Shown here one piece after another: positions 1 to 60,980 of a stretch of DNA of 60,980 nucleotides. The translations under genes and the position numbers were made by a program. Every line of letters starts with the position of its first letter. The first letter of the stretch is position 1. The stretch is from Gemmatimonadota bacterium. GTDB lineage: Bacteria; Gemmatimonadota; Gemmatimonadetes; Longimicrobiales; Gaopeijiaceae. The notes below the pieces were generated by a model. That model made no database searches. It had not been told where the DNA came from and saw nothing but the letters and a program-made list of their open reading frames with translations. Location of the stretch: contig PBFD01000002.1 in NCBI GenBank assembly GCA_002718595.1, positions 173,485-234,464 of the forward strand, in the 5' to 3' direction.

Positions 1-1
1 T

Positions 2-295
2 GTCAGAGTGGTTTTGGCTTATGAGACAGTGCCTGTCAATAAAGTTTCGGATAAAATCCTCACAGAGATCAACTCTGGAGTTGATCTCCTAACATTTACG
101 TCTCCATCGACCGTCAAAAATTTCCATAAATTGGTTGGGGAAAGAGTTTGCGCTCCGGTAGCTGTTATTGGTCCTGTAACCGCGGAAGAAGCTGAACAGT
201 TAGGATATAAAGTATTAGTGCAACCCGACGAATACAGTATATCAGGTTTGGTAGGATCTATAGTTCAGTATTTTTGTAACCAAGGGACGAAATAG
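2..295 (+). CDS. hemD: Uroporphyrinogen-III synthase, C-terminal part (cut by window start)
   Basis: The reading frame is open from base 2, so the gene begins outside the window and only about 97 C-terminal residues are visible. HemD closes and inverts hydroxymethylbilane to uroporphyrinogen III in cytoplasmic tetrapyrrole synthesis. What identifies it is the stretch LTFTSPSTVKNF followed by VAVIGPVTAEEAEQLGYKV, which matches the family's 'TSpsaV..F' and 'CIGPvTA..a...G' motifs, and a final amphipathic helix. It is the last gene before the polysaccharide locus; 147 bases separate it from the next start. The identification is good for a fragment of this size. Confidence 0.8.
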   Translation, partial: VRVVLAYETVPVNKVSDKILTEINSGVDLLTFTSPSTVKNFHKLVGERVCAPVAVIGPVTAEEAEQLGYKVLVQPDEYSISGLVGSIVQYFCNQGTK

Positions 296-442
296 TTCCA
301 AAACTTCAGTTATTATTTAAGGGATGATTCATAGGAGTTGTTTATTAGTGCATTTAGTTATTATCTATTAAGTGTGTTGCAGTAAACAGAGTATTGTTTC
401 TTTGGGAGAGATCCGTTGGAGGTTCTTACGGAGTTTTGTTAA

Positions 443-1768
443 ATGATCCATTCGTCGGTCAATCATTATAAAAAAGGTGACTTCAAGTTTGGAGTCATAG
501 GATTAGGCTACGTCGGTTTGCCCTTGAGTCTACAGATTGCTCGCTCTGGATTAGAGGTTTTGGGGTTTGAAATAGATCCTGATAAAGTGACTGGGATAAA
601 TAATGGCAGAAGCCACATAGTTGATGTAAGTGATCAAGAATTGGGTGAGGTTTTGGCCGACTGGAAATTCCAGGCAACGGGTGAAATGCATAGAATCTCA
701 GAATGCGATGCTATTTCTATATGTGTTCCTACCCCGTTATCGAAATCTCACGAACCTGACATTTCTTACATTTTGGCGGCCTCTAAAGTGGTTGCTCAGA
801 GTTTAAGAAAAGGCCAATTGATAGTTCTAGAATCAACCAGTTATCCTGGCACCACCAGAGAAGCACTACTGCCTGCTTTACAAGAAACAAATTTGGAAGT
901 CGGAAAAGATTTTTTTCTTTGTTTTTCTCCGGAGCGTGTTGATCCTGGAAACCAGACTTGGCAGATCAAGAATACGCCTAAAGTTTTAGGAGGGATAACA
1001 CAGGAATGTCTAAGAGTTGGGTGCGCTGTGTACCAGCGATTTGTCGATGAATTGGTGCCAGTGTCTTCCACGGAATCTGCTGAGTTAGTCAAGATCTTGG
1101 AGAACACTTTCAGGGCAGTCAATATAGCTATGGTCAATGAAGTGGCACTAATAGCAGATCGATTAGAGGTGAATATTTGGGAGGTAGTAGAAGCAGCTGG
1201 CACTAAGCCATTTGGTTTTATGAAATTTGATCCTGGTCCAGGATTTGGAGGTCATTGTATTCCGGTAGATCCCCATTATTTAGCATGGAAAATGCGTGAC
1301 TTAGATTATCGTGCTCGTTTTGTGGAATTGGCTTCTGAAGTAAATGAAGAAATGCCAAAATTTATAGTAGAAAAGATACGTACGGCATTGGCATCACAAG
1401 ACAAACAATTGGAGAGGGCCAGTATTTTCATTATTGGAGTGTCGTACAAGAAAGATGTTGGTGATGTGCGGGAATCCCCTGCCTTACAGGTAATTCAGGA
1501 ACTCGTCTCTCTAGGTGCAAAAATCGAGTATTATGATCCACATGTATCAGGATTGGAGTTGTCTGAAGATGTTTCATTATCTTGTGCCTCGTTGACTAAG
1601 GAGGTTCTTGGTCAATCTGACGCTGTGGTGATTATGACGGATCATTCGAGTCTCGACTACTCGTCAATTCTCCACTCCTCTCAAATTCTAGTTGATGCTA
1701 GAAATGCCACTGGATCCTTCAGTCGAAAAACTAAATTTTCGGGAGAGTCCTGGATTGTAAAGAGCTAG
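443..1768 (+). CDS. wbpA: UDP-N-acetylglucosamine 6-dehydrogenase (WbpA type)
   Basis: This 441-residue protein belongs to the nucleotide-sugar dehydrogenase family, which oxidises the C6 hydroxyl of a UDP-sugar to a carboxylate with two NAD+. The N-terminal Rossmann motif GVIGLGYVGLPL is at about 17-28. The central helix region carries FSPERVDPGN, and the catalytic cysteine lies in GFGGHCIPVDP (Cys272). The motif IVLESTSYPGTTRE and the FSPER segment are closer to WbpA (UDP-GlcNAc to UDP-GlcNAcA) than to UDP-glucose dehydrogenases; a separate Ugd is encoded at 44952. The ATG has a GGAG about 10 bases upstream. It opens the glycan locus. ManNAc-specific WecC is the main alternative. Confidence 0.88.
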   Translation: MIHSSVNHYKKGDFKFGVIGLGYVGLPLSLQIARSGLEVLGFEIDPDKVTGINNGRSHIVDVSDQELGEVLADWKFQATGEMHRISECDAISICVPTPLSKSHEPDISYILAASKVVAQSLRKGQLIVLESTSYPGTTREALLPALQETNLEVGKDFFLCFSPERVDPGNQTWQIKNTPKVLGGITQECLRVGCAVYQRFVDELVPVSSTESAELVKILENTFRAVNIAMVNEVALIADRLEVNIWEVVEAAGTKPFGFMKFDPGPGFGGHCIPVDPHYLAWKMRDLDYRARFVELASEVNEEMPKFIVEKIRTALASQDKQLERASIFIIGVSYKKDVGDVRESPALQVIQELVSLGAKIEYYDPHVSGLELSEDVSLSCASLTKEVLGQSDAVVIMTDHSSLDYSSILHSSQILVDARNATGSFSRKTKFSGESWIVKS

Positions 1769-1833
1769 TGTAGTGAAACCGTTCTGCATACTGGAAACCA
1801 AAGAAAAGTATTTGATCAGGACAGATATTTTTG

Positions 1834-3387
1834 ATGTATAGAAGGTGCTTTCTAGTATTGTCCTGTTTGATCTTAGTGGTCACCACAGAGGTTTTCTCTC
1901 AATCCCTTCGTCCGATAGAGCAGATTGACCGAGTGACTAGAGCAATGGAGATGCTTCTCAGTAGGAACATCCTGGACACGATACCTCTGGGCCAGAGTTT
2001 CGGGATGAATCGGACACTGCGAAGAATTTATGATAAACAGCCGAGTGACTCAGCATCTATATCCGAAAAAAAACTAAGAGAAATGCTTACTGGGGGAGCC
2101 TTCAGCGCTCAAGTTGACATATCACTAGGTTGGGCTGAAGATCCTTCCAGAAATTTTCAAGGCAATGGATTAGCATACATTGATGCAGTTATATCGCCAC
2201 TTTCTCAAGGAAGAGGCGGGAGGCGAATAGACGAAGGATTTGGCATGGTAGCTGAGCCTTCTATGGGTTTCGTGGTTGGGGCTTGGGACTTCTATAAAAC
2301 GGTTGCAGTACCAATCGCTAAGGGCCAGAGTTCGAGTCAGTCAATCGGAATCAAAGAGATCTGGGGGGAAGGGCCAGTTGGTCCGCTTTATATGTCTGTA
2401 GGTCGTCGCCCAAACGTTTGGGGCCCTTCTTTGAAAAATGGATCTCTCTTTTCGGGCCAGGCCAGAGGCCTAGACCAGATTACAGTAGGAAGTGACGGCA
2501 CGTTTCGTCTGCCCTGGATTCTAGAAAAGATAGGACCGACAAGACTATCAGTTTCTCTTTCTCGCTTGGAGAAAGATCGCAACATTCCCAACTCTTATCT
2601 GGTCGGTTACCGGTTAAATGCCAAACCTTGGCGAAGTTTGGAGGTGGGTCTATTAGCGCTGGTTCATTCGGGTGGAGAAGGATCTCCTTCCGCTTCAGTT
2701 TGGAGCCGTGTTTTAGACCATCTGATTGTGGTAGAACCTCTAACCAGGCTGGGTACTCCCGAGCGGCAGCGATTAGCAATCTCTAATCGATTTGCCGGAT
2801 TTGATTTCAGGTGGAGGTTGCCTTGGGAAACAGCGCCCCAGATGTACGGTTCTCTAGTCTTCGACGATTTGGGAAAACCAGATCAATTGGATCGAGTTTT
2901 TGGTCAGGATGCTTCGTATATAGTTGGGATGTTTGTACCCCATATTCTAGGGAATGACAGCCAGTATATGCGCTTTGAGTACAGAGAAACGGGAATACGA
3001 TTTTATGCACACGACCCGTTCCGTTCTGGACTTACAGTAGACGAGATGATCATAGGGGACAACTTGGGTCCCAATGGGAGGGGGGGGCACCTAGAATTCG
3101 GAAAGAATTTTGGTGTCAGTAGTCAATTCAACCTGGAGCTTGCCTGGGAGGAACGCAGCCTTGATCAGTATCGTGTCAAGGAAGGGTTTACTTTTGAAAA
3201 AGGAATGGACAAGCCTGAAGAAATTAGATTTAGGATTGTTGGATCATGGGAAGAAGAGATGGATTTGGGACCAATAGTTCTGGGTAGGATAGGATATGAA
3301 AAAGTCAGTAATTTTGACGCATATGAAGGTGCTAGCCACAATAACTGGTTGGTTGAGGTTCGGACTATAGTTCCACTGGCTCCTTAG
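1834..3387 (+). CDS. wzi: Wzi-like capsule assembly outer-membrane protein
   Basis: About 517 residues with a signal peptide at the N terminus (MYRRCFLVLSCLILVV, cleavage near FSQS). The body alternates hydrophobic and polar residues as in a beta-barrel and contains segments typical of the Wzi/capsule-assembly family: GFVVGAWDFYKTVAVP, SVGRRPNVWGPSLKNGSLFSG and RFEYRETGIRFYAHDP. Wzi family proteins sit in the outer membrane and tether exported polysaccharide to the surface. A TTG lies one codon before the chosen ATG; AGGA is about 13 bases upstream of the ATG. It follows wbpA by 62 bases, in line with a role in holding the product of this locus. Confidence 0.75.
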   Translation: MYRRCFLVLSCLILVVTTEVFSQSLRPIEQIDRVTRAMEMLLSRNILDTIPLGQSFGMNRTLRRIYDKQPSDSASISEKKLREMLTGGAFSAQVDISLGWAEDPSRNFQGNGLAYIDAVISPLSQGRGGRRIDEGFGMVAEPSMGFVVGAWDFYKTVAVPIAKGQSSSQSIGIKEIWGEGPVGPLYMSVGRRPNVWGPSLKNGSLFSGQARGLDQITVGSDGTFRLPWILEKIGPTRLSVSLSRLEKDRNIPNSYLVGYRLNAKPWRSLEVGLLALVHSGGEGSPSASVWSRVLDHLIVVEPLTRLGTPERQRLAISNRFAGFDFRWRLPWETAPQMYGSLVFDDLGKPDQLDRVFGQDASYIVGMFVPHILGNDSQYMRFEYRETGIRFYAHDPFRSGLTVDEMIIGDNLGPNGRGGHLEFGKNFGVSSQFNLELAWEERSLDQYRVKEGFTFEKGMDKPEEIRFRIVGSWEEEMDLGPIVLGRIGYEKVSNFDAYEGASHNNWLVEVRTIVPLAP

Positions 3388-3532
3388 ATGGTTCTGATTG
3401 AGGATCTAGTCCTTGGGGTATTAGTGGAAGAGAGTTAGCATTATCTATCAAAATCGGAAGGACTTGATGGGAAGCAGCCAGTTGCTTTGGCTTTGAATCA
3501 CCTTTCTTTCTTGGAATTTGGGAGGAGTGATT

Positions 3533-4360
3533 ATGTCGGAATATGAGATCAACAAATGGTTCAACCTAGAAGGTAAAACGGCCGTGGTAACGGGTGGTGC
3601 AGGGATTTTAGGAAAACACTTCTGCCGGGGACTTTCTTCCGCTGGTGCCGATGTGGTTGTAGTAGATTTGGATCCAGAGGAGTCTGCGAGTTTCGCCGGA
3701 GAGCTCCGAGAAGAATATGGGACTGCTGCCATTGGTGTGTCTTGTGACATCAGGAGTCCTCAGCAAGTGACAGGAATGGTCGATAAGATCGTATCTCAGA
3801 AGGGAAGTATAGAGATTCTTCATAACAACGCTGCAGCAAAATCGAAGGATTTGAAGGAATATTTCGCAACGTTCGAAGATTATTCGTTTGAGAATTGGCG
3901 TGATATCATGAGTGTTAACATAGATGGGATGTTCCTAGTCGCTCAAGCGGTAGGGAAACAAATGTTATCTCAAGGGCAAGGTGGCAGCATAGTCCAAACA
4001 GCCTCTGTGTATGGAGTAGTTGCACCAGATCAAAGAATCTATGAGGGATCTGAATACATGGGAGTTGAAATCAACACTCCTGCGGTATATGCCACTTCGA
4101 AAGCCGCTGTAATAGGATTGACCAAATATTTGGCTACTTACTGGGCGAAAGACAACATAAGAGTTAATGCAATCACTCCAGGGGGAGTCGAAAGTGGACA
4201 GAATGAACAATTCCAGTCACTGTACTCGAAAAGGGTGCCATTGGGAAGGATGGGTCAAGCTTCTGAAATGGTTGCCGCACTAGTCTATTTGGCTTCTGAT
4301 GCTTCTAGTTATGTGACCGGCCAGAATCTAATCGTCGATGGTGGTCTAACCGCGTGGTGA
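3533..4360 (+). CDS. SDR-family oxidoreductase, PtmA-like
   Basis: A 275-residue short-chain dehydrogenase. The NAD(P)-binding TGGAGILG is at about 20-27, the NNA motif is near 98 and the catalytic YATSK is at 186-190; the C terminus SSYVTGQNLIVDGG is the usual SDR ending. An in-frame TTG at 3518 exists, but GGAGGAG at 3521-3527 places the start at the ATG used here. Between strand 5 and the catalytic Tyr it has an insertion (PDQRIYEGSEYMGVEINT). I associate this with the SDRs found beside legionaminic-acid genes (PtmA of Campylobacter), which fits the leg genes elsewhere in this locus. The exact substrate is not deducible. Confidence 0.82.
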   Translation: MSEYEINKWFNLEGKTAVVTGGAGILGKHFCRGLSSAGADVVVVDLDPEESASFAGELREEYGTAAIGVSCDIRSPQQVTGMVDKIVSQKGSIEILHNNAAAKSKDLKEYFATFEDYSFENWRDIMSVNIDGMFLVAQAVGKQMLSQGQGGSIVQTASVYGVVAPDQRIYEGSEYMGVEINTPAVYATSKAAVIGLTKYLATYWAKDNIRVNAITPGGVESGQNEQFQSLYSKRVPLGRMGQASEMVAALVYLASDASSYVTGQNLIVDGGLTAW

Positions 4361-4426
4361 TTTGACGTTATCCTGCAACTAATTCCTTACTTTTAGCTCT
4401 CAATAAAAAAAGAATTGAAATTTAAA

Positions 4427-5365
4427 CTATTGGGGGAAATCATTTGTATCGTATCTCGTTAAATCATAACGACGATCTATATCGAGAATAGTTTCACCAC
4501 CGGAATCTTTAAAGGCAATCCCACAGTTATACTCATCCAGCAACTTAACAGTATCACTATTGTAAGCGCCGTGTGGATAACACATCATCCAATCTTTAGT
4601 AGAAGCACCAATTTGAGTTAAAAATTTCAGTGAATTTATTATTTCCTCTTTCTGCTCATCCGCGCTACACCTATCAAGCCAAAAATGCTCATAACCATGG
4701 CTACCAATATACATTCCATCAGCCAACATTATTTTCAGATCATGAGTTGTTAGGTACAAGTCATCAGCGAAATCACGCTGTTTCTGACCAATATATTTCT
4801 CAAATAAGATAGAAATAATATCAGTACGAATCCTTTCGGGAAGAACAAACTGTAGCAATCGTTTAATTAAGGCAGGTTCGGGTTCTGAATCCCATTTCCC
4901 AGTTGATCCATAGGTAATCTTCCATTCACTAAGAAGTTCTTTCTTAATATCTCTAGAAATACATAAATCAAATAACTCTTCAAGTAGTAACTTATAATTC
5001 GTGCATCGTTCGAGTATAAAATGAATAGCACTAACACTTAACAATTCGCGGTCAAGAATTGCTTTAGCAGGAGGAAAAAAAGTGCCTTGAATTTTTCTTG
5101 ACTTTAGCTCAGGTAATACAAACTTAATATGATCTTTATAGCCGTCATCGAACGTAAGTAGGCAAGAATTCTCAGGGATTGGACTTCCATTTAAACAAGA
5201 AGAAATGACATCCTCTGCTTGTATTATCTGATACTCAGATTGTAAATAATCCAATTGAGTTTTAAATTTTTCAAATTCTAGGCCTTTGATGCCAGGATGC
5301 AAAGATCCTTTAATCTCTCTAACATAGTGATACATTACTACGCTTAATTTATTATTTTTAGACAT
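4427..5365 (-). CDS. Polysaccharide deacetylase family protein
   Basis: A 312-residue NodB-homology protein. It opens with the family signature VVMYHYV (about 9-15) and carries the metal-binding LTFDDGYKDH (Asp73/Asp74) and a second motif YIGSHGYEH. Such enzymes remove N- or O-acetyl groups from polysaccharide sugars with a divalent metal. There is no signal peptide, so it probably acts in the cytoplasm, perhaps on an activated or lipid-linked sugar. The start overlaps the end of the fkbH-like gene by 8 bases, so it is the last gene of the minus-strand island. The C terminus ends in RYDTNDFPQ; a decayed relative ending in RLDTNDLPKK lies at 14578-14827. The DNA is clearly more AT-rich than the + strand genes to its left. 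Confidence 0.82.
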   Translation of the reverse strand: MSKNNKLSVVMYHYVREIKGSLHPGIKGLEFEKFKTQLDYLQSEYQIIQAEDVISSCLNGSPIPENSCLLTFDDGYKDHIKFVLPELKSRKIQGTFFPPAKAILDRELLSVSAIHFILERCTNYKLLLEELFDLCISRDIKKELLSEWKITYGSTGKWDSEPEPALIKRLLQFVLPERIRTDIISILFEKYIGQKQRDFADDLYLTTHDLKIMLADGMYIGSHGYEHFWLDRCSADEQKEEIINSLKFLTQIGASTKDWMMCYPHGAYNSDTVKLLDEYNCGIAFKDSGGETILDIDRRYDLTRYDTNDFPQ

Positions 5366-7232
5366 AGGTAAGCTTCATAGGCAAATCAAGCGCTACAAAA
5401 TCTGAAATATCTAACTTCCAAGTTTCAATTTCAGACTCATCCAAAATTTTAGTAAATCCTAATTTTTTATAATGATCTTTAACAATAATATTGCGAACGG
5501 TGGGAATATAAGTACCAACCACTTTAGTTGCACCGCTAGCCTTAGCATTTGTCACTATATCCTGTAAGGCGGCCAATTCAACCCGTCTACCCAATACACG
5601 ACAACTCATTAACCATGAATCAATCTCCCAAGCGGATGTGTTTTTTTTGCAAACAATTACACTAATCATGCCGTTATCACCGAAAGTGTCTTTAAGTCGA
5701 ATCTGACGCGTATAAAAACTTTGGTCACCTTCCAATTCTTTTACATCTAACTCGCTATAACGTTTAGTAGTAAGGTTGAATTGATTGGATTTACTGATTA
5801 ATTGTGCGATACGGGCTCGACCAGTTGCATCAAATGGAGTGAAGGATATTTCCATATCCAAAGACTTTAAATATGCATCCATATCAGAGGATTGATTTAG
5901 GGTCTGTACTCGCTTTGCGTTGCCTTGATAAAAAGTTGCCCGCTTACGATCTTCTTCTGAAAAAGTAATGGCCTCAAAATATCCAGCGGCAATAAGAGTT
6001 CGTGCGTATAGTGCTGGGTCTTTAGGTAATTCAGGTACAGCCACTTCAGGTAATTCACGACGAACTTGCATTCGTTCAGCTGGATTGTCATCTAGAAATA
6101 CCATGCTCTCTAAACCCAAAGAAAGCATTTCAGCTATTGCCTTGATGTTTGAAGCCTTGTCAGACCAGTTGGCCTGGAACGCTGCAATATGTTCTTCCCG
6201 TAAAAGCATATCTGGATGCTCTTTAAATGGTTGACGAGCAGTAGCGTCCTCATTCTTAGACGAGACAGCAAGAACTACTCCTCGCTCACGGAGCTCTAGT
6301 ACAGTTTGCTGTATATGCAAATGAGCTTCAGCTGTTGGATCTCCATTACCAATTAATATGCCCTCTAGTCCATCATCTCCAATGACACCACCCCAGAGTG
6401 TATTATCTAAATCTAAAATGAGGCAGCGACGACTTTTCCCTAATCTTGCTGACATAATACGACAAACATAGTCAGCATATATTGGCATGTATCTTTGAGA
6501 GAAAGATAGTTTAGCTATATTCCATAGAGTTGGATCATGCCAATTCGTCAATCCTAGATTAGCCGCAAGTCCTGCAATATCCACTATAAAAGTATCATCA
6601 GCTACTAATCCGTCTAGCTCACTGTTTAAACGCGAAATTAACCAGTTTGCTGAGCCTGGCAAGCTCCCCTCATAACTACCTGATAAAGCCTCAACTGGTG
6701 AAGCAATATTTTGAAGAATGATCTGGGCCCCTGTTTTAGTACGCACGGACTCTACGACTGATTTTAGATAACCAAGGCAATCTTGAACATTTTTTTCGGC
6801 TGAGTCCTCATCTCCTGGGCATGGCGATAGAGGTAAGCCACGGTAATCAATAGCCACTAATATAAAATCTAATTTTTGGCTAATGAATACAGAATCTGAA
6901 GAAAAGGTTTCTTGTGCAATTTGATTAAACTCTGCCTCAACAACTTGCAGCGAAATACCAGAACGCAAGGCAGTCCCAACTAAGGCAGGAACCACTAGCT
7001 TAGTAGTTGCGTTACTGATCACACCAATTTTTATGGCAGTCAAAGGCAAAAGATCGACATGCTCATTTTGCAAAGTTAAGGTCTTTTTATATAAGCGCCG
7101 TAAATGATTTTCATCAAGTGAGAATTTAGCCAATTCTCGCAAGTCATTTCCGTTAGTTACCTCATTCAATCTTTGCGAAAAATCTTGTGGAGGTTGGGGC
7201 AACCATGATAAATCTTCATATATATTATTCAT
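5358..7232 (-). CDS. FkbH-like HAD-IIIC protein (glyceryl-ACP type acyl loading)
   Basis: A 624-residue protein. Residues about 1-265 form an alpha/beta domain resembling the SGNH-like N terminus of this family. Residues about 270-420 are the HAD domain with LILDLDNTLWGG (Asp274, Asp276), AVSSKN and MVFLDDNPAER. The C-terminal about 180 residues resemble a GNAT fold (SKSNQFNLTTKRYSE, LMSCRVLGRRVE). FkbH proteins take a three-carbon unit from 1,3-bisphosphoglycerate and load it on an acyl carrier protein. In glycan clusters they are thought to supply an acyl group for amino sugars. An ACP gene lies at 8880 on the same strand, which supports that role. All HAD catalytic residues are present. 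Confidence 0.82.
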   Translation of the reverse strand: MNNIYEDLSWLPQPPQDFSQRLNEVTNGNDLRELAKFSLDENHLRRLYKKTLTLQNEHVDLLPLTAIKIGVISNATTKLVVPALVGTALRSGISLQVVEAEFNQIAQETFSSDSVFISQKLDFILVAIDYRGLPLSPCPGDEDSAEKNVQDCLGYLKSVVESVRTKTGAQIILQNIASPVEALSGSYEGSLPGSANWLISRLNSELDGLVADDTFIVDIAGLAANLGLTNWHDPTLWNIAKLSFSQRYMPIYADYVCRIMSARLGKSRRCLILDLDNTLWGGVIGDDGLEGILIGNGDPTAEAHLHIQQTVLELRERGVVLAVSSKNEDATARQPFKEHPDMLLREEHIAAFQANWSDKASNIKAIAEMLSLGLESMVFLDDNPAERMQVRRELPEVAVPELPKDPALYARTLIAAGYFEAITFSEEDRKRATFYQGNAKRVQTLNQSSDMDAYLKSLDMEISFTPFDATGRARIAQLISKSNQFNLTTKRYSELDVKELEGDQSFYTRQIRLKDTFGDNGMISVIVCKKNTSAWEIDSWLMSCRVLGRRVELAALQDIVTNAKASGATKVVGTYIPTVRNIIVKDHYKKLGFTKILDESEIETWKLDISDFVALDLPMKLTYV

Positions 7233-7396
7233 GACTTCATCTTTTCTTTAATTAGCCGAGTAACTTCTTCCGGTGTTAAAATTTTATTCTGAGCTTGAAT
7301 CATCTCCAAATAACGAGGATCAAACACATCAAGTTTTGGGGTTTTAGTAAAACCAGGAGTTACTATTCTCACTTTTAGCCAATTATATTTTGCGAG
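7229..7396 (-). pseudogene. C-terminal fragment of a short-chain dehydrogenase
   Basis: About 55 codons remain, reading AKYNWLKVRIVTPGF then KTPKLDVFDPRYLEMIQ and ILTPEEVTRLIKEK. This looks like the last quarter of an SDR: the segment after the catalytic helix, the PGF-T motif and the final helices. The nucleotide-binding and catalytic parts are absent. The fragment overlaps the end of the GNAT-like gene upstream and the start of the FkbH gene downstream by 4 bases. The simplest reading is a deletion that removed about 190 codons of an SDR once belonging to the acyl-modification set. A new short protein starting further upstream in the same frame is possible, but the start shown is arbitrary. 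Confidence 0.5.
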
Positions 7397-8399
7397 AAGG
7401 ACGATCTTGATCACCATCCCCTTTAAACAAACAAACATTTTTCTGGGTTGAGGTCATATAAAGAATTTCAGTATTTCTCCTCTCATAAGGCTCAAAATAA
7501 TCTGGGACAATCACATCATTTGGGCTGTCTATCAATTCAAAATGTCCAACTGTCATTTCGCTTCTATCTATGCCTGAGGCATAAATATCAACATACTCAT
7601 ATTCAGAACGATAAAGAATTTTTGCAAAATTATTGATGATGTTTGCCATATCTTCATCGTTCGCGATCACCTCTATTATTCGTAGAGCTTTTCCACCTCC
7701 ATGCTCAACAGGTCGTGAAATCACCAAGCCTTTTGCAACATCTTGCATATATGCCACATGAAAAATGTAATTAAAGTAAGGGTGTGTTTCATATCTTTTT
7801 GCAAGAAAATCGACAGATTTAAAGTAATCTTTTTGTTTGTAAAAATCTGAAGAGTGCAATTTAGAAAGAATTGGTTTAATTGAAAGCACTTTTTTAAATT
7901 CAAAAATTCCAGTATTCCTAATAGATTTGATTTTTGAAGGGGGGTTAGAAATCTCAAAATGTTTGCAGTCATTATTGAATGCTGTATAGTGGTCAAGCTT
8001 ACCAGTTTTAAAGCCTAAATATTTGTATATTGCAATCGTTTCTTTTGATATACCTACGCAGTTTATATTCCTAAATATCGCTTGTTCCTGAAGAAAATGT
8101 ATAAGCTTAACCCCCAAATATGGATCAGGAAGATTGGGTATAACTTTCCACATAGCAAGAGAGATATCTTGCCTGTCTAAGCCTGGTGCATAGCCAATAA
8201 AGCCTAAAATACCTACGATTTTTTCATATGAATTTAAAGCTAAAACAAAGTTCAACTTTTTATTTTGAAGATATTGAAAATTAAAGAGCGCCTTGTCATG
8301 AGCAAGAATATGATTCTGGGCCCAATGAAGTCTTATAAAATCCATGATTTCAATTGTTTCACCAACTCTTGCGAAGCGGATTCTGAAATTATTTTTCAT
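7383..8399 (-). CDS. GNAT-like acyltransferase of the FkbH/ACP island
   Basis: A 338-residue protein whose first about 140 residues have a GNAT pattern: FRIRFARVGETIEIMDFIR at the start, a strand IVGILGFIGY, the acyl-CoA/ACP-binding-like turn YLGVKLIHFLQE, and the late motif YKYLGFKTG. The C-terminal half is of unknown fold. Proteins of this shape occur in O-antigen clusters next to FkbH and ACP genes and are presumed to move the ACP-bound acyl group onto an amino sugar. That role is inference from the neighbourhood here. The ATG lies within the end of a short decayed frame upstream. The DNA is very AT-rich. Confidence 0.6.
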   Translation of the reverse strand: MKNNFRIRFARVGETIEIMDFIRLHWAQNHILAHDKALFNFQYLQNKKLNFVLALNSYEKIVGILGFIGYAPGLDRQDISLAMWKVIPNLPDPYLGVKLIHFLQEQAIFRNINCVGISKETIAIYKYLGFKTGKLDHYTAFNNDCKHFEISNPPSKIKSIRNTGIFEFKKVLSIKPILSKLHSSDFYKQKDYFKSVDFLAKRYETHPYFNYIFHVAYMQDVAKGLVISRPVEHGGGKALRIIEVIANDEDMANIINNFAKILYRSEYEYVDIYASGIDRSEMTVGHFELIDSPNDVIVPDYFEPYERRNTEILYMTSTQKNVCLFKGDGDQDRPSRKI

Positions 8400-8481
8400 G
8401 GTCTTCAGCAGTTATTGGAAAGCTAGGCGCTTCATAAAGGTTAGATATGATCTTATTGAGATTTTTGAAAATTGAAATCAT
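8389..8481 (-). pseudogene. Short frame, possible decayed 3' end of an upstream gene
   Basis: An open frame of 30 codons ends ...NLYEAPSFPITAEDHEK and its stop overlaps the ATG of the GNAT-like gene, as ends of real genes often do. Just upstream, in a different frame, TSDYAFKLIQLMIENDFN also reads like protein. Together they look like the 3' part of a gene broken by frameshifts, perhaps an extension of the dehydratase gene at 8517. No family is recognised. It may equally be noncoding. Confidence 0.3.
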
Positions 8482-8516
8482 TTTCTATCATTAACTGAAT
8501 TAGCTTAAAAGCATAA

Positions 8517-8876
8517 TCAGAAGTTTTTTGGTTTGGAGGATATATTTCTATTAAGATTTTTGATTTTAATTTTAGAGTATATCTTTTGCTGATCTTCACT
8601 CGTTATTGAAATTTGGTTCTTAGTTTCATCAAAAATAGCTAAGATGTTTTCATTAAGATTGACCTGCGACTCAAATTTGATATCAAGTTCAGTTTCTTGT
8701 GTTAACTTAATTTCCAGTGCGTCCAAGGACCATAAAACAAGGTGCACCCCATGGACAATTGGCTGTCCGGCATGTGTTTTGATTGATTCTTTTTCATCTA
8801 CATGAATCGGGTTAAAGTCACCTGAAAAAGATGCAAATTCTCTTTGATTGTGTATTGTAAAATTTCGTGCTGTCAT
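8517..8876 (-). CDS. MaoC-like hotdog dehydratase, short
   Basis: A 119-residue protein with the hotdog hydratase signature FASFSGDFNPIHVD followed by GQPIVHGVHLV, giving the Asp/His pair used by (R)-specific enoyl hydratases and MaoC-like dehydratases. It starts 3 bases after the ACP gene, so the two are co-transcribed. In this setting it probably acts on an ACP-bound acyl chain. The length fits one hotdog domain, whereas relatives in polysaccharide clusters are often longer. The coding-looking sequence just past its stop (8389-8516) suggests the gene may have lost a C-terminal part. Confidence 0.65.
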   Translation of the reverse strand: MTARNFTIHNQREFASFSGDFNPIHVDEKESIKTHAGQPIVHGVHLVLWSLDALEIKLTQETELDIKFESQVNLNENILAIFDETKNQISITSEDQQKIYSKIKIKNLNRNISSKPKNF

Positions 8877-8879
8877 TTA

Positions 8880-9131
8880 TTAGACATTTGCCTGCTTGCG
8901 TAATATCAATTCTGCCATTTGACCTACATTTTCAAAGTCAGATATTTCAGCGGTGGAAAAACGGAGGTTAAAAGATTTTTCAATCGCGACAATTAAACTG
9001 ATGTGTGCCAAACTATCCCAGCCATCAATATCCTGTGCAGTAGTTGATGAATTTATAACTAAGTTGTCATCATCAAATACATTTCTAAATATTGATAGTA
9101 ATTGCTCAATCATTTTTGTCATTTTTTCCAT
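8880..9131 (-). CDS. Acyl carrier protein
   Basis: An 83-residue acidic helical protein with the phosphopantetheine attachment motif GWDSLAH (Ser at about residue 40). It is preceded by the conserved hydrophobic helix and followed by FSTAEISDFENVGQMAELI, the classic ACP helix II-III region. It is the first gene of the minus-strand island and the likely carrier for the acyl unit loaded by the FkbH protein and passed on by the GNAT-like protein. The strong AT-richness sets it apart from the housekeeping genes. Several in-frame ATG codons lie within the first seven residues, so the start is uncertain by a few codons. Confidence 0.85.
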   Translation of the reverse strand: MEKMTKMIEQLLSIFRNVFDDDNLVINSSTTAQDIDGWDSLAHISLIVAIEKSFNLRFSTAEISDFENVGQMAELILRKQANV

Positions 9132-9153
9132 TTTATAAAAAATCGTGTAGATC

Positions 9154-9234
9154 CTATATCGAGGAAGTTAAATCAAACACAAAACTAGAAGGATCAAAAT
9201 CTAAGTGCAATTTATTTTTGAGCATTTGTAACAA
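9154..9234 (-). pseudogene. Possible fossil tail of a gene upstream of the ACP gene
   Basis: On the minus strand, 26 codons between two stops read LLQMLKNKLHLDFDPSSF then VFDLTSSI and a stop, 23 bases before the ACP start. The residue pattern looks like a protein C terminus rather than random sequence. If so, the rest of the gene was lost at the junction with the wzx block. The assignment rests only on appearance. Confidence 0.25.
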
Positions 9235-9386
9235 CTATCTTGGGTAGTTCTAGAGTTGTTTTTTATTCTTCTTTTCTTACCTTCAAGCACCCTGTTGCTT
9301 AATAATTTAATGCCTAATGTTATTTATCAGGTAAATGTAAGTTAACTACTAATAAACATGCACCGAATAAAATCCCCAGGAAATTG

Positions 9387-9424
9387 TCTTGGGAGATTTC
9401 AAGGGGAGGCTGGATGAGCATTCC
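9387..9424 (+). repeat. Left copy of hisF-leader direct repeat
   Basis: This 38-base segment matches 14834-14872, the leader and first codons of the hisF-like gene, with two substitutions and one single-base gap by eye. It includes the GGGAGATTTCA and GGGGAG elements and the CTGGATGAGC start region. Here the start codon leads to only five further codons before a stop, so this copy is a scar and not a gene. Confidence 0.85.
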
Positions 9425-9477
9425 ACGTTCCTAAGTAACTACCAAATACCATAGGAAGCAAAGGGGGCCAAGTAACT

Positions 9478-10782
9478 ATTAATAAGAATCACCTGCAAGC
9501 CTTACTTCCAGTAGCAACAGCCAGTATTGTCATTCGTGCTATCACGATTGCATCGAAATTTGCGCTACTCGGCTATTTAGGGCGCTATATGACACTTGCA
9601 GATCTGGGCACCTATGGGATCCTCGCAACTTCTGTAGCAATGTCTGTTCAATTCCTCGGAATGGAATTTTACGTCTTTAACACAAGGGAAATCTTGGGGG
9701 CTGACCAAGCCAAAAGGGGCCTATTGTTGAGTGGCCAACTAACGTTTCATGGCTTGATATACCTCCTATCGTTACCTGCATTGTCTATTCTATTTTTCGC
9801 CGGCATTCTACCGTGGTCACTCGCGGTCTGGTTTTATATCCTGATCATAGTGGAGCACCTGTCAGTAGAAACCTGTAGGATTTTATTTGTTATTGGGCGC
9901 CCTATTTTAGCCAATTTCGCAGGATTCATCCGAATTGGATCTTGGGTAGCTATCGCGGTCACGGTCGGCTTACAAATCCCAGAGTACCGATCTGTTCAAG
10001 CTATTGCAATATTTTGGATCCTAGGTGGCCTTCTTTCCATATTAATCGGATGTAAGCCATTACTACAATCGGATTGGTCCAACCCCTTTGAGATCCGTCC
10101 GAGACTCGATTGGATTCGTAAAGGGGTATCGGTAGCTATGCCCTTTTTTATGTCCGCAGTAGCTTTGAACACTATATATTTTTCGGACCGATTTATCATC
10201 CAGCACTTCAGTGGTATAGAACAGGTCGGACTATACACATTTCATCAAAGTGTCGCAGGACTAGTATATACGGCGATTACTATAGGGGTAGTGAGCATCA
10301 TCTATCCAAAAATCGTAAAATCTTTCCTTATCCGAGACATGGCGCGATACACCCAGGAACGAAAAACTTTAGCAGTGGCAATAATATCTGGCAGTATATT
10401 GGTGAGTCTATTTCTCATCCTGATATTCCCATATCTAGCTGATTTCATGAAAAATCCGCAGTTTATTGAAACTCGTTCCGTTTTCTTTATCCTATTATTG
10501 GGTTCAGTCATCCAAAATATTAGCTTTGTCCCACACTATGATTTATATGCTAGAAGTATCGATCGGGATTTGATGTGGTCGACCATTCTAGCCGCTGCAT
10601 TAAACGTCGTTCTTAATTTCCTTTGGATCCCCAAATTCGGGATCATTGGAGCAGCTTGGGCCACGACCGTAGCATACATTATGCTCCTAATAACAAAATC
10701 TTGGGCAGTAGCCATAAGGTCTAAACAACCAGGTTGGGTCCCTCCTCAGAACATTAATACACTCGAGACAAACAATGAGTAG
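9478..10782 (+). CDS. wzx: Wzx-type lipid-linked oligosaccharide flippase
   Basis: About 434 residues with 12 or so hydrophobic segments in the polysaccharide-transporter/MATE-like pattern. It would move the undecaprenyl-linked repeat unit across the inner membrane. The first in-frame ATG (9589) is too far in: 37 codons before it match the N terminus of a second, decayed wzx at 34447-34635 (about 38 of 60 residues identical). The frame is open back to a stop at 9436-9438 and has no ATG, GTG or TTG there. An ATT at 9478, about 10 bases after GGGGG, is the best-placed initiator, and the codon before it (ACT) aligns with the GTG start of the relative. The gene overlaps wzy by 8 bases. Confidence 0.8.
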   Translation: MNKNHLQALLPVATASIVIRAITIASKFALLGYLGRYMTLADLGTYGILATSVAMSVQFLGMEFYVFNTREILGADQAKRGLLLSGQLTFHGLIYLLSLPALSILFFAGILPWSLAVWFYILIIVEHLSVETCRILFVIGRPILANFAGFIRIGSWVAIAVTVGLQIPEYRSVQAIAIFWILGGLLSILIGCKPLLQSDWSNPFEIRPRLDWIRKGVSVAMPFFMSAVALNTIYFSDRFIIQHFSGIEQVGLYTFHQSVAGLVYTAITIGVVSIIYPKIVKSFLIRDMARYTQERKTLAVAIISGSILVSLFLILIFPYLADFMKNPQFIETRSVFFILLLGSVIQNISFVPHYDLYARSIDRDLMWSTILAAALNVVLNFLWIPKFGIIGAAWATTVAYIMLLITKSWAVAIRSKQPGWVPPQNINTLETNNE

Positions 10783-12004
10783 CCCGGCTGACAGAACCAA
10801 TAAAGTAACACAACTTGGTTACTGGATTGTTTGGTCCATGGTTTGCATTTTTCTGAATGTGAGCATCGGCGGAGGAATTTACGGATCCACATTATGTCTC
10901 GCTTGGGTAATAGGACTGTGGATTGTCACTGATTTAAAGAATCAAGGTGTCCAAACAGGACTGGTATTTCTCGTCATTCTATTTGCAATAAGCCTAACTG
11001 CTGGAGGTTTAATAAAAGGCACTGACACAGCATTGAGAATATGGGACTTGCCTACCGCTGAAACAGGCAACAGAACCTTCCAAGAACTAGGAAAAATCCT
11101 ATTGGTCATCCTCGGTACACTGTCCTTGAAGAATATTCCTCATAGAATTTTTGAGTCCTTAGTCTTCTGGATCCCCGTCGGTATAGCTGGAATTTCAGTC
11201 ATCACCTATATCTCTGGCGATGGAAACACATACGACCTATTACGGTTTAATATCCCTAGCTTGGGCTCCTCAAATACTTCGGGATATTGCTTCGCAATTA
11301 GTCTTCTTATGGCACACTTCTCATGGGGAAAGACCACTGACAATACCATACGTCTTCTGATAATAACTGTGACCTTAGTACTGGGTGCAGCTTTGCTGGC
11401 AACAGTCTCCAGAGGAGCAGTCTTACAGTATATCGCTGGGCTACTAGCCTTCACCAAAAGGAAGAGTCAGGCATTCGTTGGAATTGCAGCAATAATAGCA
11501 ACGATCGTCTTACTCTTTCCCAACATCGCAGAGTATCTGCAGAGGTTACTCTCTCTCTTAGATCTTCAAGCACTACAACAAGAAGGTACTGGAGGGGGAC
11601 GTATATTTATCTGGAAATCCCTCATAGGGAGCCTGCTCTCTGCAGGACCATGGCACTTCTTCTTCGGCTTTTCCCCAGGAAGCATCAGCTTGAGACTACC
11701 CGGAGCAGGAGGATCTCTGGTACAGTTTTCAGCTCACTCATTATACGTGGATATCCTATACTCATTTGGAATCATCGGAGCCACAATTGGAGCCTACTGG
11801 ATGCTTAAAATTTCCCGCAAAATCCTTAAATCCTCTCCCAGAGATCCATGGAGAAATTTACAGTGGGGCTTATTTGTAATTTTATTTTTCGGTGGCGTCT
11901 TCGATTCCTATATAGTTACAGCTCAACTACTCTGGCTTAGCTGTGTCGTACTCGCGATTTTACACGTAAATTCCCCTCAAGAATACCAAAAGTTAAGAGC
12001 CTGA
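10775..12004 (+). CDS. wzy: Wzy/O-antigen ligase-type polymerase
   Basis: A 409-residue integral membrane protein with about 11 predicted helices. The long periplasmic stretch near residues 250-330 carries GGGRIFIWKSLIGS and AHSLYVDILYSFGIIG, the Arg-rich and 'HS.y...l...G..G' motifs of the Wzy_C/O-antigen ligase fold. It would polymerise repeat units on the periplasmic side. WaaL-type ligase is an alternative, but the tight coupling to wzx (8-base overlap) and nearby wzz favour the polymerase. Its stop overlaps the ATG of the decayed gene at 12004. Confidence 0.75.
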   Translation: MSSPADRTNKVTQLGYWIVWSMVCIFLNVSIGGGIYGSTLCLAWVIGLWIVTDLKNQGVQTGLVFLVILFAISLTAGGLIKGTDTALRIWDLPTAETGNRTFQELGKILLVILGTLSLKNIPHRIFESLVFWIPVGIAGISVITYISGDGNTYDLLRFNIPSLGSSNTSGYCFAISLLMAHFSWGKTTDNTIRLLIITVTLVLGAALLATVSRGAVLQYIAGLLAFTKRKSQAFVGIAAIIATIVLLFPNIAEYLQRLLSLLDLQALQQEGTGGGRIFIWKSLIGSLLSAGPWHFFFGFSPGSISLRLPGAGGSLVQFSAHSLYVDILYSFGIIGATIGAYWMLKISRKILKSSPRDPWRNLQWGLFVILFFGGVFDSYIVTAQLLWLSCVVLAILHVNSPQEYQKLRA

Positions 12005-12348
12005 TGTCTACGTTGCATATTTTCATACACGTATCTTCTCCCTGAGAGGATGTCTTCGCTGGAGTTCACAAAAGCCTAGAACATTCGACCCAACAGCAAG
12101 ATACTTGTGTAACCATCACTCTAGAGGACCATGACTACGAGTATATAGAGAACATTGAATTTACTTTCCGCAAATATGCTCGCTTTCTATATTACGGTGG
12201 CATCTTTAGAAAAATTGAGAAATCAGTGGTAGACGTCTTAGAAAAATATTCTGATCAAAAGTCTGTCACTTTCTACTTAGCCGAAGAAGGTGTTAGAATT
12301 GTACAGGATGATGCACTCTTTTTGGAAAGAGTATCCTTGGGACTTTGA
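12004..12348 (+). pseudogene. Decayed relative of the glycan gene at 33299-34447
   Basis: The frame starts with an ATG overlapping the wzy stop and reads MSTLHIFIHVSSP, then an in-frame TGA at 12043-12045, then EDVFAGVHKSLEHSTQQQ and on through YARFLYYGGIFRKIE and VTFYLAEEGV. About half of the first 97 positions match the intact 382-residue protein encoded at 33299-34447. Similarity ends near 12303 and the frame stops at 12346-12348, so roughly three quarters of the gene is missing. A complete six-base-stem hairpin (12358-12375, CTGCCA/TGGCAG) lies just after it. Confidence 0.85.
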
Positions 12349-12469
12349 TTTGCAGTTCTGCCATTATTTTGGCAGGAGTGGCTAACCTAGAAGCTCACTC
12401 AGATAACGGACTTCTTTTCTTAGAGAGCATTATTTGTCAAAAAATTAAAAAATAGCAAGGCATCGTAGT

Positions 12470-12482
12470 TCCTGCCCCTTAA
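12470..12482 (+). repeat. 13-bp inverted repeat, left copy, beside fkbM
   Basis: TCCTGCCCCTTAA here is the exact reverse complement of TTAAGGGGCAGGA at 13379-13391, at the 3' end of the fkbM-type gene. An 8-base direct repeat CGTAGTTC also occurs at 12464-12471 and 13411-13418. Together they frame the fkbM gene. Confidence 0.7.
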
Positions 12483-12504
12483 CCAACGAAGGTAGAAAGA
12501 AACA

Positions 12505-13398
12505 ATGAAAGAGGTTATAAAAAGATTTATCCCATCAGCTCTAAAGCAACGTATTCACAGATTCTTATGGGCATATGTACGAAAAATTAATCTTAAAAAT
12601 GTTTTTGGGTTTGATATCTATCATAATTCTTCAGATACTATTTATTACAAAAAGTTTGCTGGCAAAGCGATTAGCGATGTTGCAAATTCTAGTGATGGAA
12701 GAATTTTCCATACAATGGACAGATTTATTAGAGATGGGAGTGTTGCTATCGACGTGGGTGCTAGTATTGGCCTTATGACTTTAGTAATGTCAAAATTGGT
12801 TGGTAACAATGGAAAGGTTCTGTCTTTTGAACCTGGTCCAGTAAGCTACGGTCTCCTTCGACGAAATGTTTTTACTAATGTACTTAATGGAAACGTTACC
12901 ATTTCTGATAACGCTCTTTCAGACAGTTTAGGTAGCTTTAATCTTTTTCTTAGCCCATCGGGTGAAAGTGATAATCAATTACATAAAGACATGGCTGTCT
13001 ACACGTTTAAAGATGAATTGCCTCGAGCTAAGTTTATTGTTAATACACAAACTATCGATCATTGCCTTGCAGAAAATGAAATTGATTTTGACAGAGTTTC
13101 ATTCATAAAAATCGACACAGAGGGACATGATTTATTTGTGTTGCGTGGAGGACGTTCGCTCTTTTCAAAAGCCACTAAGATAGCAGTGCTTGTTGAGTTT
13201 GCTCCATACTTGAAAGCTTGGGAAAAAATAACTATTGACGAATTTTATAATGAATTAGTTTCGCTAGGATTCGATATCTATGATGACGCAAATCTTAAAT
13301 ATGGGAAGGTCGATTTATATTATCTAAAGTCAAATTATGGTTTTGATAAGGTGGGTAAATACACAGATCTTTTGCTGCTTAAGGGGCAGGACCTATAA
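12505..13398 (+). CDS. FkbM-family methyltransferase
   Basis: A 297-residue SAM-dependent methyltransferase. The SAM-binding motif AIDVGASIGLMTLVMSK (about 78-94) is followed by VLSFEPGP and by the family's second signature FIKIDTEGHDLFVLRGG (about 205-221). FkbM proteins O-methylate sugars or small molecules; within a glycan locus a sugar methyl ether is the likely product. The ATG is 14 bases after a GGTAGAAAG. The gene is more AT-rich than its neighbours and shows G over C on the coding strand, unlike the wzx, wzy and wzz genes around it. It is also framed by a 13-bp inverted repeat, all of which suggests separate arrival. Confidence 0.85.
   Translation: MKEVIKRFIPSALKQRIHRFLWAYVRKINLKNVFGFDIYHNSSDTIYYKKFAGKAISDVANSSDGRIFHTMDRFIRDGSVAIDVGASIGLMTLVMSKLVGNNGKVLSFEPGPVSYGLLRRNVFTNVLNGNVTISDNALSDSLGSFNLFLSPSGESDNQLHKDMAVYTFKDELPRAKFIVNTQTIDHCLAENEIDFDRVSFIKIDTEGHDLFVLRGGRSLFSKATKIAVLVEFAPYLKAWEKITIDEFYNELVSLGFDIYDDANLKYGKVDLYYLKSNYGFDKVGKYTDLLLLKGQDL
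13379..13391 (+). repeat. 13-bp inverted repeat, right copy, inside the fkbM 3' end
   Basis: TTAAGGGGCAGGA is the exact reverse complement of 12470-12482. It covers the codons for the last few residues (LKGQD) of the methyltransferase. Confidence 0.7.
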
Positions 13399-13458
13399 AT
13401 ATTTGGAAGACGTAGTTCGCTTAGCTATCATTGTAGTAGAAAAGGAGACTTGCCAACA

Positions 13459-14520
13459 ATGGACACCCATTCATCTCATCAAAGCCTAAAACAAGGCCAT
13501 ACAATATTATGGGTAATGACGATAATCCTTCGACGTCTTCCCTTTGTATTGAAGACTATTCTGGGAGTCATCATCATTTCTTCTGCTACCATTTTTGCCA
13601 CAGATGAATACACATCTACTTCAATGTTTATACTCGAATCCAGATCTAGCACTGGAAACGCAGGGATCGGAGCTCTAGCCCAGAGCTTTGGCGTTTCTGC
13701 AATGGGAGGGAGCTTGGGTAATGATTCGGATCCTCCTCAATTTTATGCTGCAGTCCTTAGTTCCTATGACTTTCTTGCTAATATAGCCCAAATAGAATAT
13801 GTAAATCCTAATCCATCTGACAACGGAGTCGACCAGCAAATAGTTAGGCCTATTGACCTATTTTCTGATCCCCAAGAAGAGCTAGCTAAGAGACTCGCGA
13901 TAACCGTAGATGCACTTCGCGACAAGGTGACTACAGACTTCGATCCCCTTTCAAGAATTATAACCTTAGAAGTCACATCTGAGTGGCAATGGTTTTCAGA
14001 AATCCTTAACAAGAGCATGCTGGAATCTCTAAACGATTTCAATGTTGGGAAACGTGAATCCCGTGCCACTTTTGAACGTATCTTTACGGAAAATAGGTTG
14101 AGTGAAGCCCAGAAAGAGCTAGAATCCGTGGAAGACTCACTCGCAGAGTTCTACGCTCGCAATAGAAGGATCGAAGACTCCCCTAGCCTAATGGCAGAAG
14201 CAGCTCGCACGCAACGACGTGTGGAAGTCAGTCAACAAGTATACCTTACTCTTTCTCAGGCTTACGAAGAAGCTCGTATTGAAGAAGCCCGAAACACTCC
14301 CTTGATTACTGTTATTGACAGGCCTGAAGGATCTTCTGAACCTCTAGGGTCCATTCTCATCCAAATCATATTAGGAGCGCTACTGGGTCTAGGCATAGCC
14401 GTGGCTTATCTCGTTTTCGAAGAATTCGTTAGGGTCCAACGTATCAAACAATCGCCAGAATACTTGGAGTTTCAGAAGGTTTTGCGACAGTGGTGGCCAT
14501 ATCCAAAAAACAGGCCTTAG
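13459..14520 (+). CDS. wzz: Wzz-type chain-length determinant protein
   Basis: About 353 residues with the Wzz topology. A first membrane helix lies near residues 25-50 (LPFVLKTILGVIIISSATIF), followed by a large periplasmic domain with coiled-coil character (NRLSEAQKELESVEDSLAEF, AARTQRRVEVSQQVYLTL). A second helix (ILIQIILGALLGLGIAVAYL) is preceded by the proline/glycine-rich VIDRPEGSSEPLGS. There is no kinase domain. It would set the modal length of the polymer made by Wzy. An in-frame TTG at 13450 exists, but AAAGGAGA sits only 2-3 bases from it and 11 bases from the ATG chosen here. Confidence 0.82.
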   Translation: MDTHSSHQSLKQGHTILWVMTIILRRLPFVLKTILGVIIISSATIFATDEYTSTSMFILESRSSTGNAGIGALAQSFGVSAMGGSLGNDSDPPQFYAAVLSSYDFLANIAQIEYVNPNPSDNGVDQQIVRPIDLFSDPQEELAKRLAITVDALRDKVTTDFDPLSRIITLEVTSEWQWFSEILNKSMLESLNDFNVGKRESRATFERIFTENRLSEAQKELESVEDSLAEFYARNRRIEDSPSLMAEAARTQRRVEVSQQVYLTLSQAYEEARIEEARNTPLITVIDRPEGSSEPLGSILIQIILGALLGLGIAVAYLVFEEFVRVQRIKQSPEYLEFQKVLRQWWPYPKNRP

Positions 14521-14577
14521 GAAAACACTGGACAGATTCAGCTTAAAGTCACAGCAAGATTCAAATCATCCTTTACT

Positions 14578-14827
14578 CTACCAATCATTGGCTTCTTCAA
14601 TTTTTTTCGGTAGATCATTAGTATCTAATCGTGGCACAAGAAATCTGGTATCTCAGCTTCATTATCAACACTATATATCACTTCTTCCATTGTTATTACG
14701 TTGTAATTTTTGCGTATATAATCAATTTGTTTTTAAACAAATGAATGTCTAATCCTTTTATATTTGGATATCGTGAATTTTTCATGTCCCTCCATAGTGG
14801 TACATTACTATATGTTAGATTATTCAT
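14578..14827 (-). pseudogene. Relic of a polysaccharide deacetylase gene
   Basis: On the minus strand an ATG at 14827 opens MNNLT and then, across frame changes, VMYHY, RDMKNSRYPNIKGLDIHLF and DYIRKNYNVITMEEVIYS. This parallels the intact deacetylase at 4427-5365 (VVMYHYVREIKG, IKGLEFEKFKTQLDYL). At least three single-base frameshifts are needed, one of them in an A run. After EIPDF the sequence jumps to PRLDTNDLPKKIEEANDW and a stop, matching the C-terminal RYDTNDFPQ of the intact protein. About 230 codons, including the metal-binding core, are deleted. It lies 3' of wzz and immediately upstream of the hisF leader. Confidence 0.85.
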
Positions 14828-14833
14828 TATTTT

Positions 14834-14872
14834 TCTTGGGAGATTTCACGGGGAGCCTGGATGAGCCATTCA
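14834..14872 (+). repeat. Right copy of hisF-leader direct repeat
   Basis: The functional copy: it contains the ribosome-binding region GGGGAG and the start of the hisF-like gene at 14861. It matches 9387-9424 over 38-39 bases with two substitutions and a one-base gap. Confidence 0.85.
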
Positions 14873-15757
14873 ATCCGAATAATTGCCAGATTAGATATTA
14901 AGGGTCCTAACCTAGTGAAAGGCTTGCAGCTCGAAGGGAATCGGGTTTTGGGCACAGCTCAGCAATACTCTGAGATATATTACCATGAAGGTGCTGATGA
15001 GCTTATTTATCAAGATGTAGTTGCCAGTCTATACGGGCGAAGCAGTCTCAAAGAAATCGTTCAAAAGACTTCTGAAACTACGGCAATTCCTCTCACCGTG
15101 GCTGGTGGTATTAGAACCATTGAGGATGTGACTGACCTACTTAGGGCTGGAGCGGATAAAGTCGCAATCAATACAGCTGCAGTATCTAACCCGCGTATTC
15201 TCACCGAGGCCGCACGTGTTTTTGGGTCACAATGCATCGTTGCATCCATAGAGACTTATCGACAAAAAGATGGAGGTTATGAGGTCTGGACTGATTATGG
15301 ACGTGAAGTTTCAGATTTGGAAACAATTGAATGGGGGAAGCGAGTAGAGGAGCTAGGTGCAGGTGAAATCCTTCTTACTTCTATTAATAATGAGGGTATG
15401 GGTAATGGTTTTGATCTTGAGTTAGTGGAAGCCGTATCAAGTTCGGTCTCGATACCAGTGATCTCTTGTGGGGGTGCAGGGAAACTGGAACACTTCAAAG
15501 AGGTAGTCACTAAGGGTAAGGCAGATGCGGTCGCAGCGGCATCGATCTTTCATTATCACTACTGTCAGCCTGTGAACCAACCCAACATGTCATATAGTTC
15601 TCCAGATCTTCGCATGGGTGCACATATTGATTCAGGGAACATTGAGTTTTTAAACGAGGGATACGGTGGCACAGCGGATTTAATGGTTGACTCATGCTCA
15701 ATCGGCAGTGTAAAGGAATACTTGAATGAAAATGGTGTTGAAACACGGATCATATAG
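14861..15757 (+). CDS. hisF: HisF-like cyclase subunit for sugar amidination, with C-terminal insertion
   Basis: A 298-residue (beta/alpha)8 protein. It begins IRIIARLDIKG and contains PLTVAGGIRTIEDV, ADKVAINTAA, ISCGGAGKLEHF and ADAVAAASIFHYHY, all HisF signatures. Paired with HisH and WbpG genes directly downstream, it is probably the HisF2 type that helps deliver ammonia for making an acetamidino sugar and not the histidine enzyme. HisF is normally about 250-255 residues. Here about 44 extra residues (about 236-279) lie between the last strand and the final helix (GSVKEYLNENGVETRII). A GGGGAG is well spaced before the ATG. Confidence 0.82.
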   Translation: MSHSIRIIARLDIKGPNLVKGLQLEGNRVLGTAQQYSEIYYHEGADELIYQDVVASLYGRSSLKEIVQKTSETTAIPLTVAGGIRTIEDVTDLLRAGADKVAINTAAVSNPRILTEAARVFGSQCIVASIETYRQKDGGYEVWTDYGREVSDLETIEWGKRVEELGAGEILLTSINNEGMGNGFDLELVEAVSSSVSIPVISCGGAGKLEHFKEVVTKGKADAVAAASIFHYHYCQPVNQPNMSYSSPDLRMGAHIDSGNIEFLNEGYGGTADLMVDSCSIGSVKEYLNENGVETRII

Positions 15758-15789
15758 GGAAGGGGAAATTACTAGATGGACATGAAACA

Positions 15790-16440
15790 ATGAGTATGGT
15801 AACCATAGTCGATTATGGAGTCGGCAATCTTTTCAATATCCAGAAGGCTTTTAAATCAATAGGGGCAGGTAGTACAATTTCTAATGATCCTGAAGAGATA
15901 GCAGGTTCATCTAAATTGGTGCTTCCAGGAGTTGGATCTTTTGAAGCTGGGATGACAGCGTTGAAAGAATCAGGGACAGATGAAGTAGTCAAAGATTTTG
16001 CTGCTTCTGGGCGTCCCTTAATGGGTATTTGTTTGGGTATGCAATTGATGTTGAGTACGTCCGAAGAAAACGGAAAGTGGGCCGGGTTGGATCTGATAGA
16101 GGGCAAAGTGGTGCGCTTTACTGAATCTAAAGATACGCAAGAGAATTATAAAATCCCACAAATTGGGTGGAATAGTATCTCCAAACCAACTGGTATGGAG
16201 ATCGATTGGAACAATACGGTTCTGAAATCTCTGGACCCTACTGATACTTCCTATCTCTATTTCATACATTCCTACTATGTGGCTCCTGCTGACGAACAAT
16301 CTGTGATTGCTGAGACTACCTATGGACAAGACACCTTTTGTTCTGTGGTTATGAAAGACAATCTGGTCGGTTGTCAATTTCATCCAGAGAGAAGTGGTAA
16401 GGTAGGCCTGCAGATTCTGGAAGCCTTTATTGGTGCTTAA
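15790..16440 (+). CDS. hisH: HisH-like glutamine amidotransferase subunit
   Basis: A 216-residue class-I glutaminase. The nucleophile lies in MGICLGMQL (Cys81) and the His-Glu pair in CQFHPERS; the N terminus VTIVDYGVGNLFNIQKAF is typical of HisH. It would release ammonia from glutamine and channel it to its HisF partner. Because WbpG is encoded 23 bases downstream, the pair most likely serves sugar amidination. The glutaminase triad is complete. A second in-frame ATG two codons later is possible. Confidence 0.88.
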   Translation: MSMVTIVDYGVGNLFNIQKAFKSIGAGSTISNDPEEIAGSSKLVLPGVGSFEAGMTALKESGTDEVVKDFAASGRPLMGICLGMQLMLSTSEENGKWAGLDLIEGKVVRFTESKDTQENYKIPQIGWNSISKPTGMEIDWNNTVLKSLDPTDTSYLYFIHSYYVAPADEQSVIAETTYGQDTFCSVVMKDNLVGCQFHPERSGKVGLQILEAFIGA

Positions 16441-16463
16441 ACTTAATGACTGAGGAATATAGG

Positions 16464-17654
16464 ATGCTGACGTTGTCGTTGGATGGGCAGTTTGATGAAT
16501 TGCCCAATGAAGTAGTGTTTTGTAAGAATTGTGTTGTTTCTAATCAGCGTCCCAGGACACGCTTCGATGAAAATGGTATCTGTTCAGCTTGTCTTTGGGC
16601 TTTGAAGAAGGATCAGGTTGTAGACTGGGATTTAAGGGCTAAAGAACTAGAAGATCTCTGTGATAGGCACCGAAGTTCAGGTGGTGAGTTTGACTGTATC
16701 GTTCCAGGCAGTGGTGGTAAAGATAGCGCGTATACTGCGCACCAGTTAAAGGTTCGGTATGGTATGCATCCCCTGTGTGTTACTTGGGCTCCATTTGAGT
16801 ATACAGATATAGGACAACAGAACTTAAACAGTTTTGTAAATTCTGGTTTTACTAATATTTTGGGTCAGCCTGATGGGGTGATTCATAGAAAGATGACCCG
16901 ACTAGCTTTTGAACTAAAAGGTGACGCATGGGAGCCTTTCGCTTACGGCCAAAAAGCTTGGGCATACCATATCGCCAATAAATTCAATGTTAAACTCATC
17001 TTTTATGGGGAGAATGGAGAACTGGAATACGGTGGTTCTGAAAAGTATATGAATGCCCCCAAAGAAAGTCCTGAAGATTGGGAACGGCATTACTACAAGA
17101 GTGCTGGAGTTGACAGTCTCATTCAGGTCGGGCTTGAAAGGGGAATCCTTTCCAAAGAAGAGGCTGATTCTCCTACTATGGATTTGTATCGTCCTCCCCC
17201 TCCTGCTGACATCAGTGAGAAAGAGTTAGAAATGCATTGGTATTCCTACTATAACAAATGGACACCCCAAGAAAATTTTTACTACGTAGCCAAGCATACA
17301 GGGTTCCAAACTAATCCAGAAGGACGTTCTGAAGGGACGTATACAAAGCACGTCAGTTTGGACGACAAGGCAGACGGGTTTCACTTTTACTTGAGCTATA
17401 TGAAGTTTGGGATGTGTAGGGCTTCCCGGGATGTACAGACCGACATCAGGAGACATCACATTACTCGTGATGAAGGAGTCGCACTAGTCAACAGATACGA
17501 TGGTGAGTTCCCCAATCGTCACTTCAAATGGTTTTTGGAATATATGGATGTCAGTGAAGAATATTTTTGGGCTGTAATGGATTTTTATAGAGAGAAATCA
17601 AATGTGTGGGGAAAAGAGGACGGGGAATGGGTCATGAAGCATCCGGTAAGGTGA
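16464..17654 (+). CDS. wbpG: N-acetyl sugar amidotransferase (WbpG/PseA type)
   Basis: A PP-loop ATPase of about 396 residues. The N terminus has two CxxC pairs (CKNC and CSAC, about 20-43) and then the ATP-binding VPGSGGKDSAYTAHQ. Family members (WbpG, PseA) convert an acetamido group to an acetamidino group using ammonia from HisH/HisF. Pseudaminic or legionaminic acid pathways use it, which fits the leg genes here. An ATG at 16446 is also in frame, but only the ATG used here has a GAGG upstream (16454-16457). Conserved features YGENGELEYGG and NPEGRSEGTY are present. Confidence 0.88.
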   Translation: MLTLSLDGQFDELPNEVVFCKNCVVSNQRPRTRFDENGICSACLWALKKDQVVDWDLRAKELEDLCDRHRSSGGEFDCIVPGSGGKDSAYTAHQLKVRYGMHPLCVTWAPFEYTDIGQQNLNSFVNSGFTNILGQPDGVIHRKMTRLAFELKGDAWEPFAYGQKAWAYHIANKFNVKLIFYGENGELEYGGSEKYMNAPKESPEDWERHYYKSAGVDSLIQVGLERGILSKEEADSPTMDLYRPPPPADISEKELEMHWYSYYNKWTPQENFYYVAKHTGFQTNPEGRSEGTYTKHVSLDDKADGFHFYLSYMKFGMCRASRDVQTDIRRHHITRDEGVALVNRYDGEFPNRHFKWFLEYMDVSEEYFWAVMDFYREKSNVWGKEDGEWVMKHPVR

Positions 17655-17696
17655 TGGTTATGTACGTTTCAAGATATTTTGGAATGGGCTTTTATT

Positions 17697-18665
17697 ATGA
17701 ATCAAGGTAAGATGAAGGTTTTTGAAAGACCAAGACTTATTGAGGATCTTTTGCTAGTTGAAGGCGTCTCTAGAGCTGGAAAATTTCTAATGGCCGACCT
17801 GTTGGCTGGCTGTAAGGGAGTAGAGCATGTCCAATATTGTGGTCTTTTCGAACATTTGCCTTACATGGAAAGGTTGGGAGTTATAGAGCGAGATGTGGCG
17901 AGCTCGATACTGCAGTGTCAAATAGATAATAGTGCGTACGACATGATGGTAGGGAGAAATTTAAATTTTAGGTTGAGTGACAAGTCATCTATCTATCGCT
18001 CTCCCCATCTTGGAGAATATCTGCAAAGATCTCTAGATGATAACAATGACCAGATTCACAAGGAAATCAGGCAGAGGTATTACTGTTATATTGTCCATGA
18101 AACCCTTCCAAATATCGACTTGTATCTGGAGATCTACCCTGACCTCAAGGTGATCACTATAGAGAGGAATCCTATAGATCTTGTTTATTCATGGTACAAA
18201 AGAGGTTGGGGAAGGCGGTGGGGAGTAGACCCTCTTGATTTCTCTATGTCGTTCCAGGGGGATCAAGGACCCATTCCTTGGTTTGTTTACCAAATCTGTG
18301 AACAATGGGAAACCTCTAACGAAATGGATAAAATTATTTTAGCCCAATGGCAACTTTACGAGATGAGTAAAAAAGCTTTAGAGATGCTTCCTGTGGCCCA
18401 AAGGAATAAAATTTTCTTGACTTGCTATGAAGAGATTGTCACAGAACCTATGAGAGAACTCGAATCCATCGCTGGATTTTTAGATACGGAAATACTATCA
18501 GTCGCAACTAACGTTATGGCTCGAGAGAGCCTGCCTAACTCTCATCCTAAAAAAGTGCGAGATGGCAAGCTACGGCTCATCAAGGAAATGGCAAGCAAAC
18601 AATGCTTCGATCTTCTTTGCGGATTACATGATGTATACGAGGAGAAAGGCGGAATGTTCAAGTGA
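17697..18665 (+). CDS. Sulfotransferase family protein
   Basis: About 322 residues. The start of the fold shows a P-loop-like VEGVSRAGKFLMADLL, equivalent to the 5'-phosphosulfate-binding loop of PAPS-dependent sulfotransferases, and VITIERNPIDLVYSWYKRG matches the 3'-phosphate-binding 'RdP.d...S' segment. It would transfer sulfate from PAPS to a sugar hydroxyl. This is supported by the ATP sulfurylase and APS kinase genes at 39452 and 41649 in the same locus. A TTG at 17679 is in frame but lacks a ribosome-binding site; GGAATGGG precedes the ATG chosen. Its stop overlaps a short frame at 18662. Confidence 0.75.
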   Translation: MNQGKMKVFERPRLIEDLLLVEGVSRAGKFLMADLLAGCKGVEHVQYCGLFEHLPYMERLGVIERDVASSILQCQIDNSAYDMMVGRNLNFRLSDKSSIYRSPHLGEYLQRSLDDNNDQIHKEIRQRYYCYIVHETLPNIDLYLEIYPDLKVITIERNPIDLVYSWYKRGWGRRWGVDPLDFSMSFQGDQGPIPWFVYQICEQWETSNEMDKIILAQWQLYEMSKKALEMLPVAQRNKIFLTCYEEIVTEPMRELESIAGFLDTEILSVATNVMARESLPNSHPKKVRDGKLRLIKEMASKQCFDLLCGLHDVYEEKGGMFK

Positions 18666-18754
18666 AAGTATCGTTGATCATGATGCATAATATATCCGCA
18701 GATAGATTTATTGGTGCGGTTTCAAGCGCAACGCTCAATACGTTGAAGGAGTGA
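18662..18754 (+). CDS. Very short frame between sulfotransferase and legB
   Basis: A GTG overlapping the sulfotransferase stop opens 30 codons (KVSLIMMHNISADRFIGAVS and so on) that end two bases before the legB ATG, with AAGGAG inside its end serving legB. The tight overlap at both ends and protein-like composition suggest translational coupling or the remains of a gene with a large internal deletion. No family is recognised. Confidence 0.3.
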   Translation: MKVSLIMMHNISADRFIGAVSSATLNTLKE

Positions 18755-18756
18755 GT

Positions 18757-19752
18757 ATGAAGGTTCTTGTTACAGGGGCAGATGGATTTATCGGGTCGCA
18801 TCTTACAGAGGCTCTCGTAACAGCAGGCTATGATACGAAAGCTTTTGTGCTTTATAATTCCTTTGGAAGTTGGGGTTGGTTGGATCATTGTATCTCAGAT
18901 GTACAGGGAGAATTTGAGGTTTGGGCTGGAGACGTGAGAGATCCTAACGGAGTTAGAACTGCCATGAGAGATTGTGAGGCGGTCCTTCATTTGGCAGCTC
19001 TCATTGCCATCCCGTATTCGTATCATTCTCCTGATACTTATGTGGACACTAATATAAAAGGGACTCTCAATATTGTGCAGGCCGCTCGTGATTTGGGTGT
19101 GTCGAAGGTGGTGCATACATCGACGAGTGAAGTTTACGGAACGGCACAAACTGTTCCTATGACTGAAGATCATCCACTACAAGGGCAGTCGCCGTATTCA
19201 GCTAGTAAGATTGGGGCTGATCAGATAGCGTTATCATTTCACAAGTCGTTTGGCACACCAGTTGCTGTGCTCCGCCCTTTCAACACTTATGGACCTCGAC
19301 AGTCGGCAAGGGCAGTCATCCCCACCATTATAAGTCAAATAGCTAACGGAAAGAAAAAGATTAAGCTGGGGAGTACCAAGCCGACGCGTGACTTTAGTTT
19401 CGTTTCAGATACCGTGACTGGTTTTATGGCTCAATTAGACTCAGAAAATGGAGTTGGAGAAGTTATCAATATTGGAAGTAGTTTTGATATTTCGATTGGT
19501 AGTGTAGCCCAGACTATCGCACAGGCAATGGGTCAGGTAATAGAAATCGTGGCTGAACAAGAGCGTTTTCGTCCAGAAGACAGTGAGGTCGAAAGGTTGT
19601 TGGCTTCAACTGACAAGGCTCGTGAATTATTAGGGTGGCAGCCCGAGTATGGAGGTCTAGATGGATTTGAAAAAGGCTTAAGAAAAACTATAGATTGGTT
19701 TACGAGAGCCGACAACCTGAAACTTTACAAGTCTGACATTTACAATCTTTGA
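18757..19752 (+). CDS. legB: NAD-dependent 4,6-dehydratase LegB
   Basis: A 331-residue extended SDR. The NAD motif GADGFIGSHL is at about 7-16, the Ser/Thr element is HTSTSEVYG, the catalytic Tyr-Lys pair lies in PYSASK, and RPFNTYGPRQSARAVIPTI is the family's sugar-binding loop. LegB converts a nucleotide-activated GlcNAc to its 6-deoxy-4-keto form, the entry step to legionaminic acid. The ATG with AAGGAG upstream is preferred over an in-frame GTG at 18751. LegI follows 20 bases later; legC, legG and ptmE are in the same locus. Confidence 0.87.
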   Translation: MKVLVTGADGFIGSHLTEALVTAGYDTKAFVLYNSFGSWGWLDHCISDVQGEFEVWAGDVRDPNGVRTAMRDCEAVLHLAALIAIPYSYHSPDTYVDTNIKGTLNIVQAARDLGVSKVVHTSTSEVYGTAQTVPMTEDHPLQGQSPYSASKIGADQIALSFHKSFGTPVAVLRPFNTYGPRQSARAVIPTIISQIANGKKKIKLGSTKPTRDFSFVSDTVTGFMAQLDSENGVGEVINIGSSFDISIGSVAQTIAQAMGQVIEIVAEQERFRPEDSEVERLLASTDKARELLGWQPEYGGLDGFEKGLRKTIDWFTRADNLKLYKSDIYNL

Positions 19753-19772
19753 TAATGTAAGGTTGAATTGAC

Positions 19773-20774
19773 ATGAGTACTCTCATAATTGCAGAAGCTG
19801 GGGTCAATCATAACGGTGATCTTGAAATGGCCTGTAGATTAGTAGAAGCTGCAGCAGAGGCTGGTGCCGATTTGGTTAAATTTCAAACTTTTAGAGCCAG
19901 TCGTATAGTTACTCGAAATGCAAAAAAGACTGAGTATCAGTTGCAAACCACTGGTAAATCCGAATCTCAATTTGAAATGATTTCTCAATTAGAATTGTCG
20001 ATAGAAGATCATCAAGCTCTCCTCGATCATTGTAAAAGGAACGAAATTCGATTTTTCTCTTCTGGTTTTGATGTGGAAAGCATCGATCTACTGCTAGGAT
20101 TAGGGCTGGATTGTATGAAGATCCCGTCTGGAGAAATCAATAACCTTCCGTATTTGCAACATATATCTAAGCGCGCTAAATCAGCGATTCTTTCTACCGG
20201 TATGAGTGACCTTCAAGAGATCGGAGAAGCTCTGCGTGTTTTACAGGATGGAGGAATGGAACTCGAAAAAATCACAGTGCTACATTGTAATAGTGAGTAT
20301 CCTACACCCATGAGTGATGTCAATTTACGAGCTATGGATTCCATTAAACAGGCATATGGAGTGAATGTGGGTTATTCCGATCACAGTTTAGGCATAGAGG
20401 TCCCCATAGCAGCGGTCGCTATGGGAGCTCAAGTGATAGAAAAACATTTTACGCTTGACCGCGATCTTCCAGGTCCAGATCACAGGGCTAGCCTTGAGCC
20501 AAAAGAATTGAAAGCCATGGTAAAAGCGATAAGAAATGTAGAGATAGCACTTGGAAGTGGTATCAAAACGGTCACCAAAAGTGAACGCAACAACAGGGCT
20601 ATAGCTAGAAAATCCTTGGTAGCTTCTTGTCCGATTGCCAAAGGCGACATTTTTGACAAGAGTAACCTTGCCGTTAAACGTCCAGGTACAGGGATTTCTC
20701 CTATGCACTGGAACCAAGTTGAGGGCTGTGTTGCACCTAGGGATTTTTCCCCTGATGAATTGATAGAATTATAG
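19773..20774 (+). CDS. legI: Legionaminic acid synthase (NeuB family)
   Basis: A 333-residue NeuB-type synthase that condenses phosphoenolpyruvate with a 2,4-diamino-2,4,6-trideoxyhexose to a nine-carbon sialic-like acid. The TIM barrel has IAEAGVNHNGDLEMA, LVKFQTFRA, KIPSGEINNLPYL, LHCNSEYPTP and GYSDHSLG, and the PEP/metal-binding EKHFTLDRDLPGPDH. The C-terminal about 60 residues form an antifreeze-like SAF domain (ARKSLVASCPIAKGDIF). Neighbours legB and legF and the amidination genes argue for legionaminic rather than sialic acid. Pseudaminic acid synthase is less likely. Confidence 0.88.
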   Translation: MSTLIIAEAGVNHNGDLEMACRLVEAAAEAGADLVKFQTFRASRIVTRNAKKTEYQLQTTGKSESQFEMISQLELSIEDHQALLDHCKRNEIRFFSSGFDVESIDLLLGLGLDCMKIPSGEINNLPYLQHISKRAKSAILSTGMSDLQEIGEALRVLQDGGMELEKITVLHCNSEYPTPMSDVNLRAMDSIKQAYGVNVGYSDHSLGIEVPIAAVAMGAQVIEKHFTLDRDLPGPDHRASLEPKELKAMVKAIRNVEIALGSGIKTVTKSERNNRAIARKSLVASCPIAKGDIFDKSNLAVKRPGTGISPMHWNQVEGCVAPRDFSPDELIEL

Positions 20775-20826
20775 GCCTGAAAATCCTAGATCTTTTAATA
20801 TTATTCGACCAATGACGAGGTGAAGT

Positions 20827-21609
20827 GTGGATAAAGACACTGGTGAGATATTAGACAATGTGAAAACATTTTGGGATGACAAATATGCGGTCTTTAATGC
20901 TAATGAAGAAATTGAAGGAGAATTAAACTTAGCTAATCAAAATATAGATTTGAAAGGTAAGAAACTATTGATTGTGGCGGTTGGGACTGGTAAGGAAGTT
21001 GTTAGAGCGGCTCGTGCAGGCGCCCAAGTTTATGGCATAGATGTTTCAAGCAATGCAGTAAGTAATGCCCGAGCAATGCTTGCTGCTAATTCACTGAGTG
21101 GAACAATGGTGGTTGGAGATGCAGCGCAAACATCTTTTGATGGAAATTTCTTTGATGTGGTCTGGGGATGCTCAGTTCTGCATCATTTGGACCATGAAAA
21201 ATGGGCAAAAGAATTGGATAGAATATTAAAAAATGATGGGACGGCTATTTTTGTTGAAGAACCTACATTTTTCAACCGAGTTTTTAAGTTTGCCTATGAA
21301 ACATTGTTTGGCAAAGGGCGGATAGGACGAAGGCGAAAGCGTTTTATATTTACAAGAAGGGGAGATGAGTTCGAAAAACCTATGGAAGAATCTGATCTGT
21401 CAAATTATGAGGATCAATTTTCGATTGAAAAAATCCCTTATAAATTCATGTTTATTGAGAAAATATCTCATGTTGTTTTTCCAGGGAATGGGAAAATGTA
21501 TGCTTTGTTTGGAAAGGTAGATTCATTCTTGCTTTACCTTTTTCCAAGAATCAAGTGGTATGGATATTCATACCACTTCATATATCGTAGAAAGTCACCT
21601 GGTAATTAA
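20827..21609 (+). CDS. Class I SAM-dependent methyltransferase
   Basis: A 260-residue protein with a GTG start preceded by GAGG. The SAM-binding loop is LLIVAVGTGKEVVRAARAGA (about 47-66), where the usual acidic-rich E/DxGxGxG is VAVGTG. VYGIDVSSNAV and FDVVWGCSVLHHLDH follow as motifs II and post-II. The basic C-terminal third is of unknown fold. It sits between legI and legF and may methylate the nonulosonic acid or another sugar. It is more AT-rich than legI. Confidence 0.75.
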   Translation: MDKDTGEILDNVKTFWDDKYAVFNANEEIEGELNLANQNIDLKGKKLLIVAVGTGKEVVRAARAGAQVYGIDVSSNAVSNARAMLAANSLSGTMVVGDAAQTSFDGNFFDVVWGCSVLHHLDHEKWAKELDRILKNDGTAIFVEEPTFFNRVFKFAYETLFGKGRIGRRRKRFIFTRRGDEFEKPMEESDLSNYEDQFSIEKIPYKFMFIEKISHVVFPGNGKMYALFGKVDSFLLYLFPRIKWYGYSYHFIYRRKSPGN

Positions 21610-21654
21610 TTGTGAAGTTAATCTTCGAAGAGAGGAGTAAATTGAGGTATTTCC

Positions 21655-22344
21655 ATTAGTAAAATAGCTCTGATCTGTGCCCGGGGAGGGTCGAAGGGCC
21701 TACCAGGTAAGAATTTAAAGGCCTTGGATGGGATACCTTTGATTACCCGTGCGATTCTCCAAGCACAGGAGATTGAACGTATTGAACGTATTCTTGTATC
21801 TACGGATTCTGAAGAGATCGCAGAAGTGGCTAAATCTGCAGGTGCAGAGGTTCCTTTCATGAGACCATCCGAGTTAGCTGAGGACGATAGTCCAGAATGG
21901 GAGGTTTGGAGGCACGCAGTCACATATCTGAAAGAAGTTCAAGGTAATTGCCCCGACTTATTGATGGTAGTGCCTCCAACAGCGCCTCTCCGTTCTAAGG
22001 ATGATTTGGAGTCCATTTTGGATGAGTATGAGAGGGGGAAAGCCGATATAGTTATAACTGTCACTGACGCGCATCGGAGTCCTTATTTTAATCAAGTTAA
22101 AATCGGTGATCGAGGTTTAGCCTCTTTAGCAATTCGTCCAAAAACTTCTATCACACGGCGGCAAGATACACCAGAAGTTTTTGATGTGACTACTGTCGCA
22201 TATGTTGTAAGGCCAGAATTTGTAATGGAAAAAGAAGGCATATTTGAAGGTAATGTGCGAACTGTTTTTGTCCCCAAGGAACGAGCATTAGATATTGATA
22301 CTGACTTGGATTTTAGATTAGCAGAGTTCTTCTTGAGCCATTAA
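21655..22344 (+). CDS. legF: CMP-legionaminic acid synthetase (NeuA family)
   Basis: About 229 residues with the cytidylyltransferase signature ALICARGGSKGLPGKNLKAL at the very N terminus, and then LVSTDSEEIAEVAK, FMRPSELAEDDSPEW and VVPPTAPLRSKDD. It activates the nonulosonic acid with CTP. The signature lies upstream of the first in-frame TTG (21724), so translation must begin earlier. The frame is open back to a TGA at 21643-21645 and has no ATG, GTG or TTG. ATT codons at 21649 and 21655 are the only plausible initiators; the second lies 7 bases after GAGG. The start shown is therefore provisional. Confidence 0.85.
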   Translation: MSKIALICARGGSKGLPGKNLKALDGIPLITRAILQAQEIERIERILVSTDSEEIAEVAKSAGAEVPFMRPSELAEDDSPEWEVWRHAVTYLKEVQGNCPDLLMVVPPTAPLRSKDDLESILDEYERGKADIVITVTDAHRSPYFNQVKIGDRGLASLAIRPKTSITRRQDTPEVFDVTTVAYVVRPEFVMEKEGIFEGNVRTVFVPKERALDIDTDLDFRLAEFFLSH

Positions 22345-22614
22345 AATAGTGGTATATTACTATTCAAAACTCCTTGTTTATATGTACGTGATGGAATATG
22401 CGACACCCATCAAATATGAAAAATGCTGTTCATATAATTTCAGATACGATCGCTGAACTGGGGCAACTAAGCTGACAGAAGATAAGAAGTCGTTATAAAC
22501 GTACGATAATCTAGTGTATGTTCCTTATAAGCGTATATAATTCTGCGATTGGTGTGCACTTCTATTTTTGCTATCGATATTCAAAAACTTTTTTATTAGG
22601 AGGAGAAAAATTCA

Positions 22615-23205
22615 GTGGGTTATGAAATAAAAATTGATGCTTGGTTGGAAGATGCGGCTACTCTCATTCGTGGCATCGATGTTAACTCGGTCGCAGATGC
22701 TGCTGAAGGCCTGCTCCGGGTGAGAGATGCTAACGGTACAATGTTTTTGGCAGGCAATGGCGGGAGCGCTTCTACAGCAAATCATCTGGCTCTGGACCTT
22801 CAGAAAGCTGGTATTTCTCCCAAGGGGGTGAGGCCCAAAGTAATATCTCTTTCTGAAAACATAGGTCTAATAACTGCTTGGGGTAACGACGAATCCTTTG
22901 ATGTTGTTTTTGAAAAACAGTTGGAAGCACTGGCTGAAGAAGGGGACAGTCTCTTGATCATTTCAGTTAGTGGTTCCTCACCGAACCTAGTGAGAGCAGT
23001 TTCGAAAGCTAACGATGTAGGAATGTTAACCGTGGGTTTTTTGGGAAAAGATGGGGGTGCCTGTAGAGATTTGTTAGATTGTCCAATAATACTGCCATCT
23101 TGGGACTATGGTTGGGTGGAGTCTGGCCATGTGGTTTTACATCATATTTTGACAAATATATTCCACGAGTCGGATCATTCGCAGGTTGGGCTTCCAAAAA
23201 CATAA
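22615..23205 (+). CDS. gmhA: Sedoheptulose-7-phosphate isomerase
   Basis: A 196-residue SIS-domain protein. AGNGGSASTANHLALDL (about 46-62), LITAWGNDESFDVVFEKQL and LLIISVSGSSPNLVRAV are the GmhA sugar-phosphate-binding and catalytic segments. It makes D-glycero-D-manno-heptose 7-phosphate for the GDP-heptose route completed by HddA (30903) and the HddC-GmhB fusion (24171). The GTG start has GGAGGAG nine bases before it. The 3' end is duplicated, in decayed form, at 24041 onwards. Confidence 0.87.
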   Translation: MGYEIKIDAWLEDAATLIRGIDVNSVADAAEGLLRVRDANGTMFLAGNGGSASTANHLALDLQKAGISPKGVRPKVISLSENIGLITAWGNDESFDVVFEKQLEALAEEGDSLLIISVSGSSPNLVRAVSKANDVGMLTVGFLGKDGGACRDLLDCPIILPSWDYGWVESGHVVLHHILTNIFHESDHSQVGLPKT

Positions 23206-23262
23206 ATGAAAATTAAAGGTCATTCGAGGTTTATGCTTCTAGTCAACCTCGGAAGAGGCCAG
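23101..23262 (+). repeat. Left copy of gmhA-tail/hddC-head duplication
   Basis: From 23101 this sequence aligns with 24041 onwards, with a 29-base exact core (23135-23163 versus 24076-24104). This copy contains the intact gmhA 3' end. After the gmhA stop it goes on to ATGAAAATTAAAGGT and a segment TTATGCTTCTAG...GGAAGAGGC that resembles the first codons of hddC (CTTCTTGCTGGAGGAAGAGGC), apparently as a dead copy. Confidence 0.75.
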
Positions 23263-23323
23263 TTGTTCATTTGCGAAAAGTCCCAATTCTTTGATTTGCC
23301 CCTTCACGATGAAAGGCTTGGAA

Positions 23324-24001
23324 ATGAAAAAAGAAAACAGAGATAGAATTCTGATTTTTGGTTCCTCTGGGCATACTGGTGTTGTAATTGATATAGTGGA
23401 GAGGGAATCTAAATTCGACATTTTAGGTCTTATTGATCCTCATAGGGATCCAAATGAAGAATTTATGGGCTATAAGGTGATTGGTAACGAGGAAGAATTA
23501 CAAGAAATAGTCCTCACACATGATGTTAAAGGTGGAATAATTGCAATCGGTGATAATTGGTTGAGAAAAACAGTGCGAGACAAGATCTTGCAAAATTGTC
23601 CTGATTTTCGGTTTCTGGCCTGTATTCATCCCAGTGCACAAATAGGAAAAGATGTGGCTATCGGGAAGGGTACAGTGGTTATGCCGGGAGTAAGTGTGAA
23701 CTCCGGTTGTGTTGTGCATGAGCACTGTATTCTTAACACAAACAGTTCTTTGGATCATGACTCAGTAATGGGTGATTTCTCCAGCCTTGCACCTGGGGCT
23801 ACACTTGGTGGCAATGTAGGAGTAGGAAATTTTTCAGTAGTCTCAATGGGTGCGAATGTCATACATGGCAAGGAAATAGGTGAGCACTCATTGATAGGGG
23901 CGGGTTCGTTGGTAAATAAAAATGTAGGTGATTGTTCAGTATGGTATGGTGTCCCCGCCAAATTTGTACGAAGACGGCAACCAGGTGAAAGGTATCTTTA
24001 A
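23324..24001 (+). CDS. NeuD/PglD-like sugar O- or N-acetyltransferase
   Basis: About 225 residues. An N-terminal PglD-type Rossmann-like domain (RILIFGSSGHTGVVIDIVE) is followed by a left-handed beta-helix of hexapeptide repeats (IGKDVAIGKGTVVMPGVSV, HCILNTNSSLDHDSVMGDF, GNVGVGNFSVVSMGANV) and the end motif VWYGVPAKFVRRR. Such enzymes acetylate an amino group of UDP/GDP-4-amino sugars, or sialic acid hydroxyls. It is a candidate for the LegH acetylation step. In-frame TTG and ATG codons exist upstream (23291, 23309), but AAAGG precedes the ATG used. The gene is flanked by duplicated gmhA/hddC sequence, so it looks inserted. Confidence 0.8.
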   Translation: MKKENRDRILIFGSSGHTGVVIDIVERESKFDILGLIDPHRDPNEEFMGYKVIGNEEELQEIVLTHDVKGGIIAIGDNWLRKTVRDKILQNCPDFRFLACIHPSAQIGKDVAIGKGTVVMPGVSVNSGCVVHEHCILNTNSSLDHDSVMGDFSSLAPGATLGGNVGVGNFSVVSMGANVIHGKEIGEHSLIGAGSLVNKNVGDCSVWYGVPAKFVRRRQPGERYL

Positions 24002-24040
24002 TTAATGTTCTGGGAGTGTCGCCCAGTAACACTAGTTTTT

Positions 24041-24146
24041 TGGACCTGTGGTTGGGTAGAGTCGGACCAGGTGATTTTTACATCATATTTTGACAAATAT
24101 ATTCTGTCAGTTGGATCCATTAGCAGCTTAGAAACTAGTTAGAGGA
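24041..24146 (+). pseudogene. Decayed duplicate of the gmhA 3' end
   Basis: Read in the gmhA frame, this stretch gives W-x-x-GWVES-x-x-VI and then, after a one-base insertion, the segment equivalent to LHHILTNIF. A 29-base run (24076-24104) is identical to gmhA. It ends before the intact start of hddC-gmhB at 24171. With the left copy it brackets the neuD-like gene. Confidence 0.75.
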
Positions 24147-24170
24147 AAGAATGAGAACTAAAGGTTATTT

Positions 24171-25478
24171 ATGAGAGTTGTTCTTCTTGCTGGAGGAAGA
24201 GGCACTCGGTTAGAGAGTAGAGAAATACCTAAGCCTATGGTTCGGATCGAGGGGAAGCCAGTCTTGGAACATCAGATCGTGCTTTTGAAGGCTCACCGAT
24301 TTACTCAAGTGACAGTACTGGCCAGCTATAAGGCGGAGAAGATAGAAGAATATTTTGGAGATGGAAAAGAGTTTGGTATTGATTTGGAAATAGTTAGAGA
24401 AGATCCGCCTCTCGGAACAGCTGGTGCTGTGAAAGCTTTTGCTAAGAACTTTAAAGACCCGTTTTTAGTCATCTATTCTGACCTGATGATAGACATGGAT
24501 CTTACCCATCTCGTAGAATTTCATAAATCTCGGGATAGCCTGGCGACATTGGTGGTCCATCCAAATGACCATCCTTTAGATAGCGATTTGGTTGAAATAG
24601 ACGAGGAAGGATTTGTCAGGGAATTCATTTCTAAGCCTCACAAAACTGATGCGGGGAAACGCAATCTTGTGAACGCAGCGGTTTACGTGCTGGATCCTCT
24701 GCTTCTCAAAATGATTCCAGAAGCAGAACCAAGTGATTTCGGGAAAGATATTTTTCCGGAGTTAGTCAAATCTGGTGGGAGGGTCAGAGCTTATCTTACC
24801 ACTGAGTATGTTAAGGATATGGGAACTCCCCAAAGGCTTGCTGCTGTAACAAGGGATTTTCAAACTGGTAAGATCGGGAGAATGAAGCGCAGCATTAAGC
24901 GTAAAGTGTGTTTTCTCGATAGAGACGGTGTGATAAATCAAGAGGTGGGAGATTTAAGTAGAGTTGACCAATTAGTCTTGATACCTGGTGCAGCTGAAGC
25001 TATTCGTAAGCTTAACCAAAAAGGATTTTTGGTTATTGTGGTCACAAACCAGCCTGCGTTAGCCAAGGGATTCATGACATTTGAGGGATTATCGGAAATC
25101 CATGCTCAGTTAGAATGGGTCCTGGGATTAAGTGGAGCTTTCGTCGATGGTATTTATGTCTGTCCTCACCACCCTAAGAAGGGATTCCAAGGAGAAGTTG
25201 AGCGACTCAAAAAGGCCTGTGAGTGTCGAAAGCCTGCACCAGGATTGCTATTACAGGCTCTAGTAGACCATAATCTAGATATGTCTAATTCATGGTTGAT
25301 TGGAGATCGGTTTTGTGACATTGCAGCAGGAAAGTCTGGGGGTGTAAACAGCAACATTCTAGTTCAAACTGGACATGCCGGTCATGACGAGGATCTTTTT
25401 GAGGAAAAACCAGATTTTGTTGTTGAAAGTATTGTGGAGGCTTGTAATTTGATTTTAGAAAGGTCGGGCGAAGAATAA
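24171..25478 (+). CDS. hddC-gmhB: Fused heptose-1-phosphate guanylyltransferase and heptose bisphosphatase
   Basis: A 435-residue two-domain protein. Residues 1-235 are a nucleotidyltransferase with VVLLAGGRGTRL, KPMVRIEGKPVLEH, IYSDLMIDMDL and the C-terminal EYVKDMGTPQRL, resembling HddC. Residues about 243-435 are a GmhB-type HAD phosphatase: CFLDRDGVINQE (Asp250, Asp252), VVTNQPALAKG, and the zinc-binding CPHHP with ECRKPAPG. It would thus dephosphorylate heptose 1,7-bisphosphate and activate the 1-phosphate with GTP, two consecutive-type steps in the GDP-D-glycero-D-manno-heptose pathway. GmhA (22615) and HddA (30903) supply the others. The order of domains is transferase first. Confidence 0.85.
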   Translation: MRVVLLAGGRGTRLESREIPKPMVRIEGKPVLEHQIVLLKAHRFTQVTVLASYKAEKIEEYFGDGKEFGIDLEIVREDPPLGTAGAVKAFAKNFKDPFLVIYSDLMIDMDLTHLVEFHKSRDSLATLVVHPNDHPLDSDLVEIDEEGFVREFISKPHKTDAGKRNLVNAAVYVLDPLLLKMIPEAEPSDFGKDIFPELVKSGGRVRAYLTTEYVKDMGTPQRLAAVTRDFQTGKIGRMKRSIKRKVCFLDRDGVINQEVGDLSRVDQLVLIPGAAEAIRKLNQKGFLVIVVTNQPALAKGFMTFEGLSEIHAQLEWVLGLSGAFVDGIYVCPHHPKKGFQGEVERLKKACECRKPAPGLLLQALVDHNLDMSNSWLIGDRFCDIAAGKSGGVNSNILVQTGHAGHDEDLFEEKPDFVVESIVEACNLILERSGEE

Positions 25479-25479
25479 T

Positions 25480-26121
25480 ATGGAGCTAGTCTATGTTTTT
25501 TGGAAGCGGCTTTTCGATCTTATTTTTTCTAGTTTAGCATTGCTTATTGTGATCCTGCCATTGGTGCTGATATGGGTTCTCTTCAGAGTGACTTACTCAG
25601 GTGTCCCTTTCTTTTTTGGTGTTCCTGCAGTTGGACTAGAAGGGAAAAAGATCAAATTGTGGAAAATTTCGACGATGGTAGCTGACGCTCATCTAAAGAT
25701 AGAAGATCTGATAAAGGATAATCCCGCATTGAAATCAGAATGGGAGAGGGATTACAAATTGAAAGAAGATCCAAGAGTTCTTCCTGGACTGGGAAATCTA
25801 TTGAGGAAAACAAGCATAAATGAGTTTCCACAGTTCTGGAATGTCCTACGTGGAGAAATGTCGATAGTAGGTCCGAGGCCTATTTCCAAAGGAGAAGAAC
25901 TTAGATATATAGAGATTGCTGGGGAGGAATTCCTGCGGTGGCGCCATTCGGTTCGTCCTGGCATTACAGGCCTGTGGCAAGTGAGTGGAAGGAACAATGT
26001 GAGCTACGAAGAGAGAGTGGAGTTCGACAGGAGATATCTTGCTGATAGGTCTTCTTGGATGGACCTCAAGATTGTTTTACTCACACCATGGCGGGTAATA
26101 ATCGGTAAAGGAGCTTATTGA
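25480..26121 (+). CDS. Phosphoglycosyl transferase (bacterial sugar transferase)
   Basis: A 213-residue monotopic phosphoglycosyl transferase. One N-terminal membrane segment (RLFDLIFSSLALLIVILPLV) is followed by the catalytic domain with KLWKISTM, NEFPQFWNVLRGEMSIVGPRP and RPGITGLWQVSGRNN. It transfers a sugar-1-phosphate from a UDP-sugar to undecaprenyl phosphate to start a repeat unit. The usual catalytic Asp-Glu pair appears as Asn-Glu (SINEFPQ), which could matter for activity. It follows hddC-gmhB by one base and precedes an epimerase gene. A second, degenerate member is encoded at 31946. Confidence 0.85.
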   Translation: MELVYVFWKRLFDLIFSSLALLIVILPLVLIWVLFRVTYSGVPFFFGVPAVGLEGKKIKLWKISTMVADAHLKIEDLIKDNPALKSEWERDYKLKEDPRVLPGLGNLLRKTSINEFPQFWNVLRGEMSIVGPRPISKGEELRYIEIAGEEFLRWRHSVRPGITGLWQVSGRNNVSYEERVEFDRRYLADRSSWMDLKIVLLTPWRVIIGKGAY

Positions 26122-26134
26122 GGACAGTGTTTAG

Positions 26135-27070
26135 ATGAAAATTTTAGTAACAGGTGGAGCTGGATTTATAGGTAGCCATCTAGTCGATCGGTTGCTGGAA
26201 AGAAATAATAGGGTTGTTTGTGTTGACAATTTTATTTTAGGACGCAGAGAGCATCTCAAGGATGCAATGGAAAATCCAAATTTTTCACTTCATGAGTTGG
26301 ATTTACTGGAGTTGGATAAGCTCGATGAATTATTTGATCAAGAAAACTTTGATGCAGTTTTCCATCTCGCAGCCAATTCTGATATTCGGGCAGGTACAGA
26401 ATCGACCGAAAGAGACCTGAAACTGACGTTTATGACTAGTTATCATGTGCTAGAGTGCATGCAGAGGTATGATGTCAAAAAGATACTATTCGCTTCAACG
26501 GGAGCTATTTTTGGAGACCGAGAAGAGAGGTTAAAAGAGGAGTCTGTTGCGCTGCCGGAATCCTTATATGGTGCGAGCAAATTAGCATCAGAAGCTTTTA
26601 TCTATGCCTTTTCGGGACTTTATGATATCCAAGCTTGGATATGTCGTTTCCCTAATGTTGTAGGTGATCGATCCACTCACGGAATTATTTTTGATTTACT
26701 GGAAAAGCTCGATGGCGATCCTGCAAATTTGGAAGTGCTTGGCGATGGGAAACAGAGCAAACCCTATATGTATGTGCATGAACTTATTCAGGCTTTGCTG
26801 TATATTTTTGAAAATGCTGATGAAAAAATCAATGTATTTAACATTGGGCCTTCGGATCAGACTAGTGTAGCTGAAATAGCACAGTTGGTGCTTGAGGGTT
26901 ACGGCGCTAAACAGGAAATTATGTATACGGGTGGAACTCAAGGATGGAAGGGAGACGTTCCACGATATGAGTACGATACACAAAAACTCCAAAAATTAGG
27001 CTGGGGCCCTCCAACTACTTCCTTCGAAGCTGTGAGATTGGCTGTCAGGAAAGTTATCGAGACTAGATAG
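26135..27070 (+). CDS. NAD-dependent sugar epimerase/dehydratase
   Basis: A 311-residue extended SDR: GGAGFIGSHLVDRLLE at the N terminus, FHLAANSDIRAGT, the Ser/Thr element FASTGAIFG, catalytic YGASK, and RFPNVVGDRSTHGIIFDL as the substrate loop. This resembles UDP-glucose 4-epimerase-like enzymes, especially those beside heptose genes, but it lacks a feature that fixes the substrate. A GAGGA eight bases upstream supports the ATG. It may act on the initiating UDP-sugar used by the transferase encoded just before. Confidence 0.8.
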   Translation: MKILVTGGAGFIGSHLVDRLLERNNRVVCVDNFILGRREHLKDAMENPNFSLHELDLLELDKLDELFDQENFDAVFHLAANSDIRAGTESTERDLKLTFMTSYHVLECMQRYDVKKILFASTGAIFGDREERLKEESVALPESLYGASKLASEAFIYAFSGLYDIQAWICRFPNVVGDRSTHGIIFDLLEKLDGDPANLEVLGDGKQSKPYMYVHELIQALLYIFENADEKINVFNIGPSDQTSVAEIAQLVLEGYGAKQEIMYTGGTQGWKGDVPRYEYDTQKLQKLGWGPPTTSFEAVRLAVRKVIETR

Positions 27071-27092
27071 GATCAGCTTAGGGTATTTGTCG

Positions 27093-28325
27093 ATGCAGAA
27101 AAAACACCAGGAAGTTCATGATTCGGGTACCAGAAAATTACTTATGGTGGCCGATGTAGCCTATCCTTTTGTGAAGGGAGGTGCCCAAAGGCGACAGTTC
27201 GAAGTAGGCAGGAGATTGGTGAAGTTAGGTTGGGAGGTTCATCTCCTTTCTTACCAGAGTTGGCAGGGTGGTCAGAACAGAAATGAATATGGAATCAAGT
27301 ATATAGGATTGGGTTTACCCCCGCCGATCTACAATCGAAAAGGAAAGCGCAGCAAGACACAGCCGATTCATTTCTTCTTTGCAATTCTTAAGAACTTATG
27401 GAGAATTAGACACTACGATGTTATATGGGCTAGCCAATGGCCCATGAGTCATATTCTTCCAATCACCTTAATGTGCCAGTATAGAGGTGTACCATTAGTT
27501 ATAGATTATTTTGAAGTTTGGGATAATCTGTGGTTTAAGTACTCTAAATCGGTTGGTTGGATAGGATTGCTACTCGAGAAAATCCTACTTCGATATACTA
27601 CCAGACACGCCGAATTAGTCACTGATTCTCGGCTAGAGGAAAAGAGAATCCGGAGAGTAAGTGGGAAGAAAGATACAATTCACTATCTACCTCATGGTAT
27701 TCCTAAGGAGGAAATTGGGGAACTTCCTGAGGCTAGTTCTTGGAAGTATGAGATTGGTTGTTTGGGGCGTCTAAAGAACCATAAAGGAGTGAACCTACTT
27801 TTAAAGTCAGTTGCCTCGTTGAGAGATAGACATCGTTGGAAAACCAACCTAGCTATCATAGGAGATGGTCCAGAGAAGCAGAATTTAAGTGCTCTTGCTG
27901 AGAGCTTAGGGATTTCTGACCAGGTCACTTTTTTTGGACTCATACCAGATAACGAAGAGGTCTACAATATTATGAAAAAGTGTCGGTTATGTGTGGTGCC
28001 TACGATTGGAGGTGGCGCAGGAAATGTTACTCTTAATGAAGCATACGGCTGTGGACTTCCAGTATTGGGATTTCAGACTCCAGATGGAATGGATCCAGAA
28101 CTAATTGACCATGGAGAAACCGGATTATGGATTCATCCTGTGACCCCAGAAGCTTTGGCAGATGGCTTATTTTCAATCCTTTCTGATGAGAAAATCCTGG
28201 CAGAAATGAGGTCCGCTGTGATAAAGAAATCACAGGAGTTCGATTGGGATTCGATAGCTCAAGGCTATGACCGTATTATTATGGAAACCAATCAAAATAA
28301 GAAGGGTAATTTTTATAAATCATGA
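27093..28325 (+). CDS. Family 4-type glycosyltransferase (GT-B)
   Basis: A 410-residue GT-B enzyme. The N-terminal domain begins LLMVADVAYPFVKGGAQRR and the C-terminal domain shows IGCLGRLKNHKGVNLLL, LAIIGDGPEKQNL and the donor-binding VVPTIGGGAGNVTLNEAYGCGLPVLGF. It probably adds one sugar of the repeat unit at the cytoplasmic face. It is the only clear glycosyltransferase in the locus. A TTG two codons earlier is in frame; TAGGG precedes the ATG. The last codons overlap the Nudix gene by 4 bases. Confidence 0.85.
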   Translation: MQKKHQEVHDSGTRKLLMVADVAYPFVKGGAQRRQFEVGRRLVKLGWEVHLLSYQSWQGGQNRNEYGIKYIGLGLPPPIYNRKGKRSKTQPIHFFFAILKNLWRIRHYDVIWASQWPMSHILPITLMCQYRGVPLVIDYFEVWDNLWFKYSKSVGWIGLLLEKILLRYTTRHAELVTDSRLEEKRIRRVSGKKDTIHYLPHGIPKEEIGELPEASSWKYEIGCLGRLKNHKGVNLLLKSVASLRDRHRWKTNLAIIGDGPEKQNLSALAESLGISDQVTFFGLIPDNEEVYNIMKKCRLCVVPTIGGGAGNVTLNEAYGCGLPVLGFQTPDGMDPELIDHGETGLWIHPVTPEALADGLFSILSDEKILAEMRSAVIKKSQEFDWDSIAQGYDRIIMETNQNKKGNFYKS

Positions 28326-28753
28326 GGATACCTGAAGATCTCTATACTTCTATTAGGCAAGCTATTCCGATCATCTGTGTAGATCTGGTGATCGAGAACT
28401 CAGACGGACATTTCCTATTGGTGAAGCGAACCAATCATCCACTCAAAGCAGAGTGGTGGGTTCCAGGTGGTAGACTTTTACATTCTGAAACTGTGATGAA
28501 CGGAGCTATCCGCAAAGGTAAAGAAGAGTTGGGGATAGAGCTGGAAAATTTAACTTTTATGGGGTTCTTCGAAGAAACTTTTGAAGTTGATTGTAGAGGT
28601 GCAGATATTCCGTATCATACTATTTCGTTAGTTTATCGAAGCAGAGTGGTTGATTCGGATCATATCCGTTTGGACGAGCAAAGTAGCGATTTCATATGGG
28701 CTACAGCATTGCCAGAAAAATTTATAATTAAGAAGAGTGAAGGATTTCAATGA
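28322..28753 (+). CDS. gmm: GDP-mannose mannosyl hydrolase-like Nudix protein
   Basis: A 143-residue Nudix protein with N-terminal sequence typical of GDP-mannose hydrolases (AIPIICVDLVIENSDGHFLLV, RTNHPLKAEWWVPGGRLLHSE). The Nudix box is altered (AIRKGKEELGIEL in place of the RE.xEE pattern), as also seen in Gmm. It would hydrolyse GDP-hexoses, perhaps balancing the GDP-sugar pool made by neighbouring genes. It overlaps both neighbours by 4 bases, so it is translationally coupled to them. Confidence 0.78.
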   Translation: MRIPEDLYTSIRQAIPIICVDLVIENSDGHFLLVKRTNHPLKAEWWVPGGRLLHSETVMNGAIRKGKEELGIELENLTFMGFFEETFEVDCRGADIPYHTISLVYRSRVVDSDHIRLDEQSSDFIWATALPEKFIIKKSEGFQ

Positions 28754-29727
28754 AAGCACTGATTTTAGGCGTGACAGGACAAGATGGGAGCTACATGGCA
28801 GATCTGTTGCTGAGCAAAGGATATGAAGTTCATGGGTTAATAAGAAAATCTGCAACAGGAAATACTATCAACATCGCCCATATTGTTTCGGACAAAGACG
28901 TTTTTAATAAACAATTTTTCTTACATCAGGGTGATCTGGCTGATCCTACTTCACTATATCGAATTATTGCAGATGTTCGTCCTAGTGAAATTTATAATGA
29001 GGCAGATCAGGATCATGTGCGATGGAGCTATGATATGGTGGGGTACTCAAGTGATATCACGGCCGCTGCTGTAGCTCGCATTCTAGAAATAATCCGACAG
29101 GTGGATGATAGTATTCGATATCTACAGCCTTGTACATCTAACATGTTTGGGAAAGTGGACTCTGAGACTCAAAATGAATCAACTCCTTTTAATCCTCAGA
29201 GTCCATATGCGGTTGCGAAGACCTTTGCGTATTATATGACACGCTACTATAGGCAGGCTTATGGGATTCATGCCACTAATGTAATTCTATTTAATCATGA
29301 GTCTCCACGCCGTCCAGCTGACTATGTGACCAGAAAAATTTCCCAGTCAGTCGCGAGAATTTCTGTTGGCAAACAAGGGGAACTAGTTCTAGGAGACACT
29401 TCTGCGAAAATAGATTGGGGATTTTCGGGCGATTACGTGGAAGCGGAGTGGTTGGCCTTGCAACAAGATGAGGCTGACGATTATGTAATAGCTACTGGCA
29501 AGGCACATTCAGTTCAAGAATTCGTCGATGAGGCTTTCGCTGTAGTCGGGCTGGATCCGAAAAAGTATGTGAAAAGTTCTAAGGAATTTTTCAGAGTCAC
29601 ACCGACCAGCACATTAACAGGAGATTCCTCGAAAGCCAGGAAAATCTTAGGCTTTAGTCCTAAAGTGAATTTTTCTAAACTTGTGAAGATGATGGTGGAA
29701 GCTGACCTCGAGAGAGAGAAACAATAG
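28750..29727 (+). CDS. GDP-mannose 4,6-dehydratase-like enzyme with altered active site
   Basis: A 325-residue protein that follows GMD along its length: ILGVTGQDGSYMADLLLSKG, the GDP-loop Arg in GLIRKSATGNT, NHESPRR and PYAVAK (Tyr153, Lys157). In GMD the element 'STSE.yG' gives the catalytic Thr and the Glu base; here it reads CTSNMFG, with Thr129 kept and Asn131 in place of Glu. The enzyme may therefore do different chemistry or use another base. The substrate could be GDP-mannose or, given hddA, gmhA and hddC nearby, GDP-manno-heptose. A perosamine-type aminotransferase follows 14 bases downstream. Confidence 0.78.
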   Translation: MKALILGVTGQDGSYMADLLLSKGYEVHGLIRKSATGNTINIAHIVSDKDVFNKQFFLHQGDLADPTSLYRIIADVRPSEIYNEADQDHVRWSYDMVGYSSDITAAAVARILEIIRQVDDSIRYLQPCTSNMFGKVDSETQNESTPFNPQSPYAVAKTFAYYMTRYYRQAYGIHATNVILFNHESPRRPADYVTRKISQSVARISVGKQGELVLGDTSAKIDWGFSGDYVEAEWLALQQDEADDYVIATGKAHSVQEFVDEAFAVVGLDPKKYVKSSKEFFRVTPTSTLTGDSSKARKILGFSPKVNFSKLVKMMVEADLEREKQ

Positions 29728-29741
29728 GACTTGAGGAGAAA

Positions 29742-30878
29742 ATGTTGAACGAATTCATACCAGTTTGTGAGCCAACCTACGGGTTAGAGGAGCGAACAGC
29801 TCTAATAGATGCTTTTGACAGTGGTTGGGTATCATCCGGTGGGGAGTATAATGACAAACTAGAAACCGATTTTGCAGCATATTGTCATGTGAAACATGGA
29901 GTTTCAGTTTGTAATGGCACAGTGGCAATACACCTCGCTATTAGAGCTTTAGGATTGTCAGCGGGGGATGAGGTGATTGTTCCCAACCACAATGGAATAT
30001 ACGGAATTTATGCTCTCATGTATGAGGGAATAACTCCAGTATTAGTAGAGGCGGAAGGGCTTACTTGGAATATCGATCCTGATTTGATAGAGAGATCGAT
30101 TACATCGAAGACCAAAGCTATAATGGTCGTGCACCTCTATGGACATCCATGCGATATGGATGCCATTTCAGAAATAGCAGAGAAGCATGGTTTGCCAGTG
30201 ATTGAGGATGCGGCACAGGCTCATGGTGCAGAATATAAGGGTCGGCGAGCTGGGTCACTTGGCACCATAGCCACGTTTAGTTTATTCGCGAACAAAGTGA
30301 TAACTAGTGGAGAAGGTGGTGTGATAGTCACTGACTCTGAAGAACTGGCGAATAAATGTAGGTATTATCGGAATCAGTGCTTTCCATTGAACGGCCCTCG
30401 GCATTTCATTCATGAAGATATTGGTTATAACTATCGCATGACCAATGTCCAAGCAGCTTTAGCATGGGCCCAGCTTGGTAAGATTGACGATCTCATAGAT
30501 GGTCGGCGTAGAGTAAATGCTGAGTATCGCCGACATTTGGAAGGGGTCCCAGGTATTGGATTTCAGCATGAAATGTCATGGGCAAAAAACATCTTTTGGA
30601 TGACAGCTATTACAATAGATCCAGTAGAGGCTGGATTCAAAAGGAATGATTTGGAAAGACATTTGATTGATCAGCAGATCCAGACTAGACGTCTGTTTGT
30701 TGGAATGAACCAGCAGCCAGTTTTGGAAACTGAAACTCAAGATAGTGGAGAGGAAGCAGGTTTCCCAGTGTCAGATTTTCTCGCTGATAACGGGCTTTAT
30801 TTGCCATCTTCCTCCCACTTGGAACAAGAAAAGATAGAAGCTATATCGGTCGCTATCACAGAGTTGGTTTCATCATAG
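29742..30878 (+). CDS. DegT-family aminotransferase, perosamine synthase-like
   Basis: A 378-residue PLP enzyme. GWVSSGGEYNDKLETDFA and VCNGTVAIHLAIRALGL open the fold. VIEDAAQAHGAEYKGR holds the cofactor-binding Asp and SLFANKVITSGEGG the Schiff-base Lys, and IGYNYRMTNVQAALAWAQL is the subunit-interface motif. It adds an amino group at C4 of a 4-keto-6-deoxy nucleotide sugar. Its closest family by eye is GDP-perosamine synthase (RfbE/Per), in line with the GMD-like gene before it. A GGAG is properly placed before the ATG. Confidence 0.82.
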   Translation: MLNEFIPVCEPTYGLEERTALIDAFDSGWVSSGGEYNDKLETDFAAYCHVKHGVSVCNGTVAIHLAIRALGLSAGDEVIVPNHNGIYGIYALMYEGITPVLVEAEGLTWNIDPDLIERSITSKTKAIMVVHLYGHPCDMDAISEIAEKHGLPVIEDAAQAHGAEYKGRRAGSLGTIATFSLFANKVITSGEGGVIVTDSEELANKCRYYRNQCFPLNGPRHFIHEDIGYNYRMTNVQAALAWAQLGKIDDLIDGRRRVNAEYRRHLEGVPGIGFQHEMSWAKNIFWMTAITIDPVEAGFKRNDLERHLIDQQIQTRRLFVGMNQQPVLETETQDSGEEAGFPVSDFLADNGLYLPSSSHLEQEKIEAISVAITELVSS

Positions 30879-30902
30879 ATTTCAAGGTCAACAGGAGAGG
30901 AT

Positions 30903-31949
30903 ATGCTCATAGCCCGAGCACCTTTTAGAATTTCTTTTGCGGGAGGAGGTACCGACCTTCCGTCCTATTTTTCTGACTGTGGTGGTATGGTAGTAAGCTC
31001 GACTATTAGTAAATACTTTTACGTTATGCTCAAGCCCACAACTGACGAGGCTTTGGAGATAACATCGGCAGATTTCGGTACTTCTGAGCGTAGGACAAAA
31101 CAAGAGGGTCTAAGTCTGGAAGGAGAAATGGGATATCTCAAGCTGATCCTGCAAGAGTTCGGGCTAAGGGAGGGAATCTCTGTATTCACCGCCTCTGAAG
31201 TGTTGCCAGGCACAGGATTGGGAAGTTCCAGTACAGTTGCTGTTGCTCTCATAAAGGCACTCTCTACACTTTGCGGGCACCATGTAACAAAATCCCATGT
31301 GGCCAATATGGCTAGTGGTATCGAGATCGGAAAATTACAACGACCGATAGGTTTACAGGATCAGTACGCTTCATCTTACGGCGGATTAAATGTTATGCGG
31401 TTCAGTGAGAGTGGGGTAGAAGTGGATCAGGTTAATTTGTCACTTGAAGTACAGGAGAAATTCGAAAAAAGTATCATGCTTTTTTTTACTGGGGAATCAC
31501 GCGATGCAGCGACTATCCTCAAAGAACAAACTCAATCTTCAGTTGATAAAAAACCCCGAGTGATGGAGAGTTTACATGGTATAAAGCAAAGTGCCGAAGA
31601 ACTCCTAAAAGCATTCAAGTCCGGTGATATAAGGATTGTTGGGGAGATCATTCACAACTCTTGGGAGATGAAGAAGAGGCTCGCAGGAGGTGTTTCAAAC
31701 CCTGTCATCGATGAAGCATACGAACTTGCCCTCAAGTTAGGGGCCGACGGTGGTAAAATTGCTGGGGCGGGAGGAGGTGGATATTTGCTTTTGATTTGTG
31801 ATCCGTTGCATCAGGAAAAAGTTACAGAGGGTTTGAGCTCATTAGGGTTCAAGCGAATGACTTTCCACTTTGATCACGGCGGAGCCCAAGTTTTGGTGAA
31901 TTCGATGCCACCTATTTCTGGGATCAATTTCCCCAAGAGTCTTGTATGA
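30903..31949 (+). CDS. hddA: D-glycero-D-manno-heptose 7-phosphate kinase (GHMP family)
   Basis: A 348-residue GHMP kinase: IARAPFRISFAGGGTDLPSY at the N terminus, the ATP-binding EVLPGTGLGSSSTVAVALI and the third motif KIAGAGGGGYLLLIC. This pattern matches HddA/HldE-like heptose kinases and related fucose/galactose kinases. It would make heptose 1,7-bisphosphate, the substrate of the GmhB domain encoded at 24171. GAGAGG lies a few bases before the ATG. It overlaps the next gene by 4 bases. Confidence 0.82.
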   Translation: MLIARAPFRISFAGGGTDLPSYFSDCGGMVVSSTISKYFYVMLKPTTDEALEITSADFGTSERRTKQEGLSLEGEMGYLKLILQEFGLREGISVFTASEVLPGTGLGSSSTVAVALIKALSTLCGHHVTKSHVANMASGIEIGKLQRPIGLQDQYASSYGGLNVMRFSESGVEVDQVNLSLEVQEKFEKSIMLFFTGESRDAATILKEQTQSSVDKKPRVMESLHGIKQSAEELLKAFKSGDIRIVGEIIHNSWEMKKRLAGGVSNPVIDEAYELALKLGADGGKIAGAGGGGYLLLICDPLHQEKVTEGLSSLGFKRMTFHFDHGGAQVLVNSMPPISGINFPKSLV

Positions 31950-33262
31950 CTTTTAGAAGAAAGGCTCAGATAGCAGTTGCTGCGGCTGACATGGTGGCAA
32001 TTTTAGTTGCGTCGATGGTAGCAGCTCAGATGCGACTCGGAATGTGGTATGGATCTGGAATGGAAACCTACTACGTGACGACATTCGTTTTGTGTGCAAT
32101 CACATTTTTTTCCGCTTGGGGACATGGAATTTATAGGGAAACATCGTGGGTTTCTAGCAGGATACTTTTGGCAGGATCGTACGGGGTATTTCTAACTATT
32201 TTGTTAAGCTATTTGCTGGGCGGATCTCTTATCGTTTCTCGTCAGTGGTTGTTGACAACCTGGCTGGGAAGCTCTGTTCTTCTGCTCAGTTTTAGGGTGT
32301 GTGCTAAGAATCTGGTACGAGTTGTTCGTGTTCGACAGGACAGGATTTTCAGGGTCTTGATCGTTGGAGCCAACCCCAGGGGTGTGGCACTTGCTAAGGA
32401 TCTGGAACAGACTAATAAAGGTTCGTTTGTGGTAGGTTTTTTGGATGACTACTTACGGCCTGGTTCAGAACCATTGCCCAAGATTAAAGTGATAGGCCAT
32501 CCACAGGATTTGAAAGAAATAGCAGGCAAAGAAAACGTAGATGAGGTGGTATTGATAAGTGGGGCTCTATCCTGGGAATCGGAAAGAGTGATGGCTGAAA
32601 CTGCAGTGCTCTCGGCCAACCAATGGGAGACTAGGATAGCACCCAGCTTCAGTGAATTGTTGTCGAATTCTTCCGAAATTGGTTATAGGGGGCACTTACC
32701 TTTGTTTACTGTACATCCGCTTCGTTTGAGGGGATTTAATATTTGGTGTAAAACGACTGTCGAATTCGCAATTTCTGGATCAATCGGGCTAATTTTAAGT
32801 CCTTTGTGGGTAGGTATCTTCCTCAAAAGCAAGCTGTATGGTGTCAATCTTCTGCACAAGGAGTTGGTACAGGGAGTCGGGGGAAAGAATTTTGCTTTCC
32901 TAAGCTTCGGTCCAGAAGTGGTTTCATCTAATTTGGTGCTCCGAAGATCGCCAGCTCTACTGAATGTTTTAAAGGGCCAAATGAGTCTCGTGGGTCCAAC
33001 TCCCATGCCAGTGACCGACGCTGTAGAATCTCACCAAATGAGGCCAGGCATTGTCACAATGCGTCCAGGATTGACTGGTTTATGGCGCTTTCACGAAGAT
33101 AAGATTGGTTTTAGCGAAAGAGCTACTATCGATCTCGCATACGTTCGAAATTACTCCATTTTCTTGGATATAAAGATAATGATGCAAACCATTACCTTGG
33201 TGTGGCTTCGGTGGCTGAGGTCTGATGAAAGCCTATCCAGGTGGATGCCTGCTAAAGATTAA
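31946..33262 (+). CDS. Large phosphoglycosyl transferase homologue with degenerate catalytic region
   Basis: A 438-residue protein with four N-terminal membrane helices, a Rossmann-like CoA-binding domain (VLIVGANPRGVALAKDL) and a C-terminal sugar-transferase domain (LLNVLKGQMSLVGPTPMP, RPGLTGLWRF), the WcaJ/WbaP layout. The segment between the membrane hairpin and LNVLKG is shortened. The 'KFRTM' stretch is absent, the catalytic Asp-Glu of 'lDElPQ' has no counterpart (RRSPALLNV), and GPRP is GPTP. It may be inactive or have changed function; the smaller transferase at 25480 could be the working initiator. It is the last gene before a convergent minus-strand pair. Confidence 0.75.
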   Translation: MTFRRKAQIAVAAADMVAILVASMVAAQMRLGMWYGSGMETYYVTTFVLCAITFFSAWGHGIYRETSWVSSRILLAGSYGVFLTILLSYLLGGSLIVSRQWLLTTWLGSSVLLLSFRVCAKNLVRVVRVRQDRIFRVLIVGANPRGVALAKDLEQTNKGSFVVGFLDDYLRPGSEPLPKIKVIGHPQDLKEIAGKENVDEVVLISGALSWESERVMAETAVLSANQWETRIAPSFSELLSNSSEIGYRGHLPLFTVHPLRLRGFNIWCKTTVEFAISGSIGLILSPLWVGIFLKSKLYGVNLLHKELVQGVGGKNFAFLSFGPEVVSSNLVLRRSPALLNVLKGQMSLVGPTPMPVTDAVESHQMRPGIVTMRPGLTGLWRFHEDKIGFSERATIDLAYVRNYSIFLDIKIMMQTITLVWLRWLRSDESLSRWMPAKD

Positions 33263-33298
33263 TATTTTTTTGTGACACTAACTTGATGAGACTATGGG

Positions 33299-34447
33299 TT
33301 AGTTCGTGCGTGTATAATGAGCAGTGAATGTTTCAATTTCCTGTTTCCAATCCAACTCGGGCTCCTTCAAGCGAGATGAGTAATATTTTCTTCTCTCATC
33401 GCTTAGGATATGCACAAGCTCTTCGGCGAAAGCAGACCGAACATCTATTACTTCATGGGGATAGTGGAAGGGGAGTGGTTCTTGGTAACAGTGGCTTCTT
33501 AAGGCTATCGGCATTTTACCAAGGCAATAGGCATCAAACAAAACAGTGGAGTGAGCTGCCATGACTATGACAGACCTGGAAAGTGCTGAGATCAGTACTT
33601 CCTTGCGATCAACTTCTACATAGGGACCGAGATGGCTTTTAAGGATCAACTCAATCGTTGCATTGTCCCGCCTGCCAGGATGCGGCCTTACTAGCACACG
33701 GTAGCCAGCTTTTTCTTTGACCCATTTCACAATGGGTGCAATAGTGTGGAGGAATTCTTGCAAACTGCAGCGCATTTCAGAACCCTTCACACAGGCTGGC
33801 AGAGCCAATAGGATTAAATCGCTTTCGACTGGAACCAGGTTTTTTTGGGATTTATACTGATCCAGTAAATCATGTTTAATAAGTTCGGGACATGGAATGC
33901 TTCGCGGTATTTGGATTCCTTCCAGAAACTGCACCTCTCGACTGCTATAGACTAAGTGAACGTCACAGGCACCTCCCCCGAAACCATAACCAAAAATAGG
34001 ATATCCAAAAGATTTTTTGGCAATGAAGTTAAAGAGTTCCCTTAGCCAAATGAACCCGACCTTTTCTAGAAGCATGAAGCCGTGTTGTACGTTCACAAGT
34101 ATTGACCTTCTGGTGATTCTATTCCTCTCAATGATGTCCCGCACTAATTCTGCCCACACTCCTTCATCAGCGAGGTAGAAAACTATTGATTGTTCCCGAT
34201 TGCATTGCTTGATAATCTCAATTATCAAACTCTCTATTTTTTTAAAAATGGTGCCGTAGTATAGGAACCTAAAATATCGGCGAATAGAAAATTCAACTTT
34301 TGTAATATATTTATATTCCTCTTCTTCCAGATGAATATCCATACAAGAGTGCTGCTGTGAAGTAGCATTTTTTAGATTTTCCCGGATTCCGAAGAAAAAA
34401 TCTTCCTGAGCGGGACACACATATATAAAAACATGTAAAGTTGACAT
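33299..34447 (-). CDS. GT-B-like glycan protein (polysialyltransferase/CDP-glycerol transferase-like)
   Basis: About 382 residues. The N-terminal half has no clear motif. The C-terminal half carries YRVLVRPHPGRRD and, further on, VIVMAAHSTVLFDAYCLGKMP, which resemble the nucleotide-binding 'rpHP' and 'S....ea...G.P' motifs of GT-B enzymes such as capsule polysialyltransferases and CDP-glycerol glycerophosphotransferases. A role in building the glycan is likely, but the reaction is not known. The ATG overlaps the stop of a wzx remnant (TAATG); an ATG two codons earlier is possible. A truncated relative follows wzy at 12004-12348, so the family travels with wzx-wzy. Confidence 0.6.
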   Translation of the reverse strand: MSTLHVFIYVCPAQEDFFFGIRENLKNATSQQHSCMDIHLEEEEYKYITKVEFSIRRYFRFLYYGTIFKKIESLIIEIIKQCNREQSIVFYLADEGVWAELVRDIIERNRITRRSILVNVQHGFMLLEKVGFIWLRELFNFIAKKSFGYPIFGYGFGGGACDVHLVYSSREVQFLEGIQIPRSIPCPELIKHDLLDQYKSQKNLVPVESDLILLALPACVKGSEMRCSLQEFLHTIAPIVKWVKEKAGYRVLVRPHPGRRDNATIELILKSHLGPYVEVDRKEVLISALSRSVIVMAAHSTVLFDAYCLGKMPIALRSHCYQEPLPFHYPHEVIDVRSAFAEELVHILSDERRKYYSSRLKEPELDWKQEIETFTAHYTRTN

Positions 34448-34635
34448 TAGCATTCCATCCCGAGAAGTTGAACTCCCAGTCCTAAGGAAGTTATTAGAAG
34501 TCCATAGGTTCCGAGGGTCGTATAACGGCCCAAATAGGCAAGCAAAGCAAATTTTGCTAGAATTGAAATTGCTCTCAGAGAAAGATTTGCTGACACTGCG
34601 GGAAGAAGGGCCTGTAACTGGTTCTTATGGATCAC
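34447..34635 (-). pseudogene. N-terminal remnant of a second wzx flippase
   Basis: A GTG start with AGGAG upstream opens 62 codons (KNQLQALLPAVSANLSLRA through VQLLGMEC) that match the N terminus of the flippase at 9478 at about 38 of 60 positions, and then a stop. The remaining about 370 codons of a flippase, and the polymerase gene that would follow, are absent; the next gene (33299-34447) starts at once. A short translated peptide is possible, but a flippase function is not. Confidence 0.85.
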
Positions 34636-34916
34636 TCAGCAGACTCCTATTCTTTCCGAACATTCAGATTATCGATTAGTGGAAGGGGATCAGAATTTAT
34701 CATATTAGTATTCCTAAGCTACACATTGCACGGAAAGTGCCTTATGATCAATACTAACATCCTTTAGTAGGTTTCAGAAAATCTAGAGGTAATCCTAACT
34801 AGCTCAGAGGGCTAAACGTATGTTTGAAGGTCTCTGGTGTGCACAAATAAATTCTTTCGAAGAGGGTTTTTGTGAATTTTGATGTCCCATTGGTTGCAAA
34901 TGAAGATGAGAAATAA

Positions 34917-35897
34917 ATGATGGATTTTCAGGTTTTGGTTCGAGGTTCAGGCTCCATGGGTTCTCGCTACTTGCAATTGTTCCAGGATGAATTGGGCATT
35001 TCTCCCGTAGTCTTTCCTAAAAGGAAAGAGAGGTTGGCAGAGCTAACTGGTCGGGGATTCCAAGTGATTGAAGATCTGGCAGAGCTTGATCGATCCAGTC
35101 CTGTTTATTCTATAGTCGCAACCGATACTTCAGAGCATTTGGAAGATGTGAAAGCCCTGAGTCCATACGGAAGGGTTTTAGTTGAAAAACCCTTAACATC
35201 TTCCATGAGGGAATTGAAAAATTTTAGGAAAGATACAGACTTGAAGACGTCATATCTTTCGGTTGCATTTTGCTGGCGTTTTTCCTTAGCAGCAGAGTTT
35301 GTTAGAAAGAAGGTAGAATGTCTTGGGCAGATTCACCAAGTACGCATTGAGTGTAGTTCATTTCTGCCAGAATGGCGTCCTGGAACGGCATATAAGCGAT
35401 CTTATTCTGCCAAAGCTGGCCAAGGGGGTGTTCTGAGGGACCTTGCGCATGAGATTGACTATGCGACTTGGATTTTCGGTTATCCTGAAGAAGTTCTGGG
35501 TGTCTTGTCTAACAGTGGATATTTGGGAATTGAGGCTGAAGAAAGTGCTGATCTCCTCTGGATTACTCCTGATGGGGTTACAGTGTCTTTGAGGCTAGAT
35601 TACCTAAGCAAGCATCCTGTCAGGTTCTTGAAAGCTTCTGGGGAACGAGGAGATGTGACTTGGAACTTACTGGAGTCAACTGTATCAGTTCAGATGGAGG
35701 ATGGGTCTGAACAGAAATACAAATTCAAGGATGACAGAAATTTGATGTTGCTCCGTCAAATTAATGCATTTTTGGGTTTGCCCGATGCCAAGGGTACACT
35801 GGCCAGCTTTGAAGAAGGAGCCAAGGTAGTAGCTCTCTCCGACGCTGCTAGGATATCTTCTTCTTCTAAGGCTTGGCAGTCAGTGTCATATTTGTAA
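34917..35897 (+). CDS. Gfo/Idh/MocA-family oxidoreductase
   Basis: A 326-residue two-domain oxidoreductase. The N-terminal Rossmann domain opens VLVRGSGSMGSRYLQLF and includes RVLVEKPLTSSM, the EKP motif with the catalytic Lys. The C-terminal half is the beta-sheet substrate domain (GGVLRDLAHEIDYATWIFG). Family members oxidise or reduce sugar derivatives with NAD(P). Such a gene (PtmF-like) accompanies legionaminic genes in Campylobacter, and here legG, ptmE and legC follow directly; that pathway role is inference. Two consecutive ATG codons make the start ambiguous by one residue. The 281 bases upstream hold no gene I can support. Confidence 0.78.
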   Translation: MMDFQVLVRGSGSMGSRYLQLFQDELGISPVVFPKRKERLAELTGRGFQVIEDLAELDRSSPVYSIVATDTSEHLEDVKALSPYGRVLVEKPLTSSMRELKNFRKDTDLKTSYLSVAFCWRFSLAAEFVRKKVECLGQIHQVRIECSSFLPEWRPGTAYKRSYSAKAGQGGVLRDLAHEIDYATWIFGYPEEVLGVLSNSGYLGIEAEESADLLWITPDGVTVSLRLDYLSKHPVRFLKASGERGDVTWNLLESTVSVQMEDGSEQKYKFKDDRNLMLLRQINAFLGLPDAKGTLASFEEGAKVVALSDAARISSSSKAWQSVSYL

Positions 35898-35950
35898 GAA
35901 GAAACATTGTAATAATCGTGAGACAGCTAGAATTCAATTGATTATCAAAG

Positions 35951-37108
35951 GTGAAAGTTTTGGGTAACAGGAAGCGAATCGCAGTTTTGACCACTGGTCG
36001 ACAGGACTATGGAGTATTGAGAAGTACGGTCCATAGTATGCACAATGATCCTGAGCTTGATATGAGACTGTGGGTTGGCGGAATGCATTTGAAAGAGAGA
36101 TTTGGGAAAAGCAGAGACCTTATTCATTCTGAAGGGATTCCTATCGCCCAGGAACTAGATTTTCTTGGAGAACCCCCTAATCCAATTGAGGATTCCAGCC
36201 GTGCTATGACTATGGTAGGGAATGTTCTGGTGTCGGAATCTCCGGATGCACTTTTGTTGGTGGGTGATCGATCGGAGACCTTAGCAGCAGGGATGGCAGC
36301 TACACTTGCTACTGTTCCGATAATCCATTTGCACGGAGGAGAGGAGACAGAGGGTGCGATTGACAATGCTATGAGGCACGCTCTCACGAAGTTGAGCCAT
36401 CTCCATTTAGTGAGTCATCCCTCTTACGGAAAAAGAGTTGAACAGATGGGAGAAGACCCTGAAAATGTTGTGGTGGTCGGAGCTCCTGGATTAGACAACA
36501 GATTTCGAGATGACCTTCCGTCTGTCAATGAGTTAGAGGATTTCTTGGGTTTGAGGTTAGATGACCCTGTGGTTTTAGTGACCGTACATCCCACTACATT
36601 GGGGTTAAAAGACCCTGTCTCCGAAGTAATGGCTGTGTCTGATGCAATGGATAAAGTTGAAGCCACTTATGTTGTGACTCTTCCCAACTCTGATGCTGGA
36701 GGTGCTGCTATCAGAGATTACTGGATTAATTGGTCCAAGGATCGAAAAAACGTTTCCCTAAAAGAGGTTCTTGGTGCTGGGCGTTACTGGTCATTGCTGA
36801 ATTATACCAAGGTAATGTTGGGCAACTCATCCAGTGGAATGCTAGAAGGTCCGTCAGCTGGTGCTAATGTGATAAATGTTGGTGATAGACAGTTCGGAAG
36901 GCTTCGTAATTCACGTATCAGAGACGTGGGAGTCAATTCTGCAGAGATAACTAAGTTACTGGAAGAAGCCATTCAAAAAGATTGGCTTCTAGAGGGTGAG
37001 ATGAGAGATTGGGATTTTGATGAGAGATTGGTGTCACAGAGGATTATTGAAGCCATAGGAAAGTGGAATATTGATGCGACTCTTCGAAAGAAGTTCCATT
37101 CTATCTAG
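35951..37108 (+). CDS. legG: Hydrolysing NDP-sugar 2-epimerase LegG (NeuC family)
   Basis: A 385-residue UDP-GlcNAc 2-epimerase homologue of the hydrolysing type: RIAVLTTGRQDYGVLRSTV at the N terminus, DALLLVGDRSETLAAGMAA, IIHLHGGEETEGAIDNAMRH, LVTVHPTTLG and MLGNSSSGMLEGPSAGANVI. It removes the nucleotide and inverts C2 to give the free 2,4-diacetamido-2,4,6-trideoxymannose used by LegI. The GTG at 35951 has little room for a ribosome-binding site; a TTG three codons later (35960) is eight bases past AAAGG and may be the real start. Confidence 0.87.
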   Translation: MKVLGNRKRIAVLTTGRQDYGVLRSTVHSMHNDPELDMRLWVGGMHLKERFGKSRDLIHSEGIPIAQELDFLGEPPNPIEDSSRAMTMVGNVLVSESPDALLLVGDRSETLAAGMAATLATVPIIHLHGGEETEGAIDNAMRHALTKLSHLHLVSHPSYGKRVEQMGEDPENVVVVGAPGLDNRFRDDLPSVNELEDFLGLRLDDPVVLVTVHPTTLGLKDPVSEVMAVSDAMDKVEATYVVTLPNSDAGGAAIRDYWINWSKDRKNVSLKEVLGAGRYWSLLNYTKVMLGNSSSGMLEGPSAGANVINVGDRQFGRLRNSRIRDVGVNSAEITKLLEEAIQKDWLLEGEMRDWDFDERLVSQRIIEAIGKWNIDATLRKKFHSI

Positions 37109-37201
37109 ATTTTCTTGGAAGACATCGTTGGAGATTTAGTTTTCAGGGTTAGTGGTGTTTCATTGAGAGGACTTGGTTAAAGGCAGTTAAATAGGAAGAA
37201 A

Positions 37202-38254
37202 ATGGATGGAGTTGACATGAAGCAACCGATGTGCGTTGGGCTCGAAGGAACGCTTTTCGATTGTTTGAAGACAATAAACGAAGGTGGTCAAGGGATAGCG
37301 TTCATTTTGGATAGTGATAGGAAGGTGGTTGGTTGTGTGACCGACGGAGACATACGCAGAGCTCTCATTGACAGTGCAGATCTGGAGTCCACAGTGATTC
37401 CTAAAATTATGAAATCAAATTTCATATCAGTTAGCCCACAAGTCGATAAGAATGAAGTTCTAAACCTGATGCGATTACACAGCATCCAAGTAATTCCAGT
37501 GATTGACGAAAACGGTGAAATGGCTGGAAGTTTTCAGTGGAATTCAATGATCGGATCGGAAAAAAAAGAGAATTGGGCAGTGATCATGGCAGGTGGGAAA
37601 GGGTCTCGGCTAGGTTCCATTACGGCAACGACACCTAAACCGATGCTCACTGTTGGGGGGACTCCGATTCTTGAACGTTTGGTAACCCATTTGGCAAGCT
37701 ATGGTATAGGTAAGATTTTCCTTGCTGTGAATCATTTATCCGAAGTCATTGAGACACATTTCGGTGATGGCGATGGGTTCGGATGTGACATCCACTATTT
37801 ACGTGAAGACAAGCCACTGGGTACTGGTGGAGCGCTTTCCTTATTGCCAGAAATCCCGGAGCATGATGTGGTGGTCATGAATGGGGATCTAGTAACACAG
37901 ATTGACATTGCTGATTTCCTAGAGTTTCACGTTGCTAAGAAATGTGACCTAACTATGGCAGTCCGATACCATTTCACTGAAGTCTCCTATGGAGTTGTGG
38001 ATGTGCGGGGAGACTTGGTAGAGGGTCTGTCAGAAAAACCTCAAATCAAACAGGTGATTAATTGTGGCATGTATGTCTTATCTCCCGAAGTGTTGCAACT
38101 GGTGCCTAAAGGAGAGAGTACTCCTATTACCTGGCTAGTGGAACAGTGTCTAGAAAGAGATCGGGTGGTGGGAGCTTATCCTACGGAAGGAAAATGGATA
38201 GACATTGGAAATCCTAGTCAACTTCGTAAAGCCAGGAACCAGGATATTGACTAG
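37202..38254 (+). CDS. ptmE: CBS-domain sugar-phosphate guanylyltransferase (PtmE type)
   Basis: A 350-residue protein. Residues about 10-118 form a pair of CBS domains (AFILDSDRKVVGCVTDGDIR, IQVIPVIDENGEMAGSF). Residues about 122-350 are a nucleotidyltransferase (AVIMAGGKGSRLGSITATTP, KPMLTVGGTPILERL, VVMNGDLVTQIDI, GKWIDIGNPSQLRKA). This architecture is that of PtmE, which makes GDP-glucosamine/GlcNAc for the GDP-based legionaminic route. The CBS pair suggests control by an adenine nucleotide or SAM. AGGA is placed before the first ATG. It lies between legG and legC. Confidence 0.85.
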   Translation: MDGVDMKQPMCVGLEGTLFDCLKTINEGGQGIAFILDSDRKVVGCVTDGDIRRALIDSADLESTVIPKIMKSNFISVSPQVDKNEVLNLMRLHSIQVIPVIDENGEMAGSFQWNSMIGSEKKENWAVIMAGGKGSRLGSITATTPKPMLTVGGTPILERLVTHLASYGIGKIFLAVNHLSEVIETHFGDGDGFGCDIHYLREDKPLGTGGALSLLPEIPEHDVVVMNGDLVTQIDIADFLEFHVAKKCDLTMAVRYHFTEVSYGVVDVRGDLVEGLSEKPQIKQVINCGMYVLSPEVLQLVPKGESTPITWLVEQCLERDRVVGAYPTEGKWIDIGNPSQLRKARNQDID

Positions 38255-38293
38255 ATCTCTGATTCTGGACTCACTTATAAGTGGCGTGACATC

Positions 38294-39439
38294 ATGAATT
38301 TCATTCCTTTGAGCATTCCAAATGTCGGTCGTGCCGAGTGGGAATTGGTCCGTGAATGCTTGGAATCTGGATGGGTGTCATCGGTAGGGGGGTTTGTAAG
38401 TGACTTCGAAGAAAAATTTGCCAAGGAAGTGGACGCAAATAGTGCCGTAGCTACTTCTAGTGGTACAGCAGCTCTTCACATTGCTCTGAAGATGGCTGGA
38501 GTGGAATATGACGATGAGGTGATTCTGCCGAGTCTGACCTTTATTGCACCAGCCAATGCGGTCCGGTATCTAGGAGGTTGGCCAACTTTTGTGGATGTAG
38601 ATGAACGGACTATGCAGATGGATTCAGATAAAGTGGCCACTTTTCTAAAAAATGACTGCATTAGAGTAAAAGGGGTCCTAACAAATAAGCATACACGCCG
38701 AAGAGTGGTTGGTGTTTTACCGGTCCACATTCTAGGACATCCTGTCGATTTGGACCCGATTCTTTGTCTTGCAGAGGAATACGGACTTTTTGTAATCCAA
38801 GATGCAACCGAATCGTTGGGATCGAGTTATAAGAAAAGGAAAATAGGGAGCGAAGGAGTTTCCTGTTTCAGTTTTAATGGGAATAAACTTATCACTACTG
38901 GCGGTGGTGGCATGATAACTTTCCAGAACAAAGAAATGGCAGATCGGGCTCGCTATCTTACTACTCAGGCCAAGGATGATGCCGTCGAATTTATCCACCA
39001 TGAGGTCGGCTTTAACTATCGATTAACTAATATTCAAGCAGCTATGGGAGTGGCTCAGTTGGATAGAGTTCAAGAATTCATCTCCAGGAAGAAAGCCATA
39101 CACCAGTGTTATGTTTACGAGCTTGCCAATCTAAGTGACTGTTCGATCATCGATCAGTCATCTTGGGCGGAGTCTGGATTTTGGTTGAATACCATGCGAA
39201 TCACCAGAAAGGACAAAGATCGTAAATTGGTCCATGAACTACTAAAAGCGGCGTCTATAGAGACAAGACCACTTTGGCAGCCATTGCACTTGAGTGTCGC
39301 TCACGAAGGCAGTTGGTTTAATGACTGTAAGGTCTCCGAGGTCCTTTACAGGCAATGTCTTAATTTGCCAAGTTCTACGGGTTTGTGTGACGATGATTTA
39401 AAGAGAGTTGTTTCAGTCCTCAAAGACATTTTTTGTTGA
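38294..39439 (+). CDS. legC: LegC-type PLP aminotransferase
   Basis: A 381-residue DegT/DnrJ/EryC1 aminotransferase: PLSIPNVGRAEWELVRECLE, ATSSGTAALHIALKMAGV, LPSLTFIAPANAVRYLGG, VIQDATESLGSSYK, the Schiff-base lysine in FSFNGNKLITTGGGG, and EVGFNYRLTNIQAAMG. It aminates C4 of the keto-sugar made by LegB. The insertion CIRVKGVLTNKHTRRRV in the middle is common in LegC proteins. It completes, with legB, legG, legI, legF and ptmE, the set for CMP-legionaminic acid. The pyruvate kinase-sulfurylase gene follows 12 bases later. Confidence 0.86.
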   Translation: MNFIPLSIPNVGRAEWELVRECLESGWVSSVGGFVSDFEEKFAKEVDANSAVATSSGTAALHIALKMAGVEYDDEVILPSLTFIAPANAVRYLGGWPTFVDVDERTMQMDSDKVATFLKNDCIRVKGVLTNKHTRRRVVGVLPVHILGHPVDLDPILCLAEEYGLFVIQDATESLGSSYKKRKIGSEGVSCFSFNGNKLITTGGGGMITFQNKEMADRARYLTTQAKDDAVEFIHHEVGFNYRLTNIQAAMGVAQLDRVQEFISRKKAIHQCYVYELANLSDCSIIDQSSWAESGFWLNTMRITRKDKDRKLVHELLKAASIETRPLWQPLHLSVAHEGSWFNDCKVSEVLYRQCLNLPSSTGLCDDDLKRVVSVLKDIFC

Positions 39440-39451
39440 AAGGTGTGACTT

Positions 39452-41656
39452 GTGAAAGATATTAGATCTCCGATGATTGTGGTTACTCTTGGACCTACTT
39501 CGATGGATGAGACTGTTCTTCGGAAGCTCTCCCAAAGGAAGATTTCTTTTGTGAGGATAAATCTTAGCCATACTCCGATCGAGTCACTTGAAAGCACTGT
39601 TTCATTTATTCGTTCCCACTGTAGCATACCACTAATGTTGGACACGGAAGGATCGCAGGTCAGGACTGGGGTCCTGACAGAACCCAAAAGCGTTACTGAG
39701 AACCAAGAAGTAGTTCTCTCTACTCAAGAGTTTGTTGAATCTGGCGGAGTTCCTCTACGGCCAAATAATGTTCTCGGAGTATTAACAGAGGGTGATCTGG
39801 TCTCTCTCGATTTCGATTCCGTGTTGTTAAGAGTCGACTCAGTTTCAGGGAAAGATGGGGAAAAGAAAGTGCGGTCCACTGTTTTGAGTGGCGGCACGAT
39901 TCAAAGCAATAAAGCGGTTACTGTTTTCGACCAGAATTTTCAAATGCCTTCGTTGTCTCACAAGGATGTGAAAGCTCTTGAGATAGCCCAGGAAATTGGT
40001 ATAAAGAATTTCTGTCTCTCATTTGTAGATAGCCCAGAAGATGTCAGGGAGTTTAGAAAATACCATCCAGATGCTTTTGTGCTTTCCAAGATAGAGACTA
40101 GCATGGCGATAGAGAACTTAGAAGAAATAATCGAAATTTCAGATGGTGTCTTGATTGATCGAGGTGACCTTAGCAGGCAAGTGCCCCTGGAAAGAATTCC
40201 ATTTGCACAGAAATATGTCATCAATAAGGCGAATCAGGCTTCGAAGCCAGTTTTGGTAGCGACGAACTTTCTAGATACTATGATGGAAAGTAGGTCTGCG
40301 AGCAGAGCTGAAACGAACGACATTGTCAACACTTTGCTTGATGGTGCAACCGGCCTGGTGTTGGCTGCAGAAACTGCTATCGGTCAGTATCCAGTCGAAA
40401 CCGTATCATTCTTAGTAGGTATGTGTGATGAAGTGGTGCGCTTCAAGAGATCTGGTGAAAACTCTGATTTGGCCAAGGGAGATGTGCTCCCTAAAGCATA
40501 CGATACAAACTATATAACAAGCCCAGCTTTAGGTTGTGGATTGATAGCTCCCCACGGAGGATTTCTGGTTGATCAGCGATGGAAGGGAGACATTCCAGAA
40601 GGTCTTCCCAGTTTGGAATTGTCAGCGAACGAGGCCATGGATGTAGAACAGATAGCTTTGGGTGGTTACAGCCCATTACGGGGATTCATGGGTAAGGGTG
40701 ATTTGGATTCAGTTCTGAGGACCTATAAGCTTGAAAATGGTCATACATGGCCTTTACCTATTCTATTGCGACGGTCTGGGCAGAATGTGCCGACGGGCAG
40801 GGTGGTGCTTACCTTCGATCATAAACCATTTGGCGTAATGGAAATAGAAGATACCTACGATACTGATTGGCAGATGGCAGGGGAACTTCTTTTTGGGACT
40901 CGATCCAGTGACCATCCGGGATTAAGAACTTTTCTGGGCTCGGGTGAGACCGCTTTGTCAGGACCAGTCTGGTTAACTGATAGGATTGCTAGAGAGGGTA
41001 AGAGATATGAACTCAAAGCCGCAGAAACCCGACAAGTATTTGCTGCGAGGGGATGGTCTAGGATCGTGGGTTTTCACACACGCAACGCACCACATCGGGC
41101 TCATGAGCATGTGATGACTAGGGCAATTGAATTGACAGGTTCGGATGGCGTGTTAATTCATCCAGCTGTTGGGACAAAGAAGTCAGGAGATTTTTCCAGT
41201 GCAGCAATCATAGAGGGTTATAGAGGATTGTTGAAAGTTTCAGAAATAACTTCGAAAGCTTTGTTTTCGACCTTCTCTACTTACTCGAGGTATGCAGGAC
41301 CGAGAGAGGCATTATTCACTGCCTTATGCAGACAGAATTATGGATGCACTCACTTCATAGTGGGAAGAGACCACACAGGAGTGGGAAATTTTTATTCTGC
41401 AAATGGGGCTAGAGAACTTTTTGAAAAGAATCCCCAGGTAGAGATCCAACCAGTATTTTTCGAGGAAGTCAAATACAGTAAATCCAAAAAATCCTATGGG
41501 TATGATGTAGTTGACGGTGACGCTTTGGAAATAAGTGGAACAGAGGTTAGAGAAATCGTCCACAATGGCGAACGTCCTCCCGAATGGTATATGCGACCAG
41601 AAGTTGCAGATCCAATTCTGTTACTTGGAGAAAAGGCTTTTGTCGGTGATGGGTAA
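39452..41656 (+). CDS. Fusion: pyruvate kinase catalytic domain plus ATP sulfurylase
   Basis: A 734-residue protein with a GTG start after AAAGG. Residues 1-332 are pyruvate kinase domains A and B. VVTLGPTS and VRINLSH (Arg35, Asn37, Ser39) are followed by LDTEGSQVRTG (usually DTKGPEIRTG), VLSKIET (Lys213, Glu215), RGDL (Asp239) and VATNFLDTM (Thr271). The pyruvate kinase C domain is missing. After a linker (333-355), residues 356-734 form a whole ATP sulfurylase: VEQIALGGYSPLRGFM, GFHTRNAPHRAHE (541-552), LIHPAVGTKKSGDFSS, YAGPREALFTALCRQNYGCT, IVGRDHTGVGNFY and EISGTEVREI. It would make APS from sulfate and ATP for the sulfotransferase; the kinase half may supply ATP from PEP. Domain identities are firm, but coupling is inference. 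Confidence 0.88.
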   Translation: MKDIRSPMIVVTLGPTSMDETVLRKLSQRKISFVRINLSHTPIESLESTVSFIRSHCSIPLMLDTEGSQVRTGVLTEPKSVTENQEVVLSTQEFVESGGVPLRPNNVLGVLTEGDLVSLDFDSVLLRVDSVSGKDGEKKVRSTVLSGGTIQSNKAVTVFDQNFQMPSLSHKDVKALEIAQEIGIKNFCLSFVDSPEDVREFRKYHPDAFVLSKIETSMAIENLEEIIEISDGVLIDRGDLSRQVPLERIPFAQKYVINKANQASKPVLVATNFLDTMMESRSASRAETNDIVNTLLDGATGLVLAAETAIGQYPVETVSFLVGMCDEVVRFKRSGENSDLAKGDVLPKAYDTNYITSPALGCGLIAPHGGFLVDQRWKGDIPEGLPSLELSANEAMDVEQIALGGYSPLRGFMGKGDLDSVLRTYKLENGHTWPLPILLRRSGQNVPTGRVVLTFDHKPFGVMEIEDTYDTDWQMAGELLFGTRSSDHPGLRTFLGSGETALSGPVWLTDRIAREGKRYELKAAETRQVFAARGWSRIVGFHTRNAPHRAHEHVMTRAIELTGSDGVLIHPAVGTKKSGDFSSAAIIEGYRGLLKVSEITSKALFSTFSTYSRYAGPREALFTALCRQNYGCTHFIVGRDHTGVGNFYSANGARELFEKNPQVEIQPVFFEEVKYSKSKKSYGYDVVDGDALEISGTEVREIVHNGERPPEWYMRPEVADPILLLGEKAFVGDG

Positions 41657-42191
41657 TGTGATATGGTTTACTGGTCTGTCTGGATCAGGGAAGACTACTT
41701 TAGCCGAAAGCCTTCTCAGTAAATTAAAGAATGAAAATTTGAACGTAACTTTGATTGACGGTGATAGAGTTCGAGATTCCCGAAAGAAGAAGCTGGGTTT
41801 TTCTCGGAGTGACATTGAGCAAAATGGTTTTGATGTGCTAGAACTATGTGAGAAAGAACGACTCGCTCACGAGTATGTCCTGGTTGCAGTGATAACACCC
41901 TTTGAAACAGTCAGAAGGGAAGCACGAAAACGGTTAGGACCAAATTACTTTGAAGTATTTGTGTCGACTCCTTTGGATATATGTAAGAATCGGGATACTA
42001 AGGGACTTTATCGAAAAGCTGAACTTGGTGAGATAGAGAACCTAATTGGGGTATCGGCTACAGTTCCCTTTGAACCTCCAAATACACCAGATCTCACCAT
42101 AGACACGCACCAAATGACTATAGACGAAGGAACAAGAATGTTGTTGGCTGGCGTAAACGAATGGTTGAATCTTGGGAAATCCAAAGCATAG
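41649..42191 (+). CDS. cysC: Adenylylsulfate kinase-like protein
   Basis: About 180 residues, starting at an ATG that overlaps the sulfurylase stop by 8 bases. The P-loop GLSGSGKTTLAESLLSK, LIDGDRVRD and VFVSTPLDICKNRDTKGLYRKA are APS kinase features. The stretch usually 'ISPYR' reads VITPFETVR, so the conserved Ser is Thr and the Arg is lost; 'ENIRR' is replaced by EQNGFDV. It probably phosphorylates APS to PAPS, given its coupling to an ATP sulfurylase. Divergent CysC homologues in capsule loci can act on other nucleotides (for example the CDP-phosphoramidate kinase of Campylobacter), so the alternative should stay open. Confidence 0.78.
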   Translation: MGNVIWFTGLSGSGKTTLAESLLSKLKNENLNVTLIDGDRVRDSRKKKLGFSRSDIEQNGFDVLELCEKERLAHEYVLVAVITPFETVRREARKRLGPNYFEVFVSTPLDICKNRDTKGLYRKAELGEIENLIGVSATVPFEPPNTPDLTIDTHQMTIDEGTRMLLAGVNEWLNLGKSKA

Positions 42192-42396
42192 AGTTTGATG
42201 AAGGATTTGCCCTTGGGGTACGCAGGATTGCTCTGTATGACTATCTTTCAAGAGGATTATAGTGCCTTATTCAGGTCGGCTTAGTTGAAAATTGATTGAT
42301 CTGCCCTGTCTGGTGGGTGAAGGCTTGTTGCCCTGTAAGCTGGCAATATAGGTGTAAAATATCTAAAGCAGAGTGAAAAGGGAGATTGATTGTCAA

Positions 42397-44871
42397 ATGA
42401 CGAGTGACACAAGAATGGCGGCTCGGTGGTTGCCGGTAGTACTGCTGATGATCGGATCATTTGGGTCGACTTCATCCGCTCTCATGGGTCAGGATGCAGT
42501 CCAGCAGGAAATTCAGCGCCTCATGGGTCAAGAGCTCACCGAAGAGGAAATTGTCAATCGTATTTCAACACTGGGTTTGTCTCGTGACGACTTGCGGGGC
42601 AGGCTAGGCGCGATGGGTTACGATGAAATACTTCCGACACTAGATGCGTATTTCGACCGTGTGGAAGGAGCGGTGAATCCACAGGCGGTTTCCCAACAGC
42701 GATCTAATGAATTAGTTGCTGCTTTATCAGAGATGGGTCTAATCACATTAGAAACGGATAGGGAGTTAGAGTTTGGGCGAGATAGCATTGTCCTAGACAG
42801 CATGGCAATAGACTCCCTGGGGCTGGAGACAGGCCTGAACGTTTTCGGTAGAAGTATTTTTGAGGATATTACTGCTCAATTTCAACCACTGACTTTTGGT
42901 CCAGTAGATCCGGGTTACTTGTTAGGTCCCGGGGATCAGGTCCAGTTGTTTCTTACTGGAGAAATAGAACTAGCATATAATCTAGATGTGACCAGGGAAG
43001 GGTTTGTTATTATCCCTGATGTTGGACAGGTTTCAGTGAATGGTCTAACTCTGACCACTTTGAGAGAAAATTTATATTCAAGATTATCATCTGTGTATTC
43101 AGGTGTGCAGCGAGGACCTGAAGCAACTACAAGATTTCATCTTTCGTTGGGACGATTAAGAACCAATCAGGTTTTCCTAATTGGAGAAGTCACACAGCCT
43201 GGAGCTTACCAGATGAGTCCAGCTGCTACAATATTTAATGCACTCTATAGTGCTCGTGGTCCGAATATGGAAGGATCCATGCGATCTGTTCAAGTCAGGC
43301 GTGCTGGACAGTTGGCTGGAGAACTAGATGTGTATGACTATCTCCTCAGAGGTGATGCCTCTGAAGATTTTCGTATTGAACAAGGGGACTTTGTTTTTGT
43401 GCCTCTCGCAGGCCCACAGGTTTCGATAGAAGGAGAAGTAAGACGCTCAGCCATCTATGAAATCAAGTCAGGTGAAGGCTTGTTGGACCTGATAGAGTTC
43501 AGTGGTGGCCTGAGTGCATCCGCGTTTTCAGGGAAAATTCAGATTGATCGTATTTTACCCGTGGATCAGAGAACTTCTGGAAGGGAGCGAGTTATTGTAG
43601 ATGTTGATCTCGACGACCTGAATTCTGGCCAATTTTTCCCGTTGTACGATGGTGATAGAGTTTTTGTTGAACCCGTTCTGGAAGAGAGAACAAGCAGGGT
43701 TGCCGTGACTGGCCAAGTGCAGCGTGCCGGTGATTATCAGTTAGTTGAAGGAATGACTGTGCAGGACTTGATAAGGAGGAGCGGAGGGTTGCGAAGAGAT
43801 GCATTTGGGCAAGTTGCTCATTTGGAAAGGATGAATTACGCAGACAGTTCCTATGCGTTAACGCAAATAAACTTGGATTCAGAAGGTCGGGCGAATCCAA
43901 ACCCATTACTTCAGGATTTTGATCGAATTACAGTATTTGGGAATGCGGCTCTTTCCACCAGAGAGTCAGTTTATATTGGTGGTGAAGTCAAGGACCCATC
44001 GACCTATGAGTTTTCCGAAGGAATGACAGTCGAAGACATTGTGTTGATTGGGGGAGGTTTCACTGCAAATGCCGATCCATTGACTGTGGAAGTGCTTCGT
44101 AGAACTGATGATGCGATTATGTCTGATCAAATCTCCCACGTTATACATGTATCTTTTGGGCCAGGAAGTGTACCGTTTGAAGTGAATGATTTGGACGAAA
44201 CACCTCTAGCGTTAGGCAGAGAGTTGGCTAGCAGTGTTCAGTTGGAACCTAATGACAGGGTTTTTGTCAGACGATTACAGAATCGCAGGTCGTTTGAGGA
44301 TGTTATCCTGACAGGGGAAGTTCTGCGTCCGGGTAATTATAGTAGGTTGACTAGAGATGAAACTGTGACCCAATTGGTCGCACGGGCTGGTGGACTGACC
44401 GCACAGGCCGATGTAGGTGGCTTTCGTTTGACACGAGATGATTTGACTTTGGGCCTTGATTTTGAAGCTGCATTGGCAAATGCGTCAGGTCCTGAGGATA
44501 TAAGGGTTTTCCCAGGAGATAGTATTTATGTTCCAGAATATAATCCTATCGTTACGATAGAAGGAGCGGTAGAGTTTGAATCTCGTGCTCGCTGGGTTGA
44601 TGGTCTGTCGGTACAAAACTATCTCGACCAAGCTGGTGGTGTTAGGGAAGACGGGGATAGAGATCGTACGGTAGTGACATATGCCAATAATGAAAGAAGG
44701 AGATCTGGTAAATTCCTATTTTTCAGATCGGACCCTGAAGTCAAGCCAGGCACTGTAATCACAGTACCTGAAAAATTGGAAGTAGATGGAGGTTTCAACG
44801 TAGATCAATGGTTGACTAGAGTGTTGTCAATGGCGACGGTTTTAGTGGCTATAAACGGAATGAGTAATTAA
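42397..44871 (+). CDS. wza: Wza-like polysaccharide export protein with six SLBB repeats
   Basis: About 824 residues with a signal peptide (WLPVVLLMIGSFGSTSSA). A polysaccharide-export domain lies at about 165-255 (DPGYLLGPGDQVQLFLTG). It is followed by six SLBB-type repeats beginning roughly at VFLIGEVTQPGAY, VSIEGEVRRSAIY, VAVTGQVQRAGDY, VYIGGEVKDPSTY, VILTGEVLRPGNY and VTIEGAVEFESRA. The last 20 residues are hydrophobic (WLTRVLSMATVLVAING), as for an outer-membrane helix. Wza of E. coli is under half this size, so the periplasmic ring stack would be much longer. A GTG at 42373 is in frame; the ATG here leaves AGGGAG 12 bases upstream and a proper signal peptide. No lipobox cysteine was seen. 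Confidence 0.82.
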   Translation: MTSDTRMAARWLPVVLLMIGSFGSTSSALMGQDAVQQEIQRLMGQELTEEEIVNRISTLGLSRDDLRGRLGAMGYDEILPTLDAYFDRVEGAVNPQAVSQQRSNELVAALSEMGLITLETDRELEFGRDSIVLDSMAIDSLGLETGLNVFGRSIFEDITAQFQPLTFGPVDPGYLLGPGDQVQLFLTGEIELAYNLDVTREGFVIIPDVGQVSVNGLTLTTLRENLYSRLSSVYSGVQRGPEATTRFHLSLGRLRTNQVFLIGEVTQPGAYQMSPAATIFNALYSARGPNMEGSMRSVQVRRAGQLAGELDVYDYLLRGDASEDFRIEQGDFVFVPLAGPQVSIEGEVRRSAIYEIKSGEGLLDLIEFSGGLSASAFSGKIQIDRILPVDQRTSGRERVIVDVDLDDLNSGQFFPLYDGDRVFVEPVLEERTSRVAVTGQVQRAGDYQLVEGMTVQDLIRRSGGLRRDAFGQVAHLERMNYADSSYALTQINLDSEGRANPNPLLQDFDRITVFGNAALSTRESVYIGGEVKDPSTYEFSEGMTVEDIVLIGGGFTANADPLTVEVLRRTDDAIMSDQISHVIHVSFGPGSVPFEVNDLDETPLALGRELASSVQLEPNDRVFVRRLQNRRSFEDVILTGEVLRPGNYSRLTRDETVTQLVARAGGLTAQADVGGFRLTRDDLTLGLDFEAALANASGPEDIRVFPGDSIYVPEYNPIVTIEGAVEFESRARWVDGLSVQNYLDQAGGVREDGDRDRTVVTYANNERRRSGKFLFFRSDPEVKPGTVITVPEKLEVDGGFNVDQWLTRVLSMATVLVAINGMSN

Positions 44872-44951
44872 TTGTGAATAGTGGTGAATGAAGAAGATCT
44901 AGGTTTGTTGAAATTGTCTAATTGTTTTTCCCCTCTTCATAAAGATGGTTC

Positions 44952-46277
44952 ATGCTAGTCGGAGTCATAGGAACTGGGTATGTGGGTTTAGTAACTGGTG
45001 CTTGCCTAGCAGAACTGGGAGTGACTGTCCTTTGTGGCGATACTGATGGCCATAAAATTGCAGAGCTTAAGTCTGGGAAGCTACCGATTTATGAACCAGG
45101 CTTAAAGACGCTAGTTCGGGACAATACCGATGCTGGACGGTTGAGTTTTACTGAGGACCTCGGGGAATTAGTGCGGCTAGCCGATGTCATTTTTATTACC
45201 GTAGGAACTCCTCAGGGTAAAGATGGTTCTGCCAACATAAATAATATTTTGGAAGTGGCTAGTGTCATCGGTGAAGAGTTAAGTGAAGGGAAGGTGATTG
45301 TCACCAAAAGCACCGTTCCAGTGGGAACCTCTGAGAAAATTCGCGAGAGAATCGAAAAAAATAGTGACGCTGAATTCCATCTGTGTTCAAATCCTGAATT
45401 CCTTAGAGAGGGTTCGGCTGTTTATGACTTCATGAATCCTGATAGAGTAATTTTGGGCGTTGACAGCGATTATGCTGGGGCATACTTGCGCCATTTGTAC
45501 GCACCTATTGTGAAAAATACTGACCATATATTGATCATGGATTTACCTTCGGCAGAAATGACTAAATATGCTGCCAACGCCATGTTGGCGACTCGGATAA
45601 GCTTTATTAACAGCATCGCAGCTCTGTGTAGAAAAAAAAATGCTGATATTGGAATGGTCAGCAGAGGTGTTGGAACTGACAACCGAATAGGTGAGAGCTA
45701 TTTGAATCCAGGAGCAGGGTATGGTGGATCTTGTTTCTCAAAAGATATTCAAGCACTTCTTAAGATGATGGCTGATGAGGATCTTGACCCTTCGATTTTT
45801 TCTACGGTCGAAGAAGTGAATGAAAGGCAAAAAACTTTACTCTACCAAAAGGTAGTTGAACGCCTTGGTAAAAATCTGACTGGCAAAAAGATTGCGATCT
45901 GGGGTCTCTCGTTTAAACCAGACACGGATGACATGCGTGCAGCCCCTAGCCTAGTCACCATAGAAGCTTTATTGGAACATGCTGGTTCTTTAGCTGCACA
46001 TGATCCAAAAGCTATTCAGGAGGCAAGAAAGAGGTTTGGAACGAGCATCGAGTTTTCTGAAAATCAATATGAAATCCTTAGCGATGCGTCGGCTCTGGTA
46101 GTGCACACGGAATGGGACTGTTATCGCCATGCAGATTTTGAAATAGTAAAATCCAGGATGAAACAACCGATAGTCATCGATGGTCGTGGTTTGTATGACC
46201 AAGATTGGTTATGTAAACAAGGTTTTGAGTATTACTCTTTGGCTTCTTCCTTCACGAACTGTGGGCAAAAGGAGTAA
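44952..46277 (+). CDS. ugd: UDP-glucose 6-dehydrogenase
   Basis: A 441-residue UDP-glucose dehydrogenase. GVIGTGYVGLVTGACLAELG is the NAD-binding start. VTKSTVPVGTSEKI and NPEFLREGSAVYDFMNPDR are family signatures, and the catalytic Cys261 lies in GAGYGGSCFSKD. The C-terminal domain has WGLSFKPDTDDMRAAPSL. It oxidises UDP-glucose to UDP-glucuronate. The next gene, starting three bases later, is a UDP-glucuronate decarboxylase, so the two together give UDP-xylose. The enzyme is separate in type from WbpA at 443. Confidence 0.92.
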   Translation: MLVGVIGTGYVGLVTGACLAELGVTVLCGDTDGHKIAELKSGKLPIYEPGLKTLVRDNTDAGRLSFTEDLGELVRLADVIFITVGTPQGKDGSANINNILEVASVIGEELSEGKVIVTKSTVPVGTSEKIRERIEKNSDAEFHLCSNPEFLREGSAVYDFMNPDRVILGVDSDYAGAYLRHLYAPIVKNTDHILIMDLPSAEMTKYAANAMLATRISFINSIAALCRKKNADIGMVSRGVGTDNRIGESYLNPGAGYGGSCFSKDIQALLKMMADEDLDPSIFSTVEEVNERQKTLLYQKVVERLGKNLTGKKIAIWGLSFKPDTDDMRAAPSLVTIEALLEHAGSLAAHDPKAIQEARKRFGTSIEFSENQYEILSDASALVVHTEWDCYRHADFEIVKSRMKQPIVIDGRGLYDQDWLCKQGFEYYSLASSFTNCGQKE

Positions 46278-46280
46278 AGT

Positions 46281-47222
46281 TTGGATAGGATTTTGATAAG
46301 TGGCGTTGCAGGTTTCTTAGGGTATCACTTGGCAAGGCTTTTCCTCCAAGAAAACTATCAGGTTATAGGTGTCGACAATTATTTAACAGGGTCTAGAAAG
46401 AACGTCACAGACTTAGAGGTGCACGAGAATTTTTCTTTCTTGTACCACGACGTCACAAAGCAACTATATCTAGAAGAAAAAATAGACGGAATTCTACATC
46501 TCGCTTGTCCAGCCAGCCCTGTAGATTATTTGAAATATCCACTGGAGACTCTGAGAGTTTGTAGCGTGGGCACTCAAAATATGTTGGAGATTGCGAGGAC
46601 TAAATCTTGTCGGTTCATCCTTGCGTCTACATCTGAAGTATATGGGGATCCTAAGGTAAACCCTCAATCTGAGGATTACTGGGGAAATGTGAACCCAATC
46701 GGACCACGCAGTGTCTACGATGAAGGAAAACGTTATGCAGAAGCACTAACTATGGCGTATTATCGGAATCAAGCGGTAGAGATTAAGATCGCTAGGATTT
46801 TTAATACATACGGACCGAGGATGCGTATCGAAGATGGCAGAGTTGTGTCTAATTTTATTGTACAAGCTCTAAGAGAAGAGCCTTTGACTGTCTACGGAGA
46901 TGGTGCACAAACTCGATCGTTCTGTTATGTCACCGACGAGATTAAGGGAATTTATAAGCTGTTTCAATCTCAATTTACGGGACCAGTAAATATTGGAAAT
47001 GCTGAGGAAACTTCAGTCACTACTTTAGCTAAATTGATAATTAAATTGACAAACTCTAAGTCTGATTTGTATTTCACAGAACTCCCACAGGACGACCCTC
47101 AAATACGTCAACCTGACATTTCACTTGCACAAAATCTCTTAGGTTGGAATCCAGAGACATCTTTGGAAAAAGGATTACTGGAAACCATTGAGTATTTCAA
47201 AGGTGTCACTTCGTTATCCTGA
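46281..47222 (+). CDS. uxs: UDP-glucuronate decarboxylase (UDP-xylose synthase)
   Basis: A 313-residue extended SDR: GVAGFLGYHLARLFL (usual GGAGFLGSHL), LACPASPVDYLKYPLETL, LASTSEVYGDP, the catalytic SVYDEGKRYAEA (Tyr-Lys), and RIFNTYGPRMRIEDGRVVSN, a UXS hallmark. It decarboxylates UDP-glucuronate to UDP-xylose. The start is a TTG with AAAGGAG well placed before it. Coupling to ugd supports the pathway. It is the last + strand gene of the locus, convergent with the outer-membrane gene at 47292. Confidence 0.9.
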   Translation: MDRILISGVAGFLGYHLARLFLQENYQVIGVDNYLTGSRKNVTDLEVHENFSFLYHDVTKQLYLEEKIDGILHLACPASPVDYLKYPLETLRVCSVGTQNMLEIARTKSCRFILASTSEVYGDPKVNPQSEDYWGNVNPIGPRSVYDEGKRYAEALTMAYYRNQAVEIKIARIFNTYGPRMRIEDGRVVSNFIVQALREEPLTVYGDGAQTRSFCYVTDEIKGIYKLFQSQFTGPVNIGNAEETSVTTLAKLIIKLTNSKSDLYFTELPQDDPQIRQPDISLAQNLLGWNPETSLEKGLLETIEYFKGVTSLS

Positions 47223-47291
47223 AGGAATTTTCGGTCGGGCGAGCATTAAGTCACACATCTCTAAGGAACTTTTTGATGATCATAGGGAGGG

Positions 47292-48656
47292 TCACCAATA
47301 CATTGAGAATCGTCCACTGGCAGTTCCCCAAATCCATCGGGGAGTCGCATTGCTCGTATAGTCATAGGCACCACCCAGAACAACAGCACTGTTGTCAAAT
47401 TTCCACCCAAAATTTAACAGGAATCTATAGAAATTTCCCGCTAGGGATTTAGTGACATTCATATCTCCCTTACCCTCGGGAACTTTGGAGTTGCTGTGTA
47501 GGAAGCCACCTTTAGTCATGAATCCATTTGTTGTTGTGTATGAGATGTCTAACTTGCTCATCCAAAGGGTCAATAGATAGTTGATATTGTTTGCGAAATC
47601 GGATTGGAATGTGCGTTTTTCTAACATCCTTTTCCTAACTCCTGTCAGGCTTAAGGTCCAGTTGGGATTGGGACGAAATATGCTAAACGCAGTGATCTCT
47701 TGGGTCTGTTCTAGAAGCTGATTATTTAGAGGTCTGAATGAGGTATGGGTGTTTGCTCTGTCTGAGTCAGCACTGATTTCAGTGTAGGATCCAGCTAACA
47801 AGAGGTACTCTGTGGGGGTCCATTCTATCAGACCGCCTAGATACCGTGCAGATTCTTTGAGGGTAAATCCTTCATTATTCTGGGATTTGCTTGAAATGAT
47901 GGATTGTCCAGCTGGCATCAACATCCCGTAAACCTCTAACCTAATGTCGTCGCTTAGGCGCAAGTGGTCACCTACACGGATAGCCAATGGCTGTTGAGTA
48001 TAAACAACCGTGGTATCACCGTGTGGATGGAGTGCTGCGTCCAGGGTGACATGGAGAAAATCATTTAATGGATCTAAGATCGTGAATTGACCAGTAATCT
48101 GGTTAGCTCCTTTCTTCCATCTTGCACCGATCCAGAAGTCTCCTCCAGCTTTATGAGGATCGAGGTGCATACCACTAAAGATTTCACTAGACCTTTCTAG
48201 TTCTCGGGAGAATTGTAGCCGGATGGCACTACCTTCAAAACCACTATCCATAAGCTGATTGAATCGCGCATCCATTTTCCAAGATCCATTCAAATCGACC
48301 GAGGTCTTGAATTCCGCAGCGGAGGTAAGGGTCAAGGTAGTGGCACTGGTACCTCTCCAGCGCACACCATTAGTTTTGCTATTCCAATAGAAATCCTCCA
48401 CCGGGTCGAATTGTGATCCCAGAACATCTAGCTGATACTTACTGTCCACCAAGGGAGTGAATCTCTTGAGGATGCCCTTTTCACTAAATCTTCCCCCGAA
48501 CGAATCGTTACGATCTAAAAAAAGTAACCAAGAATTTTCTTCCCAAATCTTGAGGCTTCCATATCCTAAGATCCGATCTTGAGCTTTAGTTGGTGTTGGT
48601 ATTGTCCCAATGATTACAATACATAAGTATGTACACCAAGAATATTTTAAGGCCAT
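47292..48656 (-). CDS. Predicted outer-membrane beta-barrel protein, unknown role
   Basis: About 454 residues with a signal peptide (MALKYSWCTYLCIVIIGTI, cleavage after TKA). The mature part is rich in alternating aromatic/polar beta strands (GGLIEWTPTEYLLLAGSYTE, FRPNPNWTLSLTGVRKRML) and ends in an aromatic residue (RFSMYW), typical of Omp insertion signals. No family is recognised. An upstream ATG at 48800 would add 48 residues without signal-peptide character, so the internal ATG is preferred. Its place at the end of the glycan locus suggests a part in surface glycan handling, but that is a guess. Confidence 0.6.
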   Translation of the reverse strand: MALKYSWCTYLCIVIIGTIPTPTKAQDRILGYGSLKIWEENSWLLFLDRNDSFGGRFSEKGILKRFTPLVDSKYQLDVLGSQFDPVEDFYWNSKTNGVRWRGTSATTLTLTSAAEFKTSVDLNGSWKMDARFNQLMDSGFEGSAIRLQFSRELERSSEIFSGMHLDPHKAGGDFWIGARWKKGANQITGQFTILDPLNDFLHVTLDAALHPHGDTTVVYTQQPLAIRVGDHLRLSDDIRLEVYGMLMPAGQSIISSKSQNNEGFTLKESARYLGGLIEWTPTEYLLLAGSYTEISADSDRANTHTSFRPLNNQLLEQTQEITAFSIFRPNPNWTLSLTGVRKRMLEKRTFQSDFANNINYLLTLWMSKLDISYTTTNGFMTKGGFLHSNSKVPEGKGDMNVTKSLAGNFYRFLLNFGWKFDNSAVVLGGAYDYTSNATPRWIWGTASGRFSMYW

Positions 48657-49056
48657 TATGAAGAGTTGATATCCTCTCTCCGTCAAGCATCTCAACACTA
48701 AGCGACATTTAAGCGAATTACAGCTCATGCGGGTGTGGGCGTCTCCTAGAGATTCGTCTGATTTTGAGTATAAGGAACCTATATGATATTCGCACTGCAA
48801 AACCCATGAAACCCATATAGTATATAGTGTTTAAGCCTATATCTATTTTGCAAAGTGTCCATGAGTCTGCTCAATATGGGGCAAGAAAAGAAATTTCACA
48901 AAATTACTAAATAGCCCCTTTGTTTGAGTGCCACATCACCCAGGATATATAAACAGTTTCTAATCAAAGTTCTTCTCACAGAAATTGTGGTTCATGTTCT
49001 CTACAGTTATTTTTTGGAGCCTGAGTTGAGATTTTTTTAAATTTAAGTGATATAAA
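48657..49056 (+). other. Divergent intergenic region
   Basis: This 400-base stretch lies between the start of the beta-barrel gene (minus) and the methyltransferase (plus) and must hold their promoters. It is AT-rich toward the methyltransferase. I see no gene or clear repeat. A minus-strand open frame extends 48 codons into it, but the signal peptide argues against its use. Confidence 0.5.
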
Positions 49057-49755
49057 TTGAATAATTCATATAAAAAAGAATGGGAAGACAGCTACAAAAG
49101 AGGCGAAAATAATATTCTTTACCCTCATGATGAGGTTGTTAAATTTTTAAATAGATTTGTTAGGAAAAAACTTAACTTTAAAGGTGGATTCAAAGATATT
49201 CTTGATTTTACTAAAACTGTCAAAGGATTAGATTTTGGGTGTGGAGTTGCAAGAAGTGCAATATTAATGGAGGAATTTGGCATAGAATCCTATGGAGTCG
49301 ACATATCTAGTAATGCAATAGAGAAAGCTAAAGATAATGCGTCCTCGTTTGGTTATGACTCTCTTTCCTCCAGACTTCAGACTATAGATTCAAATGAACT
49401 TCCCTACGAGGATAACTTTTTTGATATATCCATAGCTGAATCCTGTTTAGACAGCATGTCATTTGGGAATGCTTCAGCATTAATCAATGAAATTTCTAGA
49501 GTTACAAAGAAATACATATACTTTAGCGTAATATCTTGTGAGGTGAACTTTAAAAATAAACTTGCCGAAGATCTTATTGTAGAAACCAATCATGAATTTG
49601 GAACAATACAATCATATTATGATGAGGAAAGAATTATAGAATTGGTATCACATTTCAATTCAGAGACAGTGTTCATAAGAAACTATACGGCGACCGGGGC
49701 CACAAAAGATGATCTTATTGATTCAAGGTTCTTTGTTGTGTTAGATGTATCTTGA
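49057..49755 (+). CDS. Class I SAM-dependent methyltransferase, AT-rich
   Basis: A 232-residue protein with a TTG start. The SAM motif GLDFGCGVARSAILMEEFGI (about 57-76), YGVDISSNAIEKAKDNA and the post-motif YEDNFFDISIAESCLDSM are clear. The C-terminal part (RFFVVLDVS) is short. No substrate can be named. The gene is far more AT-rich than the lipoprotein and housekeeping genes after it, and stands alone between divergent and gene-free stretches, which suggests acquisition with the glycan locus. Confidence 0.75.
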   Translation: MNNSYKKEWEDSYKRGENNILYPHDEVVKFLNRFVRKKLNFKGGFKDILDFTKTVKGLDFGCGVARSAILMEEFGIESYGVDISSNAIEKAKDNASSFGYDSLSSRLQTIDSNELPYEDNFFDISIAESCLDSMSFGNASALINEISRVTKKYIYFSVISCEVNFKNKLAEDLIVETNHEFGTIQSYYDEERIIELVSHFNSETVFIRNYTATGATKDDLIDSRFFVVLDVS

Positions 49756-50164
49756 AATCATCTAATACATTAATTCTCATAAAAACATAGTAAACACTAC
49801 TCTATTAGGATTTAGCAATCCCCTCGGCAGTCACAAACTGCAAAATTCCGTTTGTAAGCCACTATTACTATAGGGTTTTTTACAACACTAAATGGAGTGG
49901 GAGTGAACGTGTTACTCGCAACCCCCGCATTCTATATAGGAACAACAAGAGGCCATTGTTGTACTTATAGTGTGACTGTAATGCTTACTAATAGATGGAT
50001 AGATAGAAGAGATTGGCTATATGATCTTGGCACTGTATTTGTTAGGATAGACAGTGGTAGACAACTATTGGGCTCTGGTGCCTACGCTTCTCTTGAACTA
50101 GAAATCATGGGAACAACTTGTGCTGGCTTTTAGATCAATCAATTGGGTAGGGTTTTACTCTAGA
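49756..50164 (+). other. Intergenic stretch before the lipoprotein operon
   Basis: These 409 bases hold no gene I can support. A 78-codon open frame (49897-50133) lacks any recognisable family or convincing ribosome-binding site. The region probably contains the promoter for the TPR lipoprotein genes downstream. Confidence 0.45.
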
Positions 50165-51112
50165 ATGAAACGCCAAAAGAGTATCTTGCCGGCTTTGCTA
50201 AGCTTTTCGATAGTAGTTGCAGGGTGTTTCTCTAGTGTGGCCGATGAATCTTTTGTCCAACGAGGGGACGAAGCAATACTAAGAGGGGATCTCGACGCTG
50301 CTCTTGCCGAATACAAAATGGCTGTTCAACGGGGTGGATCAGAAGATCCATCGGCTCTGGGTCGAGTTGCCCACACCCACGCACTTATGGGGAACATTGA
50401 TGAGACTGGGGATACCTATGAGCAAGCAGTAACATTCGATTCAGATCTGACTGATCAGGCCGTATCCGACCTAATACAGTTAGCTCAAGAGGCAATGAAT
50501 CGATCAGATTTGTTTGGGTTGGCTTCCGCTATGGAACGCGCTAAGAACTTTCGTCCTGGCATTACTGTGGACGGGATGGCACTGCCGTTGGCACGGCATT
50601 ATTTCGAAAATGGGCAATATGCCACTGCGTTATCCTATTATCAGTCGGCTATTTCAGAGAGCCAAGGAGATACTAGTCCAGATGTGATCTTCGAAGCTGC
50701 TTCAGCCTATGACGAAGTGGGTGATTGCAGAAGAGCTCTGATCCACTATGAACCCTATAGAGATATGATTTCCAGCTGGATGCGTGGCGAAGTAGACTGG
50801 AAAATAGGAAATTGTTCGATTGAATTGGCGAGGGAGTTACGTTCAGTTGGCGCCGATGAAGAAGCTTTAGAACATTTGGAAAGAGCAGTGCTGATAGGTG
50901 AACCACGAAGTTTACAAAGTCTGGCCTATTTTGAAATAGGTGAAATTTTGGCTGGCCAATATCGTTGTGAAGAAGCGATGCAAGCGTTCTTAGAAGTCGC
51001 CAGTACGGATCAAACAGGTAATAACCGTTTGGTATCGCTAGCTCAATGGCGCTATGAAGAAATACGTTTTCCCGATTCCCAAGACGACGGGTCGGGAAGC
51101 ACAGGATGTTAG
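50165..51112 (+). CDS. TPR-repeat lipoprotein
   Basis: A 315-residue protein with a lipoprotein signal peptide (MKRQKSILPALLSFSIVV and lipobox VAGC). The mature part is built of helical TPR-like units (QRGDEAILRGDLDAALAEYK, ENGQYATALSYYQSAISES, SVGADEEALEHLERAVLIG). An earlier in-frame ATG at 50120 would bury the signal peptide, so this start is preferred. It stands directly before a BamD-like gene and could act in outer-membrane assembly or as a scaffold; no specific function is claimed. Confidence 0.75.
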   Translation: MKRQKSILPALLSFSIVVAGCFSSVADESFVQRGDEAILRGDLDAALAEYKMAVQRGGSEDPSALGRVAHTHALMGNIDETGDTYEQAVTFDSDLTDQAVSDLIQLAQEAMNRSDLFGLASAMERAKNFRPGITVDGMALPLARHYFENGQYATALSYYQSAISESQGDTSPDVIFEAASAYDEVGDCRRALIHYEPYRDMISSWMRGEVDWKIGNCSIELARELRSVGADEEALEHLERAVLIGEPRSLQSLAYFEIGEILAGQYRCEEAMQAFLEVASTDQTGNNRLVSLAQWRYEEIRFPDSQDDGSGSTGC

Positions 51113-51146
51113 GTGGGTTGTTTAATAGGTTGTCAGGATTCTTAAA

Positions 51147-51911
51147 ATGGAGTTCCTATCTAAAATTATGAAGTCCGTTCTTAGTAGGAGTGGGTATCCG
51201 CTGGTTTTGATTGTGGGTTTGTCTATTTCAGCATGTGGCGGCGGGTTGCCTTTTCCAGGGCTGACTGTTGAAGAGGTATATAATTTGGGAGTGGGAGCTC
51301 TTGAAGAGGAAAATTGGGGGGATGCGGCAAGGGCTTTTGAAGAAGTACTTCTCTCCACTGGGTTTGATCGGATGCCAGAAGCGCGTCTGCAGTTGGCAGA
51401 GGCTCATTTTGGAGGTGGTCGCTACATAGCCGCTCGTACGGAATACCAGAGGCTCATTGATAGGTGGCCTGCAGATACCACTGCGGTCCACGCTGCTTTA
51501 GGCGTTTGTAGGTCTCTTAAGGAGTTGTCTCCGATTCCACAACGCGACCAGACGTTTACAAGACAAGCAGAAATTACTTGTGGACAAGTGGCGGCCCAGT
51601 TTGCAGGCACAGTCATTGGATTAAGAGCCTCGGAATTATCAGACGAGATGGTGAATAGATTGGCAGAACGAGATTACAACACAGGATCTCATTATTTAAA
51701 GAGGGGATTAATAGACTCCGCACTTCTATATTACGAACAAGTTGTGGAACTCTTTCCAGATAGCGAATGGGCACCATGGGCTCTTTATCGAATGATAGAG
51801 GCATTCGAAATGATTGGCTATGTGCGAGATGTCGAGACTACACAGGAACTTCTCCTTGGTTCCTATCCTGAATCTGAACCTGCACAGATGTTAGAAAATG
51901 GAGGACAATAG
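51147..51911 (+). CDS. bamD: BamD-like outer-membrane assembly lipoprotein
   Basis: A 254-residue protein with a hydrophobic signal and lipobox (VLIVGLSISAC) and TPR repeats: YNLGVGALEEENWGDAARAF, RLQLAEAHFGGGRYIAARTE and SHYLKRGLIDSALLYYEQVV followed by FPDSEWAPWALYRMIEAF. Size, lipidation and repeat pattern fit BamD/YfiO, the beta-barrel assembly machine component. AGGA lies eight bases before this ATG; a second ATG at 51168 is possible. The end overlaps nadD by 14 bases. Confidence 0.72.
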   Translation: MEFLSKIMKSVLSRSGYPLVLIVGLSISACGGGLPFPGLTVEEVYNLGVGALEEENWGDAARAFEEVLLSTGFDRMPEARLQLAEAHFGGGRYIAARTEYQRLIDRWPADTTAVHAALGVCRSLKELSPIPQRDQTFTRQAEITCGQVAAQFAGTVIGLRASELSDEMVNRLAERDYNTGSHYLKRGLIDSALLYYEQVVELFPDSEWAPWALYRMIEAFEMIGYVRDVETTQELLLGSYPESEPAQMLENGGQ

Positions 51912-52494
51912 GAACCAAGGTGGTCGGATTGGAGTCTTTGGCGGGACGTTTGATCCGCCCCACATGGCTCATTTGCGGATGGCGAAACTCCTGCGTGATT
52001 TTGCTAGTTTAGAGAAAGTCCTTTGGATCCCGACCAGAAAGTCACCGCACAAATCAGACCGAGTGGTTACTCCAGCTAGTGTTCGATTGAAAATGGTTAA
52101 AGAGGTGGTTTCTGGTATGAAGGGTCACGACGCATGTGACATAGAAATTCTTAGAAGCGGGTATTCCTATACAATAGACACCCTCAGAGCATTAAAGAAA
52201 TTATATCCTGGTAAGGATCTTGTTTTGATAATGGGATCAGACCAATTCTGCGAATTGTCTGAATGGAAGGAGTCTGAAAGTCTAACGGACCTTGTGGAAA
52301 TCTGTGTTCTGCCACGAAAGGGTGCTACTGTGTCTTCTAGCCTGGCCGATAATTTGGTTCTTGCACCATTTGAGGAGCTAGATATTTCTTCTTCAGAAAT
52401 TAGGAATAAGATTCAACAAAATTTATCATTTGAACATCTTATTTGTAAGTCGGTAGCTAAGATAATTGAAGAAGAGGGCTTATATCAAAATTAG
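51898..52494 (+). CDS. nadD: Nicotinate-nucleotide adenylyltransferase
   Basis: A 198-residue nucleotidyltransferase with GRIGVFGGTFDPPHMAHLRMA, the HxGH-like motif of NadD, KVLWIPTRKSPHKSD, LVLIMGSDQFCELSEWKE and the C-terminal ISSSEIRNKI. It adenylates nicotinate mononucleotide in NAD synthesis. The start lies inside the 3' end of bamD. Confidence 0.92.
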   Translation: MEDNRNQGGRIGVFGGTFDPPHMAHLRMAKLLRDFASLEKVLWIPTRKSPHKSDRVVTPASVRLKMVKEVVSGMKGHDACDIEILRSGYSYTIDTLRALKKLYPGKDLVLIMGSDQFCELSEWKESESLTDLVEICVLPRKGATVSSSLADNLVLAPFEELDISSSEIRNKIQQNLSFEHLICKSVAKIIEEEGLYQN

Positions 52495-52643
52495 GTCCTG
52501 GTATGTTTAGGAATGCTTTTTCGTAACATAGTTTCTGTTGTGGGCTGGGATAATTGTCTGCCTCACGATAATTTCACTGACCAGAGGATTTGAAAGAATT
52601 GGCAATGATGATCTATGACTTTATTTAAAAGGGAAAGCGTCTC

Positions 52644-55600
52644 TTGAGTTTTCTTAATGCGGTGGCAAAGAAGGTGCTTGGCTCTCAACATCTAAGAGAG
52701 GCAAAAAAACTACAGCCCGTAGTAGATAGAATTAACTCTATCTGCAATGAGTATCAGACCCTTTCCGAGACCGATCTGAAGAAAAAAACTCAAGAGTTTC
52801 GTGATAGGATCAGTGATGCAACAGCTGGCCTGACTACCAAGATTGTCAAGTTGCAGGATGAGAAACGGAATTCTGAAGATTCCGAAAAACGGCAACAACT
52901 GCAGGAAAAGATTGCAGAATGTGATGAAGGAATCTTGTCAATTACAGAAGAAATTCTGAACGATATTTTACCTGAAGCATTTGCAGCTGTTAAGGAAGCT
53001 TGTCGTCGACTTGTGGGAACTGAGATTGTAGTGAGTGGCCAGAGACAGATTTGGGATATGGTTCCATATGACGTTCAGCTGATAGGTGGCATTGCTTTGC
53101 ACCGTGGAAAGGCAGCGGAGATGGCTACTGGTGAAGGAAAAACTTTAGTTGCTACGATGCCACTCTACTTGAATGCTCTTGTAGGGAAGGGAGCTCATCT
53201 CGTTACCGTTAACCCATACTTGGCCCAGAGAGATGCGGAGTGGATGGGTGCTGTATACAATTACTTGGATCTTACAGTCGATTGTATCGACAAGTACGAA
53301 CCTCATTCACCTGAAAGAGTTTCGGCGTACCGGGCAGATATCACTTACGGTACCAATAACGAATTCGGGTTTGATTATCTTCGTGATAATATGGTTCATT
53401 CCTTAGAACAGAGAGTGCAACCAAGGCACTGGTATTCAATAATTGATGAGGTGGATTCAATCCTTATCGACGAAGCCAGAACACCACTTATCATCAGTGG
53501 CCCCGTGGGCAAGGATACAGCAACGCCTTTCAAGCAGTATAACAGGCTAGTGGGAAGTCTATATCAAAAACAGATTCGCTTAGTCAATGACCTGATAGCT
53601 GAAGCTGAAAAGGATCTAGAAAATCAAGATGAATTTTCAGCTGGCGAAAAATTATTGGCTGCAAAGAGAGGGGCTCCACGCAATAAGAGACTGCTCAAGA
53701 TTTTTTCTGAGGATCCTGGTATTCAGAAATTGGTTCTTAAAGTTGAAGCAGATTACATGCGTGAGAAGCGCTTACAGGAAGTGGATGAGCTACTCTTTTT
53801 TGCCATGGACGAGAAAGGGCACAATGTGCACTTGTCAGATGGTGGATTAGATGAACTTTCTCCAGGAGATCCAGAGGCATTTGTAATTCCGGATCTTTCC
53901 GGAATGATGGGTGAGATTGAGGAGGATGAGTCGTTGTCTGTTGATGAGCGACGTAATCTGATACTGGAAGTGGAATCTGAGTATGCTTCCAAGAGTGAAA
54001 AAATGCATGTCATACATCAACTTCTCAAAGCTTATACACTATTTCAGAAAGATGAGAAATACATCATCGGAGAAGACGGAAATATTGTGATCGTCGATGA
54101 GTTCACAGGACGCCAGATGTCGGGACGTCGATGGAGTGATGGACTCCACCAGGCAGTCGAGGCTAAGGAAGGGGTGGAAATAAAGGGAGAAACTCAAACC
54201 CTGGCTACAATAACTATTCAAAATTATTTTCGAATGTACGATAAGCTAGCTGGTATGACTGGTACTGCCGAGACCGAAGAGACAGAGTTTCACGAGATAT
54301 ACAAGCTAGACGTTTTCGTTATTCCCACTAATCGGCCGATAGTTCGGGATGACCGAGAGGATCTTATCTTCAGAACGAAAAGAGAGAAATATCAGGCTCT
54401 CATAGATGAAGTGGAGCGCCTGAACAAATTGGAGCTTCCTGTACTAGTAGGGACGACTAATGTCGAGATTTCCGAAACACTTTCCCGGATGATTAAACGA
54501 CGAGGCATTGCCCACAATGTCTTGAATGCTAAACAGCACAAGAAAGAATCAGAAATTGTGGCTGAAGCTGGAGAGCCTGGAGCGGTAACAATCGCAACGA
54601 ATATGGCTGGAAGAGGGACTGACATCAAACTTGGCGAAGGAGTGACTGAACCCAGGACTTTGGGTTGGGTGAAGAATAGAGGCTTAGATCTGAAAGATCT
54701 TCTATCGGTTGATCCCACAAGAGAGTTGGACTTGGAAAATGGTGCTGACGATCTTCTGATCGAACCGGGAGGCTTGCATATACTGGGTTCTGAACGACAT
54801 GAATCAAGACGTATCGACAGGCAACTTAGAGGTAGGGCAGGACGTCAGGGCGACCCTGGTGCAAGTCAATTCTTTATTTCCGTAGAAGATGATTTGATGA
54901 GACTGTTCGTGGGTGATAGGCTGGCGAATGTTATGGATACCCTTGGCGCTGGTGAAGGCGAAGTTATCACCCATCGCATGGTGACTAGATCTATTGAAAC
55001 CGCGCAAAAGCGGGTGGAAGGAAATAACTTTGAGGCGCGAAAGCGCCTTCTTGATTACGATGATGTTATGAATCAGCAACGTGAGGTGATCTACGATCTC
55101 AGGTTGTTTGCTTTGGAGGGTGGGGAGGACTTGAAGGGTGAGATTTGGGAAATGATCGAACATAGTGTCGAAGAAGTTATCGATGAGTATTTGGATCATG
55201 AATACAGTGACGAGATAGATTTGGAAGCTCTGAAATCGAGGTTGGCCCTAGAATATTTTACAGTGATTTCTAATGATCAACTCAGGGAATTAGATCCACT
55301 GGAAATTGGAGATGTAGTCTTAGGTGCAGTTCGCCAACAATTTGAGAACAAGATCGATGGCTTTGGCTCGCATTCTGAAGCTGTCAGTAGTTACATAATG
55401 CTGAGTATGATAGATAGTAAATGGAAAGATCATCTCTATGATCTAGATCATCTCAAGGCTTCTATAGGATTTAGAGGCTGGGGTCAGAAGGATCCTCTGG
55501 TGGAGTACAAGAAAGAAGCTTATGACATGTTTGTTGACCTAATAGGGGATCTAAAAAGAAGTGTCGCGAATCTGACTTTCAAGGCCCAGATAGGGCCACC

Positions 55601-55919
55601 TCCTGCTTCTAAGGGAATGTCCAGATCTCGGAATAATCTAAATTACTCTGGTCCAACTGGAGAACCTAATAAAGATCTAGACAGTTTATCTGCCCGTAAT
55701 GAAACTGGTCAAAAAGGATCCCAGGAAGAAGTGCGATTGCCTCCCGGTATATCTGATGGTCAGTTTGGGAATGCTCAACCCAAGGACGTTTCCACCAATA
55801 GGAGCCAGGAAAAAGTCAGGACACCAGTTACTTCAACAAAAAATCCAGGTCGTAATGATCCTTGCCCCTGTGGATCCAAGAAAAAATATAAGAAATGTTG
55901 TGGAAAAGGTGTGGCTTAG
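52644..55919 (+). CDS. secA: Preprotein translocase ATPase SecA
   Basis: A 1091-residue SecA with a TTG start. Walker A is AEMATGEGKTLVA (Lys166) and the DEAD motif is in IDEVDSILIDEARTPLIISG. Other marks are IVDEFTGRQMSGRRWSDGLH, TNMAGRGTDIKLGEGV, GGLHILGSERHESRRIDRQL and RGRAGRQGDPGASQFF. The C terminus has the zinc-binding DPCPCGSKKKYKKCC. About 120-150 extra residues (about 300-440, LVNDLIAEAEKDLENQDEF through NLILEVESEYASKSEKMH) are inserted after the first DEAD segment, as in FCB-group bacteria. It drives Sec-dependent export. Confidence 0.97.
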   Translation: MSFLNAVAKKVLGSQHLREAKKLQPVVDRINSICNEYQTLSETDLKKKTQEFRDRISDATAGLTTKIVKLQDEKRNSEDSEKRQQLQEKIAECDEGILSITEEILNDILPEAFAAVKEACRRLVGTEIVVSGQRQIWDMVPYDVQLIGGIALHRGKAAEMATGEGKTLVATMPLYLNALVGKGAHLVTVNPYLAQRDAEWMGAVYNYLDLTVDCIDKYEPHSPERVSAYRADITYGTNNEFGFDYLRDNMVHSLEQRVQPRHWYSIIDEVDSILIDEARTPLIISGPVGKDTATPFKQYNRLVGSLYQKQIRLVNDLIAEAEKDLENQDEFSAGEKLLAAKRGAPRNKRLLKIFSEDPGIQKLVLKVEADYMREKRLQEVDELLFFAMDEKGHNVHLSDGGLDELSPGDPEAFVIPDLSGMMGEIEEDESLSVDERRNLILEVESEYASKSEKMHVIHQLLKAYTLFQKDEKYIIGEDGNIVIVDEFTGRQMSGRRWSDGLHQAVEAKEGVEIKGETQTLATITIQNYFRMYDKLAGMTGTAETEETEFHEIYKLDVFVIPTNRPIVRDDREDLIFRTKREKYQALIDEVERLNKLELPVLVGTTNVEISETLSRMIKRRGIAHNVLNAKQHKKESEIVAEAGEPGAVTIATNMAGRGTDIKLGEGVTEPRTLGWVKNRGLDLKDLLSVDPTRELDLENGADDLLIEPGGLHILGSERHESRRIDRQLRGRAGRQGDPGASQFFISVEDDLMRLFVGDRLANVMDTLGAGEGEVITHRMVTRSIETAQKRVEGNNFEARKRLLDYDDVMNQQREVIYDLRLFALEGGEDLKGEIWEMIEHSVEEVIDEYLDHEYSDEIDLEALKSRLALEYFTVISNDQLRELDPLEIGDVVLGAVRQQFENKIDGFGSHSEAVSSYIMLSMIDSKWKDHLYDLDHLKASIGFRGWGQKDPLVEYKKEAYDMFVDLIGDLKRSVANLTFKAQIGPPPASKGMSRSRNNLNYSGPTGEPNKDLDSLSARNETGQKGSQEEVRLPPGISDGQFGNAQPKDVSTNRSQEKVRTPVTSTKNPGRNDPCPCGSKKKYKKCCGKGVA

Positions 55920-56120
55920 GCTTGTATTGATCAATCATTTTTATCCAATTGGACGTGTTTAATACGAAGCTATGGCGCCTATTGCTCTGGACCAAACTGG
56001 CAGTAGATTGCAGGTGTGTCATGAAAATACCGATTAGTGTCTTCCGGAACACTGGACATCAGTGGATAAAAGATTGCCACTTGTCTGCACACTGAGGACT
56101 CAACCTAGGCGAATCTTGTG

Positions 56121-58337
56121 ATGGATGCTCTTAACTGGAAAGGGCTTATGAAGGCAATTCCACGCAATTTAGGTCGTGTGGTTGAAGATAATGCCGATCG
56201 TTTAGATCCTGGATTGGTCGCACAAGCCTACTCTCTAGCCCAGAAAGCACACGCTGGTCAACGTCGTGCCTCAGGAGAAAAATTTGTCAATCATGCTGTG
56301 GAAGTAGCAACTATATTAGCAGGTCTAGGTCTAGATACTGACGCAGTAATCTCTGGGTTAGTTCACGATGTGGTTGAAGATACTTCTGTCGATTTGGAAG
56401 AAATTCAGGAACACTTTGGTATGGGTGTTGCTACGATCGTTGATGGCGTCACTAAAATAAGCAGAGTCGAGTTTCATTCTCATACTGAAAAGCAAGTAGA
56501 GAACTATAGAAAACTCCTGCTTTCAATGGCCAAGGACGCTCGAGTCATCTTGGTGAAATTAGCGGACCGCCTTCACAACATGAGGACATTAAACGCCCTT
56601 ACTGAGCAGCAACAGCATCGTATAGCAATGGAAACCAGGGAGATCTATGCTCCTTTGGCTCATCGACTGGGCATGGCCGCAATACGCTGGGAATTAGAAG
56701 ACCTCGCATTTAAATATCTGGAGCCCAAGGCTTACATAGATCTCACCAAAAAAGTTCGACAGAGAAGGAAAGAGAGGGAGCGTCAGGTCTTAGAAATGCA
56801 GGAACCTCTGCAAAAAGCTTTGGAAGATGCAGGCATTGAAGTTGAGCTCACTGGACGCCCAAAGCATTTATGGTCTATTTATCGAAAGATGCAGAGCAGA
56901 AATCTTCCCTATGAGGAGATTTTTGACCTCATGGCCATGAGGGTGCTAACAAGAACACCGGAGGATTGTTACGCAGCTTTGGGTATTATTCATAGCAATT
57001 GGACTCCAGTACAAGACCGTTTTCACGACTTTATTGCAACTCCGAAATCGAATATGTACCAGTCACTTCATACTACGGTTATAGGCCCGTCGGGCAGTAG
57101 GTATGAGATCCAGATTCGAAGTCAGGAGATGCACCGTAGGGCTGAAAATGGTATAGCAGCGCATTGGCGCTACAAAGAAGGGTTGATTGCACTAGAGGAT
57201 TCGAACAACGAAATGGGCGATTCCGATGAGGCAGATGAAGCACTACAGTGGTTTCGACAAGTTTTGGATTGGCAAAAAGATGCTGATGAACCAGAGGAAT
57301 TCATGGAATTTCTTCGCATGGATTTGTTTAGAGGTGAAATCTTTGTTTTCACTCCCAAGGGTGAGGTTAAACAGCTACCGGTGGAAGCAACACCGATAGA
57401 TTTTGCTTACTCAGTTCATTCGGAGATTGGAAACCACTGCTCTGGCACTAGGATCAATGGTAAAAAAGCGGCTCTTTCTCAAGAACTGGTGAATGGAGAT
57501 ACAGTGGAAATATTAACAAAAGCAGATTGCACGCCCAGTCGAGATTGGTTGGGTTTTGTTAAAACTTCACGCGCGCGAAGAGGAATAAGGGATTGGGTGA
57601 GGAAAGAAGATTTTGAATCTAATCTGAAATTCGGGAAAGAATTGTTTGCTAGAGAGATAAAAAAGGCAAAAAGAAGTAAGCCTAGCCAGGAGAGAAGAAA
57701 GGAGGCTGCTAAGGTGCTGGGCTGTGGTTCTTTCGAGGACGTTCTGGCAGCTCTAGGTGGCGGTGCTGTTGAACCCTCTAAAGTAATACAAGCACTCTAT
57801 CCGGGTGAAGATCCTCAGAAGGTCGTTAGTCGCTCAGCTAAAGCTTTGGAGAAAATCGCTGACCGTATCCGTCGCGCTAGCGACGCTGTCAAGATCAAAG
57901 GTTTCGAGGAAGGGTTGGTGCGCCATTCTCAATGTTGCCAACCAGTTCCAGGGGACAAGGTGGTGGCATATGCTGGTTCGGAAAAGGGAGTGTTTTTGCA
58001 CAGGAGGGTCTGTCCCAGTGTGTTAGATTATTCTGACCGTAAGCTTTTGAAGATAGAGTGGGTGGCCAGTAAGAAAGACACATTTGTGGTGAATCTTGAA
58101 ATAGAAGGCATAGATAGACGTGGATTATTATCAGATATGGCGAGAGCGATTTCTGACACTTCAACAAACATTACGAAAGCTGAGATAATAGACTCAGAAA
58201 TTGGTGTGGTGGGTGACTTCTTAGTCAACGTAAATGACCTCAATCATCTAACTAAGGTTATGGACGCGATGCTTTCAGTAGAGGGGATCTCAGGCGTTAG
58301 GCGACGGGACTTCATCCCTGCTGACCAGCTGGATTAA
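56121..58337 (+). CDS. rel: Bifunctional (p)ppGpp synthetase/hydrolase
   Basis: About 738 residues with the full Rel layout. An HD hydrolase domain has [12 protein letters not shown] and LVHDVVEDT (His-Asp intact) and DRLHNMRT. The synthetase domain has [35 protein letters not shown] and [13 protein letters not shown], and TGS ([20 protein letters not shown]) and ACT domains ([20 protein letters not shown]) follow. Because the HD residues are kept it can probably both make and degrade (p)ppGpp. A GTG one codon earlier is an alternative start. The zinc-finger-like region [12 protein letters not shown] is also present. Confidence 0.93.
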
Positions 58338-58351
58338 ATGATAGAAACCAG

Positions 58352-60334
58352 ATGCCAGAGTTTGAACTTTCCTCAGAATTCGATCCTCAGGGTGATCAGC
58401 CGACAGCAATCCGAGAACTAACAGAAGGACTCTTTAGAGGTGACACTAGTCAGACTCTAATGGGCGCAACTGGAACAGGAAAGACTTTTTCTATCGCTCA
58501 TGTAATTGCCAATTATGGTCGTCCGACACTAATAGCATCCCATAATAAAACCTTGGCTGCACAACTTTATGGAGAGATGAAGGCTCTTTTCCCAAAAAAC
58601 GCTGTCGAATATTTCATCTCTTACTACGATTACTATCAACCCGAAGCTTACGTCCCTTCAACAGACACTTATATTGAGAAGGATTCGAGCATCAACCAAG
58701 ATATTGAGCGTCTTAGGTTGAGGGCTACTTCATCCCTAATGGAGAGGAAAGATGTCATAATTGTCGCTTCTGTTTCTTGTATTTACGGTTTGGGGAATCC
58801 CTTCGATTATCGGTCACAGATGCTACATCTTCATGTTGGACAAAAGCTTGAAAGAAAAGAAATCCTGAGGGCCCTAGTAGCTATACTTTATAAGAGAAAT
58901 GATTATGAATTCGGGCCGGGAACGTTTAGGGTCCGTGGGGACACTGTAGAAATTTTTCCAGCCTACGAAGAACAGGCAGTCAGAGTAGAACTTTGGGGCG
59001 ATCAAATCGACAGAATTACCAGATTCGATCCCCAAACTGGCTCTATTGTTAATTCCATGGATAAAAGTTCAATCTATCCAGCAAGCCATTACGTTACACC
59101 GATAGAAAAAATTCGGAGGGTGGCGCCGAGAATAAGGGAAGAGATGAAACAGCAAGTCTCTACCTTTAAACAATCCGGAAGACTTTTGGAAGCACAGAGG
59201 ATTGAAAGTCGAACCAATTTCGATCTGGAGATGATGATAGAAATCGGTACTTGTCCAGGAATTGAAAATTATTCTCTTTATATGAGTGGGCGAGAGGTGG
59301 GCGAAAGGCCCTCTTGTTTATTAGACTATTTCCCCGAAGATTTTCTACTCGTTGTGGACGAATCACATGTAGCTGTTCCACAGATCCATGGAATGTCCAA
59401 AGGGGATCGATCTCGCAAGCAAACGCTAGTGGATCATGGCTTCCGACTTCCGAGTGCCCTGGACAATCGTCCCCTAGCTTTTAAGGAATGGGAATCATTG
59501 ATTCCACAGACCATCTTTGTTTCGGCCACTCCTGGTGACTGGGAATTGATGAATTCTGGTGGTGTGGTGGTGGAACAAATCATAAGGCCTACTGGACTTT
59601 TGGATCCAATTGTTGAAGTTCGTCCAATAGAAGGCCAGGTCGATGATCTGCTCTTCGAGATTAGGAGCCGTGAGGCTAGAAATGAGAGAGTATTAGTGAC
59701 TACCCTTACCAAAAGGATGGCAGAGGACCTGGCGACATATCTTGAGACCCTCGGTGTTAGAGTCAGCTATATGCATTCTGATATTGACACAATAGAGAGA
59801 ATGAAAATACTGAGAGATCTACGGCTTGGGAAAATCGATGTTCTAGTAGGGATAAATCTATTAAGAGAAGGACTAGACCTGCCAGAGGTCTCGTTGGTAG
59901 CTATCCTCGACGCTGACAAGGAAGGATTCTTAAGGGACAGTAGATCATTGATTCAAACGATAGGCCGCACCGCTCGCAATGCCAGTGGGAAGGCCATTTT
60001 ATATGCTGAGACAATTACCAAGTCTATGGAATTCTGTATTGAAGAAACAAATCGCCGGAGGGACATTCAAGTTGCTCACAATGCAAAATATGGAATAATT
60101 CCACAGACAGTTACAAAGAGTATTGAGGAGATAGAGCTCTCTACACGTGTAGCTGATGCTGGTGTAGATCGATTAGACGTTTCAGATGCGCATGTAGACT
60201 ACGCTGAGGAAATGAGCAGGGAATCATACCTAAAAGTGTTAGAAGAAGAAATGAAGAGAGCAGCGACCTCTATGGATTTTAAGAGAGCAGCACTTCTAAG
60301 GGATAAGATATTTGAACTGAAGGCTTCCAAATGA
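58352..60334 (+). CDS. uvrB: Excinuclease ABC subunit B
   Basis: A 660-residue UvrB. Walker A is [15 protein letters not shown] (about 38-52), the beta-hairpin is [19 protein letters not shown], and LLVVDESHV and [19 protein letters not shown] are helicase motifs. The C-terminal UVR domain is [20 protein letters not shown]. It verifies DNA damage and loads UvrC in nucleotide excision repair. The start is 14 bases after rel. The end overlaps tsaE by four bases. Confidence 0.96.
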
Positions 60335-60795
60335 ACCATATGCGTGAAAATGAATTGATTCAATGGGGGACTCAAGTAGGTACAGAGATAAGACCACCTG
60401 TCTTTATTTTCCTCAAGGGGCCATTAGGATCTGGCAAATCCGTTCTTGCCCGTTCAATAGCTCTGGGGATGGGTGTTGAAGGTGCAGTCGCATCTCCCAC
60501 TTTCAACCTCTTGCTAACTTATCCTTCACCAAGAGGCTTCCAATTTGTGCATTTAGATCTTTACAGATTAAATGGGCCAGAGGATTTATGGGAATTGGGA
60601 TGGGAGGAGCTTGGAGATAGAGATCAGGTTGTTATTGTGGAGTGGCCGGAGAGGGCAGGTGTATTTTTACCAGACGATAGATGGGAGATAGAATTGGATT
60701 TTGTCGAGGAAGATGAATCAGTGCGGACTATTCTGGTCGAGAAGTATGGAGATCCAGCTACTATTCCAGATCTACCTAATGAGCTGAACTTATGA
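60331..60795 (+). CDS. tsaE: tRNA threonylcarbamoyladenosine synthesis ATPase TsaE
   Basis: A 154-residue P-loop protein with [48 protein letters not shown] and VIVEWPER, the TsaE/YjeE motifs. It works with TsaB and TsaD in t6A37 tRNA modification. It overlaps uvrB (ATGA) and its own stop overlaps the tsaB ATG, so the three are probably one operon. Confidence 0.9.
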
Positions 60796-60980
60796 AAAAG
60801 AAAACTTTATCTCCTTTCCAAAATGGCACTTTTCTGGCTTTTGACACTTCTACTGAATTTGGGTCAGTTTGTGTCTTACGAAACAGGGTGATTCTAGATT
60901 CAGTTTGTTTTTCTGGGAGAGGAAGACATTCCGCTGACCTGTTATCGAAAATTGAGGAAGTCATTTCTAGGCAAGGATTA
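60792..60980 (+). CDS. tsaB: TsaB, N-terminal part (cut by window end)
   Basis: The first 63 residues of a protein starting at an ATG overlapping the tsaE stop. FLAFDTSTEFGSVCVLRN and GRGRHSADLLSKIEEV match the N terminus of TsaB/YeaZ, the t6A partner of TsaE and TsaD. The frame runs off the end of the window. Confidence 0.85.
   Translation, partial: MKKKTLSPFQNGTFLAFDTSTEFGSVCVLRNRVILDSVCFSGRGRHSADLLSKIEEVISRQGL

Follow-up and report, generated by a model that had tools for sequence, protein, structure and literature searches.

Insertion with long target duplication is a pattern of gene gain that Nobusato et al. reportedly described in 2000 (Gene 259:99). As summarized in passages of PMC1643837, PMC3154945, and PMC3031569, the pattern was described on the basis of two Helicobacter genomes, mainly for restriction-modification genes, with 'long and variable target duplications' being the wording used in PMC3031569; Nobusato et al. 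2000 is cited for it in all three of these papers and in PMC4978471. Restriction-modification genes make up most of the cargo in the published examples that we found, in Helicobacter and elsewhere, but this is a frequent association and not a definition of the pattern. Direct target repeats are also left by insertion sequences, as with IS1 in the O62 antigen cluster of E. coli, for which a passage of PMC4384082 gives a target duplication of 9 bases. Homology-facilitated illegitimate recombination, as outlined in part of PMC5361080, adds non-homologous DNA beside homologous DNA and can leave orphan genes.

Here we considered a stretch of 60,980 nucleotides (the window) from a Gemmatimonadota bacterium, in which a neuD-like sugar acetyltransferase gene stands between gmhA and an hddC-gmhB fusion. 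The locus shares with insertion with long target duplication a gene that is present in one genome while the orthologous site is empty in its relatives (2/2 congeners), a long direct repeat (~180 bases here) that is single in the relatives, and an insert with neither a transposase gene nor terminal inverted repeats. It differs from the published cases in its cargo, a sugar acetyltransferase in a polysaccharide cluster, and also in that the scar is old, the copies span a gene boundary, and both neighbors survive. The likeness to an insertion-sequence target duplication lies in the direct target repeat that flanks the insert, whereas the repeat length (~180 bases, not 9) and the missing transposase and terminal inverted repeats set the two apart. 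The neuD insertion is a known gene-gain scar pattern with another cargo and in another type of locus, and not a new system. No report of a long target duplication in a polysaccharide cluster was recognized from titles and the openings of abstracts; since this search covered the subscription literature only thinly, we give its result little weight.

Results

The gmhA/hddC junction is present twice, on either side of neuD

The features of the locus, in window positions, are listed below.

22615 to 23205, + strand: intact gmhA-like gene for a SIS-domain isomerase (stop at 23203-23205; TIGR00441 gmhA at 97.6 bits, below the cut-off of 209)
23083 to 23261, + strand: left junction copy (live gmhA tail, intergenic part, dead hddC head)
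23135 to 23163, + strand: 29-base exact core, left copy
23262 to 24022, + strand: inserted segment of 761 bases, without similarity to the junction copies and missing at this site in both congeners
23324 to 24001, + strand: gene for a neuD/perB-like hexapeptide sugar N-acetyltransferase (likely start ATG 23324, with AAAGG upstream)
24023 to 24212, + strand: right junction copy (dead, frameshifted gmhA tail, intergenic part, live hddC head)
24076 to 24104, + strand: 29-base exact core, right copy
24171 to 25478, + strand: intact hddC-gmhB fusion, nucleotidyltransferase plus HAD phosphatase (PF00483, HAD/GmhB families)

The first-pass annotation had noticed that the sequence from 24041 onward repeats that from 23101 onward around a 29-base exact core. 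This repeat is real, as a local alignment of 23100-23188 with 24040-24130 scored 91 and the best of 1000 base-shuffled pairs reached 32. It also extends well past the core, to which the similarity might have been restricted: when scored separately, the hddC-head part, the core, and the part to its left were each above all 1000 of 1000 Markov shuffles. When the alignment was extended, the repeat measured ~180-190 bases (23083-23261 against 24023-24212) at ~75% identity; the 174 aligned columns held 43 differences, the gap runs numbered 8, and the left-right distance was 0.30 substitutions per site. Beyond these limits (left of 24022 and right of 23262), similarity did not rise above chance in Markov shuffles. 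A candidate hddC remnant reaching as far as the neuD start was ruled out, as 358/1000 shuffles attained the same score. No other source copy of the repeat was found elsewhere in the own genome, where it is confined to this single place.

The state of the two copies was likewise as annotated. On the left, the gmhA end is intact, with its stop at 23203-23205, and it is followed by an hddC head that has lost its start; the ATG at 23206 corresponds to an upstream ATG (24151) in the right copy. On the right, the gmhA tail is truncated and frameshifted by one extra base, and hddC begins normally at 24171. The TAG stop of gmhA in both congeners is kept in the right, dead gmhA tail; the live gmhA on the left has TCG there and extends ~8 codons past the ancestral stop position. 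A promoter scan gave weak candidate sites near the 29-base core, and a search for RNA families at the bracket returned nothing useful. The 761-base insert holds one gene and no transposase gene; it is without terminal inverted repeats, since the only inverted pairs found were two of 11-12 bases, neither of which joins the insert ends.

Both congeners have an empty site

As comparators we used two congeners, G001 (82% complete) and G002 (93% complete). Because they are 96% alike, they count as one comparator lineage. The gmhA protein is 85-87% identical to those of the congeners, and among 146 genomes searched, full-length hddC-gmhB relatives, at 78% identity, occurred only in the own genome, G001, and G002. 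The relatives of the fusion that carry a name came from 6 distant loci, none of which was useful for the junction, and a search of viral contigs for gmhA relatives found none.

The first-pass annotation had predicted relatives in which gmhA is joined directly to hddC-gmhB. This arrangement, with no neuD between the genes, was found in both congeners, the gap in G002 being 50 bases. The ~180-base junction is present singly in G001 and G002, and the double structure, which could have been an ancestral and conserved state, is absent from both. For the neuD family there was no match anywhere in the G001 genome, and G002 has no close homologue, its only hit being a hexapeptide match of 25% identity on another contig. 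Apart from this and a few other inserts, the gene order around the site is common to G002, at ~65-84% DNA identity per 400 bases. When the two flanks of the insert were placed on G002 by blast, they overlapped in its coordinates (13428-13501), as is characteristic of a target that has been duplicated.

The dead halves of the junction bear on the direction of change. In the dead gmhA tail and the dead hddC head taken together, 19 sites agree with the own live copy and 7 with G002 (p=0.029). Since the dead halves are thus nearer to the own live genes, the duplication most likely postdates the split and arose in this lineage. The basis for this polarity, as read from the alignments, is what the dead halves imply together with the modest 19 versus 7 count (p=0.03), with one comparator lineage and no outgroup. 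The 18 intergenic columns are mixed, with 2 left-right, 3 left-G002, and 8 right-G002 agreements. The copies could also resemble each other because of gene conversion between them.

The duplication is old and neuD has very probably been kept by selection

Judged from the copies themselves, the duplication is old and not recent, because the dead flanks hold many substitutions and indels and stand at the left-right distance given above. For comparison, the distance at four-fold sites between the own genome and G002 was 0.97 (851 sites in 8 genes). We simulated neuD without selection and found a frame without stop in 16/1000 runs at 0.2 substitutions per site, and in 2/1000 at 0.3. An unselected frame would therefore rarely stay open over such a time, which argues that neuD has been useful and has very probably been maintained by selection.

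The neuD product resembles PerB

The longest open reading frame of neuD opens at TTG 23291. Its product scores 192.3 bits with TIGR03570 (the NeuD/PglB/VioB family), above the curated cut-off of 160.8, and has PglD_N and Hexapep domains. The best solved relative is PerB, a perosamine N-acetyltransferase (4ea7, E 2e-26, a match of near whole length), and with the PglD/VioB relatives it forms the closest set of solved sequences. The catalytic histidine of PerB is kept, as His 156 in numbering from the TTG; at this position the chains 4eaa and 4eab read Asn and Ala, and we take these two chains to be PerB active-site mutants. The best homologues that we found for the gene are 44% and 47% identical, and its plasmid relatives (65 records) are all below 60% identity. 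Among 8 homologous loci that we inspected, a DegT aminotransferase gene was a neighbor in 5, and none had neuD beside gmhA/hddC. A foreign base composition of neuD was considered as well and is not visible, its 41% GC (32% at third positions) fitting the neighborhood.

The surrounding cluster offers several sugar pathways. Between 28750 and 30878 it encodes a Gmd-like (GDP-mannose-dehydratase-like) enzyme and an aminotransferase closely similar to perosamine synthases. There is also a heptose set (gmhA, hddC-gmhB, and an hddA-like gene), each member of which scores under the curated cut-off for its name, and a legionaminate set with LegB, LegC, NeuC/LegG, and NeuB above cut-off and the cytidylyltransferase below. 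In the legionaminate pathway, LegH is the N-acetyltransferase that acts between LegC and LegG, according to a passage of PMC6137143. By homology and gene context, the neuD product probably N-acetylates a 4-amino sugar nucleotide made by the cluster, with the product of the Gmd-like enzyme and the perosamine-synthase-like aminotransferase, or that of LegB/LegC, as the likely candidate substrates. Whereas PerB acetylates GDP-perosamine, the neighbors of neuD would make a heptose-type or a legionaminate precursor an equally likely substrate here. We prefer a role in a perosamine-type sugar decoration over the LegH step, because the genes for the Gmd-like enzyme and the aminotransferase are also present in G002, which has no neuD, so that acetylation there would be optional. 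In G002, PHP, ATP-grasp, and SDR genes adjoin wbuX, and one might speculate that these are the source of another acyl group.

Such decorations of surface sugars vary among close relatives, and the gain of neuD offers one concrete route to this variation. It predicts an acetylated sugar in the present species that the congeners make differently.

Origin of the neuD bracket

We consider it likely that a gmhA-hddC ancestor received the ~0.76-kb neuD piece together with the ~180-base junction duplication in one duplicative event. In the ancestor, gmhA would have run straight into hddC-gmhB, as it does in both congeners now. In this lineage the ~0.76-kb piece would then have been gained while ~180 bases of the gmhA end and the hddC start were duplicated, one copy on each side; the working gmhA end was presumably retained on the left and the working hddC start on the right, and the redundant halves would have decayed. 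At the molecular level, a tract of repair or replication may have departed from the junction within the hddC head, taken up foreign DNA by copying or joining, and returned in the gmhA tail, ~180 bases further upstream. Duplicative illegitimate joining of this kind would not require homology to the donor. The duplication itself would be what spared both neighbors, since an insertion into the ~50-base gap or into the gene ends would cut or uncouple a gene. With the empty site at hand, the locus shows how a gene can be added within a tightly packed operon while its neighbors stay whole, and how the new gene is retained while the duplicated borders decay.

The first-pass annotation had read the structure as an ancestral gene pair whose junction was duplicated and which gained the acetyltransferase gene, which agrees with our results; its proposed mechanisms, a single crossover or a local duplication followed by gene gain, are compatible with the geometry only. 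As far as the sequence tells, this geometry fits template switching, circle integration, and duplication followed by insertion equally well, and the breakpoints are too decayed to display microhomology or end sequence. A circle that carried a gmhA-tail/hddC-head stretch plus neuD, integrated by one crossover within that stretch in the manner of Campbell, would yield exactly the observed arrangement and would be natural with a close relative as donor. The donor would, however, already have to pair the junction with neuD, an arrangement absent from all 8 neuD loci that we examined, and because the copies are closer to each other than to G001 or G002, only a sister strain could serve as donor, and this merely shifts the question back; we regard such an integration as quite improbable. 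The geometry also agrees with a tandem duplication of the junction, or of a longer gmhA-hddC stretch, after which neuD replaced or entered the redundant middle, where an insertion would presumably be tolerated. This course seems unlikely to us, as it asks for two events, the second of them an insertion exactly between the copies, and no tandem material is left past ~180 bases. We judge the tract model preferable, since it works without a donor in which the junction already exists and without a second event that happens to hit the exact spot between the two copies.

A bracket would also result if one end of incoming linear DNA were anchored by homology and the other end joined illegitimately, so that the stretch between was duplicated. 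Part of PMC5361080 documents this homology-facilitated process for transformable bacteria and uses it to explain gene arrays, and the second bracket of the window (described below) looks compatible with it, as one of its copies apparently came with recently exchanged DNA. It requires an anchor in the donor, though, which at this locus means neuD adjoining the anchor, and an exchanged patch is not visible around neuD, where both sides of the bracket are 76-84% identical to G002; for neuD we hold this explanation, too, to be an unlikely one. That the double structure is ancestral and was resolved in G001 and G002 by recombination between the repeats, with loss of neuD, is very improbable. The single comparator lineage, with no outgroup, leaves room for such a loss, but a dead gene half in each copy makes sense only as the duplicate of a once-continuous junction, and these halves are nearer to the own live genes. 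An assembly artefact might come to mind for a 2.02-Mb draft genome in 7 contigs, yet its chance is negligible, given the 43 differences in 174 columns and the 8 gap runs between the copies, and the position of the site within a 632-kb contig. A single duplicative event thus stays our preferred account of the neuD bracket.

A second bracket at hisF and the repeat background

In a self-search of the window, only one other spaced direct repeat of such size was found, at hisF.

9384 to 9423, + strand: left copy, hisF leader and dead hisF start (35/35 aligned bases identical to G002)
9424 to 14830, + strand: segment of 5.4 kb between the copies, with flippase-like, Wzy_C, FkbM methyltransferase, and GNVR genes; G002 lacks the segment at this place
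14831 to 14871, + strand: right copy, leader and start of the live hisF (ATG 14861; 32/35 bases identical to G002)

The left copy continues a patch of 93% identity to G002 that ends at the bracket, hisF itself being ~75-81% identical. One side of the bracket therefore seems, from these identities, to have arrived by recent exchange. The 93% patch and the 35/35 match of the left copy suggest that the hisF bracket may be the product of anchored illegitimate recombination, for which a donor anchor is plausible here, and not of a simple insertion. A more general proposal, that the surface-polysaccharide clusters of this genus repeatedly gain genes by duplicative, transposon-free insertions with target duplications that span gene boundaries, we put forward only tentatively and think doubtful. 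If it were true, a tight operon could take up single genes with the neighbors on both sides left unbroken, and the window would contain two of these events, which differ in age.

A separate candidate, a flippase remnant at ~34.45-34.6 kb read as the ancestral orthologue beside an imported live copy, was dropped because the site counts (40 for live-G002, 18 for remnant-G002, and 13 for remnant-live) did not support it.

We determined the background of such repeats by running the same self-search on 20 stretches of 20 kb (400 kb in all) from the rest of the contig. The 55.9-kb contig of G002 gave 0 spaced repeat pairs. The 400 kb gave 4 pairs, with no clear bracket among them and one ambiguous pair. 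Two of the pairs belong to one tandem array, and one consists of adjacent paralogues, labeled by eye as exbD-like. The ambiguous fourth pair is a ~130-base repeat for which an Rfam search matched no family; it contains a hairpin and a Fur-like box (again by eye) and lies in a stretch that is unmatched in G001 and G002. We read this repeat as regulatory, with a third bracket as the alternative.

Exact core of the neuD junction repeat

The two junction copies that flank neuD share a 29-base exact core (23135-23163 and 24076-24104), which is longer than expected given the 43 differences in 174 columns between these copies (chance 0.005). Gene conversion between the copies could explain this excess length, and a local function could do so as well. 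Next to the right copy's hddC start, a seven-codon frame (24151-24174) ends with a TGA that overlaps the hddC ATG; the same arrangement was found in the two congeners G001 and G002. This overlap possibly reflects translational coupling.

A second bracket at hisF and a probably exchanged patch

Another pair of junction copies was found at hisF, separated by 5.4 kb with polysaccharide genes:

9384-9423, left copy, dead hisF start
14831-14871, right copy, live hisF start

Positions 4031-5451 and 9155-9418 are 93% identical to G002, as opposed to about 64-84% across the remaining window, and on the basis of these identities the patches look like a recent exchange between the two lineages. An insert of 3.7 kb, which holds an FkbH-type gene, interrupts the 93%-identity stretch.

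Gene turnover and remnants

Between neuB and the cytidylyltransferase gene, the window and G002 (contig C16) have a methyltransferase gene that is missing in G001 (locus L041, G001:C11 near 4646). Since G001 and G002 are 96% alike, this absence points to fast gene turnover. In addition, wbuX in G002 is followed by PHP, ATP-grasp and SDR genes (locus L040:7650-10362, minus strand), which the window lacks. G002 also has a flippase-like gene at the position of a remnant in the window:

34452-34598, minus strand, dead gene head

A live homologue of this remnant lies at 9589-10782 in the opposite orientation.

Elsewhere on contig C2 of the source genome, a direct repeat of ~130 bases (locus L075) was found:

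G000:C2:132099-132228, first copy
G000:C2:135772-135899, second copy

Judged by eye, the repeat holds a hairpin and a Fur-like box, and a search of G001 and G002 with the surrounding ~5.6 kb returned no match. This may be a regulatory pair or, alternatively, another bracket.

Within the window, a pyruvate kinase barrel and an ATP-sulfurylase occupy one frame (39452-41656; 81% identity in G002), followed by an overlapping APS kinase.

Follow-up and report, generated by a model that had tools for sequence, protein, structure and literature searches.

A pyruvate kinase–ATP sulfurylase fusion gene in a polysaccharide cluster of Gemmatimonadota

ATP sulfurylase (Sat) converts ATP and sulfate to APS and PPi, a classic uphill reaction, and APS kinase then converts APS and ATP to PAPS and ADP. 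The known natural aids to the uphill step are a fused APS kinase or a fused pyrophosphatase, and the fusion partners described for ATP sulfurylase are APS kinase, pyrophosphatase and APS reductase (PMC4220642, PMC2275785). Bifunctional PAPS synthases (APK-ATPS in metazoans, ATPS-APK in Aquifex and fungi) carry out sulfate activation as one PAPS unit. In the APK-ATPS-pyrophosphatase of diatoms, haptophytes and Phytophthora (Bradley et al. 2009, via PMC4220642; PMC2275785), Sat is joined to an enzyme that removes PPi and is thought to aid the energetics, with the cytosolic isoform presumed to act in sulfation. The occurrence of PAPS genes with a sulfotransferase in a polysaccharide cluster has been called a hallmark of sulfated polysaccharides (PMC11641403); the sulfated capsule cluster of Vibrio sp. 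KMM 8419 described there combines cysNDC with a sulfotransferase.

We analysed a window of 60,980 nucleotides, that is, the whole stretch of DNA studied here, from a Gemmatimonadota genome (G000) in which one gene joins pyruvate kinase (PK) to Sat. The encoded protein resembles the eukaryotic triple fusion in its energetic partner and presumed service to sulfation, but it is bacterial, carries PK at its N-terminus and has its APS kinase encoded by a separate, overlapping gene. It likewise recalls the PAPS synthases as part of one PAPS unit; those enzymes, however, lack a PK domain and contain APS kinase as a domain instead of having it encoded by a neighbouring gene. The Vibrio cluster uses CysDN and CysC, and its description does not mention PK. 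The synechan xss cluster of Synechocystis shares Wzx/Wzy and sulfotransferase genes with the window cluster but, in the part of its description drawn on here, no dedicated sulfate activation enzyme is mentioned (PMC8205485). A natural PK-Sat fusion would be a third solution, in which glycolytic PEP is wired into sulfate activation. No report of such a fusion was found among open-licence papers, in keeping with the initial annotation, which knew of no characterised enzyme of this design. The novelty lies in the architecture, which combines two familiar enzymes in a familiar pathway and has its own branch of PK.

Domain structure of the fusion protein

The fusion gene (39452–41656, plus strand) is one uninterrupted frame of 734 residues with zero internal stops; it starts with GTG, with AAAGGTG 6 nt upstream. 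The initial annotation had described PK domains A and B followed by a complete ATP sulfurylase, with the PK C domain missing, and profile searches bore this out. Pfam placed PF00224 at residues 5–318 (208.7 bits; cut-off 30), PF14306 (PUA_2) at 367–510 (103.4 bits; cut-off 27) and PF01747 at 518–721 (218.4 bits; cut-off 24.3). The equivalog models of NCBIfam, by contrast, fell below their cut-offs, with 254.1 against 306.4 bits for pyruvate kinase (TIGR01064) and 289.4 against 322.95 bits for sulfate adenylyltransferase (TIGR00339, sopT), so that routine annotation may not name the fusion cleanly.

The full-chain structure prediction that had been suggested was run with AlphaFold2 on a 57-row alignment and gave a mean pLDDT of 90.4 and a pTM of 0.80. 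Values below 50 were confined to the first three residues and to residues 340–350, which lie in the linker (40442–40546, plus strand; residues 331–365), the least conserved and partly disordered stretch of the protein. The PK half (39464–40405, plus strand) matched PK domains A and B in structure, with an rmsd of 2.3 Å to Escherichia coli PykF (Foldseek). It shares these domains and all catalytic residues with ordinary PK (PF00224; TIGR01064) but has changed signature positions and lacks the C-terminal allosteric and interface domain, in whose place Sat stands in the Pfam and AlphaFold2 results. The Sat half (40550–41614, plus strand), comprising the PUA_2 and catalytic domains, matched the solved Sat structures of M. 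thermolithotrophicus and Thermus with a TM of 0.90 of target. Among the 50 best Foldseek matches in the PDB, none spanned more than about half of the fusion protein and none covered both halves.

Distribution, descent and constraint

The fusion occurs in at least seven genomes of two phyla: three of one genus (G000 and its congeners G121 and G408), two representing other genera of the same family (G339 and G370), and the megaplasmids of Sinorhizobium chiapasense and Ensifer adhaerens. Identity to the window protein is 81–82% in the congeners (loci L005 and L006/L037), 40–42% in G339 and G370, and 42% in the rhizobia (L064, L065). All 121 available genomes of the family were searched, and five carry the fusion. 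A DNA-pattern search for the DTEG signature covered 395 genomes of the phylum, four of the fusion genomes among them; it recovered those four and one chance match in a frame not encoding PK. The fusions form single clades in the PK tree (100/100) and in the Sat tree (100/98), and the deep branching is the same in both, with the genus standing apart and the rhizobial pair grouping with G339 and G370. These single clades and agreeing trees would fit a single origin of the fusion, which was then inherited by descent and passed between phyla at least once.

The catalytic residues R35, N37, S39, D64, T65, R71, K154, K213, E215, D239 and T271 are invariant in all seven fusions; in rabbit numbering, the invariant PK catalytic set comprises R72, N74, S76, D112, T113, R119, K269, E271, D295 and T327. 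The motifs and residues named in the initial annotation (VRINLSH, DTEGSQVRT, K213, E215, D239 and T271) are all present. Comparison of G408 with G121, for which dS is unsaturated, gave omega values of 0.079 (PK half), 0.099 (Sat half) and 0.18 (linker). Purifying selection on the PK half is at least as strong as that on the Sat half, and the low value indicates that the PK half is working rather than vestigial. Decay of the PK half is ruled out by this omega of 0.08 together with the invariant catalytic residues. Its occurrence in seven genomes of two phyla marks the fusion as genuine and maintained by selection, and the design is apparently undescribed.

The surroundings of the PK active site are altered in a consistent way. 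The DTKGPEIR motif of the A/B hinge and K+-site loop reads DTEGSQVRT in the window protein (39641–39667, plus strand) and DTEGxQVR in all seven fusions (K114E and E117Q, rabbit numbering). The initial annotation was right that this motif is changed; the change does not reflect decay, since the altered form is invariant in the seven fusions and nearly so in two viral PKs described below. The PEP-site motif ARGD reads DRGD (40157–40168, plus strand; A292D), and ATQ has become ATN (Q328N) and LSG has become LAA (S361A) in 7/7. The family signature common to all seven is DTEGxQVR, DRGDLSR, ATN and LAAETA, and none of the residues at these five positions is typical among the 26 ordinary PKs compared; at position 292, Asp was found in 0 of 26 housekeeping PKs. 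Position 117, which distinguishes K+-dependent (Glu) from K+-independent (Lys) PKs, is neither in this group, being Gln in every fusion and in both viral PKs. In rabbit PK, K114Q has kinetic constants like those of the wild type (PMC8835810), and E117A is still active and still K+-dependent (PMC4374775), so the DTEG change alone would not abolish activity.

In the Sat half, the active-site motifs RNxxHRxHE and GRDHxGVG are kept in all seven fusions. The sulfate-binding motif reads HTRN instead of the usual QTRN (41075–41086, plus strand), its first residue being His in 7/7 fusions versus Gln in all 40 other Sats sampled.

The fusion is not the housekeeping (glycolytic) PK of its hosts, a reading ruled out by a separate intact ordinary PK in four of the five fusion-bearing Gemmatimonadota genomes (G121, G408, G339 and G370). 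In G000, the ordinary PK (G000:C2:108762-109704, locus L040) is split over two frames, probably by a sequencing or assembly error, because it is intact in the congeners.

The polysaccharide cluster and sulfate activation

The APS kinase gene cysC (41649–42191, plus strand) begins with an ATG at 41649 and overlaps the 3' end of the fusion, whose stop is at 41654–41656, by 8 nt. It is the sole PF01583 match in G000, where PF01747 likewise matches nothing but the fusion. Upstream in the window lie genes, all on the plus strand, for a Wzx-like flippase (9589–10782; PF01943), a Wzy-like polymerase or ligase (10775–12004; PF04932), a Wzz-like chain-length protein (13450–14520; PF13807, a weak match below the curated cut-off), a sulfotransferase (17679–18665), which is the sole PF00685 match in the genome, and a nonulosonic acid synthase of the NeuB family, which uses PEP (19773–20774; PF03102). 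A Wza-like polysaccharide export protein with SLBB domains follows cysC (42373–44871, plus strand; PF02563, PF10531), and the cluster also encodes glycosyltransferases and sugar-nucleotide enzymes. Sulfate activation, APS kinase and a sulfotransferase are thus found together in one polysaccharide cluster. Two opposite-strand proteins of the cluster (33299–34453 and 47292–48800, minus strand) had no significant Pfam match.

The same setting recurs in part among the relatives. APS kinase directly follows the fusion in the window, in the congeners and on both rhizobial plasmids; in G339 and G370 it does not adjoin the fusion and is located elsewhere in a long frame. A sulfotransferase lies about 8–24 kb from the fusion on the same contig in the window, in G121, in G339 and on both plasmids (21 kb in G000, 8 kb in G339, 17–20 kb in the rhizobia), and none was found by phmmer on the G370 fusion contig. 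On the rhizobial plasmids a Wzy-like gene is located just upstream of the fusion. PF01507 (CysD/CysH) was detected in none of the three congeneric genomes G000, G121 and G408, which are 82–94% complete, and in 14 of 14 control genomes. An assimilatory role for Sat is ruled out by this absence.

Given the overlapping APS kinase, the sulfotransferase of the cluster and the missing CysD/CysH, the fusion most likely supplies PAPS for sulfating an exported polysaccharide, not for cysteine synthesis, and the surface polysaccharide made by the window cluster is probably sulfated. This refines the purpose given in the initial annotation, which named neither the APS kinase nor the sulfotransferase. The fusion marks a recognisable sulfated-polysaccharide module in Gemmatimonadota and rhizobia.

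Metallophosphatase-like proteins, some with repeat domains, are also encoded near the fusion in the rhizobia (L064:25041-32118), G339 and G370 (L038:8329-10983 and L039:5224-6381); they were confirmed by Pfam in L039 only and possibly belong to the fusion cassette. In relatives, the genes beside the fusion also repeatedly include ones for uncharacterised proteins resembling P-loop kinases (L064:15999-16859, L038:89-1613, L039:1173-3575).

Possible role of the pyruvate kinase half

The DNA shows a conserved fusion with both halves under constraint, an overlapping cysC, genes for a sulfotransferase and for export, and no CysD/CysH. Overall, these features are best explained by a PAPS-dedicated enzyme whose PK half would use PEP to regenerate ATP from the ADP left by APS kinase. 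We give this explanation a probability of about 0.5; in it, PEP use, ADP as the acceptor, functional coupling of the halves and polysaccharide sulfation are what we infer. The Sat half would convert ATP and sulfate to APS and PPi, the APS kinase encoded by the overlapping gene would phosphorylate APS with ATP to give PAPS and ADP, and the cluster sulfotransferase would spend PAPS on the exported polysaccharide. The PK half, presumably catalytically competent and, lacking the C domain, no longer under the allosteric control of glycolysis, would transfer phosphate from PEP to the ADP of APS kinase beside both enzymes. PAPS synthesis could thereby run on PEP, with ADP kept from inhibiting APS kinase. 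The initial annotation had proposed that the fusion supplies ATP locally or ties sulfate activation to PEP. The link to sulfate activation stands, with both halves under constraint, but PK cannot recycle what Sat itself releases, which is APS and PPi and not ADP, and the source of ADP would be APS kinase. In PAPS synthase systems in vitro, PK and PEP are added to regenerate ATP and relieve the ADP inhibition of APS kinase (PMC9885120); the fusion resembles this test-tube arrangement and may be useful for enzymatic sulfation.

Several observations weigh against this explanation as a whole. PK would not remove PPi, which is what chiefly restrains ATP sulfurylase, APS kinase does not adjoin the fusion in G339 and G370, the sulfotransferase of G000 is 21 kb away, and the sulfate motif of the Sat half carries His for the usual Gln. 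The consistent changes beside the PK active site (K114E, E117Q, A292D, Q328N and S361A) could, moreover, alter the acceptor or donor.

Two groups of PKs outside the fusion bear on this point. The first is in G287, a member of the same family that has no fusion: cysC, sat and pyk are consecutive in a polysaccharide cluster (L041:3751-6876), and the sat and pyk genes overlap. This operon PK has 481 residues, reads LDVPGRKIRT and carries A292D, and an ordinary PK is encoded elsewhere in the genome (L125). In the Sat tree, the protein of G287 is the one closest to the fusion Sats (98/93), while the operon PK groups with the fusion and viral PKs without firm support (88/60). No sulfotransferase was found near the operon by phmmer, and no PK was found near the other non-fusion Sat loci sampled, most of which are shorter than 5 kb. 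The G287 operon appears to be an independent link between PK and sulfate activation. The G287 cluster (L152) also has aldolase-like and CMP-sugar synthase-like genes, and CysD/CysN-like genes lie about 20 kb off (L151).

The second group is encoded on two related contigs from IMG/VR that also bear phage replication genes (UvsX/helicase-like); its members are free-standing PKs of 317–318 residues with no C domain (L097:7998-8954 and L098:603-1556). These read DTEGAQIRT, DRGD, ATNF and LAAETA and form the sister group of the fusion PKs. No Sat or APS kinase was found on either contig with the PF01747 profile and phmmer.

These proteins give some weight to a reading in which the PK half actively transfers phosphate from PEP, but to something besides ADP; the acceptor might be a different sulfate-activation product or intermediate, and its removal would pull the reaction. 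The catalytic residues are kept while their surroundings are replaced invariantly in all seven fusions, nearly the same signature occurs in viral PKs with no Sat on the contig, and A292D extends to the G287 operon PK. The sequence points to no candidate acceptor, however, and the nucleotide-contact residues H40 and K154, inferred from known PK structures, are retained. This reading is an unlikely one, if the strongest of the alternatives.

Somewhat less probable still is a non-catalytic PK half that senses PEP, K+ or energy state and regulates Sat. Pseudoenzymes usually lose their catalytic residues. Here the neighbours of the active site are altered, and a non-catalytic APS-kinase-like domain regulates fungal ATP sulfurylase (PMC4220642, PMC2275785), but all catalytic residues are invariant across about 60% divergence. 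The full PK of G287 is, besides, a separate gene beside sat and cysC, a pairing that domain contact cannot explain.

We consider it improbable that the PK half has a mainly structural task, that of scaffolding or oligomerising a complex with APS kinase. Sat enzymes form dimers to hexamers, the A domain of PK serves as an interface and Sat stands in the place of the C domain, yet the invariant blocks include the catalytic motifs, and a pure scaffold would have no need of these. No point was found in favour of an assembly chimera or of chance read-through from one gene into the next, and both are refuted by seven independent genomes (40–82% identity), congruent trees and a confident two-domain fold, which also settles the question of an assembly join raised in the initial annotation, six other independent assemblies having the same fusion.

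Beyond ADP recycling in the fusion itself, DTEG-type PKs might, tentatively, constitute a distinct and unnamed PK branch for sulfation metabolism, a PEP-driven phosphotransferase acting in or beside bacterial sulfate activation and found also in phage-like viruses, possibly with a non-ADP acceptor, such that PEP and not the general ATP pool would drive PAPS synthesis.

A further gene adjoins the PK on both viral contigs, overlapping it in L098 (L098:1553-2131) and abutting it in L097 (L097:8921-9529). It had no significant match in Pfam, PHROGs or a PDB profile search. By eye it resembles a sulfotransferase (WLIKSAGRTASHLLL ... YREDLIDD), a likeness recorded here as a lead only.
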